Positions 1 to 64,000 of a stretch of 64,000 nucleotides of DNA are shown here, piece after piece. The position numbers and the translations under genes were made by a program. The stretch's first letter is position 1. The number at the start of each line of letters is the position of its first letter. The notes beneath the pieces were generated by a model, which did not search any database, was not told the DNA's origin, and worked only from the letters and a program-made list of their open reading frames with translations. Source of the stretch: Hydrogenophilus sp. (GTDB lineage: Bacteria; Pseudomonadota; Gammaproteobacteria; Burkholderiales; Thiobacillaceae); the NCBI GenBank assembly GCA_020725265.1, contig DYFK01000003.1:124001-188000 (forward strand), given 5' to 3'.

Positions 1-650
1 CGCTCGTCGTTGAGATCGGGGTAGAACACCGGCAGGTATTCCGGCATCACCAGACCCTTGTAGGCGATCACCCGGCCGGACAGGGTCGGCATGTAGAACG
101 TGGCGTCGCCGTCGGCGAGCGCCTTTTCCACCTTGCGGCGGGCGATGTACAGCTTGCGCTCGAAGATGTCGGCGTCGATCGCGTCCGGGCAGTTGACGAA
201 CAACTGCTCGATCACCGGCAGGCTCTTCAGCGCGTATTCGCCGAGCGCGGAATTGTCGGTCGGCACCTTGCGGAAGCCGAGCGGCTCCAGACCCTGGCCG
301 CGCAGTTCATCGAGCAGCAGCGCGCGCGCGCGCTCCGCCTTGCCGGCATCCTGATTGAGGAAGACCAGACCGGCGGCGTAGCGGATATTCGGCTTGAAAC
401 CGTTCTCCTCGGCAACCGCGCGCAGGAAGGCATCCGGCTTCTTGAACAGCAAGCCGCAACCGTCACCCGACTTGCCGTCCGCCGCCACCGCGCCGCGGTG
501 AGTCATGCAGGCCAGCGAGGAAATGGCGGTGGTCACCAGCTTGTGCGTGGCGAGATCGTCCAGTTGCGCGATGAGGCCGAAACCGCAGCTGTCCTGTTCG
601 AAATCCGGGCTGTAGAGCGTGCCGGCCAGGCGGCTTTGTCGATCTTCCAT
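1..650 (-). CDS. gltB: Glutamate synthase (NADPH) large subunit, N-terminal part
   Basis: The minus-strand frame from the ATG at 650 stays open to the left edge (about 216 residues seen). It begins MEDRQSRLAGTLYSPD and continues to the motif DSCGFGLIA. In GltB the N-terminal Ntn glutaminase domain starts at a cysteine in exactly this CGxGxIA setting after a short propeptide is removed, so Cys22 is the probable glutaminase nucleophile. MTHRGA and KSGDGCG further on are also typical of this domain. GltB makes glutamate from glutamine and 2-oxoglutarate in the cytoplasm together with GltD. The FMN and Fe-S parts and any gltD lie outside the window. Confidence 0.9.
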   Translation of the reverse strand, partial: MEDRQSRLAGTLYSPDFEQDSCGFGLIAQLDDLATHKLVTTAISSLACMTHRGAVAADGKSGDGCGLLFKKPDAFLRAVAEENGFKPNIRYAAGLVFLNQDAGKAERARALLLDELRGQGLEPLGFRKVPTDNSALGEYALKSLPVIEQLFVNCPDAIDADIFERKLYIARRKVEKALADGDATFYMPTLSGRVIAYKGLVMPEYLPVFYPDLNDE

Positions 651-864
651 TGTTGTTGCGCCGATCAGGGTAAGTGGAGCAAAAAAGGGCGGAAATTCTA
701 GCTTGAACAAGGACTTCCCGCCAACCTTGGAGCGCCGCGCGGGCTTGCGCCCTGGTGCCGTTTGTCGTTTCCCGGACCAAACCGTTCCGAATGCGCGAGC
801 CGCGACACGCTGTTGTCGCCGGCCCTGGCGCGGGTTTCTTTTGGAAACAAGGGACTAGCGCGAC

Positions 865-1152
865 ATGGCGACCGGCATGGAATTTGCGGATTCTCCCCGA
901 CCCGCTCCACCATCCCCGCAGGCCATGACCATCGACCAGGACCGCCAGGAAATCAACCGGCTGAAAAGTCGGATCGCCGAGACATATGTCCGGCGCGAAG
1001 CCCTCAAACGCGACCTCGAAACCGGCGCCTTGCCGCCACGCCGGGGATTCGCGCGGCTGGAAACGATCGATCGGGAATTGTCGGAACTCGACACCCGCTT
1101 CAAGCAACTGTGGGACGCCAGCCGCGCCAATGGGGCGCTAGAGCAACCCTGA
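865..1152 (+). CDS. Small hypothetical coiled-coil protein
   Basis: A 95-residue frame, strongly charged, with a helical heptad-like stretch from about residue 25 (DQDRQEINRLKSRIAETYV) to 85. No domain is recognised. A later ATG at 925 is possible: the first 20 residues are Pro/Ala-rich and look unlike the rest, but only the 865 ATG has a purine-rich stretch (AAGGGA) upstream. It precedes the rhodanese-ankyrin gene by 24 bp in the same direction, so the two probably share a transcript. Function unknown. Confidence 0.5.
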   Translation: MATGMEFADSPRPAPPSPQAMTIDQDRQEINRLKSRIAETYVRREALKRDLETGALPPRRGFARLETIDRELSELDTRFKQLWDASRANGALEQP

Positions 1153-1176
1153 CCAACCCTGAACCGGAATCACGAC

Positions 1177-1953
1177 ATGCACTACCAGGACATTTCCCCG
1201 GCCGATGCCGCGACCCTGCTGGCCAGTGAAGAGGTCATCGTCTTCGACACCCGCGACGACGCCAGCCGCGCGCCCGGCGAAATCACCGGCGCCCGGACGT
1301 TGACCGACGTCGAGCTACGGCAACTGATCCGGAACCGGCGGCGCGAACAGCCGATCCTGGTCTATTGCCAACGCGGCAACAGCAGCCGCGACCTGTGCGA
1401 GTTCATCGCCGGCTTGGGTTTCACCCGGGTCCACAATCTGGCCGGCGGCTGGCAGGCCTGGACCGAACACCAGACGCCCACCCCGTCCCCGGAAACCCCG
1501 CTGGACGTCTGGATGCAAGCCGAGGGATTCACGCCCGGCCATCTCAACAGCCGCATCGACAACGGCATGTCGCCGTTGATGTGGGCCGCGCTCAAGGGCG
1601 ACCCGGCGCGCATCCGCGAACTGCTGGCCCTGGGCGCCGATCCCAACCACGTCAACGACGATCACCACAACGCGCTCTGGTTCGCCTGCGTGCATGGCGA
1701 CCCTGATCTGGTCTCGCTGCTGATCGAGGCCGGCGCCAACCTCGACAACGCCAACGTCAACGGCGCCACCTGTCTGGTCTACGCCGCCTCCACCGGCAAG
1801 CTCGAAATCGTCGAACGCCTGGTGCGGGCGGGCGCCGACCCGGGCAAGGAAACCAGCGGCGGCTACAACGCCCTGGAAAGCGCCTCGACCCTGCCGGTGC
1901 TGAAATATCTGCGCGGCGTCATGGCCGACCGCCGGACCTTGTCGCCAGCCTGA
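1177..1953 (+). CDS. Rhodanese-ankyrin repeat fusion protein
   Basis: 258 residues, no signal peptide. Residues 1-110 form a single rhodanese domain with the active-site loop CQRGNSSR (Cys64), suited to persulfide transfer. Residues about 125-250 hold three to four ankyrin repeats (for example NGMSPLMWAALKGDPARIRE, then HHNALWFACVHGDPDLVSLL). The ankyrin part should bind a protein partner, giving a sulfurtransferase with a docking platform in the cytoplasm. The architecture is clear from sequence; the partner and sulfur acceptor are not. It sits next to the carbon-fixation genes but points toward the convergent cbbO. Confidence 0.85.
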   Translation: MHYQDISPADAATLLASEEVIVFDTRDDASRAPGEITGARTLTDVELRQLIRNRRREQPILVYCQRGNSSRDLCEFIAGLGFTRVHNLAGGWQAWTEHQTPTPSPETPLDVWMQAEGFTPGHLNSRIDNGMSPLMWAALKGDPARIRELLALGADPNHVNDDHHNALWFACVHGDPDLVSLLIEAGANLDNANVNGATCLVYAASTGKLEIVERLVRAGADPGKETSGGYNALESASTLPVLKYLRGVMADRRTLSPA

Positions 1954-1984
1954 ACGCGGGACCGCGGGTCCGCGCCGGGCATGC

Positions 1985-4297
1985 CTATTTGGTCAGCGCC
2001 ATGAACAATTCCGGCAGCTTTTCCGGCAGTCGCTGAATGTTGTCCACCACCGTGTACTGGTGGCCGAAAATGTCGCTGACGTATTCGTCGGCCTTGGGGT
2101 CGAGGTTGATGCAGTAGCTGAAGATGCCTTTCTGGTCGAGCTCGCGCACAGCGCGGCGGGCGTCCTCGATGAGCAGGCGCTCGTCCGGGCTGTCAACGTC
2201 GGCGGGCTGGCCGTCAGTGAGGACCAGCAGCAACTTCTTGTCGGCCGGACGCGCTTCCAGGTAGTGCGCGGCGTGGCGCATGGCGGCGCCCATGCGGGTG
2301 GACCAGCCGGCCGCCATGGCGGCGAGGCGGCCTTTCACTTCGTCGGTGAAGCGTTCCGAATAGCCCTTGATGTGCATGAAACGCACGTCGTGGCGGGTGT
2401 TGGAGTGGAAGCCGGCGATGGCGAAGGGATCGCCCAGCCGCTCCACCGCCCAGGCCAGCAGGGTGACGGCTTCCTGGCTCAGTTCGAGGATGGTCTGCTC
2501 GGAACCGGCCACCTTTTCGTTGAGCGATTCCGACAGGTCGAGCAGCAGGCTGACGGCGATGTTGCGGCCGCTGGTCTTGTGGCTCATGTTGATGCGCGGA
2601 TCGGGGTTGGCGCCACCCTTGAAGTCGATCAGGGAGCGGATGGCGACGTCGAGGTCGAGTTCGCTGCCCTCTTCCTGGTAGCGGATGCGCACCTTGTCCT
2701 GGGGCTTGAGCAGGTCGAGGATGCGCTTCAGGCGCTTGGCCAGGGCATCGTGTTTTTGCAGCAGACGGTCGATGTCGCTGGCCGAACCCTTCGGGTGCAG
2801 GTGCTCGTACAGGCTGACCCAGTCCGGACGGTAGGTCTGGCTGTGGTAGTCCCACTCGGGATAGTGGCGCGGGGGCAGGCTTTGCACCTCGGCGGGTTTC
2901 TTGTTCGACTTTTCGGGATCGTCGAAGAACTCCTCGTCGTCGCTGTCCTCGATGTACTGCCACAGGTGGCGGTTGTCGTCGCGGTAGTCGATCACCGTGC
3001 CGTCGAACCAGACCTTGGCGAACTGGTCGCTCTGGCGCCGGGTGCGGGCGACGTAGCTGAGCGCCAGATCGGCCATCTCGCGCAGATTCGACGCGCCGGC
3101 GGTCAGCAGCTCGTGGAAACGGCCGGCGAATTCCAGCAGGTGCGGATCGGTGTAGCTGTGGTCCGGGTCGATCAGCGCGCGCGACATCATGGTCAGACGA
3201 TGGCGCAGGCAGGAGGTGGTTTCCGGATCGCAGGCGCCCTCCACCGGCTTCGGGTGCAGGGCCAGGAAGATGCGGCGCAGGCCGGGATATTCGCGGATCA
3301 GCAGATTCTCGATCCGGCAGTCCTCGAAGAACTCCACCGCCATGCGTTGAAACGGACTGTAGTTGTCGGCGACGACCGACGACGACCAGCGCCGGTGGCC
3401 AACCATGTGAGCGAGCACGGCACGGTAGCGGTCGAGGCCACTGACTCTCGTCCCCTCTCCCCCAGCCCCTCCCCCGCTTGCGGGGGAGGGGGGCACGAAA
3501 TCGTCGAACACATCCGGCACCCGCATGCCCAGCTTGTCGTAGTAAGGGATCGGCTTGCGCAGTTCGTCGAACGCCGTCGAATAGGGCACCAACTGATCCG
3601 GCGCCTGCCACAGGGCACGCAGATAAAGATCAAGCCTGCGCTCGACGTCGGCGAACAGCACGCCGTGGCGTTCGCGCTGCAACACCGCGCGGGCATCGGC
3701 CGATTGCAGCGAGAAATAGTCGATCTGGCGTTCCGGGTGGGTGCGGTAGTTGCGGATGCCGTATTCCACCCAGTTGCGCAGCCCGCCCATGGACAGCTGG
3801 CTGAACAGGAACGGCGCCTGCCGGAAGAATTCGGGCAGTCCCGGACTGGGGAAGGTGGTGTGGTGACCGTGGATGGAGCCGGTGGTCCGGGTCATCAGGT
3901 CGTCGGCGATTTCCATGTAGTGGCGCATCTGCTCGCGCGCGTGCTGCTTGCGCGCCACCGGCGCCATGGTCTCCAGGAAAGGCAGGATGGCCTTGCCGTT
4001 GGGCGACTTCTGCATCTTCATGACGAAGGCCATGTATTCGGACAGCACGGCCTCTTCGCCCAGCGCCTTGACCACCGAGGGCCACTCCTCCAGGAACACC
4101 AGCATGGGTTCGACGCCCCGGCCCAACTTGCCGATGACGCGCGCGGCGTCGAGGTAGTGGTGGATGTCGTCGCGCGACAACACCGCCAGGGCCTCGGCCA
4201 TGACGTCCTCGAAGACGTCCTCGACCGCCTTGAAGCGGGTATCGAGCTGGGCCCAGTAGGCCTTCATCAGGGGGTGCTGGTAGGCGGTTTCGGTCAT
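1985..4297 (-). CDS. cbbO: RuBisCO activase subunit CbbO (VWA domain)
   Basis: 770 residues from the ATG at 4297, preceded by AGGA. An in-frame ATG at 4348 lies inside a repeat array and is rejected as the start. The C-terminal von Willebrand A domain has the metal-ion adhesion motif DLSES, the WSTRMG threonine and LTDGQPAD. In known CbbQO systems CbbO couples the CbbQ hexamer to inhibited RuBisCO and lets it remove tight-binding sugar phosphates. It is third in the order cbbM-cbbQ-cbbO. Odd: about 18 residues (PPSPASGGGAGGEGTR) around residue 275 are encoded by a REP-like palindrome that keeps the frame. A relative, NorD, has the same architecture, but the neighbours favour CbbO. Confidence 0.93.
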   Translation of the reverse strand: MTETAYQHPLMKAYWAQLDTRFKAVEDVFEDVMAEALAVLSRDDIHHYLDAARVIGKLGRGVEPMLVFLEEWPSVVKALGEEAVLSEYMAFVMKMQKSPNGKAILPFLETMAPVARKQHAREQMRHYMEIADDLMTRTTGSIHGHHTTFPSPGLPEFFRQAPFLFSQLSMGGLRNWVEYGIRNYRTHPERQIDYFSLQSADARAVLQRERHGVLFADVERRLDLYLRALWQAPDQLVPYSTAFDELRKPIPYYDKLGMRVPDVFDDFVPPSPASGGGAGGEGTRVSGLDRYRAVLAHMVGHRRWSSSVVADNYSPFQRMAVEFFEDCRIENLLIREYPGLRRIFLALHPKPVEGACDPETTSCLRHRLTMMSRALIDPDHSYTDPHLLEFAGRFHELLTAGASNLREMADLALSYVARTRRQSDQFAKVWFDGTVIDYRDDNRHLWQYIEDSDDEEFFDDPEKSNKKPAEVQSLPPRHYPEWDYHSQTYRPDWVSLYEHLHPKGSASDIDRLLQKHDALAKRLKRILDLLKPQDKVRIRYQEEGSELDLDVAIRSLIDFKGGANPDPRINMSHKTSGRNIAVSLLLDLSESLNEKVAGSEQTILELSQEAVTLLAWAVERLGDPFAIAGFHSNTRHDVRFMHIKGYSERFTDEVKGRLAAMAAGWSTRMGAAMRHAAHYLEARPADKKLLLVLTDGQPADVDSPDERLLIEDARRAVRELDQKGIFSYCINLDPKADEYVSDIFGHQYTVVDNIQRLPEKLPELFMALTK
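3440..3497 (-). repeat. REP-like GC palindrome inserted in frame in cbbO
   Basis: The plus strand has CCCCTCTCCCCCAGCCCCTC followed by a CCCCCGC/GCGGGGG hairpin. This motif resembles the abundant extragenic palindromes of many proteobacteria. Here it lies inside cbbO and is read as a Pro/Gly/Ala linker between PDVFDDFV and VSGLDRYRAV without breaking the frame. Confidence 0.75.
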
Positions 4298-4312
4298 TTT
4301 CCTAGTCTGTGG

Positions 4313-4392
4313 CTTGTAGTCCGTAGCGGGTAGCTTGATTCGCGCCAAGGACGCGGCCTTTCGGCTACAAGCTACGAGCTACAGGCTACGCG
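4313..4392. repeat. Inverted array of 7-bp repeats between cbbQ and cbbO
   Basis: Plus-strand heptamers run CTTGTAG, TCCGTAG, CGGGTAG, CTTGATT, then after a spacer of about 24 bp CTACAAG, CTACGAG, CTACAGG, CTACGCG. CTTGTAG and CTACAAG are exact reverse complements, so the RNA can fold into a long hairpin. The last heptamer supplies the stop codon of cbbQ. Similar arrays occur at 5254-5302 and 51311-51395. Confidence 0.8.
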
Positions 4393-5192
4393 CTGAAAAC
4401 AGCTTCGATGGCGTGATCCAGCGTCTCGCGGATGTCGGCGTCGTCGGTGATCGGCCGTACCAGGGACATCTGGCAGGCTTCGACCGGGTTGACGCCGTCC
4501 TTGATCAGCGTGGCGGCGTACACCAGCAGGCGGGTCGAGATGCCTTCGTCGAGGCCGTGGCCCTTGAGGTTGCGCGCGGTCTGGCCGATCTTCACCAGCT
4601 TGCCGGCGGTGGCTTCATCGAGGCCCGCCTCCTTGGCCAGGATGGTGGTTTCCAGTCCGGCGTCCGGGTAGTCGAAGTCGAAGCCGGTGAAGCGCTGCTT
4701 GGTCGACTGCTTGAGATCCTTCATCAGCGACTGGTAGCCAGGGTTGTAGCTGATCACCAGCTGGAAGTCGGGGTGCGCCTCGATCAGCTCGCCCTTCTTG
4801 TCGAGCGGCAGGGTGCGGCGGTGGTCGGTGAGCGGGTGGATGACCACGGTGGTGTCCTGGCGGGCTTCCACAATCTCATCCAGGTAGCAGATGGCGCCGA
4901 TGCGCGCGGCGGTGGTGAGCGGACCGTCCAGCCAGCGGGTGCCGTTGGCTTCCAGGAGATAGCGGCCAACCAGGTCGGAGGCGGTCATGTCCTCGTTGCA
5001 GGCCACCGTGATGAGCGGCTTGCCCAGTTTCCAGGCCATGTATTCGACGAAACGCGACTTGCCGCAGCCGGTCGGGCCTTTCACCATCACCGGCAGGCGG
5101 TTGCGGTAGGCGGCCTCGTAGAGGGCGACTTCATTGCCCTGGGCTTGGTAGTAGGGTTCCTTGTGGACCTTGTATTGCTCTTTGTCGGTCAT
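4386..5192 (-). CDS. cbbQ: RuBisCO activase ATPase CbbQ (MoxR-type AAA+)
   Basis: 268 residues. Walker A is GPTGCGKS (residues 39-46), Walker B ICYLDEI (101-107), and a sensor region ([11 protein letters not shown]) is present, all typical of MoxR-class AAA+ proteins. Length and motifs match the CbbQ that pairs with form II RuBisCO. It forms the ATP-driven hexamer that with CbbO reactivates RuBisCO. The start has the upstream sequence GAGGACAGGAA. It follows cbbM across a 111-bp gap holding a GC hairpin and a heptamer array, and its TAG stop falls inside the next array. Confidence 0.95.
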
Positions 5193-5207
5193 TTCCTGTC
5201 CTCATGA

Positions 5208-5240
5208 ACGACAACGCCTCCAAAGAACCGGAGGCGTCGT
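5208..5240 (-). other. Stem-loop between cbbM and cbbQ
   Basis: ACGCCTCC pairs with GGAGGCGT around an 8-nt loop, and flanking ACG/CGT can extend the stem past a bulge. No T-run follows in either direction, so it is not a complete terminator. It lies between an abundant-enzyme gene and its activase, where a processing or mRNA-stability hairpin would lower cbbQO expression relative to cbbM; that role is inferred. Confidence 0.6.
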
Positions 5241-5253
5241 GGGGGGATGCCGG

Positions 5254-5302
5254 CTTGTAGCTTGTGGCTTGTCGCTACAAGCTACCCGCTACCGGCTACC
5301 GG
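5254..5302. repeat. Inverted array of 7-bp repeats downstream of cbbM
   Basis: Seven heptamers in perfect register: CTTGTAG, CTTGTGG, CTTGTCG, CTACAAG, CTACCCG, CTACCGG, CTACCGG. The first three are CTTGTNG, the last four CTACNNG, giving a hairpin. The array runs up to the cbbM stop codon (5304-5306). Confidence 0.8.
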
Positions 5303-5303
5303 C

Positions 5304-6683
5304 TCACTTGTGGACGCCCAGCTTCTCGCGCCAGCCCGGATACAGCTTGTCGGCGTCTCCCGGGAAGGACTCGAAGGCGCGCGCGAATTCCTTGTGCTCC
5401 TTGGCCCACTCGATCGGATCGGCACCGGCCTTCCAGCACTCGTAGGACTGACGCAGGGAAATCGCGCCGGCCGCCGGGCTGTCGATGTGGCCGTAGGAGC
5501 CACCACCGGAGGTGTTGATGACGTTGCCGTGGCCCAGGTTCTCGAAGAATCCGGGCAGACGCAGCGCGTTCATGCCGCCGGAGATGATCGGGGTGGTGGG
5601 CTTCATGCCGTACCACTTCTGGAAGTAGACCGGGCCCTGGCATTCGTCGCGCTCGATCATGTAGGCCAGGATGCGGTCATCCTTGCTGCCTTCCATCTTG
5701 CCGTAGCCCATGGTGCCGACGTGGATGCCGGACGCGCCTTGCAGACGGGACATCTTGGACAGCACGAAGGAGGTGTAGCCGCGCTTGGCGGACGGGGAGG
5801 TCACGGCGCCGTGACCGGCACGGTGGTAGTGCAGGTACTGGCCGGGGTACTGGCGACGGGCGGTGGTCACCATGCCGGGGCCGCCGACGTAACCGTCGAC
5901 CAGGAAGGCCACCTTGTCGGCGTCGGGGCCGAACGTTTCCAGGATGAAGTCGGCGCGGGCGCACATTTCATAGTGGTCGTCCGCCGTGATGTTGGCGGAG
6001 AACAGCTTGGCCTGGCCGGTTTCGTCCTGGGCTCGCTTCATGGCGTCGTAGACCAGCGGGTAGACCTTCTTGGCCGGGCAGAACACCTGGTTGCCTTGCG
6101 GTTCGTCGTTCTTGATGAAGTCGCCACCCAGCCAGAACTGGTACGCGGCATGCGCGAACGGCTCGGGACGCAGGCCCAGCTTGGGCTTGATGATGGTGCC
6201 GGCGATGTAGCCACCGTCCTTGACCGGTCGACCGAGGATGCGCCACATGTCGGTGATGTCGCGCGAGGGACCGTCGAACAGCTGGATGGCGCGCTCGGGC
6301 ATGTAGAAGTCGTACATCTTGGCGTGCTCGACGTCGCCCATGCCCTGGTTGTTGCCGATCACCAGGGTCAGGAAGGACACGATCATCATGCGGCCGTCGG
6401 TCATGTTGCGATCGAACAGTTCGATCGGATACGCGATGCGCATCTCTTCGGTGGCTTCGTCGATGTGATAGACCAGCGCGTCCACGCCCTTGGTGAAGTC
6501 ATCGGTGGTGCAGACCTCGACGTTGGTGCCGGTGGAAGACTCGGCGGCGAAGTGGGCGGCCACTTCCAGATAGCCATAGCCGGCGGCCGGCTTCATCTTG
6601 TAGGCGACCAGGATGTGCTTGCCGCCCTTGATGAGGTCTTCTTCCTTCAGGGAAAGGTCGGCGTAACGTGCGGATTGATCCAT
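5304..6683 (-). CDS. cbbM: Ribulose-1,5-bisphosphate carboxylase, form II
   Basis: 459 residues from the ATG at 6683, preceded by AAGGAG seven bases upstream; the longer open frame to 6791 has no such site. The protein aligns in length and motifs with form II RuBisCO: catalytic Lys166 in GTIIKPKLG, and carbamylated Lys191 with Mg ligands Asp193 and Glu194 in [10 protein letters not shown]. It fixes CO2 on ribulose-1,5-bisphosphate as a large-subunit-only enzyme; no cbbS is present. cbbQ and cbbO follow, and cbbR is divergent. Form II enzymes suit high CO2 and low O2, which hints at a microoxic or anoxic habitat. Confidence 0.98.
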
Positions 6684-6779
6684 GACTTGCTCCTTAATAG
6701 ATGCTGATGTCGTGAGAGACGTCCAATCCCGGCCCGGCGCATGGCCATGTCGAGAATGGGCTGGACTATATCGACGCCA

Positions 6780-6835
6780 AGCTATAAGCAAAAATCATGA
6801 TTAATGATTAATTGCATAATCGAATACTTATAATA
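6780..6835. promoter_or_regulatory. AT-rich cbbM-cbbR intergenic operator region
   Basis: This is a sharp AT-rich island in GC-rich DNA between the divergent cbbM and cbbR genes. It contains TATAAG (6783-6788) and its inverse CTTATA (6827-6832), and two direct copies of ATTAAT (6800-6805, 6807-6812). LysR-type CbbR proteins bind T-N11-A dyads here in other autotrophs. The exact sites and the promoters are not proven. Confidence 0.6.
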
Positions 6836-6840
6836 AAGCC

Positions 6841-7734
6841 ATGCTGCATCTGACCCTGCGTCAACTCCAGGTTTTCGAATCCACCGCTCGCCACCTGTCG
6901 GTATCACGGGCGGCGGAAGAATTGCATCTGTCGCAGCCGGGCGTCTCCATGCAATTGAAGAAGCTGTCGGAAGCCGTCGGCCAACCCCTGCTCGAACAAG
7001 CCGGCAAGCGCCTGCGCCTGACCGACCAGGGTCAGGAATTGCTGATCGCGGCGCGGGAAATGCTGAGTGCCCTGAAACGCTACGAACTGTCGCTGGTGGC
7101 GCGGCGCGGGCTGACCAAGGGCAACCTGCGTCTGGTCGCGGTGACCACCGCCGGCTACTTCATGCCGCGCCTGCTCGGCGCGTTCTCGCGGCTGCACCCC
7201 GGCGTCAAACTGTCATTGCGGGTGACCAATCGGGAACAGGTGCTGGAGAGTCTGGTTGCCGGTCTGGACGATCTCTACATCCTCGGTCAACCGCCGGAAG
7301 GCCTGGCGGTGACGGCCATGCCGTTCCTGAGCAATCCGCTGGTGGTGCTGGCGCCCGCCGATCATCGACTGGCTCGCGCCAGGGCGATACCGGTGGCCCG
7401 CCTGGCGGAGGAATCCTGGCTGTTGCGGGAACCCGGCTCCGGCACGCGCAAGGCGGTGGAACGCCTGTTCGCCGATCACGGCCTGACCCTGACTCCTCGG
7501 ATGGAACTGGGCAGCAACGAGGCGATCAAGCAGGCGGTGCTGGAAGGACTGGGCATTTCCGTGGTCTCGCGGCACGCGCTGGCCCCGCGCATCTCCGAGC
7601 AATTCGCGATTCTCGACGTGCTCGGTTTTCCCATCACCCGCCAGTGGTACGTGGTCTATCCGGCTGGTCGCCTGCGCAGCGTGGCGACGCGCACTTTCCT
7701 GGATTTTCTGCTGGCCGAGGCGGCGTCGGCCTGA
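6841..7734 (+). CDS. cbbR: LysR-type regulator of the cbb operon, CbbR
   Basis: 297 residues. Residues 1-60 are a LysR winged helix (LTLRQLQVFESTARHLSVSR, then AAEELHLSQPGVSMQLKKL), followed by a periplasmic-binding-like effector domain to the end. It is divergent from cbbM with a 157-bp AT-rich spacer, the standard place for CbbR. It would activate cbbM-cbbQ-cbbO in response to metabolites such as RuBP or NADPH, as known for the family. The specific effector cannot be read from sequence. Confidence 0.93.
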   Translation: MLHLTLRQLQVFESTARHLSVSRAAEELHLSQPGVSMQLKKLSEAVGQPLLEQAGKRLRLTDQGQELLIAAREMLSALKRYELSLVARRGLTKGNLRLVAVTTAGYFMPRLLGAFSRLHPGVKLSLRVTNREQVLESLVAGLDDLYILGQPPEGLAVTAMPFLSNPLVVLAPADHRLARARAIPVARLAEESWLLREPGSGTRKAVERLFADHGLTLTPRMELGSNEAIKQAVLEGLGISVVSRHALAPRISEQFAILDVLGFPITRQWYVVYPAGRLRSVATRTFLDFLLAEAASA

Positions 7735-7752
7735 CGCTTCCCGGCCCCGCGC

Positions 7753-8502
7753 TCAGAGGCGCGCGCCGAGCAACACGCCCTGACGGCGGAATTCGTCGAG
7801 CATGGCACGGCCATGACCGCGCATCGCCGCCGGCTCGCCGCCCAGTTCCCGCGCCAGCGCATCGAGCACGGCGCCGCCATCGAGATCGGGACGGGCCCGG
7901 ATCAACTCGATCAGGCGGGCGCTGGCCGGCGTGACCACGCTGAAGCGTACAGTGAGCCCGGCATCGCGCCAGGCGACGATGAAGGTCGGCTCGGCCGGCG
8001 CTTCGACGGGCCGATGACGTGGCGACAATCGATGCACCGGCCAGCGATAGGCCAGCAGGCGGCTGACCGGATTCAGCAGCGGCCGGCCGGCGAGCAGGTC
8101 ACCGGCCGGATCGTGCACGGGCAGGTCGGCATCGGCGTCGGAAGTATCGAGTTCCAGTTCCACCCATTCGTAATGCGCCAGTTCCGGCAGGAAAGCGGGG
8201 AAATCGCCGCCTCCCGGCCATTCGTCCTGGAGGTATTTCAGGAATTCCTCCGGAATCTGTCGGAAATACGGGGCGTGGCAGGCGTGATCGCGGAAGAAGG
8301 CGCGCGCCAGCAGGCGCCAGCGTCGCGCCCCCAGAATCGCCCGGCACACCGGGAAACAGGCGAGCAGAAAGCCTTCGACATTGTTGAACAGCAGATCCTC
8401 GTACACCTTCATGCGCCGCGCCGGCACCCCGCGCGGACGCGGCGCCGCGCGGGGATCGCGGATACGCGCGGCGAACGCGCGCTGGTAATCGGGCAGGTTC
8501 AT
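7753..8502 (-). CDS. bufC: Bufferin/HvfC-type partner protein (DUF2063 N-terminus)
   Basis: 249 residues from the ATG at 8502 (MNLPDYQRAFAARIRDP). The N-terminal 90 residues have the DUF2063 pattern (YEDLLFNNVEGFLLACFPV, with RAFFRDH further on). Family members bind the precursor peptide leader and assist the DUF692 oxidase, as shown for HvfC and MbnC-like partners. It starts 14 bp after the end of bufB and closes the operon bufA-bufB-bufC. No DoxX-type fourth gene is present; the next gene, cbbR, is convergent. Confidence 0.85.
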   Translation of the reverse strand: MNLPDYQRAFAARIRDPRAAPRPRGVPARRMKVYEDLLFNNVEGFLLACFPVCRAILGARRWRLLARAFFRDHACHAPYFRQIPEEFLKYLQDEWPGGGDFPAFLPELAHYEWVELELDTSDADADLPVHDPAGDLLAGRPLLNPVSRLLAYRWPVHRLSPRHRPVEAPAEPTFIVAWRDAGLTVRFSVVTPASARLIELIRARPDLDGGAVLDALARELGGEPAAMRGHGRAMLDEFRRQGVLLGARL

Positions 8503-8515
8503 GCTGGTGACACGC

Positions 8516-9361
8516 TCAGGCCGCGACCCGGCCGAGGCCATGGCGGGCCTGCATGCCGGCGATGACGGCAACCTCGGCGGCCAGTTCGGCCAACGGCGGG
8601 AGGTTGTAGTCACGTTCGAGCAGGGTCGGATGTGGCCCGAACAGTTCGTAGGCGGTGTCCAGCAGGCGCCAGACCGGATCGATCACGGCGGCGCCATGGG
8701 TGTCCACCACCAGATCGTCCGCCTCCCGGTAATGCCCGGCCGTGTGCATATAGACGACGCGCTCGGCCGGCATGCGACGCAGGAACCCGACCGGATCGAA
8801 ACCGAAATTGACGCTGTTGACGTAGACGTTGTTGACGTCCAGATGCAGCCAACAATCAGCCTCGGCGAGCACCGCGTTGATGAATGCGGCCTCGTCCATC
8901 TCGCCGATCGGCGCGGCGACGTAGTAGGAGGCGTTCTCGATGGCGATGCGCCGGCCGAGGATGTCCTGGACACGGCGGATGCGCGCGGCGACGTGGCGCA
9001 CCGCCTCGCCGGTGGGCGGGATCGGCAGCAGATCGTAAAGATGGCCATGATCCGAGCACCAGGACAGATGCTCGGTATAGAGCCCGATGCCGTGTCGGGC
9101 CATGAAATCGCGAATCTTGCGCAACAACAGCTCGTCGAGCGGCGCCGCGCCACCCAAGGATAGCGAGAGGCCATGGCAGACGAACGGATATCGCTCGGTG
9201 AAGACGCGCAGGTCGCGCGCGTGGCGGCCGCCCAGATCGATCCAGTTCTCCGGCGCCAGCTCGAAGAAATCGATACAGGCTGGCACGCCGGCTTTCAATT
9301 CGGGCAGCAGTTCGCGCCGGAAGCCGAGGCCGGCGCCACGCGGCGGGTCGGGCCGGATCAT
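8516..9361 (-). CDS. bufB: Multinuclear non-haem iron oxidase of the RiPP system (DUF692)
   Basis: 281 residues from the ATG at 9361. Family blocks are visible in order: [49 protein letters not shown] and YMHTAGH, whose His/Glu/Asp residues bind two or three irons in MNIO enzymes such as MbnB and HvfB. The enzyme converts cysteines of the bufA peptide, in related systems to thiooxazole or oxazolone/thioamide groups that bind copper. It lies 63 bp after bufA and 13 bp before bufC. Which of the chemistries applies here cannot be told. Confidence 0.93.
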
Positions 9362-9424
9362 CGCCGGCGGCCGCCAGGAACGGGGACCGCCATGGTGGTC
9401 ACGCCGGCGCGCGGGCAACCGGCG

Positions 9425-9796
9425 TCAACGCATGCCGCCGCATTTGCCTTCGCCACATTTGCCCTCCTGGGCCTTGGCCTTGGGCTTGCCGCCGCATTTG
9501 CCCTCGCCACATTTGCCCTCCTTGGCCTTGGGCTTGCCACCACATTTGCCCTCGCCGCACTTGCCTTCCGACGCCTTGGGCTTGCCGCCACATTTGCCGT
9601 CACCGCATTTACCCTCGCCACATTTGCCTTCGCCGCACTTGCCCTCGCGGCCCTTGGCGCTGTCGGCGACCATGTAGCCCTTGGCCAGCGACTGCGACGA
9701 GAACGGGTTTTCGGCCGCGGCCGGCGCGGCGGCGAGGGAAGCGGCGATGGCGGAGCCAAGCGCCAGGGTCAGGGCGGTTTTCTTATTGGTGGACAT
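9425..9796 (-). CDS. bufA: Bufferin/HvfA-type RiPP precursor with EGKCG repeats
   Basis: 123 residues. A Sec signal (MSTNKKTALTLALGSAIAAS to about residue 28) is followed by a short linker (ENPFSSQSLAKGYMVADSAK) and then ten GKCG units, nine EGKCG and one DGKCG. Four come in a row, then three modules of GKPKA plus two EGKCG each, so the C-terminal half grew by tandem duplication. In HvfA and bufferin-2 peptides the EGKCG cysteines are modified by the DUF692 enzyme and bind copper in the periplasm. AGGAG lies 8 bases before the ATG. Function in copper buffering is inferred from the family. Confidence 0.92.
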   Translation of the reverse strand: MSTNKKTALTLALGSAIAASLAAAPAAAENPFSSQSLAKGYMVADSAKGREGKCGEGKCGEGKCGDGKCGGKPKASEGKCGEGKCGGKPKAKEGKCGEGKCGGKPKAKAQEGKCGEGKCGGMR

Positions 9797-9832
9797 GATC
9801 GGTCTCCTCTCGCGCGCTCCCGCGCGACTGAT

Positions 9833-9890
9833 CTTGCCGGACCGTCCGGCAAGCTTCGGAGAATCTATGCCCAGCCCTGGAAATCGGCAA
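9833..9890 (-). promoter_or_regulatory. Probable bufA promoter with 21-bp operator-like palindrome
   Basis: On the minus strand TTGCCG (9890-9885) and TAGATT (9867-9862) are spaced 17 bp, a good sigma70-type match. About 10 bp further on lies a perfect palindrome with 10-bp arms CTTGCCGGAC and GTCCGGCAAG around one base (9833-9853). It would cover the start of the transcript, as a repressor operator or a 5' hairpin. The palindrome is seen directly; its role is inferred. Confidence 0.55.
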
Positions 9891-10004
9891 GTTTTTTATT
9901 AAAAGTCAAAGAGATAGCGACGTCTTGATTTTTTCCGGGCAGGGTCGATAGTGAAATTGCCAAGCCGGTTGGTGACCGGCGTCCGTTATGGAAAGGAGGG
10001 CATC

Positions 10005-10439
10005 ATGAGCAATCTCGTTCGACGCGATCCCTTCGCCATCGACGACATGCTGGACGATCTGTTCAAGGGCTATTTCGTACGGCCGTTGCATCTCGCCGGC
10101 GAAACGCCGGAAGTCCGCATGATCCGGATGGACGTCAAGGAAAGCGACAAGGATTACACCGTGCATGCCGAACTGCCGGGCGTGAACAAGGAGGACATCC
10201 ACGTCACCGTGGAGGGGGGCACCGTCAACATTTCCGCCGAGGTCAAGAAGACTTCGGAACAGAAGGAAGGCGACAAGGTGCTGCGTAGCGAGCGCTATTA
10301 CGGGAGGGTTTCGCGCGGCTTCACCCTCGGTCAGGACGTGGACGAGGCCGCGGCCCGGGCCCGATTCGACAATGGCGTGCTGGAGCTGGTGCTGCCCAAG
10401 AGGGCCACCACGCCGACCAGGAAACTGGCCATCGAATGA
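10005..10439 (+). CDS. Small heat-shock protein, Hsp20/alpha-crystallin family
   Basis: 144 residues. The start at 10005 follows GGAAAGGAGGG with good spacing; the frame is open further upstream but without a site. The alpha-crystallin domain runs from about residue 38 (VRMIRMDVKESDKDYTVHAE) to the end, with the conserved LPGV, GRVSRGFTLG and the A-x-x-x-NGVLELVLPK signature. It is an ATP-independent holdase that binds unfolded proteins. It is divergent from bufA and followed by its own terminator, so it is a single-gene unit. Confidence 0.93.
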   Translation: MSNLVRRDPFAIDDMLDDLFKGYFVRPLHLAGETPEVRMIRMDVKESDKDYTVHAELPGVNKEDIHVTVEGGTVNISAEVKKTSEQKEGDKVLRSERYYGRVSRGFTLGQDVDEAAARARFDNGVLELVLPKRATTPTRKLAIE

Positions 10440-10452
10440 GTCCGAGTGGTAG

Positions 10453-11406
<954 letters not shown>

Positions 11407-11407
11407 G

Positions 11408-11571
11408 ATGAAACGCCCCCCTTACTCGACAAGCTCGTTTCCCCCCGGGGGGGAAGTCAGTTCCTTCGGGGCGGCCGGGCGGAACTGACATGAAACAGCC
11501 CCCTTACTCGACAAGCTCGTTTCCCCCCGGGGGGGAAGTCAGTTCCTTCGGGGCGGCCGGGCGGAACTGAC
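11408..11571 (+). repeat. 82-bp tandem duplication (two copies) upstream of queD
   Basis: Copy 1 is 11408-11489 and copy 2 is 11490-11571; they differ only near the start (AAACGCCCCCC versus AAACAGCCCCC). Each begins with ATG and encodes 26 residues (MK[R/Q]PPYSTSSFPPGG... ending AAGRN, TGA) plus one base, so the two frames and queD follow each other as ATG...TGAC-ATG. Each copy ends in a hairpin, GTCAGTTCC with GGAACTGAC around 16 nt. Similar C/G-rich repeats are widespread in betaproteobacteria, so this is probably a mobile-type repeat rather than a gene; translation is unproven. Confidence 0.85.
11538..11571 (+). promoter_or_regulatory. Hairpin abutting the queD start codon
   Basis: The arms GTCAGTTCC (11538-11546) and GGAACTGAC (11563-11571) can pair, and the 3' arm ends at the base before the queD ATG. 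The arm contains the only GGA-like ribosome-binding sequence, so folding should hide it. The same hairpin is present one copy upstream (11456-11489). Confidence 0.55.
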
Positions 11572-11928
11572 ATGGAAATCTTTCAGCACTTCACCCTGGA
11601 GGCCGCGCGGCGGCTGCCCAACCTGCCGGCGGAGCACCCCTGCGCGCGCGTCCACGGTCATTCCTTCGGCATCGATATCCACGTCGCCGGTCCGCTCGAT
11701 CCCGTGCTCGGCTGGGTCGTCGATTTCGCCGACATCCAGGCCGCCTGGCGGCCGATCCACGCCAGCCTCGACCACCGTAACCTGAACGACATCCCCGGTC
11801 TGGAGAATCCGACCAGCGAACATCTGGCGATCTGGATCTGGAACCGGTTGCGGCCGGCCCTGCCCGGTCTGATCAAGGTGGTGGTCATGGAAACCCGCGA
11901 CTCCGGCTGCGTCTATCGCGGCGACTGA
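11572..11928 (+). CDS. queD: 6-carboxytetrahydropterin synthase (QueD) with altered zinc site
   Basis: 118 residues, close to E. coli QueD throughout (HFTLEAARRLP, CARVHGHSF, GWVVDFADI, LDHRNLNDIPGLENPTSEHL, GCVYRGD). It converts dihydroneopterin triphosphate to 6-carboxytetrahydropterin in queuosine synthesis. The catalytic Cys24 and zinc ligands His28 and His30 are present. The first zinc ligand, His in AAHRLP of E. coli QueD, is Arg13 here (CGG), a two-base change from a His codon. Either zinc is bound differently or activity is altered. No other que gene is near. Confidence 0.9.
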   Translation: MEIFQHFTLEAARRLPNLPAEHPCARVHGHSFGIDIHVAGPLDPVLGWVVDFADIQAAWRPIHASLDHRNLNDIPGLENPTSEHLAIWIWNRLRPALPGLIKVVVMETRDSGCVYRGD

Positions 11929-11946
11929 TTCCAGCGCGGGACGAAC

Positions 11947-11985
11947 GCATGCCGCCCCGAATTGGGGTGAATCGGGGTGGCATGC
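11947..11985 (+). other. Stem-loop in the queD 3' region
   Basis: GCATGCC-G-CCCCGA pairs with TCGGGG-T-GGCATGC, a 14-bp stem including one G-U pair around an 11-nt loop. No T-run follows, so it is probably an RNA-stability or processing structure. Confidence 0.55.
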
Positions 11986-12115
11986 ACCGCGCCGGTGCGG
12001 ACGCCCGGACCGACATCGCCGGAAAGACAAGAGGTGGCCACGTGGCCGGCACTGGCACCGCCCTTGCTTGTCGTCGCCGGTCTCCTCCATACCAAAAACC
12101 TCGTCTCCCCCATTT

Positions 12116-12147
12116 GCGCCACGCCCCCTCGCGTGGCGCCGTTTTTT
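12116..12147 (+). terminator. Rho-independent terminator downstream of queD
   Basis: GCGCCACGC pairs perfectly with GCGTGGCGC around a 6-nt loop and is followed by CG and six T. It separates queD from the transglutaminase/ATP-grasp operon. Confidence 0.88.
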
Positions 12148-12199
12148 GCCCGGCCCGAATCTTGCTGACCGGCATGCGTCGCCACGACCCGCCAATGCC

Positions 12200-15100
12200 A
12201 TGACCCTACGCGTCGCCCTGCGCCACCAGACCCATTACCGCTACGACCGGCCGGTGAACCTGGCTCCGCACGTGCTGCGCCTGCGCCCGGCGCCGCACAG
12301 CCGCACGCCGATCCGCGGTTACGCCCTGCGCGTACTGCCGGAAGGACATTTCATCAACTGGCAGCAGGATCCGTTCGGCAACTTCCTGGCGCGCCTGGTG
12401 TTCCCGGAGAAGACCCGCCATTTCAGCATCGAGGTGGAAGTCATCGCCGACATGACGGTGATCAACCCCTTCGATTTCTTCCTGGAAGAGTCGGCCGAGC
12501 GGATTCCCTTCGTCTACGAACCGCAACTGGCCAAGGAGCTGGCACCGTATTTCGAATTGGCGGAAAGCGGTCCCCGGCTGCTGGAATGGCTGGCGCGGGT
12601 GGAGCGCGCGCCCAGGCCGACGGTGAATTTCCTGGTCGAACTCAATCAGCGGGTCTGGAAGGAACTGCACTACACCATCCGCATGGAGCCGGGCGTGCAG
12701 ACCTGCGAGCAGACCCTGGAGCGCGCCCGCGGCTCGTGCCGCGACAGCGCCTGGCTGCTGGTCCAGGTGTTGCGCCATCTCGGCCTGGCGGCGCGTTTCG
12801 TTTCCGGCTACCTGGTGCAACTGAGCGCCGACCAGAAAGCGCTCGATGGTCCCTCCGGCCCCGAAGCCGATTTCACCGATCTGCACGCCTGGGCCGAGGT
12901 CTACATTCCCGGCGCCGGCTGGGTCGGGCTCGACCCCACCTCCGGCCTGTTCGCCGGGGAAGGCCACATCCCGCTCGCCTGCACGCCGGACCCGGTCAGC
13001 GCGGCGCCGGTGACTGGCGCGATGGACCAGTGCGAGGTCAGCTTCAGTTTCGACAACAGCGTGGTCCGCATTCACGAAGATCCGCGCGTGACCAAACCGT
13101 ACCGCGACGATCAATGGGCCGCCATCGACGCGCTTGGCCGCGCGGTGGACAGGAAGCTGGACGAGTACGACGTGCGCCTGACCATGGGCGGCGAGCCGAC
13201 CTTCGTGTCGATCGACGACATGGAATCGGCGCAGTGGAACACCGCCGCGCTCGGCCAGCACAAGCTGGAACGGGCACAGGATCTGTGGAACCGGCTGGCC
13301 CGGCATTTCGCGCCGAACGGCCTCAAGTTCTCCGGCCAGGGCAAGTGGTATCCCGGTGAGCCGCTGCCGCGCTGGGCGCTGGGCATTTTCTGGCGCGGCG
13401 ATGGTGTGGCGTTGTGGAAAAACCCGGAACTGCTCGCCGATGAAGGCCGGTCGTATGGCCACACCACGGCGATGGCGGCCGATTTCATCCACCGGCTGAG
13501 CACTCGACTGGGCTTGTCCGCCAATTTCGCGCAGCCCGGCCATGAAGATGCGTTGCACTACCTGTTGAAGGAAGCCGAGGTGCCGGACAACCTCGACCCG
13601 ACGAAGATCAATCTGAAAGACCCGCGGGAACGCCGTAGTCTGGCGGCCAAACTTTCGCGCGGCCTGGACGAGCCGGTCGGCTATGCGTTGCCACTGTTGT
13701 GGAACGATGTCGAGCAACGCTGGAAGACCAGTATGTGGACCTTCCGCCGTGGCCGTCTGTACCTGCTGCCGGGCGATTCGCCGATGGGTCTGCGCCTGCC
13801 GCTCGACAGCCTGCCCTGGGTGGCGCCGGCCGAGCGCGAGACGCCGATTCCGCTCGACATGTTCGCGCCGCGCGACCGGCTGGCGGATGACTACGGCGAA
13901 GTCGCGCGGCGCCACGCCGAATTCCAGCCGCTGTTCAACCCGCACCCGGAAATCCGCCAGCAAGCACTGGATGCCTCGCCATCGCTGGTCACGGTGATCC
14001 ACACCGCGCTGTGCGTCGAAGCGCGCGGCGGCGTGCTGCGCATCTTCATGCCGCCGCTGTCGACACTGGAAAACTATCTGACCCTGGTCGCCACCGTCGA
14101 AGCCGTGGCCGCCGAGATGAACACTCCGGTCATCCTGGAAGGCTACGAGCCGCCGCGCGACTGGCGTCTGCAACGACTGATGGTGACGCCCGATCCCGGC
14201 GTCATCGAGGTCAACATCCACCCGGCCGGCAACTGGGACGATCTGGTCGACAACCTCCGCGTGCTCTACGAGGAAGCCCGGCTGGCGCGCCTGACCACCG
14301 AGAAATTCATGCTCGATGGCCGCCACACCGGCACCGGCGGCGGCAACCACGTCACCCTCGGCGGCGCCACGCCGGCCGACAGCCCGATGCTGCGCCGGCC
14401 CGATCTGGTGATGAGCCTGGTCAGCTACTGGCAGCACCATCCCGGTTTGTCCTACCTGTTCTCTGGCCTGTTCATCGGCCCCACCAGCCAGGCGCCGCGT
14501 GTCGACGAAGGCCGCGACGAGAAGCTGTACGAACTGGAAATCGCCTTCCAGCAGATGCCGGAACTGACGCCTGGTGACGAAACCAGCCAGCTCTGGCTGG
14601 TCGACCGGCTGTTGCGCAACCTGCTGGTGGATCTGACCGGCAACACGCACCGTTCCGAGTTCTCCATCGACAAGCTGTATTCGCCGGACAGCCCGACCGG
14701 ACGTCTCGGCCTGGTCGAATTCCGTGGCTTCGAGATGCCGCCGCACTGGCGGATGAGCGCGGCGCAGATCCTGCTGCTGCGCATCCTGGTGGCGCGCTTC
14801 TGGGAAAAACCGTATCGCCACCGCCTGGTGCGCTGGGGCACCGAACTGCACGACCGCTTCATGCTGCCGCACTACGTGCGCGCCGACCTGCTCGATGTGG
14901 TGCGCGACCTCCAGGAGTCCGGTTATCCGTATCAGGCCGACTGGCTGGATCCGTTCGTCGAATTCCGCTTCCCGCGCATCGGCACGGTCCGGATCGACGA
15001 CATCGAAATCGAGCTGCGCACCGCCATCGAACCCTGGCACGTGCTCGGCGAGGAACTCAGCAACGTCGGCACCGCGCGCTTCGTCGATTCCTCGGTGGAA

Positions 15101-15580
15101 CGCGTGCAGGTGCTGGTCACCGGCCTCACCGACGGCCGCTACGTGCTGGCCTGCAACGGCCGCCGCGTGCCGCTGCGCGGCACCGGCCGCCATGGCGAAT
15201 ACGTCGCCGGCATCCGCTACCGCGCCTGGCAGCCGCCGTCGGCGCTGCATCCGACCATCGGCGTGCACACACCGCTGGTGCTCGACCTGATCGATACCTG
15301 GAACGGCCGCGCCATCGGCGGCTGCGCCTATCACGTCAGCCATCCCGGCGGCCGCGGCTACGACGTGTTCCCGATCAACGCCAACGAGGCCGAATCGCGC
15401 CGCGTCAACCGCTTCCAGGAGTGGAACCACACGCCGGGACCGCTGCCGGTGCCGCCCGATCTCGCCCGCGTCGCCCGCTTCGTGCCCGAGGGTGGCGGTT
15501 TGCGCCCGCTGGCGCCACCGCCGGAAGAACGCACGCGCGAGTATCCTTGCACCCTGGATTTACGACGCATGCCCGAATGA
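12200..15580 (+). CDS. Transglutaminase-like / DUF2126 amide-ligase fusion protein
   Basis: 1126 residues from the ATG at 12200; the frame runs further upstream but crosses the terminator. Residues 1-300 are a bacterial transglutaminase N-domain plus papain-like core with triad Cys180 (GSCRDSAWLL), His229 (LHAWAEVY) and Asp245 (GLDPTSG). From about 320 to the end is DUF2126 (LTMGGEPTFVSIDDMES, GKWYPGEPLPRWALGIFWR, GRHTGTGGGNHVTLGG), a domain proposed by others to be a GCS2-like COOH-NH2 ligase. The substrate is unknown. It is the first of four genes joined by short or overlapping junctions. Cytoplasmic, since no signal peptide is seen. Confidence 0.88.
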   Translation: MTLRVALRHQTHYRYDRPVNLAPHVLRLRPAPHSRTPIRGYALRVLPEGHFINWQQDPFGNFLARLVFPEKTRHFSIEVEVIADMTVINPFDFFLEESAERIPFVYEPQLAKELAPYFELAESGPRLLEWLARVERAPRPTVNFLVELNQRVWKELHYTIRMEPGVQTCEQTLERARGSCRDSAWLLVQVLRHLGLAARFVSGYLVQLSADQKALDGPSGPEADFTDLHAWAEVYIPGAGWVGLDPTSGLFAGEGHIPLACTPDPVSAAPVTGAMDQCEVSFSFDNSVVRIHEDPRVTKPYRDDQWAAIDALGRAVDRKLDEYDVRLTMGGEPTFVSIDDMESAQWNTAALGQHKLERAQDLWNRLARHFAPNGLKFSGQGKWYPGEPLPRWALGIFWRGDGVALWKNPELLADEGRSYGHTTAMAADFIHRLSTRLGLSANFAQPGHEDALHYLLKEAEVPDNLDPTKINLKDPRERRSLAAKLSRGLDEPVGYALPLLWNDVEQRWKTSMWTFRRGRLYLLPGDSPMGLRLPLDSLPWVAPAERETPIPLDMFAPRDRLADDYGEVARRHAEFQPLFNPHPEIRQQALDASPSLVTVIHTALCVEARGGVLRIFMPPLSTLENYLTLVATVEAVAAEMNTPVILEGYEPPRDWRLQRLMVTPDPGVIEVNIHPAGNWDDLVDNLRVLYEEARLARLTTEKFMLDGRHTGTGGGNHVTLGGATPADSPMLRRPDLVMSLVSYWQHHPGLSYLFSGLFIGPTSQAPRVDEGRDEKLYELEIAFQQMPELTPGDETSQLWLVDRLLRNLLVDLTGNTHRSEFSIDKLYSPDSPTGRLGLVEFRGFEMPPHWRMSAAQILLLRILVARFWEKPYRHRLVRWGTELHDRFMLPHYVRADLLDVVRDLQESGYPYQADWLDPFVEFRFPRIGTVRIDDIEIELRTAIEPWHVLGEELSNVGTARFVDSSVERVQVLVTGLTDGRYVLACNGRRVPLRGTGRHGEYVAGIRYRAWQPPSALHPTIGVHTPLVLDLIDTWNGRAIGGCAYHVSHPGGRGYDVFPINANEAESRRVNRFQEWNHTPGPLPVPPDLARVARFVPEGGGLRPLAPPPEERTREYPCTLDLRRMPE

Positions 15581-18120
15581 CCCAGCTTTCCCTGATCCCG
15601 GCGACGCCCGAATACCACCCGCTGCCCGGCGTCTGGGACGAAATGTGGGACGCCGATGCCGGCGTGCGCCCGCACTGGACGCATCTGGTGCGCGGCCTGG
15701 CCGGCCTGGGCGCGCGCGAGTGGTCGGCGCGCGGCCAGCGCATTGCCCGGCTGTTGCGCGAGAACGGCGTCACCTACCACGTCTACGACGATCCGCGTGG
15801 CTATACCCGGACCTGGGAACTGGACCCGATCCCGCTGGTACTGGATGGCCACGAATGGCTGGCGATCCAGGCCGGCCTGGAACAACGCGCCCGCCTGCTC
15901 GACCTGGTGCTGCGCGATCTGCTCGGGCCGCGCGCGCTGATCGATCGCGGCCTGCTGCCGCCGGAACTGATCTGGGCGCATGGCGGCTACCAATGGCCGC
16001 TGCTCGGCGGCCGGCCGGCCGACCGGCGCCAGCTGGTGTTCTACGCCGCCGATCTGGCGCGCGGCCCCGACGGCCGGGTCTGGGTCATGGCCGACCGCGC
16101 CCAGGCGCCGTCCGGCGTCGGCTACGCCCTGGAAAACCGCGCCGCCATGGCGCGCACCTTTCCCGAACTGCTGGAAGACGCCGGCGTCGCCAAGCTCACG
16201 CACTGGCTGGCCGCCGCGCAGGACACCCTGTACCGGCTGGCGCCGGCCGGGCGCGACGATCCGCACGTGGTCGTGCTGACGCCCGGCCCGGCCAACGAAA
16301 CCTATTTCGAACATGCCTATCTGGCCGCCCGGCTCGGCTTCTCGCTCGCCCAGGGCGACGACCTGACGGTGCGCGACGGTCGGGTCTGGCTGAAGGCGGT
16401 GGCCGGCCTGAAACCGGTCGACGTGATCCTGCGCCGGGTCGACGAGACCTGGTGCGACCCGCTCGAACTGCGTCCGGATTCCCGCCTGGGCAGCGCCGGC
16501 CTGGTCGAGGCCGCGCGCCGGGGCAACGTCACCCTGGCCAACCCGCTCGGCGCCGGCTTGCTCGAAAACCCCGGGTTGATGCCCTTCCTGCCCGCGTTGT
16601 CGCAAGCCCTGCTCGGCGAGGAACTGAAACTCCCGACCGCCGCCACCTGGTGGTGCGGCCAGCCGAAGGAACGCGACTACGTGCTCGCCAACCTGCACCA
16701 GCTGGTGCTCAAGCCGATCCAGCGCGGCCATCTCGGCCAGACCGTGTTCGGCGCCCTGCTCGACCGCAAGCAGCTCGCCGCCTGGCGCGAACGCATCCAG
16801 GCCCAGCCACACCTGTGGGTCGGCCAGCAACCGCTGACGCTGTCGACCGTGCCGGCCGCGCACGGCGGCCGTCTGCAAGCGCACCACATGAGCCTGCGCG
16901 CGTTCCTGGTCAGCCACGGCGACGGCTACGCCACCCTGCCCGGCGGCCTCACCCGGGTCGTCCGCCGCCCCGACCAGGGCGACCCGCTGTCCGGCCAGAG
17001 CGGCGCCCTGGCCAAGGACACCTGGGTAACGCCATCGCCGCCGCGAGCGCGCGCCGAAAGCCTGCCCGGTGGTCGCCGCGAAGCTTTCGCCGATGTCCGC
17101 GCCCTGCTCGACAAGGGCGACGAAATCCTGACCAGCCGCGCCGCCGACAACCTGTTCTGGGCCGGCCGCTATCTGGAGCGCGCCGAAGTCGTGGCCCGGT
17201 TGTTGCGAACGGTGCTCGACGGCCTCTGGGAGGAGGAAACCACGCCCGGTCTGGCGCCGGTGCTGCACGCCCTGATGCGCGCGATCGGCCGCGCGCCCGG
17301 CCAGTGCGGCTGCGCCGAGCACCCGGATCTGGCCGCTTGCGTGCGCGATCTGGTCACCCATGACGAAGGCCCCGGCAACCTTGTCCACAGCGTGCGTGCC
17401 CTGCTCGCCTGCACTTACGGCACCCGCGAGTACTGGTCGGTGGCGATCTGGCGCCTGCTCGACCGGATCGAACGCGACTGGGGCCGGCGCCGGCATGGCC
17501 GCTCACCGGAACGCACCGATCTCTGGCTCGGCCGCCTGATCGACGCGCTCGCCGGCCTGGCCGGGCTGGCTTCGGAAACCCTGCCGCGCGAAGCCGCCTT
17601 CCGGTTTTTCGACCTCGGTCGCCGGATCGAGCGCGGCCTCAACCTGGTCACCCTGCTCGGCCAGTCCTTGCACGCCCGGCTGGATGAGGAAGCCGAGCGC
17701 GAAAGCCTGGCCCTGTTGCTGCAAAGCGCCGACAGCCTGATCACCTACCGGCGCCGGTTCCGCGCCGAACCCGGCCTGGCCGGCGTGCTCGCGCTGCTGG
17801 TCTGGGATCACGACTGTCCGCGCGCGCTCGCCTATCAACTACGCGCCGCCGGCCACCATCTCGCCGAACTCGATCCCGACCGGCGCCGGCCGCGTCCGCG
17901 CGCGTTGCTGACCGAAGCCGACAATCTCCTGCGCCTGGCCCAGGTCGGCATGCCGGCGCAAGTCCACGACGCCGCCGGCCGCGCCCGCCTCGCCGACACC
18001 CTGGCGGAAGTCGCGCGCCATCTGGCCGAGGTTTCCGACGGCATCGGCCAGGCCTGGTTCGCGCATGTCCAGGAACCGCGGTCGTTGCGGCCGGTCTGGC
18101 GGGCCCGCGCCTCGGCCTGA
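15577..18120 (+). CDS. Circularly permuted ATP-grasp / alpha-E fusion protein
   Basis: 847 residues; the ATG at 15577 overlaps the previous stop as ATGA. Residues about 70-470 match the circularly permuted ATP-grasp type 2 (DUF404/407) family (NGVTYHVYDDPRG, RRQLVFYAADLARGPDGRVW, VILRRVDETWCDPLELRPDS, ANPLGAGLLENPGLMPFLP). Residues about 525-840 are an alpha-E (DUF403) helical domain (SRAADNLFWAGRYLERAEVV). In most genomes these are separate neighbouring genes; here they are fused. ATP-grasp enzymes join acids to amines through acyl phosphates, so this should be the ATP-using ligase of the cluster. Product unknown. Confidence 0.88.
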   Translation: MTQLSLIPATPEYHPLPGVWDEMWDADAGVRPHWTHLVRGLAGLGAREWSARGQRIARLLRENGVTYHVYDDPRGYTRTWELDPIPLVLDGHEWLAIQAGLEQRARLLDLVLRDLLGPRALIDRGLLPPELIWAHGGYQWPLLGGRPADRRQLVFYAADLARGPDGRVWVMADRAQAPSGVGYALENRAAMARTFPELLEDAGVAKLTHWLAAAQDTLYRLAPAGRDDPHVVVLTPGPANETYFEHAYLAARLGFSLAQGDDLTVRDGRVWLKAVAGLKPVDVILRRVDETWCDPLELRPDSRLGSAGLVEAARRGNVTLANPLGAGLLENPGLMPFLPALSQALLGEELKLPTAATWWCGQPKERDYVLANLHQLVLKPIQRGHLGQTVFGALLDRKQLAAWRERIQAQPHLWVGQQPLTLSTVPAAHGGRLQAHHMSLRAFLVSHGDGYATLPGGLTRVVRRPDQGDPLSGQSGALAKDTWVTPSPPRARAESLPGGRREAFADVRALLDKGDEILTSRAADNLFWAGRYLERAEVVARLLRTVLDGLWEEETTPGLAPVLHALMRAIGRAPGQCGCAEHPDLAACVRDLVTHDEGPGNLVHSVRALLACTYGTREYWSVAIWRLLDRIERDWGRRRHGRSPERTDLWLGRLIDALAGLAGLASETLPREAAFRFFDLGRRIERGLNLVTLLGQSLHARLDEEAERESLALLLQSADSLITYRRRFRAEPGLAGVLALLVWDHDCPRALAYQLRAAGHHLAELDPDRRRPRPRALLTEADNLLRLAQVGMPAQVHDAAGRARLADTLAEVARHLAEVSDGIGQAWFAHVQEPRSLRPVWRARASA

Positions 18121-18134
18121 ACCTGGAAACCGTC

Positions 18135-19031
18135 ATGCCGATCTTCCTGGTCGAACATCACAACCGCTACCGCTATGCCGCGCCGGTCGACCTGAATTAC
18201 GGCGAGGCGCGCCTGCTGCCGCGCGCCACGCCCGGCCAGCGCGTGCTCGCCAGCGAGCTGGCGCTGTCACCGGCCGCCGATGACCGGCGCGAGCGTCTGG
18301 ACGCGCACGGCAACCGGGTGCTCTGGTTTTCGCTGACCCGCGCCCACGACCACCTGGAAGTCCTCGCCCGCTGCCGGATCGAACGCCTGCCGGCGCCATG
18401 GCCGGAAACCAGCCCGGCCTGGGAAAGCGTGGTCGCCGCGCTCGACGCGGCGGCCACGCCGGACAGCCTGCATGCCCGCGAATTCCGGCTGGAATCGACG
18501 CGCGCGCCGATCATGCCGGCGACCACCGAGTTCGCCGCCGCCAGCTTTCCGCCCGGCCGTCCCCTGCTCGAAGCGGTCGCCGACCTGAGCCGGCGCGTGC
18601 ATGCCGAATTCCGCTACCAGCCCGACGCCACCGGCATCGACACCCCGGTCGCCGATGTCCTGCGCGAACGCCACGGCGTCTGTCAGGATTTCGCGCATCT
18701 GTGCATCGCCGGACTGCGCGGCCTCGGCCTCGCGGCCCGCTACGTCAGCGGCTGGCTGGAGACCGTGCCGCCGCCAGGCACGCCGCCCCGGCTTGGCGCC
18801 GATGCCTCGCATGCCTGGATCGCGGTGCATCTGCCCGGTCACGGCTGGTTCGATTTCGACCCGACCAACGGCATCGCCGCCGGCGACGGCCACCTGACCC
18901 TGGCCTGGGGCCGCGATTTCGACGACGTCACCCCGCTCAAGGGCGTCGTCCACGGCGGCGGCGCGCATCAGTTGGATGTCGGCGTCACCGTCACCCGGAT
19001 CGACGCGACATCGACATGGAGGCCGGAATGA
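18135..19031 (+). CDS. Transglutaminase-like cysteine peptidase/amidase
   Basis: 298 residues. Bacterial transglutaminase N-terminal region at 1-90 (VEHHNRYRYAAPVDLNYGEA), papain-like core at about 140-250 with Cys183 (HGVCQDFAHL), His226 (DASHAWIAVHLP) and Asp242 (FDFDPTNG). It follows the ATP-grasp/alpha-E gene by 14 bp and overlaps the next gene by ATGA. Such proteins regularly accompany ATP-grasp/alpha-E genes and may cut or transfer the amide bonds made by the ligases. It is a second paralogue of the core found in the first gene of this operon. Confidence 0.88.
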   Translation: MPIFLVEHHNRYRYAAPVDLNYGEARLLPRATPGQRVLASELALSPAADDRRERLDAHGNRVLWFSLTRAHDHLEVLARCRIERLPAPWPETSPAWESVVAALDAAATPDSLHAREFRLESTRAPIMPATTEFAAASFPPGRPLLEAVADLSRRVHAEFRYQPDATGIDTPVADVLRERHGVCQDFAHLCIAGLRGLGLAARYVSGWLETVPPPGTPPRLGADASHAWIAVHLPGHGWFDFDPTNGIAAGDGHLTLAWGRDFDDVTPLKGVVHGGGAHQLDVGVTVTRIDATSTWRPE

Positions 19032-19792
19032 CGCGGCTGTGCATCCTCAAGGCCGGAGAGACCTTCCCGGAAACCGCCGCCCGGCTGGGCGACTTCGAGG
19101 ACTGGCTGATCGCCGGACTCGGCCTGCCCGGACACGACATCCAGATACTGGACCCACGCCGCGAACCGGCGCTGCCGGAACTCCCCGCCTGCGCCGGCGC
19201 GATCATGACCGGCTCGCACGCCATGGTCACCGACGACACGCCGTGGATGCGCCGGACCGCCGACTGGCTGGCGCGTCTGGTCGAGGCGGAACGGCCGTTC
19301 CTGGGCATCTGTTTCGGCCACCAGATGCTGGCGCGCGCGTTCGGCGGCCGCGTCGATTACCACCCGGGCGGTCGCGAAATCGGCACCGTCGAGATCGAGC
19401 GCGCGCCGGCGGCCGCCGATGACCCGTTGTTCCAATGCCTGCCGGCGCGCTTCCGCGCCCATGCCGCGCATGCCCAGAGCGTGCGCGAACTGCCGGCCGG
19501 CGCTGTCCATCTGGCCGGCAACGACTTCGAACCGCACCATGCCTTCCGCCTCGGCCCGGCCGCCTGGGGCGTGCAGTTCCACCCGGAATTCGGGCGCGCC
19601 CACATGGCCGCCTACATCGATCGGCTGGCGCCGGCGGGCACGCGCCCGAACCTGGCCGACACCCCGGAGGCGGCCGCCCTGCTGGCGCGCTTCGCGGATC
19701 TGGCCTACGCGTCGGCGCCGACCATCGCCAGCGCCACCGCCTCGGCCACCTCGATGCCATCGACCGCGGCCGACAGGATGCCGCCGGCGTAA
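19028..19792 (+). CDS. Class I glutamine amidotransferase
   Basis: 254 residues from the ATG at 19028 (ATGA overlap with the preceding stop). The GATase fold has nucleophile Cys95 in FLGICFGHQ, a following GHQMLARAFGG block, and the catalytic His/Glu in VQFHPEF. It resembles GuaA-like stand-alone amidotransferases that release ammonia from glutamine or cut gamma-glutamyl bonds (PuuD-like function). Being coupled to two predicted ligases, it may supply ammonia or hydrolyse a gamma-glutamyl product; this is inferred. The last 30 residues (Ala/Ser/Thr-rich) are encoded over the antisense end of the next gene, an 88-bp overlap. Confidence 0.85.
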   Translation: MTRLCILKAGETFPETAARLGDFEDWLIAGLGLPGHDIQILDPRREPALPELPACAGAIMTGSHAMVTDDTPWMRRTADWLARLVEAERPFLGICFGHQMLARAFGGRVDYHPGGREIGTVEIERAPAAADDPLFQCLPARFRAHAAHAQSVRELPAGAVHLAGNDFEPHHAFRLGPAAWGVQFHPEFGRAHMAAYIDRLAPAGTRPNLADTPEAAALLARFADLAYASAPTIASATASATSMPSTAADRMPPA

Positions 19793-21324
19793 CCAGCGCC
19801 CTCGCCGGCCGGATAGAGACCGCGCGTGTTCAGGCTCTGGTAGTCGTCGCCGCGCGGCACCCGGATCGGAGAAGAAGTGCGGGTCTCGACACCGGTCAGT
19901 ACCGCATCGGCCATCGCGAAGCCACGGATTTGCCGGTCGAACGCCGGCAGCGCCTCGCGGATGGCGGCGATGGCGTAGTCGGGCAGACAGGTCGACAGAT
20001 CGGTCCAGCGCACGCCCGGGGTATAGGACGGAATCACCGCGCCCGGACCGGTGGACGGCCGACCGGCGAGGAAATCGCCGACCTTCTGCGCCGGCGCCAG
20101 ATAGCCGCCGCCGCCGAGCTGGAAGGCGCGCTCCTCCCAATGCCGCTGGAAATCGATGCCGGCGAGCGGATTGGCGGCGACATCGCCGGGAAAATCGGCG
20201 GGACGGATGCCGACCACGATGGCGGCGTTGGCGTTGCGCTCGTTGCGCGAGTACTGGCTCATGCCATTGGTCACCACGCGACCGGGTTCCGAGGTGGCGG
20301 CGACCACGGTGCCACCCGGACACATGCAGAAGCTGTAGGCGTCACGGCCATTGCTGGCGTGATGCACCAGCTTGTAGTCGGCGGCGCCCAGGATCGGATT
20401 GCCGGCGGCATCGCCGAACCGGCAGCGGTCGATCAGCGATTGCGGATGCTCGACGCGGAAACCGACCGAGAACGGTTTCGGTTCGATGCGCACGCCGCGC
20501 GCGTGCAACGTGGCGAAGGTGTCGCGGGCGCTGTGGCCGACCGCCAGGACGACCTGTTCGGCGGCGATGCGTTCGCCATCGGCGAGCACCAGCCCGCGCA
20601 CCCGGCCGGCCTCGATGTCGAAATCGGCGACCCGGCTCTGGAAACGGATTTCGCCGCCCAGGCCGATGATGGTGGCGCGCATGTGCTCGACCATGGATAC
20701 CAGCTTGAAGGTGCCGATGTGCGGCTTGCTGACGTACAGGATTTCCGGCGGCGCGCCGGCCTCGACGAATTCCTCCAGCACCTTGCGCGCCAGATGGCGC
20801 GGGTCGCGGATCTGGCTGTACAGCTTGCCGTCCGAGAAGGTACCGGCGCCGCCCTCGCCGAACTGGACGTTGGATTCCGGATCGAGCTCGCCGCGCCGCC
20901 ACAGGCCCCAGGTATCGCGGGTACGCTCGCGCACCGCCTTGCCCCGCTCCAGCAGGATCGGCCGGAAGCCCATGCGCGCCAGCATCAGGGTGGCGAGCAG
21001 GCCGCACGGACCGGCGCCGATCACCACCGGCCGCGACTTCAGGCCGGCCGGCGCGCGCGCGACGTAGCGGTAAGCCATGTCCGGGGTGATGGTCAGATGG
21101 CGGTCGCCACCCAGCCGCTTGAGCACCGCCGCCTGGTCGCGCACCTCGACATCGACCGTATGGATCAGCGCGATGCGCCCACGCTTGCGAGCGTCGTAAC
21201 CGCGCCGGTGAATGTTGAAGCGGAGCAGATCGCCGGCCGGGATACGCAGCCGTTCCAGGATGGCGGCGCGCAGCGCGTCCTCGGCATGGTCGAGCGGGAG
21301 TTTGATTTCGGTCAGGCGCAACAT
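19705..21324 (-). CDS. FAD-dependent oxidoreductase (COG2509-like)
   Basis: 539 residues from the ATG at 21324 (MLRLTEIKLPLDH). The Rossmann dinucleotide motif VVIGAGPCGLLATLMLARMG lies near residue 100, with GEGGAGTFSDGKLYSQIRD and VLAVGHSARDTF typical of the large uncharacterised FAD-dependent dehydrogenase family. The C-terminus has GLYPAGEGAGYAGGI, where FAD is held. The substrate is not known for the family. Its 3' end overlaps the amidotransferase gene on the other strand by 88 bp. Confidence 0.85.
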   Translation of the reverse strand: MLRLTEIKLPLDHAEDALRAAILERLRIPAGDLLRFNIHRRGYDARKRGRIALIHTVDVEVRDQAAVLKRLGGDRHLTITPDMAYRYVARAPAGLKSRPVVIGAGPCGLLATLMLARMGFRPILLERGKAVRERTRDTWGLWRRGELDPESNVQFGEGGAGTFSDGKLYSQIRDPRHLARKVLEEFVEAGAPPEILYVSKPHIGTFKLVSMVEHMRATIIGLGGEIRFQSRVADFDIEAGRVRGLVLADGERIAAEQVVLAVGHSARDTFATLHARGVRIEPKPFSVGFRVEHPQSLIDRCRFGDAAGNPILGAADYKLVHHASNGRDAYSFCMCPGGTVVAATSEPGRVVTNGMSQYSRNERNANAAIVVGIRPADFPGDVAANPLAGIDFQRHWEERAFQLGGGGYLAPAQKVGDFLAGRPSTGPGAVIPSYTPGVRWTDLSTCLPDYAIAAIREALPAFDRQIRGFAMADAVLTGVETRTSSPIRVPRGDDYQSLNTRGLYPAGEGAGYAGGILSAAVDGIEVAEAVALAMVGADA

Positions 21325-21463
21325 GGCGGCGGCGGCACGGATTGGCAAACGGCAAGGATGCCATGCCGGCGTGGCTGTCGTCGCATGGTTTCACATCGAG
21401 GCCGGGCGGCGCATAATCCGACAAAATCGCTCAACTTTGTTTTGACCTGATGCGAGGCCGATC

Positions 21464-22525
21464 ATGGATGATTTCAAGCTCGGCGCGATCGTCGGCGCGG
21501 TCCAGCGCAACTGCCACATCTCCGACGCCCAGTTCGCCGGCGATCTGACCCTGTGCACCTTCCTGCTCAAGATGCGCGAACTGTACCGCTGGGAACACGA
21601 CATCCCGCTGACCCGCGAGATGCCCCGCGCCGAGGTCGGCGAATGGATGAACCAGCGCGAGCGACTCTGGGAAACCGTCGAACATGCCGGCTACGAACCA
21701 TTGCCGCTGGCCGGTGGTCCGATCGATCCGTTCGAGGTCGCCGCCATCAACCGCGAGCTGGCGGCGCGCGGTCTGGTCTATTCCGGCGGCTATGGCCGCG
21801 CCTGCAAGCCGCATTTCTTCCTGGGCAGCCTGATCCGCAGCGAAACCCGCGACGGCTTCCAGATCTATGTTTCTGGCTGCGAATACGCCCGCGATCTGGA
21901 CGCGCCGCCGGGCATGCTGCTCGGCGACACCATCTTCGCGCGCGCCGAATCACTGACCCGCTGGCTTTGGGAAAAATACGAGGAATGGCGCTGGAACCGG
22001 CGCAACGAGGCGATGGCGCGCGCGGTTGGCCACTATCCGTTCGACGAGGACACCGACGCGGCGCTGCGCGCGATGACCGAAACCGAGATCGAATCGGTGA
22101 TCCTGCACGAGCTGGGCGAAGCGCGCGCGAGTGCCGAACTGGGCGAGGCCTGGCCAGCCCTGCTCGCCGACCTGATGCGCTCGCGCGCCGAGATCATGGC
22201 GCGGGCGGCTCGCGACCTTTACGCCGATTGCCTGTCGACCCTGCCCGGCCTGCTCGAACGCGGCGACGCCGCCGCGCTGCATTTCTTCTTCGCCAATTTC
22301 GTCGGCATGCGCCGGCGGCTGTTCCCGGAGCTCGCCGGTGCCTACCGGGACTGGGCAGAAACCGACGACGCCGCGGGCTGGCGCCGGATCGGCGAGGTGG
22401 CGGCCCGGAGTCGCCCACGCTGGCGCCGGACCATGGATGAAATGCTGGCCCTGCATCGGCGCCATGGCGACGCCGCCGGCCCGTTCATCGAGACATTGCT
22501 GGAACCCGCGCCGGTCACCGCTTGA
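21464..22525 (+). CDS. Conserved protein of unknown function
   Basis: 353 residues, rich in Arg, Glu and Trp, without signal peptide or membrane segment. It begins MDDFKLGAIVGAVQRNCHIS. The N-terminal half contains aromatic-rich stretches (LYRWEHDIPLTREMPRAEVG, KPHFFLGSLIRSE); the C-terminal half is helical. It looks like a soluble single-domain protein. I do not recognise a characterised family. It stands between the FAD oxidoreductase (divergent) and the EAL-HDOD gene (convergent), so no operon partner hints at its job. Confidence 0.75.
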   Translation: MDDFKLGAIVGAVQRNCHISDAQFAGDLTLCTFLLKMRELYRWEHDIPLTREMPRAEVGEWMNQRERLWETVEHAGYEPLPLAGGPIDPFEVAAINRELAARGLVYSGGYGRACKPHFFLGSLIRSETRDGFQIYVSGCEYARDLDAPPGMLLGDTIFARAESLTRWLWEKYEEWRWNRRNEAMARAVGHYPFDEDTDAALRAMTETEIESVILHELGEARASAELGEAWPALLADLMRSRAEIMARAARDLYADCLSTLPGLLERGDAAALHFFFANFVGMRRRLFPELAGAYRDWAETDDAAGWRRIGEVAARSRPRWRRTMDEMLALHRRHGDAAGPFIETLLEPAPVTA

Positions 22526-22552
22526 AAGCGGGCGGGCACGGTCACGAAAGGC

Positions 22553-23848
22553 TCAAAGATCCATGCCCTCGGCCCAGATCAGGGCTTCGATGTGGGCCAG
22601 GTTGACCGCCTGGGCATCGACGCCGAGGCTGGCGCCGAGCCGGCCGATGGCGCCTGGATCGCGACGCTCGCAGGCGACCGCCAGGGCCAGCCAGCCGGCA
22701 TAGGGCCCCTCACCGCGCAGCAGGGCTTCGACAATCGGCTCGGCCAGATTGAGCCCCTCGACGGCCTGGCTCATCGGCAATCCGAGCAAGGCGTCGAGCA
22801 TGGACAGGATGCCGACGATGAACAGGCCGTCGCGCAGGTCCGGCGGCATCCGCGCGGCCCCGAGATTCTCGGTGAAGCGGGCGCGAATCAGGGCGTTGCG
22901 CAGCAATGCCAGATTGCGTCCCTGGCCGGCGGATTCGTGCACGAACAGCAACAGGGTCAGCCAGCGATAGAGCTGATCATGGCCGAGCATGAGCAGGGCA
23001 TGGCCGATCGAGCGGACCGGATAGCGCAGGCCGACCGCCGGCGAATTGATGAAACGCAGCAGGCGCACGGTCAGGGCGGCATCCTGCTTGAGATGGCTTT
23101 CGATCTCCGGAAACTCGGCGTGTCGGGCCGACAGATTCAGCAGTTTCATGATGCGCAGCCGGCTGGCATCCATCGCGCGACCGGTCGCCGGCCGCGCGCG
23201 CGCGAAGAAATAGCCTTGGTAGAGATCGAACGACAGCTTGCGGCAGGCGTTGAAGGCTTCCTCGGTCTCGACATTGCGGGCGATCAGGCGCGGCCCGCGC
23301 AATCCCTGTAACCGGGTCAGCCGATCGCACAGGCCCATCAGGTCGTTGTCGCCGACGTCCAGGCGCAGATACCGGCATTCCCGCGCCAGCGGCGCCATGC
23401 CCGGACTCAGCGCGACCTCATCCAACGCCAGCGCGAAGCCGGCGCGCGTCAGGGCCTGACCATGCGCCAACAACTGCGGGGTCGGCGTGGCCGGGCGAAT
23501 CGCCAGGATCGCGCTCTCCCTTGGCAGCCGCTCCACCAGTGGCCCCGCCAGCGAATCGACATCGAGATTCAGCAGGGTCAGTTTGCGCCCGAGTGCCTGC
23601 TGGTAATCCATGTCGATGACGCTGGCCAGCAACAGCTCATCCTGGTTGCCACGAACGCTGACGGCACCGGGAAGCACCGGCAGGGGCCGCATCACGTCGA
23701 TTTCCAGCTCATGGCCAATCACCCGGAAATCCGCGTCGAGCAGGGGTTGGCGCGTCATGAAACCGGGCATGCCGGACGAATCCATATCGTTCTCCGCCCG
23801 GTTTTCGTCCGGGTCATGGTGTGGCCGGGCGCTTGGAATGGCGTGCAT
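22553..23848 (-). CDS. EAL-HDOD protein with degenerate EAL domain
   Basis: 431 residues; GGGAG precedes the ATG at 23848. Residues about 30-220 follow the EAL fold but the signature Glu-Ala-Leu is changed (VIGHELEIDVM) and other metal-binding motifs are missing, so it should not hydrolyse c-di-GMP. Residues 225-420 are an HDOD domain (LLNLSARHAEFPEIESHLKQ, DAALTVRLLRFINSPAVGLR, ALLMLGHDQLYRWL). YuxH-type proteins of this layout act as signalling scaffolds. It follows the DUF1631 gene by 13 bp and is therefore under the same c-di-GMP riboswitch. Confidence 0.88.
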   Translation of the reverse strand: MHAIPSARPHHDPDENRAENDMDSSGMPGFMTRQPLLDADFRVIGHELEIDVMRPLPVLPGAVSVRGNQDELLLASVIDMDYQQALGRKLTLLNLDVDSLAGPLVERLPRESAILAIRPATPTPQLLAHGQALTRAGFALALDEVALSPGMAPLARECRYLRLDVGDNDLMGLCDRLTRLQGLRGPRLIARNVETEEAFNACRKLSFDLYQGYFFARARPATGRAMDASRLRIMKLLNLSARHAEFPEIESHLKQDAALTVRLLRFINSPAVGLRYPVRSIGHALLMLGHDQLYRWLTLLLFVHESAGQGRNLALLRNALIRARFTENLGAARMPPDLRDGLFIVGILSMLDALLGLPMSQAVEGLNLAEPIVEALLRGEGPYAGWLALAVACERRDPGAIGRLGASLGVDAQAVNLAHIEALIWAEGMDL

Positions 23849-23861
23849 GAGCGGGCTCCCT

Positions 23862-25220
23862 TCAGGCGAGTTTCCGGCGGTCGGCGGGTGTCGTGGCGCG
23901 CGCGGGCTCGGCCTGGAGCGGCGACCCCAGCACGTTCGCCAGGCCCAGATTCAGCAATTCGTGCATTTCCTCGGCGCTTAACGAGAGCGCGCGCTGGCCA
24001 CGACGGTTGGTGAGCAGGAACAGGCTCCGGCGTGGACTGATCCAGGCCAGCTTGAGCAGACGGGGCCGACCGCCAGGTTCGTGGATCTCCAGCCAGCAGC
24101 CCGGCTCCAGCGCGGCCAACGCGGCCCGCGGATCCATGGCGGGCCCGGGGTCGGGCAAACCGTGTTCCGACCCCTCCGGCGGAGGCGTGATCGATGCCGG
24201 CGCCACCAACAATGGCGGCTCTTCCGGCGCGACCGTCGACGACGCGGTGGCCGTGGACAAGGCCGCCGGGCCTGGTTCGGGGACCATCGCGGCAACCGGC
24301 GTGGCGGCTGGCTCCAACACCTGGTCGGGGAGACCACCCATGCTGGCGGGGCCGGCTTCGGCATCGGGCACCACCGGCGGCGGGTACGCGGCCGATGCCG
24401 ACGGCCCCGACCAATCCACCTCGATCTCGACCTCATCCTCGCGCGGAGGTACCCGTTCCGGCACCGGCAGTTCCGGCAGCAGAAAATCGCTGTCGTCCGG
24501 AGCACGCATGCGCGGCGGCCGGCCCGGCCCCGCTTCGGAGACGGTGGCGCCACCGTCGAACAGCACGGTCAGATCCCGATATATCCCGTCAACCGCGTCC
24601 GGCAGGGTCTTGCACAATGCCTGAACCAGTTTCAGTTTGGCATCGTGGCGCCAGGGCTGATCGCGCGCCGCGTCGGCGACCGCCGCCTCGATCGCGCGCG
24701 GCCCCGGTGGGATGTCGTTGGGCGTGACGCGCTCGACGCCAAGGCGCTTGCGATAGCGCTCGGCCAATGCGTTCAGGGTCAGCCAGCAGCCGTGCTGGAT
24801 GGCATCGGTCAACGCGCCGGGCGCGAGCGCGTCATCGAGCAGCTCATGCACGACGACCCTGAGTTCGGCGTAGTCGAAATCGATGGCGTGTCCCGACAGC
24901 ATGGTCGGCTTGAAGTGGCAGGCGCGCAGGTAGCGGCGCTCGAAATGACGACCGAAATCGCGCACCAGATTGCTCCGCCGCGCGCGCGCGAAATCGGCCG
25001 CGTCCAGCCACGACTCGCGTTCACCGGGCGTCAGCGCGCGCGCGGCAAGATCGAACAGGCGCGCTTCCACCCGGATCAGGGCATCGGACAGCGCGTTCGA
25101 CAGACGCGACACCGCGACCTCGCCAGCGTCGCGCAGCGTCGGGTCGAGCCCATCCCAGGCCGAGGCGGATTTGCCTTCCGCCGGTGATACGGGCGTGGTG
25201 TTCGGTCTGATCTGTCCCAT
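23862..25220 (-). CDS. DUF1631-family protein, short form
   Basis: 452 residues from the ATG at 25220, which follows GAGGAAAGGG; an upstream ATG at 25295 lies inside the riboswitch and is rejected. Residues 25-230 match the N-terminal DUF1631 helical region (ERRYLRACHFKPTMLSGHAI). A Pro/Ala-rich linker (about 245-380) follows. The C-terminal 80 residues (LEPGCWLEIHEPGGRPRLLK, LFLLTNRRGQRALSLSAEEM) look PilZ-like, and DUF1631 proteins usually end this way. It is shorter than the usual members, from which the middle seems to be missing. Control by a c-di-GMP riboswitch links it to surface or biofilm behaviour. Confidence 0.8.
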   Translation of the reverse strand: MGQIRPNTTPVSPAEGKSASAWDGLDPTLRDAGEVAVSRLSNALSDALIRVEARLFDLAARALTPGERESWLDAADFARARRSNLVRDFGRHFERRYLRACHFKPTMLSGHAIDFDYAELRVVVHELLDDALAPGALTDAIQHGCWLTLNALAERYRKRLGVERVTPNDIPPGPRAIEAAVADAARDQPWRHDAKLKLVQALCKTLPDAVDGIYRDLTVLFDGGATVSEAGPGRPPRMRAPDDSDFLLPELPVPERVPPREDEVEIEVDWSGPSASAAYPPPVVPDAEAGPASMGGLPDQVLEPAATPVAAMVPEPGPAALSTATASSTVAPEEPPLLVAPASITPPPEGSEHGLPDPGPAMDPRAALAALEPGCWLEIHEPGGRPRLLKLAWISPRRSLFLLTNRRGQRALSLSAEEMHELLNLGLANVLGSPLQAEPARATTPADRRKLA

Positions 25221-25293
25221 GTCCCTTTCCTCAAGGAACCCGCGGGCACCGCGAAGGGGATGGCTGAAAGAGAACCCGCCGATCGGCTGGTCC
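25221..25293 (-). promoter_or_regulatory. Expression platform of the c-di-GMP riboswitch
   Basis: Between aptamer and ATG (25220) the RNA can form TTCC-TTGA-GGAA (25238-25227), which hides the ribosome-binding GAGGAA, and an upstream CCCGCGGG palindrome. No T-run terminator is seen, so translational control is more likely than attenuation. Which ligand state is ON is not evident. Confidence 0.5.
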
Positions 25294-25394
25294 ACCTGGC
25301 GATCCCGCTGTCATGGAGCACGCGCCAATCGGCGCGCGCCCTGTAGACCGGTGACTTTGCGTCCCCACCTTTCGGAGGGTTTGCCCTTGCAGGT
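25294..25394 (-). ncRNA. Cyclic di-GMP-I (GEMM-I) riboswitch
   Basis: Read on the minus strand, closing stem P1 is ACCTG (25394-25390) with CAGGT (25298-25294). The conserved core is present in order: GGGCAAACC, a GAAA-capped stem, GGGGACGCAAAG, CACCGGTCTA, a variable GC stem, and CAGCGGGATCGCC. All these are hallmarks of the class I c-di-GMP aptamer. It sits 74 bp before the DUF1631 start codon. Confidence 0.93.
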
Positions 25395-25618
25395 CATGCA
25401 TAAAGACTATGCCACGTGTTCATCGGTTCGTCTCCTGGAAACTTTAGCGCGAAATGATGACAGCCGCCGCCGCCAGACGCGTGATGGGCATCCGGGTCCG
25501 CGTCAGCGGCGCTCCAGAGGGAAAGATCGAGTACGGGCACCGCCATATCTACCATCGGCGGAGGTTCATTCGGATTGCTACTATTCCTAAAGTATTAATG
25601 CGCCCCCCGATCTCCTGA
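25395..25618. promoter_or_regulatory. Divergent spacer before the riboswitch and the diguanylate cyclase gene
   Basis: This spacer holds no convincing gene. An inverted repeat GCATA-N5-TATGC lies just upstream of the riboswitch (about 25398-25412). The sequence turns AT-rich at 25575-25603 (contains AAAGTATTAAT), probably the promoter region of the diguanylate cyclase gene. No clear -35/-10 pair could be fixed for either strand. Confidence 0.35.
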
Positions 25619-27361
25619 ATGAATCGTTTCCTCCTGCACCGCCGTTACTGGCTGCCGCCATTGTTACTGTGGACGGCGGTGGTCGCGCTGTCATTCCTCT
25701 GGAATGTGCATGACGCCAGGCGGAACACGGCCGAGCTGGCGGTCAACGAAGGCCGGTTCGTATTCGGCATGATCCAGGCGACACGCCAGTGGAACGCGCT
25801 GCACGGCGGCGTCTATGGCCTGGTCAGCGCCGAATCGCCGTCCAACCCCTACCTGGACGCGCACGAAAAGGACATCGTCACGCCGACCGGCCGCCAGTTG
25901 ACCCTGCTGAATCCGGCCTACATGACCCGGCAGTTGTCGGAAGTCATCCAGGAGCAGACCGGCATCCGCGTCCACATCACCAGTCTGAATCCGATCAATC
26001 CGGGCAATGCGGCGCGCGGTTGGGAAATCGACGCGCTGCGCGGCTTCGATCGTGGCGACAAGGAATTCTTCGCCATGCCGGCGGCCGGTGAGTCCACCGC
26101 GCTGGCGCGCTACGCGGCGCCCCTGATAACCCGGCACGCCTGCCTGCAATGTCACGAAAAACAGGGGTACCGGGTGGGTGACATCCGTGGCGGCATCACC
26201 GTGGTCTACCCGATTTCCGCGTTCATCGCGATGCAGTCGGAACGGCTCTGGCAACTTGCGGCCGCCCATCTTGGCATCTGGCTGTTGCTGTCCGGATTGA
26301 CGCTGCTGGCGTTGCGCATGATCCGCGAACAACTGCTTTCCCTCGATCGCGCCAAGGGGGAACAGGACGCGCTGGTCGAACAGCGCACCCGCGAACTGCG
26401 CGAGGAAGTGCGCGAACGCAAGGAGGCGGAAAGCAGCCTGCGCCTGCTGATCAATTTCTCCGGCGAGGGCATTTTCGGTGTCGACAAGTCCGGTGCCTGT
26501 ACCTTCTGCAATCCCGCCGCCGCCCGCCTGCTCGGCTACGCCAGCGCCGACGCGTTGCTCGGGCGCGATATCCTGGCGCTGATCCGGCCGGTCGCCGCCG
26601 GTCCGGATGGCGAACCCCTGGCCCGGGACTGCCAGGCCCTGCGCGAGGGCATCCCGATCCATATCGAGGACGCCGGTTTCACGCGCGCCGACGGCGGCCA
26701 CCTGCCGGTGGAATACCGGGCGCACCCGATCTACATCGATGGTCAGGTCACCGGCGCGGTATTCACCTTTTCCGACATCACCGCGCGCAAGCAATCGCTG
26801 GAACGGATCTGGCGCCAGGCCAATTACGACGCGCTCAGCCAGCTGCCCAACCGGGAATTGCTGCTCGACCGCCTGGATCGCGCCATCGCCCAGGCCCGGC
26901 GTGGTGGCGACCGGCTGGCCGTGCTGTTCATCGATCTGGACCGCTTCAAGGAAGCCAACGACACGCTCGGCCACGACGCCGGCGATCACATCCTGCGCGA
27001 TGCCGCGCGCCGGATGGAAGCCTGTCTGCGCGACACCGACACCCTCGCCCGCCTGGGCGGCGATGAATTCCTGGCCGTTCTGCCGTTCGTCGAGAGCCGG
27101 GCGGCGGCGGAAACCGTCGCCGCCAAGATCGTGGAAGCGCTGGCGCTGCCGTTCGCGACACCGGCCGGGACCGCCGGAATTTCGGCATCGATCGGCATCG
27201 CGCTGTATCCGGATGACGCCACCACCCGCGACAAACTGATCCGCGACGCCGACCACGCCATGTATCGCGCCAAGGACGCCGGCCGTAACACCTGGCGGAC
27301 GTTCGGCGACGAACCGACGGCGCATGCGCCCGCCGAAATCAGCGCGGCCGCATCGCCCTGA
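25619..27361 (+). CDS. Haem-sensor (Tll0287-like) PAS-GGDEF diguanylate cyclase
   Basis: 580 residues. A membrane segment at about 12-30, a periplasmic Tll0287-like domain (about 35-205) with the c-type haem motif CLQCH, a second membrane segment (LWQLAAAHLGIWLLLSGLTLL), a coiled coil, a PAS domain (about 275-395) and a GGDEF domain (about 410-565). The active site LGGDEFLAVL and the metal-binding FIDLDRFKEAND are intact; no RxxD inhibitory site is obvious. It should make c-di-GMP in response to redox, NO or O2 sensed by the periplasmic haem. It is divergent from the c-di-GMP riboswitch operon, and its 3' end overlaps gluQ by 23 bp. Confidence 0.92.
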   Translation: MNRFLLHRRYWLPPLLLWTAVVALSFLWNVHDARRNTAELAVNEGRFVFGMIQATRQWNALHGGVYGLVSAESPSNPYLDAHEKDIVTPTGRQLTLLNPAYMTRQLSEVIQEQTGIRVHITSLNPINPGNAARGWEIDALRGFDRGDKEFFAMPAAGESTALARYAAPLITRHACLQCHEKQGYRVGDIRGGITVVYPISAFIAMQSERLWQLAAAHLGIWLLLSGLTLLALRMIREQLLSLDRAKGEQDALVEQRTRELREEVRERKEAESSLRLLINFSGEGIFGVDKSGACTFCNPAAARLLGYASADALLGRDILALIRPVAAGPDGEPLARDCQALREGIPIHIEDAGFTRADGGHLPVEYRAHPIYIDGQVTGAVFTFSDITARKQSLERIWRQANYDALSQLPNRELLLDRLDRAIAQARRGGDRLAVLFIDLDRFKEANDTLGHDAGDHILRDAARRMEACLRDTDTLARLGGDEFLAVLPFVESRAAAETVAAKIVEALALPFATPAGTAGISASIGIALYPDDATTRDKLIRDADHAMYRAKDAGRNTWRTFGDEPTAHAPAEISAAASP

Positions 27362-28214
27362 CCGGCGGAATGCGCGCCGTCGGCCAGCGCGCCACCGCGA
27401 TCGCCCAGAACTCGGCCAGCGAACCCGCTTCGATATCACCCAGCCCGAGAAACCGGGCCGCTCTCGCCAGTGCCGGCAACGGCGCGGCGATGTCGAGGGG
27501 CGCCGCCCGCGTCTGCTTGGACAACTTGTCGCCGGCGGCGTCGAGCACCACCGGCAGATGCAGATAGCGCGGTGTCTCCAGCCCGAGCGCGTCCTGTAGC
27601 GCGATCTGGCGCGGCGTCGAGGTAAGCAGGTCGGCCCCGCGCACGACATCGGTGATGCCCTGCCCGGCGTCATCGACCACCACCGCCAGTTGATAGGTGT
27701 AAATGCCATCGACGCGGCGCAGCACGAAATCCCCGCATTCACTGGCGAGATCGCAACCGACCTCGCCGAGCAACCGGTCCCGGAAACGCGCGCGGACATC
27801 CGATACCCGAAACCGCAGCGCCGCGTCCGCGCGCGCCGGCCGGCCGCGGCAGGTGCCCGGATAAACCGGCCCGTCGATCCCCACGCGGGCGCGCGCGGCG
27901 ATGTCCTTGCGACTGCACGTGCAGGCATACAGCCTGCCATCGGCGCGCAACCGTTCCAGCGCCGCGCGATAGGCCTCGGTGCGTCGGCTCTGCCAGACGA
28001 CGGGACCGTCCCAGGTGAAGCCGAACGCCTCCAGCGCGCGCAGGATGGCATCGGCGGCCCCCGCCACCACGCGCGGGGTGTCGACATCCTCGATGCGCAG
28101 CAACCATTCGCCACCGCGCGCGCGCGCGTCCAGGCAACCGCCGAGCGCGGCGACCAGGGAGCCGAAATGCAGGGGGCCGGATGGCGTGGGAGCGAAACGA
28201 CCGCGATAGCGCAT
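27339..28214 (-). CDS. gluQ: Glutamyl-Q tRNA(Asp) synthetase
   Basis: 291 residues, the length of YadB/GluQ rather than GltX. The HIGH-like motif is in APTPSGPLHFGSLVAAL and the KMSKS-like loop is DKLSKQ. The zinc-site region (CTCSRKD... YPGTC) is present. The anticodon-binding half of GltX is missing, as expected. It attaches glutamate to queuosine in tRNA(Asp), and so fits with the queD gene in the window. It is convergent with the diguanylate cyclase gene and divergent from a PEP-CTERM gene. Confidence 0.95.
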   Translation of the reverse strand: MRYRGRFAPTPSGPLHFGSLVAALGGCLDARARGGEWLLRIEDVDTPRVVAGAADAILRALEAFGFTWDGPVVWQSRRTEAYRAALERLRADGRLYACTCSRKDIAARARVGIDGPVYPGTCRGRPARADAALRFRVSDVRARFRDRLLGEVGCDLASECGDFVLRRVDGIYTYQLAVVVDDAGQGITDVVRGADLLTSTPRQIALQDALGLETPRYLHLPVVLDAAGDKLSKQTRAAPLDIAAPLPALARAARFLGLGDIEAGSLAEFWAIAVARWPTARIPPVRAMRPR

Positions 28215-28394
28215 GGCGCCGGATTGTGCACGGGAAACGCGGTGAAGGTCAGCGCGCCGGTTGGTGACGCCGCATTTTGCTGTCGACCTTTTTTACATAT
28301 CCCGACCATGCCATCGCGACCGCGCATACGCTGGGCAATTCCAGCGAGCGCAACCCGATGAATCCATAAGAGGATTTCTTTATCCTGATTAAAC

Positions 28395-28410
28395 GGGCAT
28401 TCAATATGCT
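28395..28410 (+). promoter_or_regulatory. Possible sigma54 promoter before the PEP-CTERM gene
   Basis: GGGCATTCAATATGCT has GG and GC elements separated by exactly 10 bases and matches TGGCA-N6-TGC at most conserved positions. A comparable site is found before the EPS export gene (41384-41399). XrtA/PEP-CTERM systems are known to depend on RpoN and PrsR. Confidence 0.4.
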
Positions 28411-28481
28411 TGATTTCAATGGACTGGAACCAAGCGCCCGGCACCGCGACCGCGGTACCCGGGCTGGACAGGAGACGGACC

Positions 28482-29213
28482 ATGAAACCGCGCCCGACCA
28501 CTCTTCTCATTGCCACCCTCTGTTGCGCAAGCTTGGCCAGCGCCACGCAAGCAGCCGTGATTTTCAGCGATGACTTCAGCGGCGATGACTCGGCTTGGAA
28601 CGACGAGCGCGGCGACTGGCGGATCGTCGACGGCAGTTACGACGCCACATACCCGAACAACTCGCCGCCTACGTTCACCACGGCGGCCACCGACGCGCTG
28701 ACCGACTTCATCGTCGAGGTCGACGTGCTCGGCGTCAACGATGGCGGCATCTGGTTGCGCGCCGACTACAATGGCGGCGCCGTCAATGGCGTGCTTCTGG
28801 TCACCGGTGGTAACGGTGGCGGCTACGATGGTGTCTACTGGCACATCCTGAACGCTGGCGCCTACAGCGCCGGCCTGAACTGGACGGCGGTGTCCGGCCT
28901 GCAATCAAGCAACGTCCGCGTGCGCGTCGAAGTGCTCGGCAATACCTACAAAGCCTTCATCAACGACACGCTGATCTCCACCCTGATCGACGACAGTTTC
29001 AGCGCCGGCCGGGTCGGGTTGTATGACTTCTCGCCCGTCTATCGCGTCTCCGATCCTCGCGGACAACGCTTCGACAACTTCGTCGTCCGCGCTTTCGACA
29101 ACGATCCACCGGCGATACCCGAGCCAGCCACGCTGGCCCTGCTCGGATGCGGCCTGCTCGGCTTGGCACTGACACGCGGCCGCGGCGTCCGGGAATGGAA
29201 GCTTCGTTCCTGA
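28482..29213 (+). CDS. PEP-CTERM sorted secreted protein, lectin-like fold
   Basis: 243 residues from the ATG at 28482 (ACAGGAGACGGACC before it). A Sec signal runs to about residue 24 (CASLASATQAA). The body (FSDDFSGDDSAWNDERGDWR, VDVLGVNDGGIWLRADY, VRVRVEVLGNTYKAFINDT) looks like a concanavalin/laminin-G-type jelly roll. It ends with PEPATLALLGCGLLGLALTR, a canonical PEP-CTERM sorting signal cut by exosortase. It would be displayed with the exopolysaccharide made by the locus at 32560-41356. An almost identical layout follows in the next gene. Confidence 0.9.
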   Translation: MKPRPTTLLIATLCCASLASATQAAVIFSDDFSGDDSAWNDERGDWRIVDGSYDATYPNNSPPTFTTAATDALTDFIVEVDVLGVNDGGIWLRADYNGGAVNGVLLVTGGNGGGYDGVYWHILNAGAYSAGLNWTAVSGLQSSNVRVRVEVLGNTYKAFINDTLISTLIDDSFSAGRVGLYDFSPVYRVSDPRGQRFDNFVVRAFDNDPPAIPEPATLALLGCGLLGLALTRGRGVREWKLRS

Positions 29214-29224
29214 AGGAAGACATC

Positions 29225-29833
29225 ATGAAAAATGCCCCAGCCCTGATCGCCAGCGCGCTGCTGCTGGCGCTTGCCGCGCCACGCGCCGGCGGCGTGCCGA
29301 TCAATGTCGCCCATTTACAAGGCGTGGCCTCGGCGAACAGCCATTATGCCGGCCAGTCCGCCGCCCTGGCCATCGACGACGACGACGCCACTTATTGGGT
29401 CGCCCCTGACCATGGCACGGCGAACGATCCGAACTGGCTGATCATCGATCTAGGTGGCTCCTTCATGGTCGATGCCATCGATCTCGATTGGCAGCGACCA
29501 GACGGCAATTACGCTGGCTACACCACGGTCTACAGCCTGTTTCACGGATCCAGCGGCTCGGACTGGCAGCTGATCGGCGACGGCACGTTTATCGATGAGG
29601 ATCCGGCCCGCATCAGCGCGCACTACGCCTTCGATACCGGTCAGAGCATGCGCTACGTCAAGTACGAGGTGAACGGTGGCTCGCACTGGTCGGGCATCGC
29701 CGAAATCCGCGTCTGGGCCGACGACGACAGTCCGCCGGGGCCGTTGCCGGAACCCTCGACTCTGGCGCTCCTGGCCACCGGCTTGCTCGGCCTAAGCGTC
29801 CTCGTCCACCGACGCGGTCGCGCGCGACGCTAA
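29225..29833 (+). CDS. PEP-CTERM protein with F5/8 type C (discoidin) domain
   Basis: 202 residues from the ATG at 29225 (GAAGGA before it), 11 bp after the previous gene. A Sec signal (ALIASALLLALAAPRAGG) is followed by a discoidin-like beta-sandwich with the typical DDDDATYWV, WLIIDLGGSFMVDAIDLDW and YVKYEVNGGSHWSGIAEIRV segments. The end LPEPSTLALLATGLLGLSVL plus basic tail is the PEP-CTERM signal. Such domains bind sugars, which suits a matrix protein. The pair probably forms one transcript. Confidence 0.9.
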   Translation: MKNAPALIASALLLALAAPRAGGVPINVAHLQGVASANSHYAGQSAALAIDDDDATYWVAPDHGTANDPNWLIIDLGGSFMVDAIDLDWQRPDGNYAGYTTVYSLFHGSSGSDWQLIGDGTFIDEDPARISAHYAFDTGQSMRYVKYEVNGGSHWSGIAEIRVWADDDSPPGPLPEPSTLALLATGLLGLSVLVHRRGRARR

Positions 29834-29959
29834 GCGAACCGCAACCGACAATTTTTCGCATGTCGGACAGACATGGCCGACACTGGGCGCGGCGACACGG
29901 GTTGAAATTCACCGGTTCGGGCCGATACTCCGCATTTGTCCCCTCAACCCGGAACCGCC

Positions 29960-31996
29960 ATGAACCCCCTGCTCGATTTCTCCGGTCTGCCCCGCTACAA
30001 CGAAGTCCGTCCCGAACACGTCACCCCGGCCGTGGACCAGCTCCTGGCGGACAACCGCGCCCTGGTCGCGCGTCTGGTGGACAACGCGACGCCGGCGACC
30101 TGGAAGGATTTCATCGCGCCGCTGGAAGACGCCAACGAGCGCCTGTCACGCGCCTGGGGGCAGGTCTCGCACCTGCATTCGGTGCTGGACGGCCCGGAGC
30201 TACGCGAGGCCTACAACGCCAACCTGCCCAGGATCACCCAGTACTACGCCGAACTGGGCCAGCACGAGGGGCTGTTCCGCAAATACAAGACGCTCGCCGC
30301 CGCTCCGGAATTCACCACCATGGCGCCAGCGCGCCGCAAGGTGATCGACAACGAGCTGCGCGATTTCAAGCTGGGCGGCGCCGACCTTCCGGCCGACCAG
30401 AAACCACGCTTCATGGAGATCCAGGAGGAACTGTCCAAGTTGTCGGCCAAGTTCGAGGAAAACCTGCTCGACGCCACCAACGCCTGGAGCAAGCTGATCG
30501 ACGACGAAACCGAACTCGCCGGCCTGCCGGACGACGCCAAGGCGATGTTCCGCGAAATGGCCGAGGCCGACGGCAAGCCGGGCTGGAAGCTGAACCTGCA
30601 AGCACCTTCCTTCCTGCCGGTGATGCAGTACTGCGCCAACCGCGCCCTGCGCGAGGAGCTGTACCGCGCCTACACCACGCGCGCGTCGGAGTTTGGCAAG
30701 CCGGAGTGGGACAACACCAGCCTCATCGCCGACATCCTGAAGTTGCGCGCGGAAGCCGCGCGCATGCTCGGTTTCACCTCCTACGCGGAAGTCTCGCTGG
30801 AACCGAAGATGGCGCGCGCGCCGGCGGAAGTTCTGGATTTCCTGGACACCCTGGCGCGTCGCGCCAAACCCTACGCCGAGCGCGACATGGCCGAACTGCG
30901 CGATTTCGCCGCGCGCGAGCTGGGTCTGCCGGATTTGCAAGCCTGGGACATCGCCTGGGCGAGCGAGAAGCTGCGCGAGTCGCGCTACGCCTATTCGGAA
31001 ACGGAGGTAAAGCAGTATCTGCCGGAACCGACGGTACTGGCCGGTCTGTTCCGCGTCATCGAGACGTTGTACGGGCTGGAAATCCGCCCGGACGAGGCAC
31101 CAGTCTGGCACGACGACGTCCAGTTCTACGCTCTGCGCGACAAGCAGGGCCAGTTGGTCGGCCAGTTCTACCTCGACCTGCACGCGCGCGATACCAAGCG
31201 CGGCGGCGCCTGGATGGACGATGCCATCACCCGGCGGCGCAAGGAGCAGGGCATCCAGACACCGGTCGCCTACCTGAACTGCAACTTCACGCGCCCGGTC
31301 GGCGGCAAGCCGGCGCTGTTGACCCACGACGACGTCATCACCCTGTTCCACGAATTCGGCCACGGCCTGCACCACCTGCTCACCCGCGTGGAGGAGCTCG
31401 GCGTATCCGGCATCAACGGCGTGGAATGGGACGCGGTTGAACTGCCCAGTCAGTTCATGGAGAACTTCTGCTGGGAATGGGACGTGCTCAAGCACATGAC
31501 CGCGCACGTCGACACCGGCGAACCGCTACCGCGCGAGCTGTTCGACAAGATGCTGGCGGCGAAGAACTTCCAGGCCGGCATGCAGACCGTGCGCCAGATC
31601 GAGTTCGCGCTGTTCGACATGCATTTGCACCACGACCTGGCGCCGGGACAAACCGCGCTGCAACTGCTGGCGGACATCCGCCGGCGCGTGGCGGTGGTGG
31701 TGCCGCCTGACTACAACCGCTTCCCCAACAACTTCTCGCACATCTTCGCCGGCGGTTACGCGGCCGGTTATTACAGCTACAAATGGGCGGAAGTGCTGTC
31801 GGCGGATGCCTACAGCCTGTTCGAGGAAGAGGCCGCCGCGCATGTCGGCGGCGTGCTCAACCCCGAAGTCGGGCAACGTTTCTGGAGCGAGATCCTGGCC
31901 CAGGGTGGCAGCCGGCCGGCGCTGGAATCATTCAGGGCATTCCGCGGCCGCGAACCGACCATCGACGCGCTGCTACGGCATAACGGCATGGCCTGA
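29960..31996 (+). CDS. prlC: Oligopeptidase A (M3 metallopeptidase)
   Basis: 678 residues from the ATG at 29960 (MNPLLDFSGLPRYNEVRPEH). The zinc-binding motif is HEFGHGLHHLL with the downstream glutamate in NGVEWDAVELPSQFMENFCW. Size and motifs match PrlC/OpdA of enterics. It degrades oligopeptides, including cleaved signal peptides, in the cytoplasm. It is followed by an unrelated small exported protein. Confidence 0.96.
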   Translation: MNPLLDFSGLPRYNEVRPEHVTPAVDQLLADNRALVARLVDNATPATWKDFIAPLEDANERLSRAWGQVSHLHSVLDGPELREAYNANLPRITQYYAELGQHEGLFRKYKTLAAAPEFTTMAPARRKVIDNELRDFKLGGADLPADQKPRFMEIQEELSKLSAKFEENLLDATNAWSKLIDDETELAGLPDDAKAMFREMAEADGKPGWKLNLQAPSFLPVMQYCANRALREELYRAYTTRASEFGKPEWDNTSLIADILKLRAEAARMLGFTSYAEVSLEPKMARAPAEVLDFLDTLARRAKPYAERDMAELRDFAARELGLPDLQAWDIAWASEKLRESRYAYSETEVKQYLPEPTVLAGLFRVIETLYGLEIRPDEAPVWHDDVQFYALRDKQGQLVGQFYLDLHARDTKRGGAWMDDAITRRRKEQGIQTPVAYLNCNFTRPVGGKPALLTHDDVITLFHEFGHGLHHLLTRVEELGVSGINGVEWDAVELPSQFMENFCWEWDVLKHMTAHVDTGEPLPRELFDKMLAAKNFQAGMQTVRQIEFALFDMHLHHDLAPGQTALQLLADIRRRVAVVVPPDYNRFPNNFSHIFAGGYAAGYYSYKWAEVLSADAYSLFEEEAAAHVGGVLNPEVGQRFWSEILAQGGSRPALESFRAFRGREPTIDALLRHNGMA

Positions 31997-32071
31997 ATCG
32001 GGCGTGTCGCCTTGCCCTGTCCACCGCCGAATGGTTCTAAAATGGCCGCTCGCCCAACCTCGGGAGACATC

Positions 32072-32536
32072 ATGAACAAGGGCATTTCCCTATTGCTGCT
32101 GGCGCTGGTGACGACCCCATCCCTGGCGGGGGAGGTGTATCGCTGGGTCGACCCCCAGGGACGCGTCCATTACTCCGACCAACCGCCGCCGCCCACGGCC
32201 AAGGACAGCCGGCAGCTCAGCGGCAAGGGCAACGTGGTCGAGGTCGACAAACAATCGTACGACAGTCGCCAGGCGCACGCCCGCAGTCCGGTCGTGCTTT
32301 ATGCCACCGGCTCGTGCGGCGTCGTCTGCGACGATGCCAAGGCCCATCTGAGCAAACGAGGCGTCCAGTTCACGGTCAAGGATCCGGCCAAGGATCCGGA
32401 AATCGCGGTGGAATTGAAAAAGCTGGTCGGTGCCGTCGAGGTGCCGGTAGTGGTGGTCGGCAAATCGCACCAGAAGGGGTTTTCCGCCGCGAGTTGGGAC
32501 GGTCTACTCGATAGCGCGGGCTATCCCAAACCCTGA
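32072..32536 (+). CDS. DUF4124 / glutaredoxin-like exported protein
   Basis: 154 residues from the ATG at 32072 (CGGGAGACATC before it). A signal peptide (KGISLLLLALVTTPSLAG) is followed by a DUF4124 strand pair (EVYRWVDPQGRVHYSDQPPP) and, from about residue 72, a glutaredoxin-like fold (VVLYATGSCGVVCDDAKAHL, EVPVVVV). The two cysteines are in a CX3C rather than CXXC spacing. It probably acts in the periplasm in thiol chemistry; the target is unknown. Confidence 0.82.
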   Translation: MNKGISLLLLALVTTPSLAGEVYRWVDPQGRVHYSDQPPPPTAKDSRQLSGKGNVVEVDKQSYDSRQAHARSPVVLYATGSCGVVCDDAKAHLSKRGVQFTVKDPAKDPEIAVELKKLVGAVEVPVVVVGKSHQKGFSAASWDGLLDSAGYPKP

Positions 32537-32559
32537 ACCCGGCATAGTCCGAATCGGTT

Positions 32560-33765
32560 TTACGCCGGCAGCGCGGTCAACCCGAGCAACGCGTCGACCC
32601 GGCCCAGGTTGCGGGTCCAGTCAAAATCGGTGAGTACCCGGGCACGCGCGGCCGGACCCAGGTCGGCGCGACCAGCGGCTGTTTCGATAGCCTGACGCAT
32701 CGTCCCGGCATCGTCGGCGACCAACACTTCCCGACCAGGCAAGGCACGGATGCCTTCCAGCGCCTGCGGAGTCGTCACCACCGGTCGCGCCATGGCCATG
32801 CCTTCCAGCACCTTGTTCTGGATGCCGCGTGCGATACGCAGCGGCGCCACCACCACGGCGGCATGGGCAAGATAAGGACGGACATCGTCGACCCGGCCGG
32901 TGACCAGGATATCCGCCGCCGCCAGCGCCTGGACTTCCGGTGTCGGCTTGCCACCGACGATGGCGAACAACCAGTCCGGCGCGCCTGCCATTCGCATCGC
33001 GCGCAATTCCGGCATGACTTCGCGCGCGAACCAGGTGACCGCGTCGACGTTCGGCCAGTAATCCATGGCGCCGGTGAAGACGATGGCGCGCTTGCCCGGC
33101 GCGAAAGGATTGGCGAAATCATGATCCGGGGAAAAGAACCCGGCATCCACGCCATTGTGGAAATAATCGATCTTTCCGGCGGATTCCGGCGCCAGCACGC
33201 GGAAATCGGCGGCCTCCGCGGCGGAAACGAACAGGCCGGCATCGAACTCCGCCGCTACCCGCCGTTCCCAGGCCAGCAGTTCACGCGCCTCGCGCCGGTA
33301 CAGCCAGGACAGCGGCCACGATTTGGTCGGCGCGTACTGGCGCCATTTGTCCGAGTCGATGTCGACGAAATCCATGATCCGGCGCGTCCCCCGGTGCTCC
33401 ATCACGAAGCGGGCCATGGCCGAGGAATACACCAGCACACCGTCGAGGCCGTCCGCGTAGCGCGCGTCGACCCAGCGGCGCATGCCGGCATCGCGATAGA
33501 ACGGCAGGGTCAGCGGCTCGCCGGTGAGCAGACCAGTCAGCGCGCGCAACTTGCCCAGACGTGGATCGATGCCGGCCAGATGCACGCTGGCGCAGAGCTC
33601 GCGCAGCGTGTCGGCATGACGCCAGTCATCGGCGTCGTCGACGAAAGCACCGAGGTGGACGCGATGATCGCGCGCCAGATGGGCGAGCAGGTGCCAGGCG
33701 CGGATCTTGTCGCCCTTGTTCGGCGGGTAAGGAATGCGATGTACCAGGAATAGCAGATCGGCCAT
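32560..33765 (-). CDS. Glycosyltransferase of the XrtA/EPS locus (TIGR03087-like)
   Basis: 401 residues. It begins MADLLFLVHRIPYPPNKGDK, the typical start of the PEP-CTERM/XrtA sugar-transferase family (GT-B fold). The C-terminal donor-binding half has VVVAPLRIARGIQNKVLEGM and MARPVVTTPQALEGI. It adds a sugar to the exopolysaccharide repeat unit at the inner membrane. It is the last gene of the eight-gene minus-strand block; in other genomes the exosortase gene often follows here, but none does. Confidence 0.9.
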   Translation of the reverse strand: MADLLFLVHRIPYPPNKGDKIRAWHLLAHLARDHRVHLGAFVDDADDWRHADTLRELCASVHLAGIDPRLGKLRALTGLLTGEPLTLPFYRDAGMRRWVDARYADGLDGVLVYSSAMARFVMEHRGTRRIMDFVDIDSDKWRQYAPTKSWPLSWLYRREARELLAWERRVAAEFDAGLFVSAAEAADFRVLAPESAGKIDYFHNGVDAGFFSPDHDFANPFAPGKRAIVFTGAMDYWPNVDAVTWFAREVMPELRAMRMAGAPDWLFAIVGGKPTPEVQALAAADILVTGRVDDVRPYLAHAAVVVAPLRIARGIQNKVLEGMAMARPVVTTPQALEGIRALPGREVLVADDAGTMRQAIETAAGRADLGPAARARVLTDFDWTRNLGRVDALLGLTALPA

Positions 33766-33781
33766 GACGAATCCGGCCCGA

Positions 33782-34819
33782 TCAGCCGAGGTTCCTGACG
33801 ATGTACGGCCCCAGGAAATTGGTCAGGGCCAGCGGCAGCCGTTGCCAGGTCTTGATGAACAACCGGTATTTGGGATTGTTGGGATTGTTTTCCGGCACCG
33901 CGTCGGCGCGGATCAGCTTGTAGCGATATTGTAGTGGGATCGGCTCGAAGCCCCAGTTGCGCTTGAAGTCGTAAGGACCGGTGCCGACCTTGCTGCGACC
34001 GTAATCGAACACCCGGATGCCGCGTTCACAAGCCCTGCGCATCAACTCCCAATATTTGAAATCGTTGGCCGCGAGCGCGCGTGCTTCAAGCGCGTCTCCG
34101 GCGTAGTAGGGCAGGATCTCGTCACGAAAATAGAAACTGAGCACGCCGCTGACGACCTTGCCGTCCGGCGAGCGCACCAGCAATACGTCGCAGTCGTCGC
34201 CGAACTCCTCGCGCAGCAACGCGAAATAACGTTTCGACATGGCCGGGGTTCCATGCCGGCGGACGTTGTCGGCATAGACCGAGAAAAATCCATCGACGCC
34301 GCTTTCCAGTTCGACGCCCAATCCGTTCTTGATGCCCTTGCGCACCATCGCGCGCTGCTTGCGTGGAATGGCGAGCATGTTTTTTTCGACGTCCGGATCC
34401 AGTTCCTTGCGGAAGGTGACGTAGAGGTCGGTGCCCGGCCAGTCGGTCCGCGCGGGCGCGTCGCGATCGCGATATTCGAGATGGCCGACGCCCAGGCTTT
34501 CCGCCAGTTCGACCGCGGCCCGATCAAGCGCCGCCCGCGCCGGTTCGTTGCCGGCGACGATGCCACCATAGACACAGAACGGAGTCGAAATCAGCGCGTG
34601 GCCAAACAGCCGGCTGCGGATTTCGGCGAGCGGCAACACGCCCTCGACCCGGCCATCGCGCTCCGCCAGCAGGAAATGGGTGCGGTGCCCCCAGGCCTGT
34701 TCGAGCACACGCTTCCAGCCGAAACGATGGAAGAAGGTCGCGCCCGGCTCGGCGAACACGAAGGCATCCCAGGCACCGGCGTCCTCCGACCGGGCGGCGC
34801 GCACGACAGGCGGATTCAT
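33782..34819 (-). CDS. FemAB-like XrtA/PEP-CTERM-associated protein
   Basis: 345 residues from the ATG at 34819, which overlaps the deacetylase stop as ATGA. Two GNAT-like halves of the FemAB fold (TFFHRFGWKRVLEQAWGHRT; FDYGRSKVGTGPYDFKRNWG) match the family found next to exosortase A (TIGR03019). FemAB proteins transfer amino acids from aminoacyl-tRNA; here the acceptor is presumably a polysaccharide or lipid-linked sugar, but this is unproven for the family. Confidence 0.9.
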   Translation of the reverse strand: MNPPVVRAARSEDAGAWDAFVFAEPGATFFHRFGWKRVLEQAWGHRTHFLLAERDGRVEGVLPLAEIRSRLFGHALISTPFCVYGGIVAGNEPARAALDRAAVELAESLGVGHLEYRDRDAPARTDWPGTDLYVTFRKELDPDVEKNMLAIPRKQRAMVRKGIKNGLGVELESGVDGFFSVYADNVRRHGTPAMSKRYFALLREEFGDDCDVLLVRSPDGKVVSGVLSFYFRDEILPYYAGDALEARALAANDFKYWELMRRACERGIRVFDYGRSKVGTGPYDFKRNWGFEPIPLQYRYKLIRADAVPENNPNNPKYRLFIKTWQRLPLALTNFLGPYIVRNLG

Positions 34820-35670
34820 GTGGCCAGGTCGGCGGCGTGGACCCGGTCGGCGCGCCCCCAGCGGAAATCCCGGCAAAGCCGGTCAAGCTTGTCTTCCATT
34901 CGATCGAGGTTGACGTAATGGCGCAGCCTGCTCTTCAGCGGCGCGCCCACGACGCGGGGCTGGCCCGGATCGATCTCCCAGGGATGGAAATAGAACATCA
35001 CCGACCGGCGCTCCCGACGGTTGACCCTGCCGATCAGCCAGCGCGAGGCGGCATAGGGCAACAGCCGGAAATAGCCGCCACCGGCGGCCGGCAGATTGCG
35101 ACCACGCAGCGACACCGTCGTCGGAGGCATTTCCAGCAGGGACGGACAATGCTCCGGCCGGTACGGGAAACGCGGCGCCTCCGGCATGCCGTAATGGTCA
35201 TGCGCGATCGGGTAGATGCTCGAACTGTAGCGATGGCCGGTTTCGGCGAGGATGTCCAGCGCCCACAGATTGTCGCGGCCGATCGAGAAACTGGGCGCGC
35301 GATAGCCAGCCACCGACACGCCACCAAGGTCTTCCAGCAGACCCTTGGCCCGGCTGACATCCTGGCGGAACTGCTCGCGGTCGAGCGCGCTGGCGCGCTG
35401 GTGGCCGTAACCGTGGCTGGCCAGTTCATGACCGCCGGCGACGATGGCGCGCACCACACCGGGATGGCGCTCGGCGATCCAGCCGAGCGTGAAGAACGTG
35501 GCCTGGATGCCATGGCGCGCGAACATCGCCAGGATGCGCTCGACATTGGCCTCGACCCGACACGGCCAACCGCTCCAGTCCTCGCGCCGGATGGTGTGTT
35601 CGAAGGCGCCGACCTGGAAGTAATCCTCCACGTCGACGCTCATCACGTTGATCAACGGCTCGGCATGCAT
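34816..35670 (-). CDS. Polysaccharide deacetylase of the XrtA/EPS locus
   Basis: 284 residues. The NodB-like domain has MSVDVEDYFQV (catalytic Asp), ELASHGYGHQRAS (metal-binding His pair) and YRAPSFSIG. The C-terminal part (FYFHPWEIDPGQPRV) is typical of the PEP-CTERM deacetylase family TIGR03006. It removes acetyl groups from exopolysaccharide sugars. It lies 22 bp after the ATPase gene and overlaps the FemAB gene. Confidence 0.93.
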   Translation of the reverse strand: MHAEPLINVMSVDVEDYFQVGAFEHTIRREDWSGWPCRVEANVERILAMFARHGIQATFFTLGWIAERHPGVVRAIVAGGHELASHGYGHQRASALDREQFRQDVSRAKGLLEDLGGVSVAGYRAPSFSIGRDNLWALDILAETGHRYSSSIYPIAHDHYGMPEAPRFPYRPEHCPSLLEMPPTTVSLRGRNLPAAGGGYFRLLPYAASRWLIGRVNRRERRSVMFYFHPWEIDPGQPRVVGAPLKSRLRHYVNLDRMEDKLDRLCRDFRWGRADRVHAADLAT

Positions 35671-35692
35671 CGCGTGGAGCGCCGCCGGCGCC

Positions 35693-36694
35693 TCATTCGC
35701 TTTCCCGGCCCGAGGTCACGGTATAGAGCACCTTGCGTACCAGCGGGATCAGGCGGTTGAGAGAGCGCTCCATCGCGGTCAGGCGCGCGTCCAGATCTTC
35801 CGGCAGGGCGACGCCGGCCGGCGTGCCCGTACCCATGGCCACCGTCGCCCCCACGCTTGCATGGGGGCGCGGCGCCTGATGATGCACCTCCTGGCGCAGA
35901 TCGCCGATCACTTCCTGGACCGCCGCGCCATCGAGTTGGGTACGCTCCTCCAGATATCCGAACAGCAGGAGCCGGTCGCAGAGGGTGTTGATGCGGCGCG
36001 GCACGCCGCCCGAGAAGGCATGGATCTCGTCGAAGGCATCCTCGCTGAAAGCGGGATTGCCCTGCCAGCCGACCGTGTTCAGGCGATGGACGATGTACTG
36101 GATGGTTTCGTTGCGATCCAGCGGTCCGAGGTGATAAGAGGCGATGACCCGCTGCCGCAGTTGCAGCATTTCCGGACTCTGGATGGTGTCGCGGAATTCC
36201 GGCTGGCCGAGCAGGAAGCTTTGCAGCAACGGTTTGTCGTTCTCGTGGAAATTGGACAGCATGCGCAGTTCCTCGACCGCGCGTGGATTCAGGTTCTGCG
36301 CCTCGTCGACGATCAGCAGCGGCCGCCGGTTCTGACGCACGGCCAGACGCAGGTAATCCTCCAGGCTCTTGAGCAGGGCCGATTTGGTCAGGCCCTCGGC
36401 CTGCAAACCGAACGAAGCGGCGACGCTGCGCAGGGTGTCGTCGGCGTCGAGCTGGGTGCTGACCAGCTGGCCGATCAGATAACTGCCGTTCTCCAGTTTT
36501 TTCAACAGGCTCTTGACCAGCAGCGTCTTGCCGGCGCCGACGTCGCCGGTGATGACGATGAAGCCCTCGCCCAGCGACAGGCCATACTCAAGGTAGGCGA
36601 AGGCGCGCTTGTGGCCCCGGCTGGCGAAGAAGAAACGTGGATCGGGGTTGAGCTGGAAAGGTTTGTCGCGCAGCCGGTAATAGCTTTCGTACAT
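35693..36694 (-). CDS. XrtA-associated AAA ATPase (ExeA-like)
   Basis: 333 residues from the ATG at 36694 (MYESYYRLRDKPFQLNPDPR). Walker A is TGDVGAGKT, Walker B LLIVDEAQN. The layout is that of ExeA/GspA-type ATPases and of TIGR03015 proteins in exosortase loci. The last 80 residues contain a linker and a hydrophilic helix. Its task in EPS export is not established. The start is 3 bp after the stop of the outer-membrane protein gene, implying coupled translation. Confidence 0.9.
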   Translation of the reverse strand: MYESYYRLRDKPFQLNPDPRFFFASRGHKRAFAYLEYGLSLGEGFIVITGDVGAGKTLLVKSLLKKLENGSYLIGQLVSTQLDADDTLRSVAASFGLQAEGLTKSALLKSLEDYLRLAVRQNRRPLLIVDEAQNLNPRAVEELRMLSNFHENDKPLLQSFLLGQPEFRDTIQSPEMLQLRQRVIASYHLGPLDRNETIQYIVHRLNTVGWQGNPAFSEDAFDEIHAFSGGVPRRINTLCDRLLLFGYLEERTQLDGAAVQEVIGDLRQEVHHQAPRPHASVGATVAMGTGTPAGVALPEDLDARLTAMERSLNRLIPLVRKVLYTVTSGRESE

Positions 36695-36696
36695 GG

Positions 36697-38187
36697 TCAG
36701 AAGCTCATGTTCACGCGCGCCGAGACGCTGTTTTCGCTGTAGGGGCCGGTCTCGCCACCGGAGGAACGCTCGATCCTCCGTACCTCGACGACACCGGTCG
36801 ACGCGCGGCTGATCTGGCGCGACAGCGCCCAGGCCAGCGACCAGTCCCTGCTGTCCCGGTCGTTGCTCTCGGCGCGGGAGGTGCTCAGGGACAGCGTCGA
36901 GGTCACGCGCGGACTGGCGCGGAAGGACCAGTTTCCGCCCAGCCGCAAGTGATCGTCGGTCTCGCCACTCGACAGGAATTGACGCCGGCTCTTGCCGAGA
37001 TTGAGGCTGAACAGGCTCTTGGCGGTCTTGTAACTGGCCGTGCCGTACCAGTTCTGACTGAGGGAGGTATCGCTGACCAGCGACGTGGAAGCATTCGGAC
37101 CAGCGGGCAGCACCGGAGTGGCGCCACAGGCGACCGGATCGGGCGGAGGCGACCCCACCGGCGCCGGCACGAGCACGCCGTCGCACAGATAGATATCGAA
37201 GGCATCGGAGCCCGTGATCTGGCTGTACTGGTCGACCAAGGCCTCGACGTAGCGCAGGGTCCAGGCGGTCTTGCGCGTGCGGTGGGAGAAATCGATGCCG
37301 TAGGTGTTGCCACCATAACGGCGACCGGCTTCGAGATTGAGCGTGGTGCGCGTGGTCGGCGACCATTGCGTCCCCAAGGTCCACCAAGTGCCATCCACCC
37401 GTCCGCTGCCGATGTCGTCACCGTTGTTGCGGTCATAGCCGACGGTCAGCTTGTGCCAGACCTTATGGCTTTGCAGGTAACCGACCCGGGCGCTGAGGCT
37501 CTCGTTCTGGAAATACTTTCGCTCGCCGGTATCCGCGTCGACTCGCCCCTTGCCGCTACGGTTCAAGGCATAGCCGATCTGCCATGGAGTTTTTCTGAAC
37601 CGGGTGCCGCTGCCGAGCATCAGGTTGACGGCGTGCCCAACCGAAGCCTCCATGTTTTCGCTGTCCGAATCGCTGTAGGTCATCCGCCAGCGCGCTTCCA
37701 GCATGGCGGCATCACCGAATCGGCTTTTCCAGCCAGGCGTGATGCTGGCCGAACGGGTCTCGGCGAGGTTGCCACTGGTGTTGTAGTTGCCGCCACCGAC
37801 CGCCCCGAGCAGGCTGCGATTCCGCTGGCCGACGCGAGCGTCGGCGTCCAGGCTCAGGCGCTCGTCCAGCCACCGGGAATTGAGACTGGCGCCGAGCTGG
37901 TGGTTGGTCGTGTTGGCATCACTGTCATGACTGTAAATCAGGCCCTGGAGGCCATAGTCGACGGAAAAACGTCCGCGCGCGCCTTCGCCCGTCCAGCGGA
38001 ATCCTGGTCGCACCTCGGTGATGAACGACGATTCGGCTTCACGGCTGGCGGACAGGGCGACGTTGTCGGTGAAACGTTCATCGAGCGACAGGGTGGGCGT
38101 GAACTTCCAGCCCGCCGCGGACGCGGTGATCGGCAGCAGACACGCCAGCAGCAGCGCGTGCCTACTGCTTCTTGGCGTATTCGCCAT
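36697..38187 (-). CDS. Outer-membrane beta-barrel of the XrtA/EPS locus
   Basis: 496 residues from the ATG at 38187. A signal peptide (SRHALLLACLLPITASA) is followed by alternating strands (GWKFTPTLSLDERFTDNVAL, FSVDYGLQGLIYSH) and ends in ...SVSARVNMSF, a C-terminal aromatic suited to BAM insertion. This fits the PEP-CTERM-associated porin family TIGR03016, thought to help EPS cross the outer membrane. Its start overlaps the kinase 3' end by 26 bp. Confidence 0.9.
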   Translation of the reverse strand: MANTPRSSRHALLLACLLPITASAAGWKFTPTLSLDERFTDNVALSASREAESSFITEVRPGFRWTGEGARGRFSVDYGLQGLIYSHDSDANTTNHQLGASLNSRWLDERLSLDADARVGQRNRSLLGAVGGGNYNTSGNLAETRSASITPGWKSRFGDAAMLEARWRMTYSDSDSENMEASVGHAVNLMLGSGTRFRKTPWQIGYALNRSGKGRVDADTGERKYFQNESLSARVGYLQSHKVWHKLTVGYDRNNGDDIGSGRVDGTWWTLGTQWSPTTRTTLNLEAGRRYGGNTYGIDFSHRTRKTAWTLRYVEALVDQYSQITGSDAFDIYLCDGVLVPAPVGSPPPDPVACGATPVLPAGPNASTSLVSDTSLSQNWYGTASYKTAKSLFSLNLGKSRRQFLSSGETDDHLRLGGNWSFRASPRVTSTLSLSTSRAESNDRDSRDWSLAWALSRQISRASTGVVEVRRIERSSGGETGPYSENSVSARVNMSF

Positions 38188-39139
38188 AGCCGCCATAACC
38201 GTAGCCGTAACCGTAATCGCTTTGACCGCTCCGCTGCGGCACCTTGTTGAGCACGAGGCCGACATGCGGGCAATTCTCCAGATGCGAAAGGGCATCCTTG
38301 ATCGCCTCCTGCGGCGTCCGCTCCGCCTCGACCACGAACACGATCTGGCCCATGTAACTGGCCAGCACCGTGGCCTCGCTGGTCGCGAGGATCGGCGGCG
38401 TATCGAAAATGATGACGCGATCCGGATAACGGCTGGCGATGTCACGCACGAACGTCCGCATGGCCGAGCTGGCCAGCAGTTCGGTGGCATGCGCGAAACC
38501 GCGCCCGGAAGGCAGGATGGTCAACTTCTCGATGTCCGTCTTGACCAGGACGTCGGACAACGGCAGATCGGGATCGCGCAGGATGTCGAGCAGACCACGT
38601 TCGGCTTCGAGTCCCAGATAGCGGGGCACCGCCGACTTGGCGACATCGGCGTCGACCAGCAGAACCGTGTGTTCCAGCTCCATCGCCATGCTGATGGCGA
38701 GATTGATGGCCGTGAAGGTCTTGCCCTCGGACGGCAGGGAGCTGGCGACCATGATCAGGTTGCCGTCCTCGACACGGCTCACGCCACCGTGACCGAAGGC
38801 GTTGCCGAGCAACGTGCGCTTGATCAAGCGATATTCCTCGGCGATCTTGCTGCGCGCGACATCGGGTGTGACGCAACCCATGGCGCGCAGCCGGGCCAGA
38901 TCGACATGAACCTGCTGGCTTCCGGCGATCACGGTGGCCGGGCCATCATCTTCCAGCGCCGGTGACGGCATGGCGACCGGACGCTCGCCGACCGGCCGGC
39001 GCTCGAACGAAGCCTCGGCCTGCCGGATCGACTTCTCGATCAGGCTGACCTCGTCGTCGGGCGCGGGCGCCGAAGCCGGCGGCATGGCTGGCGGCTCGGA
39101 CCTCCCCAGTTTGCCGGCCGCGCGTTCGATGATGCTCAT
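38162..39139 (-). CDS. Tyrosine autokinase (BY-kinase) of the XrtA/EPS locus
   Basis: 325 residues. P-loop SLPSEGKT, Walker A' LLVDADV and Walker B VIIFDTPPIL are those of bacterial tyrosine kinases. The C-terminus SDYGYGYGYGGYGEYAKKQ has six tyrosines, the usual autophosphorylation cluster. The N-terminal 90 residues form a Pro-rich linker. With the separate chain-length protein it would control EPS length (TIGR03018 type). It follows that gene by 13 bp. Confidence 0.93.
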   Translation of the reverse strand: MSIIERAAGKLGRSEPPAMPPASAPAPDDEVSLIEKSIRQAEASFERRPVGERPVAMPSPALEDDGPATVIAGSQQVHVDLARLRAMGCVTPDVARSKIAEEYRLIKRTLLGNAFGHGGVSRVEDGNLIMVASSLPSEGKTFTAINLAISMAMELEHTVLLVDADVAKSAVPRYLGLEAERGLLDILRDPDLPLSDVLVKTDIEKLTILPSGRGFAHATELLASSAMRTFVRDIASRYPDRVIIFDTPPILATSEATVLASYMGQIVFVVEAERTPQEAIKDALSHLENCPHVGLVLNKVPQRSGQSDYGYGYGYGGYGEYAKKQ

Positions 39140-39152
39140 GCCTCTCTCCTCG

Positions 39153-40709
39153 TCATGCCGCGGCCGAAATGAACAGGTAGTAGACCATCTGGCCCAGGTA
39201 CGCGACCAGCATCGCCAGAAGCGCGGCGAAGAACATCAGATTTCTGCGCCGGGCATGGCGCAGCACCAATTCGCTCTGGGTCCGGGTCACCACGCCCAGC
39301 AACGGCAATCCGGTCAGATCCCGCAACTGGCGACGGCTGTCGACGGTCGGCCGCAACTGCCCGAGCAGGAATGCCAGGCCCAGGCCCGCGCCGAAGCCGG
39401 CGAGCGGCGCCGCGCTGACCAGCATCGGCCGGTTTGGCCAGGCCGGCTTGCTGGGCACGCGTGGCGGATCGATCACCCGGAAATCGACGGCGTCGGCCTT
39501 GCTCTCGACGTCCCCGGAGATCACCGCGGTCTCGCGCCGTTGCAGGAACTGCGCGTAATTGCTCTTGTAGACATCGTAATCGCGCATCAGCTGGGTGTAT
39601 TCGGCCTCGATCTGGGGAATGCGATCGATCGACCGGTACAACTCGGTCCGCCGCGCCTGCAACTGGCCAACCCTGGCCTTCATCGAGGCGAGATTGGCGT
39701 CGGCTTCGGCGATGGCGATGGAAAGCTGCTGATAGATCGGATTCTGGGATTTCATCGACCCCACCGGCTGCGCCTGAATGCGTCGACGGGCTGCCTCATC
39801 CTCCTGGCGCTTCTGGTCCTCAAGGCGGGCAATCAATTGCTTGACGCGGGTGATTTCCGGGTGCAGGTCGGTATAACGCAGACGCAGGGAATCCAACTGC
39901 TGCTGGAGCGTGGCGATGCGCGAATCGAGCGCGCTGGCAACCGGCTCCGCAGCCACGGGCGCCGGCCCGACCAGTACCTCTTCCTGGTCATCCAGTTGCC
40001 GTTGCAGCTGCCGCTTGCGGTTGGAGAGTTCCTCCATGTCCATCTTCGCCTGTTCCAGCGCGACATCGATCTGCCCCAGCTTGGCGTAGAAATCATTGCC
40101 CTGTCCGGGCATGACGCCGACATTGCGGCGCTTGAATTCCTCGAGCTGCTTTTCCTTTTCGTGCAGCTTGGCCTCGTAATTCTTCAGTTGCTCGTCGATG
40201 AACTGCTGGCTGCTGGAAATATCCTTGCGGGTGCCGCCCAGGCTGCTTTCCGTGAAGATCGTCAGCAGCGCCTGGACGACGCGCCTGGCCACATCCGGCG
40301 TGGTGTGCCGGAAGGCAATGGTGTACAGATTCTCCCGGTCGGTGCCGCCCAGCCGGATGTTGGCGGCCAGTTCGTTATAGAGGTCTTCCTGTTGCTTGGG
40401 CGTCTTGGCGCGCAGATCGAGATCGGTCATGCGCGCGACTTTCTCCAGATTCGGGCGACTGGCCAGCGTCCTGGTCATCATCGAAACCTGCTGGGCGACG
40501 TCCGGCTGCACCGCCAATCCACTCAGCAGCGGCCGCAACAGCGATTGCGTATCGACGTAGACGCGCGCGGTGGCCTCGTAACGGTTTTCCAGCCGGTAGA
40601 CGACGACCCAGGCGATCGCGGTCACCACCCAGGCCACCGCCAAAGCCAGCCAGCGTCTGCGCCAGACGCCGCGGGCATGCGACATCACCTGCTCGATCGC
40701 CTCGTTCAT
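39153..40709 (-). CDS. Polysaccharide chain-length determinant (Wzz type)
   Basis: 518 residues. Transmembrane segments at about 20-38 (WLALAVAWVVTAIAWVVVY) and 492-513 (LMFFAALLAMLVAYLGQMVY) flank a long periplasmic coiled coil (about 165-415), with the Pro-rich motif RVIDPPRVPSKPAWPNRP before TM2. This is the XrtA-locus family TIGR03007. It sets EPS chain length with the tyrosine kinase encoded next. Confidence 0.93.
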   Translation of the reverse strand: MNEAIEQVMSHARGVWRRRWLALAVAWVVTAIAWVVVYRLENRYEATARVYVDTQSLLRPLLSGLAVQPDVAQQVSMMTRTLASRPNLEKVARMTDLDLRAKTPKQQEDLYNELAANIRLGGTDRENLYTIAFRHTTPDVARRVVQALLTIFTESSLGGTRKDISSSQQFIDEQLKNYEAKLHEKEKQLEEFKRRNVGVMPGQGNDFYAKLGQIDVALEQAKMDMEELSNRKRQLQRQLDDQEEVLVGPAPVAAEPVASALDSRIATLQQQLDSLRLRYTDLHPEITRVKQLIARLEDQKRQEDEAARRRIQAQPVGSMKSQNPIYQQLSIAIAEADANLASMKARVGQLQARRTELYRSIDRIPQIEAEYTQLMRDYDVYKSNYAQFLQRRETAVISGDVESKADAVDFRVIDPPRVPSKPAWPNRPMLVSAAPLAGFGAGLGLAFLLGQLRPTVDSRRQLRDLTGLPLLGVVTRTQSELVLRHARRRNLMFFAALLAMLVAYLGQMVYYLFISAAA

Positions 40710-40750
40710 CCACCGCTCCCCTTACCAAGCCTGCCTGTAATGATGGGCAA

Positions 40751-41356
40751 TCAGAACCAGCTTTCCGGAATGATCAGGACATCGCCCGGGCGCATGTCGA
40801 CGTTGGCGGACACATCGCCATTCTTGACCAGATCCTCGAGGCGGACACCGTATTGTTGCGGCTTGCCATCGACCACGCGCAGGATGCTGGCACGGTTGCC
40901 GGCGGCGAAGTCGGTGATGCCACCGACCGCGATCATGACATCGACCAGGGACATGTTCTCGCGATAGTTGAGCGCCTGCGGCTTGGCGGCTTGACCGAGC
41001 ACGCGGATCTGCTGGCCGTAGGGGCCGACGCCACCCGCGACGATGACGGTGACGATCGGATCCTGGATGTATCGACCAAGAATTTTCTCGATGTCGCGCG
41101 CCAGCTGGGTTGGCGTCTTGCCGCTCGCCTGCACGTCCTCGGCGAGGTTCATGGTCATCTTGCCGTCCGGACGGATCGGGAAGGAGCCGGAAATTTCCGG
41201 GTTACCCCAGACGAAGACGTTGACGGAATCGCCGGGCCCCAGCAGGTAGTACCAATCGGAGGCATCCGCCTTGGCGGGCGCGGGCGGGTAAAGCGGCTCA
41301 TTGGCGCAACCGGCGAGCAGACCGGCCAGCAAAACGGGCAGCAGTTGGCGTTTCAT
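40751..41356 (-). CDS. Polysaccharide export lipoprotein (Wza/EpsD-like)
   Basis: 201 residues. Lipobox LLAGC gives acylated Cys17. The Poly_export domain (YYLLGPGDSVNVFVWGNPEI, SGSFPIRPDGKMTMNLAEDV) and a SLBB-like second domain (IRVLGQAAKPQALNYRENMS) follow, with the C-terminal DVLIIPESWF typical of TIGR03027. It forms the outer-membrane export channel and is the first gene of the EPS operon. GGAGGGAATTCC precedes the ATG. Confidence 0.93.
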   Translation of the reverse strand: MKRQLLPVLLAGLLAGCANEPLYPPAPAKADASDWYYLLGPGDSVNVFVWGNPEISGSFPIRPDGKMTMNLAEDVQASGKTPTQLARDIEKILGRYIQDPIVTVIVAGGVGPYGQQIRVLGQAAKPQALNYRENMSLVDVMIAVGGITDFAAGNRASILRVVDGKPQQYGVRLEDLVKNGDVSANVDMRPGDVLIIPESWF

Positions 41357-41383
41357 GGAATTCCCTCCGTCCGGGTTGGTTTG

Positions 41384-41399
41384 CGCGCGGATTATGCCA
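41384..41399 (-). promoter_or_regulatory. Possible sigma54 promoter of the EPS operon
   Basis: On the minus strand TGGCATAATCCGCGC has GG and GC exactly 10 bases apart, ending about 30 bp before the start codon. The first half matches the -24 consensus TGGCA; the -12 side keeps only GC. CATAAT within it could instead be a sigma70 -10 box. Confidence 0.35.
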
Positions 41400-41425
41400 C
41401 ACGCCTCATGACGGCAATCGGTCGG

Positions 41426-41448
41426 CGTGGCTCGCGAAGCGGGCCACG
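41426..41448 (-). other. GC stem-loop downstream of the 41453-41707 gene
   Basis: CGTGGCTCGC pairs with GCGGGCCACG around GAA, a 10-bp stem with one G-U pair. No T-run follows, so a Rho-dependent or weak terminator is more likely than an intrinsic one. Confidence 0.45.
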
Positions 41449-41452
41449 CGGA

Positions 41453-41707
41453 TCATGCCAGCCAACGCACCAGATAGAAAAGCCGAAAGCCTTCGGAGGA
41501 ACGAGACGGGCCGGAGGCGATCGCGGCATGGAAGCCGGCATCCGGCCTGGCCTGCCGCCGCGCCTCGTCCTCGTCGGCGCAGACCTGGACGCAGTTTTCC
41601 GGGAATCGTTTGCGGTTGCGTCCGCCCGGACTGTAGATCACCACCGGCCCGGTGCGAACAAGCGCCGACTCGGTATCGGCGATCAGACTGGAAATGGCTT
41701 CCGCCAT
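41453..41707 (-). CDS. Small hypothetical protein
   Basis: 84 residues, basic, with two cysteines (ENCVQVCAD). Starts 3 bp after the stop of the upstream small gene, so probably co-transcribed with it. No family recognised and no signal peptide. Support is codon pattern, coupling and lack of a competing gene. Confidence 0.5.
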   Translation of the reverse strand: MAEAISSLIADTESALVRTGPVVIYSPGGRNRKRFPENCVQVCADEDEARRQARPDAGFHAAIASGPSRSSEGFRLFYLVRWLA

Positions 41708-41710
41708 CGC

Positions 41711-41995
41711 TCAGTTCAGCTTGGTCGAAGGCGACACGAACTGGAGCGGCTGGCTGGCTGGAGTTTCATCGGCGTAGCGCGGACGTTCCTCGCGAGACAA
41801 GCCGAGCGCCTCGGCCAGTTCCGCCTCGCGCGCCGAAATCAGGCCCAGGCACATGCGGATGTTTTCCACCGTCTCGGACGAGAACGGGCTGGGCACGCCG
41901 TCGCGCGGCGCGGTGTCGCGGACGATCGATGTCAGCGTCTTGCGCATCGCGCGCATGATCCGCTGCTCCTTGGAGAGTTCGGCTTGGTCGGTCAT
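41711..41995 (-). CDS. Small conserved-looking hypothetical protein
   Basis: 94 residues with GGAG eight bases before the ATG. The body (KEQRIMRAMRKTLTSIVRDT, ETVENIRMCLGLISAREAEL) is helical and soluble. I do not recognise a characterised family. Divergent from mlaA; followed by another small gene. Confidence 0.65.
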   Translation of the reverse strand: MTDQAELSKEQRIMRAMRKTLTSIVRDTAPRDGVPSPFSSETVENIRMCLGLISAREAELAEALGLSREERPRYADETPASQPLQFVSPSTKLN

Positions 41996-42157
41996 GACAG
42001 ACTCCGGAATCAGGTTCGATGGCCATTGTCGTCACGCCACCGCGCCGGGGTCAACCTCGGTGCGAGCAGGGCTATCGGACACGGGTTCGATCCGGTTCAA
42101 GTACACTCACGAACGACCCGATCATCGCCACGCACCCTACCGTTTCAAGCTGTCGCC

Positions 42158-42859
42158 ATGTCCGATCCGCGTTTATTGCTTCTCCTTCCACTGGCCATTT
42201 TCACCGGCGCCGCCTGCGCGGAGGACTATCGCGACCCGCGCGATCCACTGGAATCCTGGAACCGGGCGGTGTTCCGCTTCAATGAACATCTCGATGAAGC
42301 GATCGTGCGGCCGGTGGCGCGCGGTTACGTCGAGGTGGTTCCCGGTTTCGCCCGCACCGGCGTGCGCAATTTCTTTTCCAATCTGGACGACGTGGCCGTG
42401 ATCGCCAACGGCGCGCTGCAACTGAAACTCGAGCAGACCAGTCGGGATTTCATGCGCCTGGCCATCAACACCTCCCTCGGCATGTTCGGCCTGTTCGACA
42501 TCGCCGGCGAGATCGGGCTCAAGAAAAACAACGAGGATTTCGGCCAGACCCTCGGGTACTGGGGCGTCGGCGCCGGCCCCTACCTGGTGCTGCCCTTCCT
42601 GGGCGCCAGCAGCCTGCGCGACTTCACCGGCTTCGTGGTCGATTCCCGCCATGCCGACCCGGTGCGTGGCCACGACGACGTCTCCGCGCGCAATCCGGCC
42701 CTGGTCTTGCGCGCCGTCGGCCAGCGCGCCGATCTGCTCGGCGCCGGACAGGTACTCGACGCGGCCGCGCTCGATCCGTACGAATTCACCCGCGACCTGT
42801 ATCTCGAACGGCGACGCGGCCTGGTCCACGACGGCAACCCGCCGCCCGAGGAAGAATGA
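42158..42859 (+). CDS. mlaA: MlaA (VacJ) family outer-membrane phospholipid-transport protein
   Basis: 233 residues from the ATG at 42158. MlaA motifs are clear: DPLESWNRAVFRFNEHLDEA, VRNFFSNLDD, GLFDIAGEIGL, EDFGQTLGYWGVGAGPYLVL and PFLGASSLRDF. It removes phospholipids from the outer leaflet of the outer membrane. The signal peptide ends TGAACAED, a poor lipobox, so it may be cut by signal peptidase I instead of being lipidated. The rest of the mla system is not here. The stop overlaps greB as ATGA. Confidence 0.94.
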   Translation: MSDPRLLLLLPLAIFTGAACAEDYRDPRDPLESWNRAVFRFNEHLDEAIVRPVARGYVEVVPGFARTGVRNFFSNLDDVAVIANGALQLKLEQTSRDFMRLAINTSLGMFGLFDIAGEIGLKKNNEDFGQTLGYWGVGAGPYLVLPFLGASSLRDFTGFVVDSRHADPVRGHDDVSARNPALVLRAVGQRADLLGAGQVLDAAALDPYEFTRDLYLERRRGLVHDGNPPPEEE

Positions 42860-43413
42860 ACAAGGCATTCGTCCGCGAGGACGTCGTCGAGGACGAGGGC
42901 GACGAGGCCGAAGCGCCCGGCCTGCCCGCGGGCACCCGAAACTACATGACGCCAGCCGGGCATGCCCGGATGCAATCCGAACTCTCGCGACTGGTTCGGG
43001 TCACCCGGCCGGAAGTGGTGAACATCGTCGCCTGGGCCGCCGGCAATGGCGACCGCTCCGAAAACGGCGACTATCTTTACGGCAAGAAGCGTCTGCGCGA
43101 AATCGACCGGCGCATCCGTTTCCTGACCCGACGCCTGGAAAACGCGGTGGTGGTCGACCCCCTCGAACAGACCAACACCGACGTGGTGTATTTCGGTGCC
43201 ACCGTCACCGTCCTCGACGAAACCGGCGCGGAAAACCGGTACAGCATCGTCGGCCTGGACGAAGCCGACCCCGGGCGCGGCCGGGTTTCCTGGATTTCAC
43301 CGCTGGCGCGCGCGCTGCTCAAGGCCAGACTGGGAGACAGCGTGCGATTCCAGGCGCCGGGCGGCACGCGCGAACTGGAAATCGTCGACATCGCCTACCT
43401 TAACCTCGACTGA
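42856..43413 (+). CDS. greB: Transcription elongation factor GreB
   Basis: 185 residues. The N-terminal coiled coil (YMTPAGHARMQSELSRLVRV, ENGDYLYGKKRLREIDRRIR) with the acidic tip region GDRSENGDY, then the C-terminal FKBP-like domain (VYFGATVTVLDETG, WISPLARALL). The extra-long N-terminus and sequence favour GreB over GreA. It rescues backtracked RNA polymerase. Translationally coupled to mlaA. Confidence 0.95.
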   Translation: MNKAFVREDVVEDEGDEAEAPGLPAGTRNYMTPAGHARMQSELSRLVRVTRPEVVNIVAWAAGNGDRSENGDYLYGKKRLREIDRRIRFLTRRLENAVVVDPLEQTNTDVVYFGATVTVLDETGAENRYSIVGLDEADPGRGRVSWISPLARALLKARLGDSVRFQAPGGTRELEIVDIAYLNLD

Positions 43414-43469
43414 ATCCGACGAGGCGGCGATCCGCTATGATACAAATCTCCCAAACCGAGATGCCGCCC

Positions 43470-44102
43470 ATGACGCCAGTCCGTATCCTGCTGGTCGATG
43501 ACCATCCCCTCCTCCGACTGGGCGTCCGCCGCTCGCTGGAATCGGAGGAAGGTTTCCTGGTCACCGGTGAATGCCCCGATCTCGCCGCCGCGCGCGCCTG
43601 GCTGGCCGAAAATGGCGCCGCCGACGTCGCCATCCTCGACCGCAGCCTGCCCGATGGCGACGGTCTCGAAATCGTTCCGCTGCTGAAGGCCGCCGGCATG
43701 AAGGTGATCGTGCTCACGATCGAGGACGACGACGGGGAGATCCGCGCCGCCGTCGATGCCGGGGTCGACGGCTATCTGCTCAAATCCTCCGACACCGAGC
43801 AGATCACGCACGCCATCGGCATCGTGCTCCAGGATGCCGGCGCCTTCCCGCCGGCCGTGGTGCAGAAGCTCACCCGCGCCAGCGGCGAGGATCCACTCGG
43901 GCGGTTGTCCCCTCGCGAGCTGGAAATCGCCGAATACGTTGCCCAGGGCTACAGCAACAAGGTCATCGGCGGCAAGCTCAACCTGTCCGACAACACCGTC
44001 CGCAACCATCTGGCCAACATCATGCAGAAACTCGGCTTCCACAACCGGGTGCAGGTGGCCACGCTGGTTCTGCAGCACTTGAAGAAGAGCAAGCGCATCT
44101 GA
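43470..44102 (+). CDS. NarL/FixJ-type response regulator
   Basis: 210 residues from the ATG at 43470 (MTPVRILLVDDHP); 43461 and 43437 are alternative in-frame starts, but a TATGAT -10-like box covers 43436-43441. Receiver domain with phospho-acceptor Asp57 (VAILDRSLPDGDG) and a LuxR-type HTH (LSPRELEIAEYVAQGYSNKV). No histidine kinase is adjacent. Its stop overlaps the start of the following exported Cys/His-rich peptide (TGATG), so it is co-expressed with the copper-type genes. Confidence 0.9.
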   Translation: MTPVRILLVDDHPLLRLGVRRSLESEEGFLVTGECPDLAAARAWLAENGAADVAILDRSLPDGDGLEIVPLLKAAGMKVIVLTIEDDDGEIRAAVDAGVDGYLLKSSDTEQITHAIGIVLQDAGAFPPAVVQKLTRASGEDPLGRLSPRELEIAEYVAQGYSNKVIGGKLNLSDNTVRNHLANIMQKLGFHNRVQVATLVLQHLKKSKRI

Positions 44103-44416
44103 TGTTGCCGCGTCGGCACTGGCTCCACATCCTGCTCGCGCTGTGGCTGGCGGCGACACCATGGGCGCATGCCTGGATGCCGGATCTCGCCGCGGCCGAG
44201 ACCGCGCCGGCCTGCCACGGCGCCGATGCCGGCGGCTCCGTCGACGGGTCGACGTTCACCCCATGCGGCTGCGATCACTGCCACTGCGCGGCCAGCGCGC
44301 CACCGCCGATCACGCCCGATCCGGGCATGACCACGGCATCGACCTGGCCGCGCGCATCCGATCCGTCCACAGCCAACCCGGACTTTCCGCCGACGCCACC
44401 GCCGCCTCGCGGCTGA
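44102..44416 (+). CDS. Small exported Cys/His-rich protein
   Basis: 104 residues. A signal peptide (WLHILLALWLAATPWAHA) is followed by a short mature part with ACHGAD and the cluster PCGCDHCHCA, then a Pro-rich tail. Such small exported thiol/imidazole-rich proteins (DUF2946-like) are found in copper-resistance operons, and the next genes are an efflux lipoprotein and a multicopper oxidase. Metal binding is inferred from residue content. Confidence 0.75.
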   Translation: MLPRRHWLHILLALWLAATPWAHAWMPDLAAAETAPACHGADAGGSVDGSTFTPCGCDHCHCAASAPPPITPDPGMTTASTWPRASDPSTANPDFPPTPPPPRG

Positions 44417-44488
44417 CCCGCATCCGTTCCGCCAATGTCCGGCCCAGGCCGGACACATCCCGAACCATCCCGTTCGAACGGAGGCCAT

Positions 44489-45910
44489 ATGTATCCTGAA
44501 TCGCCCACCCTCGCGCGCGGCCTGGCCGCCGTCGCCCTGATACTGCTTTCCGGCTGCGCCAGCCTTGATCCGGAAGCGGGTTACCGGCCGCTGCGCGACA
44601 CCGTCGCGGAACGCGGCGGACTCGATCTGCCCTGGATCACCGCCCAGCGGCGCGGCCTTGCCGACACCCTGATGGAAACCTTGCGCGCCCAACCACTCGA
44701 GATCGATACCGCCGTGCAACTGGCGCTGCTGAATCATCCCGGCCTGGAAGCCGACCTGGCCGAGCTCGGTGGCGCCGAAGCCGAGGCCTTCCAGTCGGCG
44801 CTGCTGAGAAACCCATTCCTGCACGTTTCCGCCCTGTACCCGCGCGACGAACATGGCCGCGCCCTCGACATCGGCGTGTCCTGGGATGTGCTCGGCCTGC
44901 TCGCTCTGCCGCCGCGCCGGGAAGCCGCCGACCATGCCCGCGCCGCCGCGCGCCTGCGCGCCGGCGCGCGCGCCCTCGGGCTGGCCGCGCGTACGCGCGC
45001 CGCCTGGTATGACCAGGTCGCGGAACGCGAGGCGGTTGACTGGCTGCGCGACCAGGAAGAAGCCGCCGCGCTCGCCGCCGAGGTTGCCGGCCGACTGGAA
45101 GCGGCCGGCAACCTGCCGCCCATGTCCGCCCGCGCCAGCCGGAGCGCGCTGCTGGAGAGCCGCCATGCCCGCGAGGACGCCGAAGTGGCCGCCGAGACCG
45201 GACGCGAACGACTGGCCGCCCTGCTTGGAGTCGGCGACGGCGCCGACCTGATCCTGCCGGAACGCCTGCCACGTCTGCCGGCGCGCGACCCCGACCCGGT
45301 CGACGCCGATCATCTGGCGGCCCGACACCTGGACATCGCCGTGCTCGAGGCGGAGCTTGCGCGCGCGCGCAAACTGGCCGACCGCGCCAACCCGGGCTAC
45401 TGGACCAACAGCCTGGAGCTTGGCTGGAACTGGGATCGCGAGGCCGACGGCGAATGGAAGGACGGCCCATCGCTCGGCCTGAGCCTGCCGCTGTTCGATA
45501 CCGGTGCCGGTCGCCGCGTCGCCGCCGAATTCGAAATCCGCCGCCTGGAGGCCCGGCTGCGCGAACGCCACGCCGAAATCCGGAGTGAGGCACGCCTGCT
45601 GGACAGCCGCATGCGCCGGGCGCGGGCGCGCGTCGAAAGCCTGCGCGAGGAGCTGCTGCCACTGCTCTCCGACAGCCAGGATGCCGCCCTGCTCGAATAC
45701 AACGCCATGCACAGGAGCGTGTTCCACCTGCTCGATCTGAAGCGGCGCGAGCTCGCCGCCATCCACCGCCTGGCCGCGCATCTGGCCGACTACTGGCGAG
45801 CCCGCGCCGGCCTCGACGCCCTGCGCATGGGCGTCAGTCTCGCCGAAGCTGGCCCGACCGCGCCCGACCGCGCCACCACCACCGGTGCCGCCGAACAAGG
45901 AGGACATTGA
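44489..45910 (+). CDS. TolC-like outer-membrane efflux lipoprotein
   Basis: 473 residues from the ATG at 44489, after GGAGG. Lipobox LLSGC (acylated Cys20). Two outer-membrane efflux domains of long helices follow (ALLNHPGLEADLAELGGAEA; EIRSEARLLDSRMRRARARV). It resembles CusC/CopB-like factors, but no membrane-fusion or RND gene is next to it. It precedes the multicopper oxidase by one base. Confidence 0.88.
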   Translation: MYPESPTLARGLAAVALILLSGCASLDPEAGYRPLRDTVAERGGLDLPWITAQRRGLADTLMETLRAQPLEIDTAVQLALLNHPGLEADLAELGGAEAEAFQSALLRNPFLHVSALYPRDEHGRALDIGVSWDVLGLLALPPRREAADHARAAARLRAGARALGLAARTRAAWYDQVAEREAVDWLRDQEEAAALAAEVAGRLEAAGNLPPMSARASRSALLESRHAREDAEVAAETGRERLAALLGVGDGADLILPERLPRLPARDPDPVDADHLAARHLDIAVLEAELARARKLADRANPGYWTNSLELGWNWDREADGEWKDGPSLGLSLPLFDTGAGRRVAAEFEIRRLEARLRERHAEIRSEARLLDSRMRRARARVESLREELLPLLSDSQDAALLEYNAMHRSVFHLLDLKRRELAAIHRLAAHLADYWRARAGLDALRMGVSLAEAGPTAPDRATTTGAAEQGGH

Positions 45911-45911
45911 C

Positions 45912-47300
45912 ATGGAAACCCGCCTCTCCCGCCGCCAATGGCTCGCCGGCGCCGGCCTCGGCGCCGCCGCGCTGACCCTGCCGACGCACGCCGAAGCCGC
46001 GCCCGCCGGCCGCTGGCCATCCAGCTCCAGCGGCGCCGACCACCCCGCGCCGGCCACCGGCATGGAACCCGGCCTGCCCGGGCGCGACTATCGCCCGGTC
46101 GAAGTCCCCGGCGGCGTCAAACTACCGTGGAAGATCGTCGATGGCGTCAAGGTCTTCCATCTGATCGCCGAGGAGGTCGAGCATGAATTCGCGCCCGGAC
46201 TCAAGGCCCTTTGCTGGGGTTACAACGGCCACGTGCATGGTCCGCTGATCGAGGCTGTGGAAGGGGACCGCGTGCGCGTCTACGTCAGCAACCGGCTACC
46301 GGCGCCAACCACCGTGCACTGGCACGGCGTGTTCCTGGACAACGGCATGGACGGCGTCGGCGGCATCACCCAGGCGCTGATCCAGCCGGGCGAGACCTTC
46401 CGCTACGAATGGACCTTCCGCCAGCACGGCACCCTGCTCTACCACCCGCACCACGACGAGATGACCCAGATGGCGATGGGCATGATGGGCATGATCGTGG
46501 TGCATCCACGCGGCGTCCCGGAGGCGGAACGGCCGGCCCGCGACTTCGCCATCCTGCTGTCGGAATGGAAGCTGGAGCCGGGCGCCCGCCGGCCCGATCC
46601 GATGGCGATGAACGACTTCAACCTGCTGACCATGAACGGCAAATGCTATCCCGGCACCGGACCCCTGCTGGCGCGCCTCGGCGACAGGGTACGCATCCGT
46701 TTCGGCAATCTGTCGGCGATGGATCACCATCCCATCCACCTGCACGGCTTCGTGTTCAACGTGGTCGCCACCGACGGTGGCGACATCCCGCGCGCTGGCC
46801 AGTGGCCGGAAACCACGGTGCTGGTGCCCACCGGCAGCACCCGCGACGTCGAATTCGTCGCCGACGCCGAGGGCGACTGGCCGATGCACTGCCACATGAC
46901 CCACCACCTGATGAATCAGATGGGCCACGGCCTGCCCAACGTCATGGGCGTTGACCTGTCCGACCTGGATGCCCGCATCCGCGCCCTGGTGCCCGGCTAC
47001 ATGAGCATGGGCGCCACCGGCATGGGCGAAATGGCGGAAATGCCGATGACCGGCCCGGCCAACAGCCTGTCCACTCATTTCGAGCACGGCCTGTACGGAC
47101 CGATCACCATGGGCGGCATGTTCACGCTGCTCAAGGTCAGACGTGACTGGGACGGCCGGAACGACCCCGGCTGGTACCGGCATCCCCCGGACACCCTGGC
47201 GCGGCCGGCGACCGCCACGGAACTCGCGCGCGACGGCATCGCCGCGCCGGACGTCGCCCCGCCGGCACCAGCGGGCGGGCATCACCACGGCCACGGGTGA
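45912..47300 (+). CDS. Multicopper oxidase, Tat-exported (CopA/CueO-like)
   Basis: 462 residues from the ATG at 45912 (AAGGAGGACATTGAC before it). A twin-arginine signal (SRRQWLAGAG) leads to a periplasmic enzyme. Copper-ligand motifs are in order HWHG, HPHHDE, HHPIHLHGF and HCHMTHHLMNQMG. A Met-rich loop (MSMGATGMGEMAEMPM) and a His-rich tail (GGHHHGHG) would bind extra copper. It probably oxidises Cu(I) to Cu(II). Operon with the efflux lipoprotein. Confidence 0.93.
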   Translation: METRLSRRQWLAGAGLGAAALTLPTHAEAAPAGRWPSSSSGADHPAPATGMEPGLPGRDYRPVEVPGGVKLPWKIVDGVKVFHLIAEEVEHEFAPGLKALCWGYNGHVHGPLIEAVEGDRVRVYVSNRLPAPTTVHWHGVFLDNGMDGVGGITQALIQPGETFRYEWTFRQHGTLLYHPHHDEMTQMAMGMMGMIVVHPRGVPEAERPARDFAILLSEWKLEPGARRPDPMAMNDFNLLTMNGKCYPGTGPLLARLGDRVRIRFGNLSAMDHHPIHLHGFVFNVVATDGGDIPRAGQWPETTVLVPTGSTRDVEFVADAEGDWPMHCHMTHHLMNQMGHGLPNVMGVDLSDLDARIRALVPGYMSMGATGMGEMAEMPMTGPANSLSTHFEHGLYGPITMGGMFTLLKVRRDWDGRNDPGWYRHPPDTLARPATATELARDGIAAPDVAPPAPAGGHHHGHG

Positions 47301-47360
47301 CGCGAACCGGCTTCGGCGCGCTTGTTGGCCGCCGAAGCTGTCTGTTAGCATCGGTCCATC

Positions 47361-47426
47361 ATGCAAACGATTCGTCGCCCCTTCTTTCGATTTACCCGGA
47401 CGCGCCCGGCGGCCGGAGATCGATGA
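47361..47426 (+). CDS. Phe leader peptide of aroG attenuator
   Basis: A 21-codon frame beginning MQTIRRPFFRFTR has three Phe codons within four residues (TTC TTT CGA TTT) and stops at TGA 47424-47426, 43 bp before the terminator stem. This is the layout of a phenylalanine attenuator: ribosome stalling at Phe codons when charged tRNA-Phe is short lets aroG be read. No strong ribosome-binding site is visible. Function is inferred from position and codon content. Confidence 0.65.
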   Translation: MQTIRRPFFRFTRTRPAAGDR

Positions 47427-47466
47427 CGCGCGCACCCGACGAGACGCAGCGTTCGACCCCTTCGAG

Positions 47467-47492
47467 AAACCGCCAGCCCCTGGCGGTTTTTT
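47467..47492 (+). terminator. Attenuator terminator before aroG
   Basis: AAACCGCCAG pairs perfectly with CTGGCGGTTT around CCC, with six T from 47487. It lies between the Phe-rich leader frame and aroG (ATG 47525). Confidence 0.88.
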
Positions 47493-47524
47493 CGTTTCGG
47501 GGCCGGCCCACACAGGAGCAAGAC

Positions 47525-48601
47525 ATGGCACACATCCGCACCGACGACACCCGCATCGAGCAGAGCGACGAGCTGCTCGCGCCCATGCAGATCATGCGCG
47601 AGCTCAAGGCCAGCGAAGCCGCGCTGAGGACCACCTATCTGGCGCGCAACCACATCCACGACGTGCTGCGCGGCGCGGACGACCGCCTGGTCGTGGTGGT
47701 CGGCCCCTGCTCGATCCACGACCCCGCCGCCGCGCTCGAATACGCCGGCCGTCTGCGCGTGCTGGCCCGTGAACTGGAACAGGATCTGATCGTGGTGATG
47801 CGCGTGTATTTCGAGAAGCCACGCACCACAGTCGGCTGGAAGGGCCTGATCAACGACCCACACATGGACGAAAGCTTCGACATCAACGAAGGCATGCGTC
47901 TGGCGCGCAAGCTGCTGCTCGACATCAACGAGATGGGCCTGCCCTGCGGCACCGAATTCCTCGACCTGATCTCGCCGCAATACATCGCCGATCTGGTCGC
48001 CTGGGGCGCGATCGGCGCGCGCACCACCGAATCGCAGTCGCACCGCCAGCTCGCCTCCGGCCTGTCCTGCCCGGTCGGTTTCAAGAACGGCACCGATGGC
48101 AGCATCAAGATCGCGGTCGACGCGATCAAGGCCGCCACCGCCCGCCACCATTTCGTCTCGATCACCAAGTCCGGCCACGTCGCCGTGTTCAAGACCGCCG
48201 GCAACGAGGATTGCCACCTGATCCTGCGCGGCGGCAAGGCGCCCAACTATGACGCCGCCAGCGTCTCCGCCGCCTGCCAGGAACTGGCCCACGCCGGCCT
48301 GCGCCAGCAGGTCATGATCGATTTCTCGCACGCCAATTCCAGCAAGCAGTACCAGCGGCAGGTCGACGTCGGCCATGACGTCGCCGGCCAGCTCGCCGCC
48401 GGCGACGACCGCATCTTCGGGGTCATGGTCGAAAGCCATCTCAACCCCGGCCGCCAGGATCTGGTGCCGGGCAAACCGCTCGCGCACGGCCAGTCGATCA
48501 CCGACGCCTGCATCGGTTGGGACGCCACCGACCCGCTGCTGCGCGAACTCGCCGAAGCCGTGCGCGCGCGCCGGCTGGCGCGGCCTGACGACGACGAATG
48601 A
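47525..48601 (+). CDS. aroG: 3-deoxy-7-phosphoheptulonate synthase (type I alpha)
   Basis: 358 residues from the ATG at 47525 (ACAGGAGCAAGAC before it). Motifs VVVVGPCSIHDP, VYFEKPRTTVGWKGLINDPH, GARTTESQSHRQ, FKNGTDGS and IDFSHANSSKQ are those of AroF/G/H. It joins PEP and erythrose-4-phosphate, the first step of the shikimate pathway. The Phe leader suggests the phenylalanine-responsive isoenzyme; feedback specificity cannot be read with certainty. Confidence 0.96.
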   Translation: MAHIRTDDTRIEQSDELLAPMQIMRELKASEAALRTTYLARNHIHDVLRGADDRLVVVVGPCSIHDPAAALEYAGRLRVLARELEQDLIVVMRVYFEKPRTTVGWKGLINDPHMDESFDINEGMRLARKLLLDINEMGLPCGTEFLDLISPQYIADLVAWGAIGARTTESQSHRQLASGLSCPVGFKNGTDGSIKIAVDAIKAATARHHFVSITKSGHVAVFKTAGNEDCHLILRGGKAPNYDAASVSAACQELAHAGLRQQVMIDFSHANSSKQYQRQVDVGHDVAGQLAAGDDRIFGVMVESHLNPGRQDLVPGKPLAHGQSITDACIGWDATDPLLRELAEAVRARRLARPDDDE

Positions 48602-48633
48602 ACCGACGCCGTCCGCGATACCCGGTGGACTGG

Positions 48634-48639
48634 TAGAAT
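48634..48639 (+). promoter_or_regulatory. -10 box of ffs
   Basis: TAGAAT lies eight bases before the predicted 5' end of the 4.5S RNA. The -35 region is not convincing. Confidence 0.5.
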
Positions 48640-48646
48640 CGGCGGC

Positions 48647-48741
48647 GGCGGGCCCCCCCGCATGGCTAAGTCGTGAACCTGGTCAGGTCCGGAAGGAAGC
48701 AGCCACAGCGATCGATGCCAGTGCCGGGGATCAGGCTCGCC
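48647..48741 (+). ncRNA. ffs: 4.5S RNA, signal recognition particle RNA
   Basis: The conserved core GTCAGGTCCGGAAGGAAGCA and CAGCCACAGC are present at about 48680-48710. The outer ends GGCGGGCC (48647-48654) and GGCTCGCC (48734-48741) pair to close the hairpin. It binds Ffh for co-translational membrane targeting. Exact ends are estimated from pairing. It lies just before pagL and dnaX. Confidence 0.93.
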
Positions 48742-48770
48742 CCCCATCCCCTGACATGCTGGAGTCCGGA

Positions 48771-49316
48771 ATGACGAAGCCCGCGCTGATCGCCCTGTGC
48801 GCCGCCACGTTCGCCGCCTCGAACGCCGTCGTACCAACGGCGCTGGCGCATGCGCCGGCCGCGATCGCGGCCGAATTCGGCTCGGGCAACAACGGCACCG
48901 ATTCGCTCCGGCTGGCCATCCGCCGGCATTGGGACAGGCAATGGCCGGCCTGGCGCGACTGGCGGGTGACCGGTTATTGGGAAGCCAACCTCGGCCGCTG
49001 GCGCGGTGATGGTCCCGGTGCCGTCGATCTCTGGGATTTCGGTGTCACTCCGGTTTTCCGCCTGAGCCGCGACGGCGGCCGGTTGTTCCTGGAAGGCGGC
49101 ATTGGCGCGCACTACCTGTCGCGCCCCCGGATCAATGATCGCCGCGAGTTCGGCAGCCGCTTCAGCTTCGGTGACCACATCGGCGTGGGCTGGCGTTTCG
49201 GCGACCACGGCCGTCACGAAATCGGCTACCGTATCCAGCATCTTTCCAACGGCGGCATCGCCGAGCCGAACGAAGGCATCAATTTCCACCAGTTCTGGTT
49301 CAGCCACCTGTTCTGA
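48771..49316 (+). CDS. pagL: Lipid A 3-O-deacylase (PagL)
   Basis: 181 residues from the ATG at 48771, after GGAG with 6-base spacing (an ATG at 48756 is less well placed). A signal peptide (LIALCAATFAASNAV...ALA) is followed by an 8-strand barrel with aromatic C-terminal Phe (FWFSHLF). The catalytic His, Ser and Glu of PagL match QHLSNGGIAEPNEG. It removes the 3-position acyl chain from lipid A at the outer membrane. Confidence 0.88.
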   Translation: MTKPALIALCAATFAASNAVVPTALAHAPAAIAAEFGSGNNGTDSLRLAIRRHWDRQWPAWRDWRVTGYWEANLGRWRGDGPGAVDLWDFGVTPVFRLSRDGGRLFLEGGIGAHYLSRPRINDRREFGSRFSFGDHIGVGWRFGDHGRHEIGYRIQHLSNGGIAEPNEGINFHQFWFSHLF

Positions 49317-49338
49317 GACGCACCGGCGAGTCCACTCC

Positions 49339-50964
49339 ATGAGTCACCAAGTCCTCGCCCGCAAGTGGCGTCCCCGCCGCTTCGACCAGCTGGTCGGTCA
49401 GGAGCACGTGGTGCGCGCGTTGTCCAACGCGCTCGACAGCGGCCGCCTGCACCATGCCTACCTGTTCACCGGCACGCGCGGCGTCGGCAAGACCACGCTG
49501 GCGCGCATCCTGGCCAAGTGCCTGAATTGCGAGGGTGGCGTCACCGCCACCCCCTGTGGCGAATGCGCGGCCTGCCGGGAGATCGACGGCGGCCGCTTCG
49601 TCGACCTGATCGAACTCGACGCCGCCTCCAACACCGGCGTCGACAACATGCGCGAAATCCTGGAGAACGCGCAGTACGCGCCGACCGCCGGCCGCTACAA
49701 GGTCTACATCATCGACGAAGTGCACATGCTCTCGAAGAACGCCTTCAACGCGATGCTGAAGACCCTGGAGGAGCCGCCCGGCCACGTCATCTTCATCCTG
49801 GCCACCACCGACCCGCAGAAAGTGCCGGTCACCGTGCTTTCGCGCTGCCTCCAGTTCAACCTCAAGCAGATGCCGCCCGGCCATGTCGCCAGCCATCTGG
49901 AAAACGTCCTCACCGCCGAGCAGGTGCCGTTCGAGGCGGGCGCCCTCGGTCTGCTGGCGCGCGCCGCCGCCGGCAGCATGCGCGACGCGCTGTCGCTGAC
50001 CGATCAGGCCATCGCCCACGGTGGCGGCCAGGTGCGCGAGGCGGATACCCGCGCCATGCTCGGCGTCATCGACCAGGATTACCTGCTGCCGCTGCTCGAC
50101 GCGCTCGCGGACGGCGACGGTCCCGGCCTGATGCGTGAGGCGGACGCGCTTGCCGAACGCGGTTTCTCATTCGATGCCGCCCTCCAGGATCTGGCCGGCT
50201 TGTTGCACCGGATCGCCCTCGCCCAGGGCGTGCCGGAAGCGGTCGCGGAAGACGAGCCGGCGCGTGATCGCCTGTTCGATCTGGCTGGCCGCCTCGACCC
50301 GGAAACCGTGCAACTGCACTACCAGATCGCCACGCTCGGACGCCGCGATCTGGAATGGGCACCCGACGAATACGCCGGCTTCACCATGACCCTGTTGCGC
50401 ATGCTCGCCTTCCGTCCGGACGACACCGGGCCGGCGAACCGCGCCGATACGCCATCCGCGAGCACCGCGCCGGCCCGGCGACCTGGCCCTGCCGCACAAC
50501 CGGCCGCACCAATTCCGACCCGCGCGCAAGCCGCCAACGAGCCGATCACGGCCGAACCGGCACGGCCGGAAGCGCGCCCCGTCGCCGCCGACCTCGACTG
50601 GCGGACGCTGGCCGAAAGCCTGCCGGGTCTGGTGCGCCAGCTCGCCCTGCACTGCGAACTGGCCGGCCACGATGGCCGTGTGCTGCGTCTGCGCCTGCCC
50701 GAAGGCCAGAAAGCCCTGCTCGCCAGTCTGGGAGAAAAACTGCGCACAGCCCTGAACGAACGTCTGGGCGGCGGCATCCGCGTCGACATCGAGCTGACCG
50801 CCGACACCGATGCCTCGCCGGCCGCCGCGCGCGCGCGCGAACGGGCGGCGCGCCAACAGGAAGCGGAACGCGAAATCCACGACGACCCCTTCGTCCGCGC
50901 GCTGGTGCGCGAGTGCGACGCGACGGTCACCCACATCCGGCCGCGCGAGGCGGCCGGCGGTTAA
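49339..50964 (+). CDS. dnaX: DNA polymerase III tau/gamma subunit
   Basis: 541 residues from the ATG at 49339. Clamp-loader AAA+ motifs: GTRGVGKTT (Walker A), the zinc cysteines CLNCEG...[17 protein letters not shown] (Walker B) and [17 protein letters not shown]. An Ala/Pro linker (about 370-420) separates the tau C-terminal region. I saw no A-run/slippery site for a gamma frameshift. Part of the classical dnaX-ybaB-recR cluster. Confidence 0.96.
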
Positions 50965-50983
50965 CCCCCTGGAAAGGCGAGAC

Positions 50984-51310
50984 ATGATCAAAGGTGGAAT
51001 CGGCAACCTGATGAAACAGGCCCAGCAGATGCAGGAAAACATGCAGAAGATGCAGGCCCGCATCGCGGAAATGGAAGTGGAAGGCAGCGCCGGCGCCGGT
51101 CTGGTCAAGGTGGTCATGACCGGCAAGCACGATGTCAAGCGGGTCAGCATCGACCCATCGCTGCTCGCCGACGACAAGGACATGCTCGAGGATCTGGTCG
51201 CCGCCGCCGTCAACGACGCGGTGCGCAAGGTCGAGTCCGTGACCCAGGAGCAGATGGCCTCGGCCACCGCCGGCCTGCCGCTGCCGCCCGGTTTCAAACT
51301 GCCGTTCTAG
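50984..51310 (+). CDS. ybaB: YbaB/EbfC nucleoid-associated protein
   Basis: 108 residues ([20 protein letters not shown]). The central strand [18 protein letters not shown] and C-terminal [14 protein letters not shown] are family traits. It binds DNA as a dimer. It lies between dnaX and recR, and its TAG stop is followed at once by a heptamer repeat array. Confidence 0.95.
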
Positions 51311-51395
51311 CTGGTAGCCAGTAGCTGGTAGCTTGTAGCTTTTACAAGGATGCGCGCTCGGCGCGCGACTACCAGCTACCAGCTCCAGCTACCAG
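51311..51395. repeat. Inverted array of 7-bp repeats between ybaB and recR
   Basis: Heptamers CTGGTAG, CCAGTAG, CTGGTAG, CTTGTAG, CTTTTAC are followed by a GC spacer and then CTACCAG, CTACCAG, CTCCAG (one base short), CTACCAG. CTGGTAG and CTACCAG are reverse complements. It starts at the base after the ybaB stop and ends 6 bp before the recR start. Confidence 0.82.
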
Positions 51396-51401
51396 CCATC
51401 C

Positions 51402-51998
51402 ATGACTCTCCCCGGCTCTCTCGGCGCCCTGATCGACGCGTTGCGCGTGCTGCCCGGTGTCGGCCCGAAATCCGCCGCGCGCATGGCCTACCACCTGCTG
51501 CAACGCGACCGAAACGGCGCCGCCAGACTGGCGCGCGGCCTCACCGACGCGCTCGACAAGCTGCGCCAGTGCGAACGCTGCAACAACTTCAGCGAATCGC
51601 CGGTGTGCGAGATCTGCGCCAGCCCCCGGCGCGATCCTCGCCTGCTGTGCGTGGTGGAAATGCCGGCCGATCTCAACCGGCTGGAGGAGACCCACGCCTA
51701 CAAGGGTCTGTATTTCGTACTGATGGGCCGGCTGTCGCCGCTCGACCAGGTCGGCCCGCGTGAAATCGGGCTGGAACGCCTGATTGAGCGCGCCCGCGAC
51801 GGCGTCACCGAGGAAGTCATCCTGGCCACCAATTTCACCAGTGAAGGCGAGGCCACCGCCCATTACGCCGGCGAATTGCTGAAGGCGCGCGGCCTGCGCG
51901 TCAGCCGCATCGCGCGCGGCCTGCCGGCCGGAGGCGAGCTGGAACACGTCGACGGCATGACCATCGCCCAGGCCCTGCTCGACCGGCGCCCGGCCTGA
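51402..51998 (+). CDS. recR: Recombination protein RecR
   Basis: 198 residues. Helix-hairpin-helix ([20 protein letters not shown]), four-cysteine zinc site ([16 protein letters not shown]), then a Toprim domain ([31 protein letters not shown]). It loads RecA with RecO/RecF at gaps. The start sits just after the heptamer array. Confidence 0.96.
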
Positions 51999-52017
51999 AC
52001 AGGATGAGGAACGCCGC

Positions 52018-54991
<2,974 letters not shown>

Positions 54992-55066
54992 AACCACCGC
55001 GTCCGGCTTGAAAATCGCCGGACCGGCCCCCACCAAGCGCCATCATCGCCAACACGGAACCACGCC

Positions 55067-55924
55067 ATGGGACAGTTCGCTTACGACGTCGACGCCAGCA
55101 ATTTCCAGGAAATCGTCATCGACGGCTCGGCCCGCGCGCCGGTCGTCATCGATTTCTGGGCGCCCTGGTGCGGCCCCTGCCGCTCGCTGAAACCGATCCT
55201 GGAAAAGCTCGCCGACGAGTATGCCGGCAAGTTCATCCTGGCCAAGATCAACTCCGACGAGAACCAGGAACTCGCCGCCCAATTCGCGGTACGCGGCATC
55301 CCCAGCGTCAAGGCGGTGATCGGCGGCGAGGTGGTCGACGAGTTCTCCGGCGCCCTGCCAGAATCCGCGGTACGCGAATTCCTTGACCGGATCATCCCGT
55401 CGCCGGCCGAGGAACCGCGCCGCCAGGCCGCCGACCAGCGCGCCGCCGGCGACACCGCCGGCGCGCTGCAAACCCTGGCGGAAGCCTCGAAACTCGACCC
55501 GGGCAACGAGAAGGTGCGCATCGATGCCGCCGAAATCCTGTTCGAACTGGAACAGTTCGACGAAGTCCAGCGCCTGCTCGACAGTCTGTCGCCGGACGGT
55601 CAGGCCGACGAGCGCGCGCGCCGGGTCCAGGCCGCGTTGAGCTTCGCCCGCTCGGGACAGGACGGCGGCGACGAAACCGCGCTCCGTGACCGGATCGCCA
55701 CCGCGCCCGACGATATGGACAGTCGCCAGCAACTGGCGAACCTGCTGATCGCCGGCCGCCGCTACCAGGAAGGGCTCGACGAACTGCTGGAAATGATCCG
55801 GCGCGACCGGACCTGGAACGACGACGCCGCGCGCAAATCCGTGCTCGCCGTGTTCGCCATGCTCGGCGGCCAAGGCGAACTGGTCGCGCAATACCGGCGC
55901 AAGCTCGCCAGCACGCTCAACTGA
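55067..55924 (+). CDS. cnoX: Thioredoxin-TPR chaperone (CnoX/YbbN-like)
   Basis: 285 residues. The thioredoxin domain (1-110) keeps the active site WCGPC; residues 115-285 are TPR-like repeats, as in YbbN/CnoX. E. coli CnoX lost the redox pair (SQHC), so the CGPC here suggests redox activity as well as holdase function, as in Caulobacter. Monocistronic in appearance. Confidence 0.92.
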   Translation: MGQFAYDVDASNFQEIVIDGSARAPVVIDFWAPWCGPCRSLKPILEKLADEYAGKFILAKINSDENQELAAQFAVRGIPSVKAVIGGEVVDEFSGALPESAVREFLDRIIPSPAEEPRRQAADQRAAGDTAGALQTLAEASKLDPGNEKVRIDAAEILFELEQFDEVQRLLDSLSPDGQADERARRVQAALSFARSGQDGGDETALRDRIATAPDDMDSRQQLANLLIAGRRYQEGLDELLEMIRRDRTWNDDAARKSVLAVFAMLGGQGELVAQYRRKLASTLN

Positions 55925-56016
55925 ACGCCGCCACCGGCAACCGTCATCGAACCCGGGTGGCGACCGTCCCGTGCCCGGCCTATGCTTGATCGGGTCATCG
56001 CCATCGGGGAATCGTC

Positions 56017-56790
56017 ATGATCAAGCCCAGCCTGCGTCGGGCCAAGCTGAAGGAACTCGCGGGGTTCGAAGTCACCGGCCGGTTCGAGGACAACCTCTAC
56101 CGGCTCACCTGCATCACCGGCGAACTGCTGGGCGCGCGTCGGGTTTCGCTGATGCTGCTCGACTCCGGTGCCGAACGTGAAGCCCGCCTGAAGCTGGCGG
56201 CGCTCTATGGCGAATTGCCGGAAACCGCCTGGAAGGAGGAAACCCCGCCCGGGCAGGGCATCGCCGGTCACGTCCTGGCCAGCGGCGACAGCCTGCACGT
56301 TGCCGACATCGACGTGTCCCGCTGGCGGACGTTGGCGCGTCGGCGCGGCGACCGGCCCGGCGGTTTCCTGTCTTGCCCGATCGGCCAACCCGAGCAACCG
56401 GTCGGCGTGCTCAACGTCAGCGAGCCGATCGAACGCGCCGCTTTCAGCCGCGGCGATCTCGACACCGCAGAACTGGCCGCGCTGCTGATCGACCGCGCCA
56501 TCCAGGTCGCGCGCCTGCGCCGGATGCTGGATTCCCGGTTCGCGCAGATGGCGTTCACGCTGGAAGGCGCCGCCGATGCCTGCTCGGTGCTATCGTTGTC
56601 GGCGCACGAGCCGGACCGGGTCGCGCGCATGCTGGCGAAGGCGTTCTACCGGGAATTGCGCCATTGCGGGTTCACGTCCAACCAGATCATCCGCGCCGCC
56701 GGCGAGATCATTTCCGAGCTCACCGGCAGCCTCAACCGCCACCGCGACCGGCTGCGCGAACACAAGGCGGGCGGTCGCCCGCCGGAATGA
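56017..56790 (+). CDS. GAF-domain protein
   Basis: 257 residues. Residues about 20-175 form a GAF domain (ELLGARRVSLMLLDSGAERE, GQGIAGHVLASGDSLHVADI, CPIGQPEQPVGVLNVSEP); the C-terminal 80 residues are helical and basic. No output domain is fused, so it probably signals by protein contact. Ligand unknown. Convergent with the beta-helix protein gene (4 bp apart). Confidence 0.82.
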   Translation: MIKPSLRRAKLKELAGFEVTGRFEDNLYRLTCITGELLGARRVSLMLLDSGAEREARLKLAALYGELPETAWKEETPPGQGIAGHVLASGDSLHVADIDVSRWRTLARRRGDRPGGFLSCPIGQPEQPVGVLNVSEPIERAAFSRGDLDTAELAALLIDRAIQVARLRRMLDSRFAQMAFTLEGAADACSVLSLSAHEPDRVARMLAKAFYRELRHCGFTSNQIIRAAGEIISELTGSLNRHRDRLREHKAGGRPPE

Positions 56791-56794
56791 GCGC

Positions 56795-58363
56795 TCAGCC
56801 GCGCCCGCGCAAGCGGCGCGCCGACACGCCGGCCAGCGCCAGACCGAGCAGGGCCAGACCCCAGCCACCGAGCATCGGCACCGGCACCGGCGCGGAAACC
56901 GGTGGTTGAACCGGTCCGGGCAACGCGAAATCCTGCTCGACCGCGCCGATGTCGCAAGTCGACTGACTGTCGTTATTGCCGTCGAGCGGGCGGCTGACGC
57001 CGCGCTGGTCGCCGGTCAGCGCCGCCGCCGAGAAATCCTCGCAGGCGCCGGCCGGCACGGCATCGATCGCCGGGCTGCCGACGTAGAGCGCGTGGGTCAT
57101 GGTCGAGCCGCCGTAATTCGCCAGAGGCGCCAGCATCGGATTGGTGTTCGGCAGGCTGAAGCCGGTGCAACTGCCATCGCCGGCCAGATTCACGCCAAGC
57201 GCGGTGGGCGCGACATCGAACGCGCAGTCGCCACCCGACAGGTTGCCGGCGATGATCGAATTCAGCACCTCACGCGTCGCGCCACCGATATTGATGTTGA
57301 TCACCAGGCCCCCGCCGGAGCCGGATGCCGAGTTGCCGCTGATGGTGCTGTAGCCGATGCGCATCGCCGTCGAATTCCAGATGCCGCCGCCGTTGCTGGC
57401 GGAATTGCCGGAAACCGTGCTGTTGAACACCAGGAGTTCGTCGGCGATGTTGGTGCTCAGGATGCCGCCGCCGGAACCAGTCGCCGTGTTGTTGGAAATC
57501 GTGCTCTCGATGACGCGCAGCCCACCGAAGTTGTAGGCGCCGCCACCGTGGCTGTTGGAGAGGTTGCCGTCGACCGTCGAGCGGAGCAGGGTCGTCAATC
57601 CATCCGAGGAAGCCAGCATCAGACCGCCGCCGCTGTCGGTGGACAGATTCCCCGAGATCACGCTGTCCTCCACCAGCATGCTGGCGCCGCCGAAGCGAAT
57701 GCCGCCGCCGCCATTGATGCCGATGGTGGAATTGTTCGTGACGGCGGTATTCGTGAGCACGGCGGTGGACGCGGTCTCGATGACCAGACCGCCACCCGCG
57801 CCGTATGCCTGACTGTCCGAGATGGTGACGCCATCGGCCACCAGGTTGGCGTTGGCCCAGACCAGCAGCGCCCCGCCCCAGCCGCCAAAGCCCGCGCCAT
57901 CGGCGCAGCCATTGACCAAGGTGATGTCGTTGAGGGTCAGGCTGCCGCCGTTCGCCACGTGCGCGATGCGGAACTCGCCGACGTCGGTCACGCCATCCAG
58001 CGTGCAGGTCAGGCCGGGATCACGCAGGATGGTGGCGCCATTGCCGTCGATGGTGATGTCGCCCAGGATCACCGGCAGGCCGTTGGCACCCTGGGTGGTG
58101 TTGTCGGCCTCGGTCAGCGGGATCACGCCGGAGACCGACAGCACGATGACATCGGCGCCACTGCCAGCGGCGCAACCGGCCACCGGCGCGTCGGTATTGG
58201 CGGCGGTGATCGCGTCGCGCAACGAGCAGCCGGGACCACCGGTGCCACCGGACAGGCTGTCCACGGTGATCGTGGCCGACAGTGCCGGCTGCGCGGCCAG
58301 CAACGATACGGCGGAAAGGAATCCTGAAAATCGAGCAACCCGCGTCATCCGGACGGAAGGCAT
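56795..58363 (-). CDS. Secreted beta-helix protein with IPTL-CTERM-like tail
   Basis: 522 residues from the ATG at 58363 (CAGGGATTGCC before it). A signal peptide (SGFLSAVSLLAAQPALSA) is followed by a right-handed parallel beta-helix of repeats rich in Gly/Asn/Thr/Ser (NSTVSGNSASNGGGIWN, STISGNSASGSGGGL). The end VPMLGGWGLALLGLALAGVSARRLRGRG matches the IPTL-CTERM type of sorting signal, related to PEP-CTERM. It may be an adhesin or polysaccharide-binding surface protein. Confidence 0.85.
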   Translation of the reverse strand: MPSVRMTRVARFSGFLSAVSLLAAQPALSATITVDSLSGGTGGPGCSLRDAITAANTDAPVAGCAAGSGADVIVLSVSGVIPLTEADNTTQGANGLPVILGDITIDGNGATILRDPGLTCTLDGVTDVGEFRIAHVANGGSLTLNDITLVNGCADGAGFGGWGGALLVWANANLVADGVTISDSQAYGAGGGLVIETASTAVLTNTAVTNNSTIGINGGGGIRFGGASMLVEDSVISGNLSTDSGGGLMLASSDGLTTLLRSTVDGNLSNSHGGGAYNFGGLRVIESTISNNTATGSGGGILSTNIADELLVFNSTVSGNSASNGGGIWNSTAMRIGYSTISGNSASGSGGGLVININIGGATREVLNSIIAGNLSGGDCAFDVAPTALGVNLAGDGSCTGFSLPNTNPMLAPLANYGGSTMTHALYVGSPAIDAVPAGACEDFSAAALTGDQRGVSRPLDGNNDSQSTCDIGAVEQDFALPGPVQPPVSAPVPVPMLGGWGLALLGLALAGVSARRLRGRG

Positions 58364-58492
58364 GGCAATCCCTGTTTGTTGTTTGGGGGTGCGCATCATA
58401 GGTGGCGCCCGGAAAACTTCGCAAGCGCGGGCCGGAACGGATCATCCGGCTGCCTCCCGACCGATCCGGGGCGGCCGGTCTTCAGGCCCGGC

Positions 58493-59467
58493 TCAGCCGC
58501 CGGTGGTATTCATGAAGCGCACCAGTTTGCGCGGCGCGTCCACGAAATCATGGCGCTCGGGCTTGAGATCGATGGCGTTCCGGATCGCCTCGGTCAGCTC
58601 GGCGTCGTTGGCGCCGGCACGCATCAGGGCGCGGAAATCGACGCGTTCCTCCTGGCCCAGGCACAGATGCAGGACGCCATCGACGGTCAGGCGCACGCGG
58701 TTGCAGGTTTCGCAGAAATGCTGGGAAATCGGCGTGATGAAGCCGACCGTGAAACGGCCGTCCGGTGTGCCCAGGTAGCGTGCCGGGCCGCCGCCGCGCA
58801 TGACCGTGTCGACCAGGCCGAAGCGGTCCCGCAGGCGCGCCTTGACCGGTTGCAGGTCCAGATACCCCATCTGGCGGGCGGTGTCGCCCATCGGCATGAC
58901 CTCGATCAGGCGCAGCACGAAACCTCGTTCCATGCACCAGGCGACGATGTTGTCGATCTCGTCGGCGTTCTCGCGCATCGCCACCATGTTCACCTTGATC
59001 GGCGAGAAACCGGCGGCGCGGCCGGCCTCCAGGCCGGCCAGGATGCGGTCGAGCACGGGCCGGCCGTTGATCTTCTCGACCCGCTCCGGGCGCAGCGAAT
59101 CCAGGCTGACGTTGAGCCGGCTGACGCCGGCGCGCTTGAGGTCGGCGGCCATGGTGGCCAGACGGGTGGCGTTGGTGGACAGCGACAGATCCTCGATGCC
59201 GGGCAACCGCGCGACCCGTTCGCACAACTCGACCACGCCGCGCCGCAGCAACGGTTCGCCGCCGGTGAAGCGGACGCGCTTGAGGCCAAGCCCGGCGAAC
59301 AGCCCGAGCAGGCGCTCGATTTCGTCGAAGGTCAGCCAGTGCGCCGGCACCTCGAAGCCCTTGAAGCCTTCCGGGATGCAATAGGCGCAGCGCAGGTCGC
59401 AACGGTCGGTGACCGACAGGCGGAGGTATTCGATACGGCGACCGAAACGGTCGATCAGGGCGGACAT
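58493..59467 (-). CDS. moaA: GTP 3',8-cyclase MoaA
   Basis: 324 residues from the ATG at 59467 (MSALIDRFGRRIEYLRLSVT). Radical-SAM cluster motif CDLRCAYC, the second Fe-S cysteines CNRVR...CLG, and the C-terminal GG. It makes the precursor of molybdopterin from GTP with MoaC. Divergent from mobB-moeA-moaD. Confidence 0.96.
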   Translation of the reverse strand: MSALIDRFGRRIEYLRLSVTDRCDLRCAYCIPEGFKGFEVPAHWLTFDEIERLLGLFAGLGLKRVRFTGGEPLLRRGVVELCERVARLPGIEDLSLSTNATRLATMAADLKRAGVSRLNVSLDSLRPERVEKINGRPVLDRILAGLEAGRAAGFSPIKVNMVAMRENADEIDNIVAWCMERGFVLRLIEVMPMGDTARQMGYLDLQPVKARLRDRFGLVDTVMRGGGPARYLGTPDGRFTVGFITPISQHFCETCNRVRLTVDGVLHLCLGQEERVDFRALMRAGANDAELTEAIRNAIDLKPERHDFVDAPRKLVRFMNTTGG

Positions 59468-59660
59468 GGCGGGAGACACCGGAAAAACATGGGTCGACTA
59501 TAGTCCCGGCCCCGATGCCGGAAAAGCGCATAGTTGACCGACGTCAATTCCTTCCGGGCGGCTCCGGCCCGACCACGGCCACGCCTTCGGCGCCGCCGAT
59601 TCCCTCGCTCCCGCGCAGCGCCTATCATTGCCGCCTTCGCCACCTCCGACGCCCGCCTCC

Positions 59661-60158
59661 ATGAAAGCCCTCGGCTTCGCCGGCTACAGCGGCAGCGGCA
59701 AGACCACGCTGATCGAACGCCTGCTGCCCGCCCTGCTCGCCGCCGGCCTGCGCGTATCCACGATCAAGCAGAGTCATCATGACGTCGCCGTCGACGTGCC
59801 CGGCAAGGACTCCTGGCGCCACCGCGCCGCCGGCGCCCAGGAAACGCTGTTGACCTCGCCATACCGCTGGCAACTGGTCGGCGAACTGCGTGGCGCGCCG
59901 GAACCCGATCTGGCCGCGCATCTGGCCCGGCTGGCGCCCTGCGACCTGGTGCTGGTGGAGGGCTTCCGGCATGCCGACCTCGACAAGATCGAGGTCTGGC
60001 GCGCCGCCAACGGCCAACCCTGGCTACATCCCGAGGACGCGCGCTGCGTCGCGCTGGCCGCCGACGCCCAGGCACCAGGCGCGGCGCCGCCGCGGTTCGG
60101 GCTCGACGACCTCGAAGGACTGAGCGCCTTCATTCTCGACTGGATGAAAAGACCATGA
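59661..60158 (+). CDS. mobB: Molybdopterin-guanine dinucleotide biosynthesis adapter MobB
   Basis: 165 residues from the ATG at 59661. P-loop GYSGSGKTT, LLPALLAAGLRVSTIKQSHH and DLVLVEGFRHADLDKIEVWR are typical MobB motifs. It binds GTP and supports MobA. Overlaps moeA by ATGA. Confidence 0.94.
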   Translation: MKALGFAGYSGSGKTTLIERLLPALLAAGLRVSTIKQSHHDVAVDVPGKDSWRHRAAGAQETLLTSPYRWQLVGELRGAPEPDLAAHLARLAPCDLVLVEGFRHADLDKIEVWRAANGQPWLHPEDARCVALAADAQAPGAAPPRFGLDDLEGLSAFILDWMKRP

Positions 60159-61351
60159 GTGAACTGCTTGGCGTGGACGCCGCCCGCGCGCGTCTGCTCG
60201 ACTCGGCCACGCCGGTGGCGGAAACCGAAACCGTGGCCGCCGACGCTGCCCTCGGCCGCGTGCTGGCCGCGCCACTGATCTCGCAAGTCACCGTGCCGCC
60301 GCTCGACAATTCGGCGATGGACGGCTACGCCGTGCGCCTGGCCGATTGCGCCGACGGCGCCTGGCTGCCGGTCGCCCAGCGCATTCCCGCCGGCGCCCTC
60401 GGCGCGCCGCTGGCGGCGGGCACGGCGGCGCGCATCTTCACCGGCGCGCCGGTGCCGGACGGTGTCGACACCGTGGTCATGCAGGAAGATTGCGAGACCG
60501 ACGGCGACCGCGTGCGCGTCGTCCGCGCGCCCGCCGCCGGCGCCAACATCCGCCGCGCCGGCGAGGACATCCGCGCCGGCCAGGGCGTGCTCGATGCCGG
60601 CACCCGGCTCGGTCCGGCGCAACTGGGCGTCGCCGCCTCGGTCGGCGCCACCACGCTGACCGTGTACCGGCGCCCACGCGTCGCGGTGTTCTTCACCGGC
60701 GACGAAATCGTGTTGCCCGGCCAGCCGCTGGCACCCGGCCGCATCTACAACTCCAATCGCGCCAGCCTGCTCGCGCTGCTCGGCCAGCTCGGCGTCGAGG
60801 TGATCGACCTGGGCCAGGTGCCGGACCGGCTCGATGCCACCCGCGCCACCCTGGAAGCGGCCAGCCGGCAAGCCGACGTGGTCATCACCAGCGGTGGCGT
60901 TTCGGTCGGCGAGGAGGACCACGTGCGCGCCGCCCTGGAAAGCCTGGGCCGGGTCGATCTCTGGAAGGTCAACATGAAACCGGGCAAACCGCTGGTGCGC
61001 GGCCGCGTCGGTGACGCCGATTTCCTCGGCCTGCCCGGCAATCCGGTATCCGCCTTCGTCGTCTTCTGCCTGTTCGCGCGGCCGTTCCTGCTCAAGCGCA
61101 TGGGCGCCACGCCGGCGCCGATGCTCGCGTATCCGGTCGTCGCCGGCTTCGACCGGCGCAAGCCCGGGCAGCGCCGCGAATTCCTGCGCGCGCGCATCGA
61201 GGATGGCCGCGTCGTGCTGTTCCCGAACCAGAGTTCCGGCGTGCTCACCTCGCTGGCCTGGGCCGACGGCCTGGTCGACCTGGACGCCGACGTCACCGTC
61301 GCGGCCGGCGATCCGGTCCGCTTCCTGTCCCTACCGGAGTTGCTGGCATGA
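60155..61351 (+). CDS. moeA: Molybdopterin molybdenumtransferase MoeA
   Basis: 398 residues. NSAMDGYAVR, TGAPVPDGVDTVVMQED, FFTGDEIV, ITSGGVSVGEEDHV and LPGNPVSAFVVFCLFARPFL are MoeA signatures. It inserts molybdate into adenylated molybdopterin. Overlaps mobB and moaD by ATGA on both sides. Confidence 0.96.
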   Translation: MSELLGVDAARARLLDSATPVAETETVAADAALGRVLAAPLISQVTVPPLDNSAMDGYAVRLADCADGAWLPVAQRIPAGALGAPLAAGTAARIFTGAPVPDGVDTVVMQEDCETDGDRVRVVRAPAAGANIRRAGEDIRAGQGVLDAGTRLGPAQLGVAASVGATTLTVYRRPRVAVFFTGDEIVLPGQPLAPGRIYNSNRASLLALLGQLGVEVIDLGQVPDRLDATRATLEAASRQADVVITSGGVSVGEEDHVRAALESLGRVDLWKVNMKPGKPLVRGRVGDADFLGLPGNPVSAFVVFCLFARPFLLKRMGATPAPMLAYPVVAGFDRRKPGQRREFLRARIEDGRVVLFPNQSSGVLTSLAWADGLVDLDADVTVAAGDPVRFLSLPELLA

Positions 61352-61605
61352 ACGTCAAGCTGCTGTACTTCGCCCGTTTGCGGGAAACCTTCGGCGTCTC
61401 CGGCGAGGATTTCGTCCTGTCGGCCGACACCGCCACCGTCGCCGATCTGGTCGGCCAGTTGCGCGCGCGCAGCGATATCTGGGCAACGGAACTGGCCGAA
61501 GGACGCGCCTGGCGGGTCGCGGTCAATCAGGACATCGCCGGGCCGGACACCGCGCTGGCCCATGGCGACGAAGTCGCGATCTTTCCGCCCGTGACCGGCG
61601 GCTGA
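61348..61605 (+). CDS. moaD: Molybdopterin synthase sulfur carrier subunit MoaD
   Basis: 85 residues, beta-grasp fold (NVKLLYFARLRETFGVSGED; HGDEVAIFPPVTGG). The C-terminal Gly-Gly is the site of thiocarboxylation. Usually paired with moaE, which is not found here. Confidence 0.94.
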   Translation: MNVKLLYFARLRETFGVSGEDFVLSADTATVADLVGQLRARSDIWATELAEGRAWRVAVNQDIAGPDTALAHGDEVAIFPPVTGG

Positions 61606-61615
61606 CCCACGCCGC

Positions 61616-62983
61616 ATGCGCGACGACGACACCCTGTCGCTGCGCCAGCAGCTGGTCAACTGGCTGTTCACCCCGCTGTTCCTGCTACTGCTGTTCTCCA
61701 CCGTCACCGGCTACATGGCGGCAGTCACCCTGTCCAACAAACCCTATGACCTGGTCCTGATCGAGCGCGCGCGCCTGCTGGCGCGCCACTACGCGACGCA
61801 ACCGGCGCCGCGCGCGGAGGCGGACGCGGTGCCGCGTTTCGCCGACGAGGAGCCGCATTTCCGCTACGCCATCCACGCCGCCGACGGTGTCCGCCTGGCC
61901 GCCAGCGGCATCCTGCCGACGCCGCGCCCGGCCGACTACCGGCATGACGGCCCGCACCTGCGCGACACCCGGTTCAAGGATGAACGCCTGCGCCTGGCGA
62001 CGTTGCGGGTGACCGACGCGCGCGGCGAAATCCTGCTGGTCCAGGTCGCGGAGCCGATCGAGGCGCGTCTGACCCTGGGCCGCAGCATCCTTGGCAACAT
62101 CGTCATTCCCCAGTTCATCTTCATCGTCATCGCCGGCATCGCCGTCTGGATCGGCCTCAAGCGCGGCTTCGAACCGCTCGAACGACTGCGTCGGGAAGTC
62201 GCGGGACGGCCGCGCAACGACCTCAGCCCGCTCGACGAGAACCGGGCGCCGGACGAGGTGCGGCCGCTGATCCACGAGGTCAACGCCCTGATCGAGCGGC
62301 TCAAGGCGATGATGGAAACCCAGCGCCGCTTCGTCGCCGACGCCGCCCATCAGTTGCGCACCCCCTTCGCCGGCCTCAAGGCCCAGGCCGAACTGGCCAA
62401 GCGCGAGCCAGTGCCGGAGCCGGTGCGCGAGGCGCTCGAACGCATCTGCGTCAGCGCCCAGCGTTGCAGCCGGCTGGTCAACCAGTTGCTGACCCTGGCG
62501 CGCAACGAACCGGAAGCGCGCCTGGAGCCGGCCAGCGTCCGTCTCGATCTGGCCGAACTGGCGCGCGAGGGCGCCGCGCATTGGGTGCCGGAAGCGCTGC
62601 GCCGGGACATCGACCTCGGTTTCGAAAGCGGCGACCGCCCCCGCTACCTGTCCGCCGACGAAGCCGGTCTCAACGACCTGCTCGACAACCTGATCGACAA
62701 CGCCATCCGCTACAGCCCGGCCGGCGGCCACATCACCGTGCGCGTCGGCGACGACGACGGCGCGCCCTGGTTGCAGGTGGAGGATGATGGCCCCGGCATC
62801 CCGGTCGCCGAGCGCGAGCGGGTGTTCGAGCGGTTTCAGCGCAACGCCGACAGCGACCAGCCCGGCAGCGGGCTCGGCCTCGCCATCGTCCGCGAAGTCG
62901 CGGCCCGGCATGGCGCCAGCGTCGAGATCGGCGACGGCCGCCTGGGCGGCGCCCTGTTCACGGTGCGCTTTCCGCGCGCCTGA
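61616..62983 (+). CDS. Sensor histidine kinase (TctE/QseC-like)
   Basis: 455 residues. TM1 (WLFTPLFLLLLFSTVTGYM), a periplasmic sensor (about 40-155), TM2 (VIPQFIFIVIAGIAVWIGL), a HAMP-like linker, H-box FVADAAHQLRTPFAGLK, and an ATPase domain with NAIRYSPAGG, DDGPGIP and GSGLGLAIV. All motifs are intact. Its signal is unknown. It begins 10 bp after moaD, without its own response regulator in the window. Confidence 0.9.
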   Translation: MRDDDTLSLRQQLVNWLFTPLFLLLLFSTVTGYMAAVTLSNKPYDLVLIERARLLARHYATQPAPRAEADAVPRFADEEPHFRYAIHAADGVRLAASGILPTPRPADYRHDGPHLRDTRFKDERLRLATLRVTDARGEILLVQVAEPIEARLTLGRSILGNIVIPQFIFIVIAGIAVWIGLKRGFEPLERLRREVAGRPRNDLSPLDENRAPDEVRPLIHEVNALIERLKAMMETQRRFVADAAHQLRTPFAGLKAQAELAKREPVPEPVREALERICVSAQRCSRLVNQLLTLARNEPEARLEPASVRLDLAELAREGAAHWVPEALRRDIDLGFESGDRPRYLSADEAGLNDLLDNLIDNAIRYSPAGGHITVRVGDDDGAPWLQVEDDGPGIPVAERERVFERFQRNADSDQPGSGLGLAIVREVAARHGASVEIGDGRLGGALFTVRFPRA

Positions 62984-63011
62984 GGGGGAATGCCCGAGCC
63001 GGCGCGCCGGC

Positions 63012-64000
63012 TCAGTGGTGGTGATGGCCGCGCGGCGGCTCGCGGCGGAAATCGAGATGGCCGTCGATCAGCGTGTACTGCACGCGGCCGCGCATCTCGA
63101 AACCGAGGTAGGGACTGTTCTTGCCCAGACTGGCCAGGCTGGCCGCGCTCACCAGCCAGTGCGCGTCGGGATCGAACAGGCACAGGTCGGCGGGCTGGCC
63201 GGCGGCGACGCGGCCGGCCTCGATGCCGAGGATGCCGGCCGGCCGGTGGCTGATGTAGCCGAGCGCGCGCGTCAGCGGCAGGCCGGCCTCGGCCGCCCAC
63301 TTCAGGGTCAGCGGCAGCAGCAGTTCGACACCGGTGGCGCCCGGCTCCGCTTCCTGGAACGGTTTTTCCTTGGCGTCGTCGTCGACCGGCGCGTGGTCCG
63401 AGCAGATCGCGTCGATGGTGCCGTCGGCCAGGCCCTGGCGGATGGCGTCGCGGTCGCGCTGGCTGCGCAACGGCGGAACCAGGTGGCAGTGGGCGTTGAA
63501 ATCCGCGGTATCCATTTCCGACAGGTGGATGTAGTGCGCGCCAACGTCGCAGGTGATCGGCAGGCCGTCGTGCTTGGCGCGCCGCACCATCTCGATGCCG
63601 GCGCGGCTGGACAGGCGCGCCAGATGCACGCGCGCGCCGGTCTCGCGCACCAGCAGCAGGATGGTGGCCAGCGCCACCGTCTCGGCCGGCACCGGAATCG
63701 CCGGCAGGCCCAGGCGGGCGGCGACCACGCCATCATGGGCGACGCCCTCGCGCGCCAGATGCGGATCTTGCGGGCGCAGCCAGATCGGCAGCTCGAAGGT
63801 CTTGGCGTATTCCATCGCGCGCAGCAGCACCTGAGTATCGACCAGCGGCGCGTCGGCCTGGCTGAAGGCCACGCAGCCGGCCTCGTTGAGCTCGGCCATC
63901 TCGGTCAGGCGTTCGCCCTTGAGCTGGCGGGTGAGCGCGCCGATCGGATACACGCGCGGCCCCGGCATGTGCTTGGCGCGGAACTTGAGCATTTCCACCA
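63012..64000 (-). CDS. Dihydroorotase (PyrC/PyrX-like), C-terminal part
   Basis: About 330 residues visible; the 5' end is beyond the right edge. TIM-barrel amidohydrolase with VYPIGALTRQLKGERLTEMA, PPLRSQRDRDAIRQGLADGT, ICSDHAPVDDDAKEKPF and GATGVELLLPLTLKWA. The usual carboxylated-Lys/HCED region reads WLRPQDPHLAREGVAHDG, more like the non-catalytic PyrX partner of aspartate carbamoyltransferase, but the catalytic-type DHAP is kept. Tail ends RGHHHH. The HxH metal site is outside the window, so activity cannot be decided. pyrB is expected upstream. Confidence 0.8.
   Translation of the reverse strand, partial: VEMLKFRAKHMPGPRVYPIGALTRQLKGERLTEMAELNEAGCVAFSQADAPLVDTQVLLRAMEYAKTFELPIWLRPQDPHLAREGVAHDGVVAARLGLPAIPVPAETVALATILLLVRETGARVHLARLSSRAGIEMVRRAKHDGLPITCDVGAHYIHLSEMDTADFNAHCHLVPPLRSQRDRDAIRQGLADGTIDAICSDHAPVDDDAKEKPFQEAEPGATGVELLLPLTLKWAAEAGLPLTRALGYISHRPAGILGIEAGRVAAGQPADLCLFDPDAHWLVSAASLASLGKNSPYLGFEMRGRVQYTLIDGHLDFRREPPRGHHHH

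Follow-up and report, generated by a model that had tools for sequence, protein, structure and literature searches.

The short DUF1631 gene and the EAL-HDOD gene behind it in the window (the whole stretch of DNA analysed, 64 kb) are probably governed by a control region with two keys, a FliA-type promoter and a c-di-GMP-I leader. The late-flagellar sigma factor FliA would transcribe a leader that starts with a c-di-GMP-I aptamer, and c-di-GMP acting on that leader would set the output of a short DUF1631 protein and a degenerate EAL-HDOD protein; FliA would decide when, and c-di-GMP whether. If so, the unit would be a late (class-3) flagellar operon that is also gated by c-di-GMP. The two genes presumably share one transcript, and the direction of control is only slightly more likely to be OFF, with the products made in swimming cells at low c-di-GMP, than ON. 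The DNA itself shows the aptamer, the sigma28-type site and the order of the genes, and also that this arrangement recurs in the family. An earlier note on this DNA had recognised the aptamer and the unit that it heads, and overlooked the sigma28 site, a second riboswitch before a full-length paralogue, and the family recurrence. The elements are as follows, in window coordinates.

25420..25446, minus strand: sigma28 (FliA)-type promoter TAAAGTTT-N11-ACCGATGA, 14 of 16 consensus bases, in a similar place in relatives
25295..25395, minus strand: c-di-GMP-I (GEMM-I) riboswitch aptamer, matched by RF01051 and with covariation in 61 family aptamers
25221..25294, minus strand: leader from aptamer to start codon (expression platform), in which no intrinsic-terminator-like site was found
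25221..25239, minus strand: 7-bp helix GUUCCUU/AAGGGAC predicted by ViennaRNA, with GAGGA in the loop, abutting the ATG
23862..25220, minus strand: gene for a short DUF1631 protein of 452 aa (Pfam PF07793; AlphaFold2)
22553..23848, minus strand: second gene, for a degenerate EAL-HDOD protein of 431 aa (Pfam; AlphaFold2/Foldseek)

The covariance model RF01051 matches 25395-25295 (minus strand) with 64.2 bits and an E value of 3e-10 for the 64-kb window, against a gathering score of 35 bits. All 87 model positions (1-87) are matched, and this is the sole GEMM-I match over the cut-off in the window. The search is one of the checks that the earlier note had proposed, and the match is both significant and full-length. 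The parts that it had described on the minus strand, namely the core GGGCAAACC / GAAA / GACGCAAAG, the CACCGGTCTA side and the closing stem ACCTG/CAGGT, are all present, the distance from the 3' end of the aptamer to the ATG at 25220 is indeed 74 nt, and the reading of a DUF1631 and EAL-HDOD unit headed by the aptamer is supported. When 61 aptamers leading DUF1631 genes in Thiobacillaceae were aligned, double (compensatory) changes were seen at 10 of 19 predicted pairs, kinship being ignored, and the columns equated with G20, A47 and C92, which we take to be the ligand bases in Vc2 numbering, were invariant (61/61). By class, as judged from its sequence, the element is a c-di-GMP-I aptamer. 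The presumed mark of cGAMP-selective GEMM-I (GEMM-Ib), an A at position 20, did not occur, with G in 61 of 61 aligned aptamers. The invariant columns, together with the covarying pairs, argue for c-di-GMP over cGAMP as the ligand, and binding of c-di-GMP by the leader is to be expected. In the part of PMC6274999 available, cGAMP is described as bound by a G20A mutant.

Three other aptamers are GEMM-I variants that lie before large adhesin-like genes, named by eye:

G003:C9:47020-47094, variant aptamer L124
G057:C12:78709-78788, variant aptamer L125
G054:C29:178413-178495, variant aptamer L127

Their core is AAAGCCACACC and GGGTCGGAAAG, in which the G21-C46 pair has seemingly been swapped to C-G and A24 and A43 are also altered, and these variants may have a different ligand or affinity.

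The first gene of the unit, at 23862-25220 (minus strand), matches PF07793 with 112.3 bits (cut-off 33.7), and the coverage is partial, comprising only the N-terminal (11-197) and C-terminal (622-724) stretches of the model, with the middle missing. Its only NCBIfam match is PacR (NF058594), at 57.8 bits for the short protein and 243.5 for the full-length paralogue against a cut-off of 1200; the window protein resembles DUF1631 in its N- and C-terminal parts, and differs in having no DUF1631 middle and in lying far below the PacR cut-off. In the AlphaFold2 model, residues 20-222 fold as an all-alpha N domain, predicted with confidence apart from about 107-128, and a disordered linker leads to a small beta domain at the C-terminal end (361-431). 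Foldseek gave no structural match to this model at E <=0.001, the best being an artificial helical bundle (E 0.085), and the C-terminal part met SH3/Tudor-like barrels at E values from 0.19. A PilZ-like C-terminal domain was rejected, there being no Foldseek match at E 0.001 or better, and no sequence relatives were found in the PDB up to E 1. The EAL-HDOD gene (22553-23848, minus strand) begins 13 nt past the DUF1631 stop. Its HDOD match is over the cut-off (44.9 bits, cut-off 22.9) and its EAL match is below (23.7 bits vs 31.3), and the AlphaFold2 model (mean pLDDT 80) matches EAL structures with a Foldseek E value of 2e-7. The signature of an active EAL enzyme, which we take to be intact EAL, DDFGTG and K motifs, appears in the alignment, viewed by eye, to be altered and partly lost. 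Neither the Pfam match over the cut-off nor the intact motifs of an active EAL phosphodiesterase were found in this protein and, because the signature residues are partly lost, phosphodiesterase activity is not expected.

The sigma28-type site lies 24 nt upstream of the aptamer. Scored against what we take to be the sigma28 consensus, TAAAGTTT-N11-GCCGATAA, it has 14 of 16 bases at the correct spacing of 11, and 25420-25446 (minus strand) is the only sigma28-like site of at least 13/16 among 127,948 window positions. FliA would presumably use it. Two other readings of this region were rejected by eye: a sigma54 promoter, for which the GG-to-GC spacing is 12 and not 10, and an upstream ORF of nine codons that would start with the ATG at 25423, dismissed because that ATG sits within the sigma28 -10 element. 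The same genome encodes FliA (271.8 bits, cut-off 189.6), its gene lying beside a MotA-type gene and near an SRP54-GTPase gene. RF01051 has only two matches in this genome, each with a sigma28-like site in front and a DUF1631 gene behind. The second aptamer, at C15:88008-88092 (minus strand), heads a full-length DUF1631 gene (587.7 bits), and its sigma28-like site scores 13/16 at spacer 11, or 14/16 at spacer 10; a third DUF1631 match, covering model 481-727 at C20, comes without an aptamer match. With up to three mismatches the sigma28 pattern finds 19 sites in the genome and 11 in a reversed control, so weak sites alone mean little. Two mismatches or fewer are seen at ten sites, one of which is the window site. 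Of the other nine, seven lie before genes for CheW, a CheW-receiver (CheV-type) protein, CheZ, flagellin, two chemoreceptors (MCPs) and a CZB-GGDEF protein, the CZB domain of which is just under the cut-off; the remaining two lie before a Pfam-less protein followed by a chemoreceptor-type protein, and before a thioredoxin-like protein.

The arrangement recurs among relatives. In a sample of 100 Thiobacillaceae genomes, RF01051 was found in 89, PF07793 in 90 and FliA over the cut-off in 87. Among 150 aptamers listed, at least 61 are followed on the same strand by a DUF1631 match that begins no more than 900 nt downstream, and at least eight further aptamers lead DUF1631 or DUF1631-like genes (in G012, G020, G028 and G092, and in G002, G022, G030 and G043 of genus g3, where genes were called DUF1631-like partly by the resemblance of their first residues). 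A sigma28-like site of at least 12/16 (spacer 10-12) lies upstream of 53 of the 61 DUF1631 aptamers vs 5 of 22 inspected that were not matched to DUF1631 (Fisher P 7e-8, kinship ignored), and occurs in 14 of 1500 random 125-nt stretches. The 22 were picked from 89 unmatched aptamers, and one of them (L112) in fact heads DUF1631 remnants. Eight of the 61 pairs score below 12, and L239, counted among the 53, has a probably spurious site that overlaps with the aptamer. As for the eight further aptamers, those of G012, G020 and G092 have sigma28 scores of 12-15 and the four of g3 a score of 9, G028 being left out of the scoring with an examined stretch that ended just upstream.

Gene order is also kept, the EAL-HDOD gene following the short DUF1631 gene in 11 of 12 short-form riboswitch loci (the window and L088-L098). 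L093 is without it, and in the same genome an EAL-HDOD gene follows a riboswitched long DUF1631 gene (L107). Seen from the second gene, DUF1631 (own HMM) lies directly upstream in 13 of 80 EAL-HDOD loci taken from named genomes, and eight of the 13 have a GEMM core by regular expression. The pair is kept without that core in L134, L137 and L139, and since a 14/16 sigma28 site stands a short way upstream in L134 and L137, promoter and riboswitch appear to be separable. Among full-length DUF1631 genes of the riboswitched type, eight that have no listed aptamer were inspected; no GEMM core was seen upstream of them, and one (L267) has a 14/16 sigma28 site. Of the DUF1631 ORFs of about 1300 aa listed, the two scanned (L268 and L270) are DUF1631-GGDEF-EAL proteins, which have DUF1631 in common with the window protein and differ from it by the fusion to GGDEF and EAL. 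Among the matches listed, no DUF1631 ORF of 1200 aa or more has an aptamer upstream, and these fusions tie DUF1631 to c-di-GMP independently of the riboswitch. Beyond the family, 34 of 185 genomes of the class (own included) have GEMM-I, and 13 of the 34 have DUF1631, in no case near the aptamer by the listed coordinates.

It is hardly credible that the sigma28-like site is there by chance, with a housekeeping promoter driving the unit and the riboswitch alone of importance. Within the first 19 DUF1631-riboswitch loci, kinship again ignored, all 17 sites of at least 13/16 (spacer 11) sit 18-34 nt before the aptamer, and none occurs elsewhere in the 333,280 positions of the same loci; most of the other best sites in the window's own genome precede flagellar or chemotaxis-type genes, as described above; and a scan of 22300-25800 for strong sigma70 consensus found none on either strand. 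What speaks for chance is genus g3 (G002, G022, G030, G037 and G043), where an aptamer precedes a DUF1631-like gene and the best sigma28 score is 9/16, and G063, where the sigma28 sites of the two riboswitch-DUF1631 loci score 16/16 and 14/16 and no FliA passes the cut-off, possibly through an assembly gap, since its close relative G048 has FliA. As to joint loss across the sample, DUF1631 is absent from 3 of 87 genomes with FliA over the cut-off vs 7 of 13 without, and five of these seven belong to one reduced-genome genus (g7). Against such joint loss stand six genomes with DUF1631 matches and no FliA over the cut-off (G013, G029, G037, G049, G078 and G063). FliA lies in two pieces at contig ends in G049, and G078 is 58% complete, while G029 keeps the aptamer and a full DUF1631 gene. 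In G013, which is 97% complete, the aptamer still scores 81.9 bits and the promoter 11/16, and the DUF1631 and EAL-HDOD genes behind that aptamer (L112, G013:C28) are broken remnants.

Control of the unit by its leader is presumably exerted at translation. The earlier note had assigned this to an RBS hairpin, TTCC-TTGA-GGAA. The sequence exists, and ViennaRNA prefers a 7-bp helix there, GUUCCUU/AAGGGAC (-8.5 kcal/mol). Translational control by the hairpin found no support: the motif TCCTTGAGGA is present in 8 of 271 loci examined, five of the eight being overlapping copies of the window locus, and motif counts and inspection by eye revealed no conservation of a start-adjacent helix across leaders. 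In the window, the predicted accessibility of the start region is also independent of the aptamer, 10 of 40 shuffled aptamers giving at least as high a value in ViennaRNA. Unconserved and aptamer-independent in silico, the hairpin was rejected as the switch, as was pairing of the aptamer's AAGGGC with the CU tract of the leader, which fails in L094 (by eye). Transcription termination, through Rho or a cryptic terminator, or RNA decay could take the place of translation, and either is unlikely. Some leaders are rich in C (C vs G is 41% vs 27% in L007 and 44 vs 32 in L097), but the excess is inconsistent between leaders (30 vs 33 in L088, 25 vs 33 in L090, 32 vs 32 in the window), and Rho control was rejected on this ground; an intrinsic terminator was likewise rejected, no such site being found on the strand of the unit. 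An RNA whose main task in motile cells is to soak up c-di-GMP as a sponge, with the downstream genes incidental, has been proposed for Bdellovibrio merRNA and is a very improbable account of the present leader. The likeness lies in a FliA programme and a c-di-GMP riboswitch RNA: in the part of PMC3627812 available, FliA is put forward as the regulator of the Bdellovibrio attack phase, and a c-di-GMP riboswitch is described in an abundant ncRNA. By the same part of that source, Table 2 does not mark merRNA as FliA-promoted and no conserved ORF lies downstream of it, whereas in the present family at least 61 of the 150 aptamers listed are followed by a DUF1631 match, in a gene order that is kept.

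An ON switch would have the same anatomy, with c-di-GMP raising expression and the operon made as the flagellated cell begins settling, and its chances fall somewhat short of even. Elsewhere in these genomes, GEMM-I aptamers lie before genes of adhesin, pilin and secreted type (by eye), which would be expected to be c-di-GMP-induced, and one leader of 14, L088, leans to ON in silico. Five of the 14 lean to OFF, their start regions being more accessible than nearly all shuffles (<=4/40) in an unconstrained ensemble, the bound state of the aptamer being outside the reach of this computation; the window leader did not differ from its shuffles. With five leaders of OFF type and one opposite, the in silico switching points weakly to an OFF switch. 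Cd1 of Clostridioides difficile, a GEMM-I-type aptamer joined to flagellar gene control, is also against ON, being described in the part of PMC9262584 available as a transcriptional OFF switch before eleven flagellar genes. Unlike Cd1, the window has a sigma28-type promoter, no terminator that could be seen and a signalling-type operon.

The riboswitch belongs to a known class, RF01051, with which it shares a full-length model match, the core bases, covarying stems and its position in a leader; it differs in having DUF1631 as the following gene and a sigma28-type promoter. On present sampling, this gene context and the wiring of the sigma28-riboswitch-DUF1631/EAL-HDOD module are new and confined to one family. 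No such sigma28-riboswitch-DUF1631 arrangement was found in the parts of the published literature covered, most subscription papers lying outside that coverage, nor any link between DUF1631 and a riboswitch; mentions of DUF1631 in the texts available were in passing, no paper on PacR was found and, as far as seen, the family is uncharacterised. Because the promoter-riboswitch arrangement recurs in many relatives, it ties the DUF1631 family to swimming and to c-di-GMP signalling, and it offers the study of a widespread family (90 of 100 Thiobacillaceae genomes) both a programme, late flagellar, and a signal, c-di-GMP. At the RNA level, a single leader would couple c-di-GMP to the checkpoint of flagellar assembly. 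It could be speculated, tentatively and with rather less than even confidence, that DUF1631 is a general output or input module for c-di-GMP, elsewhere fused to GGDEF-EAL, that the pair acts after assembly as a new brake or polarity control of the flagellum, and that its synthesis follows an AND or AND-NOT gate of FliA and c-di-GMP.

Some further features were seen around the unit and in the relatives. The riboswitch unit and a divergent Tll0287-PAS-GGDEF gene (window 25619-27361, plus strand) have their intergenic region in common; this GGDEF neighbour was not found in about 1.1 kb viewed upstream of the 18 loci of relatives and the paralogue. The window also carries a bacterial small SRP RNA at 48647-48744 (plus strand, 75.5 bits). 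Four aptamers of other loci (L118, L119, L121 and L126) lie behind sigma28-like sites of 13-15/16 and lead, by eye, small secreted-type proteins, a minor-pilin-type operon and a subtilase-type protein, so that the pairing of FliA and riboswitch may extend beyond DUF1631.
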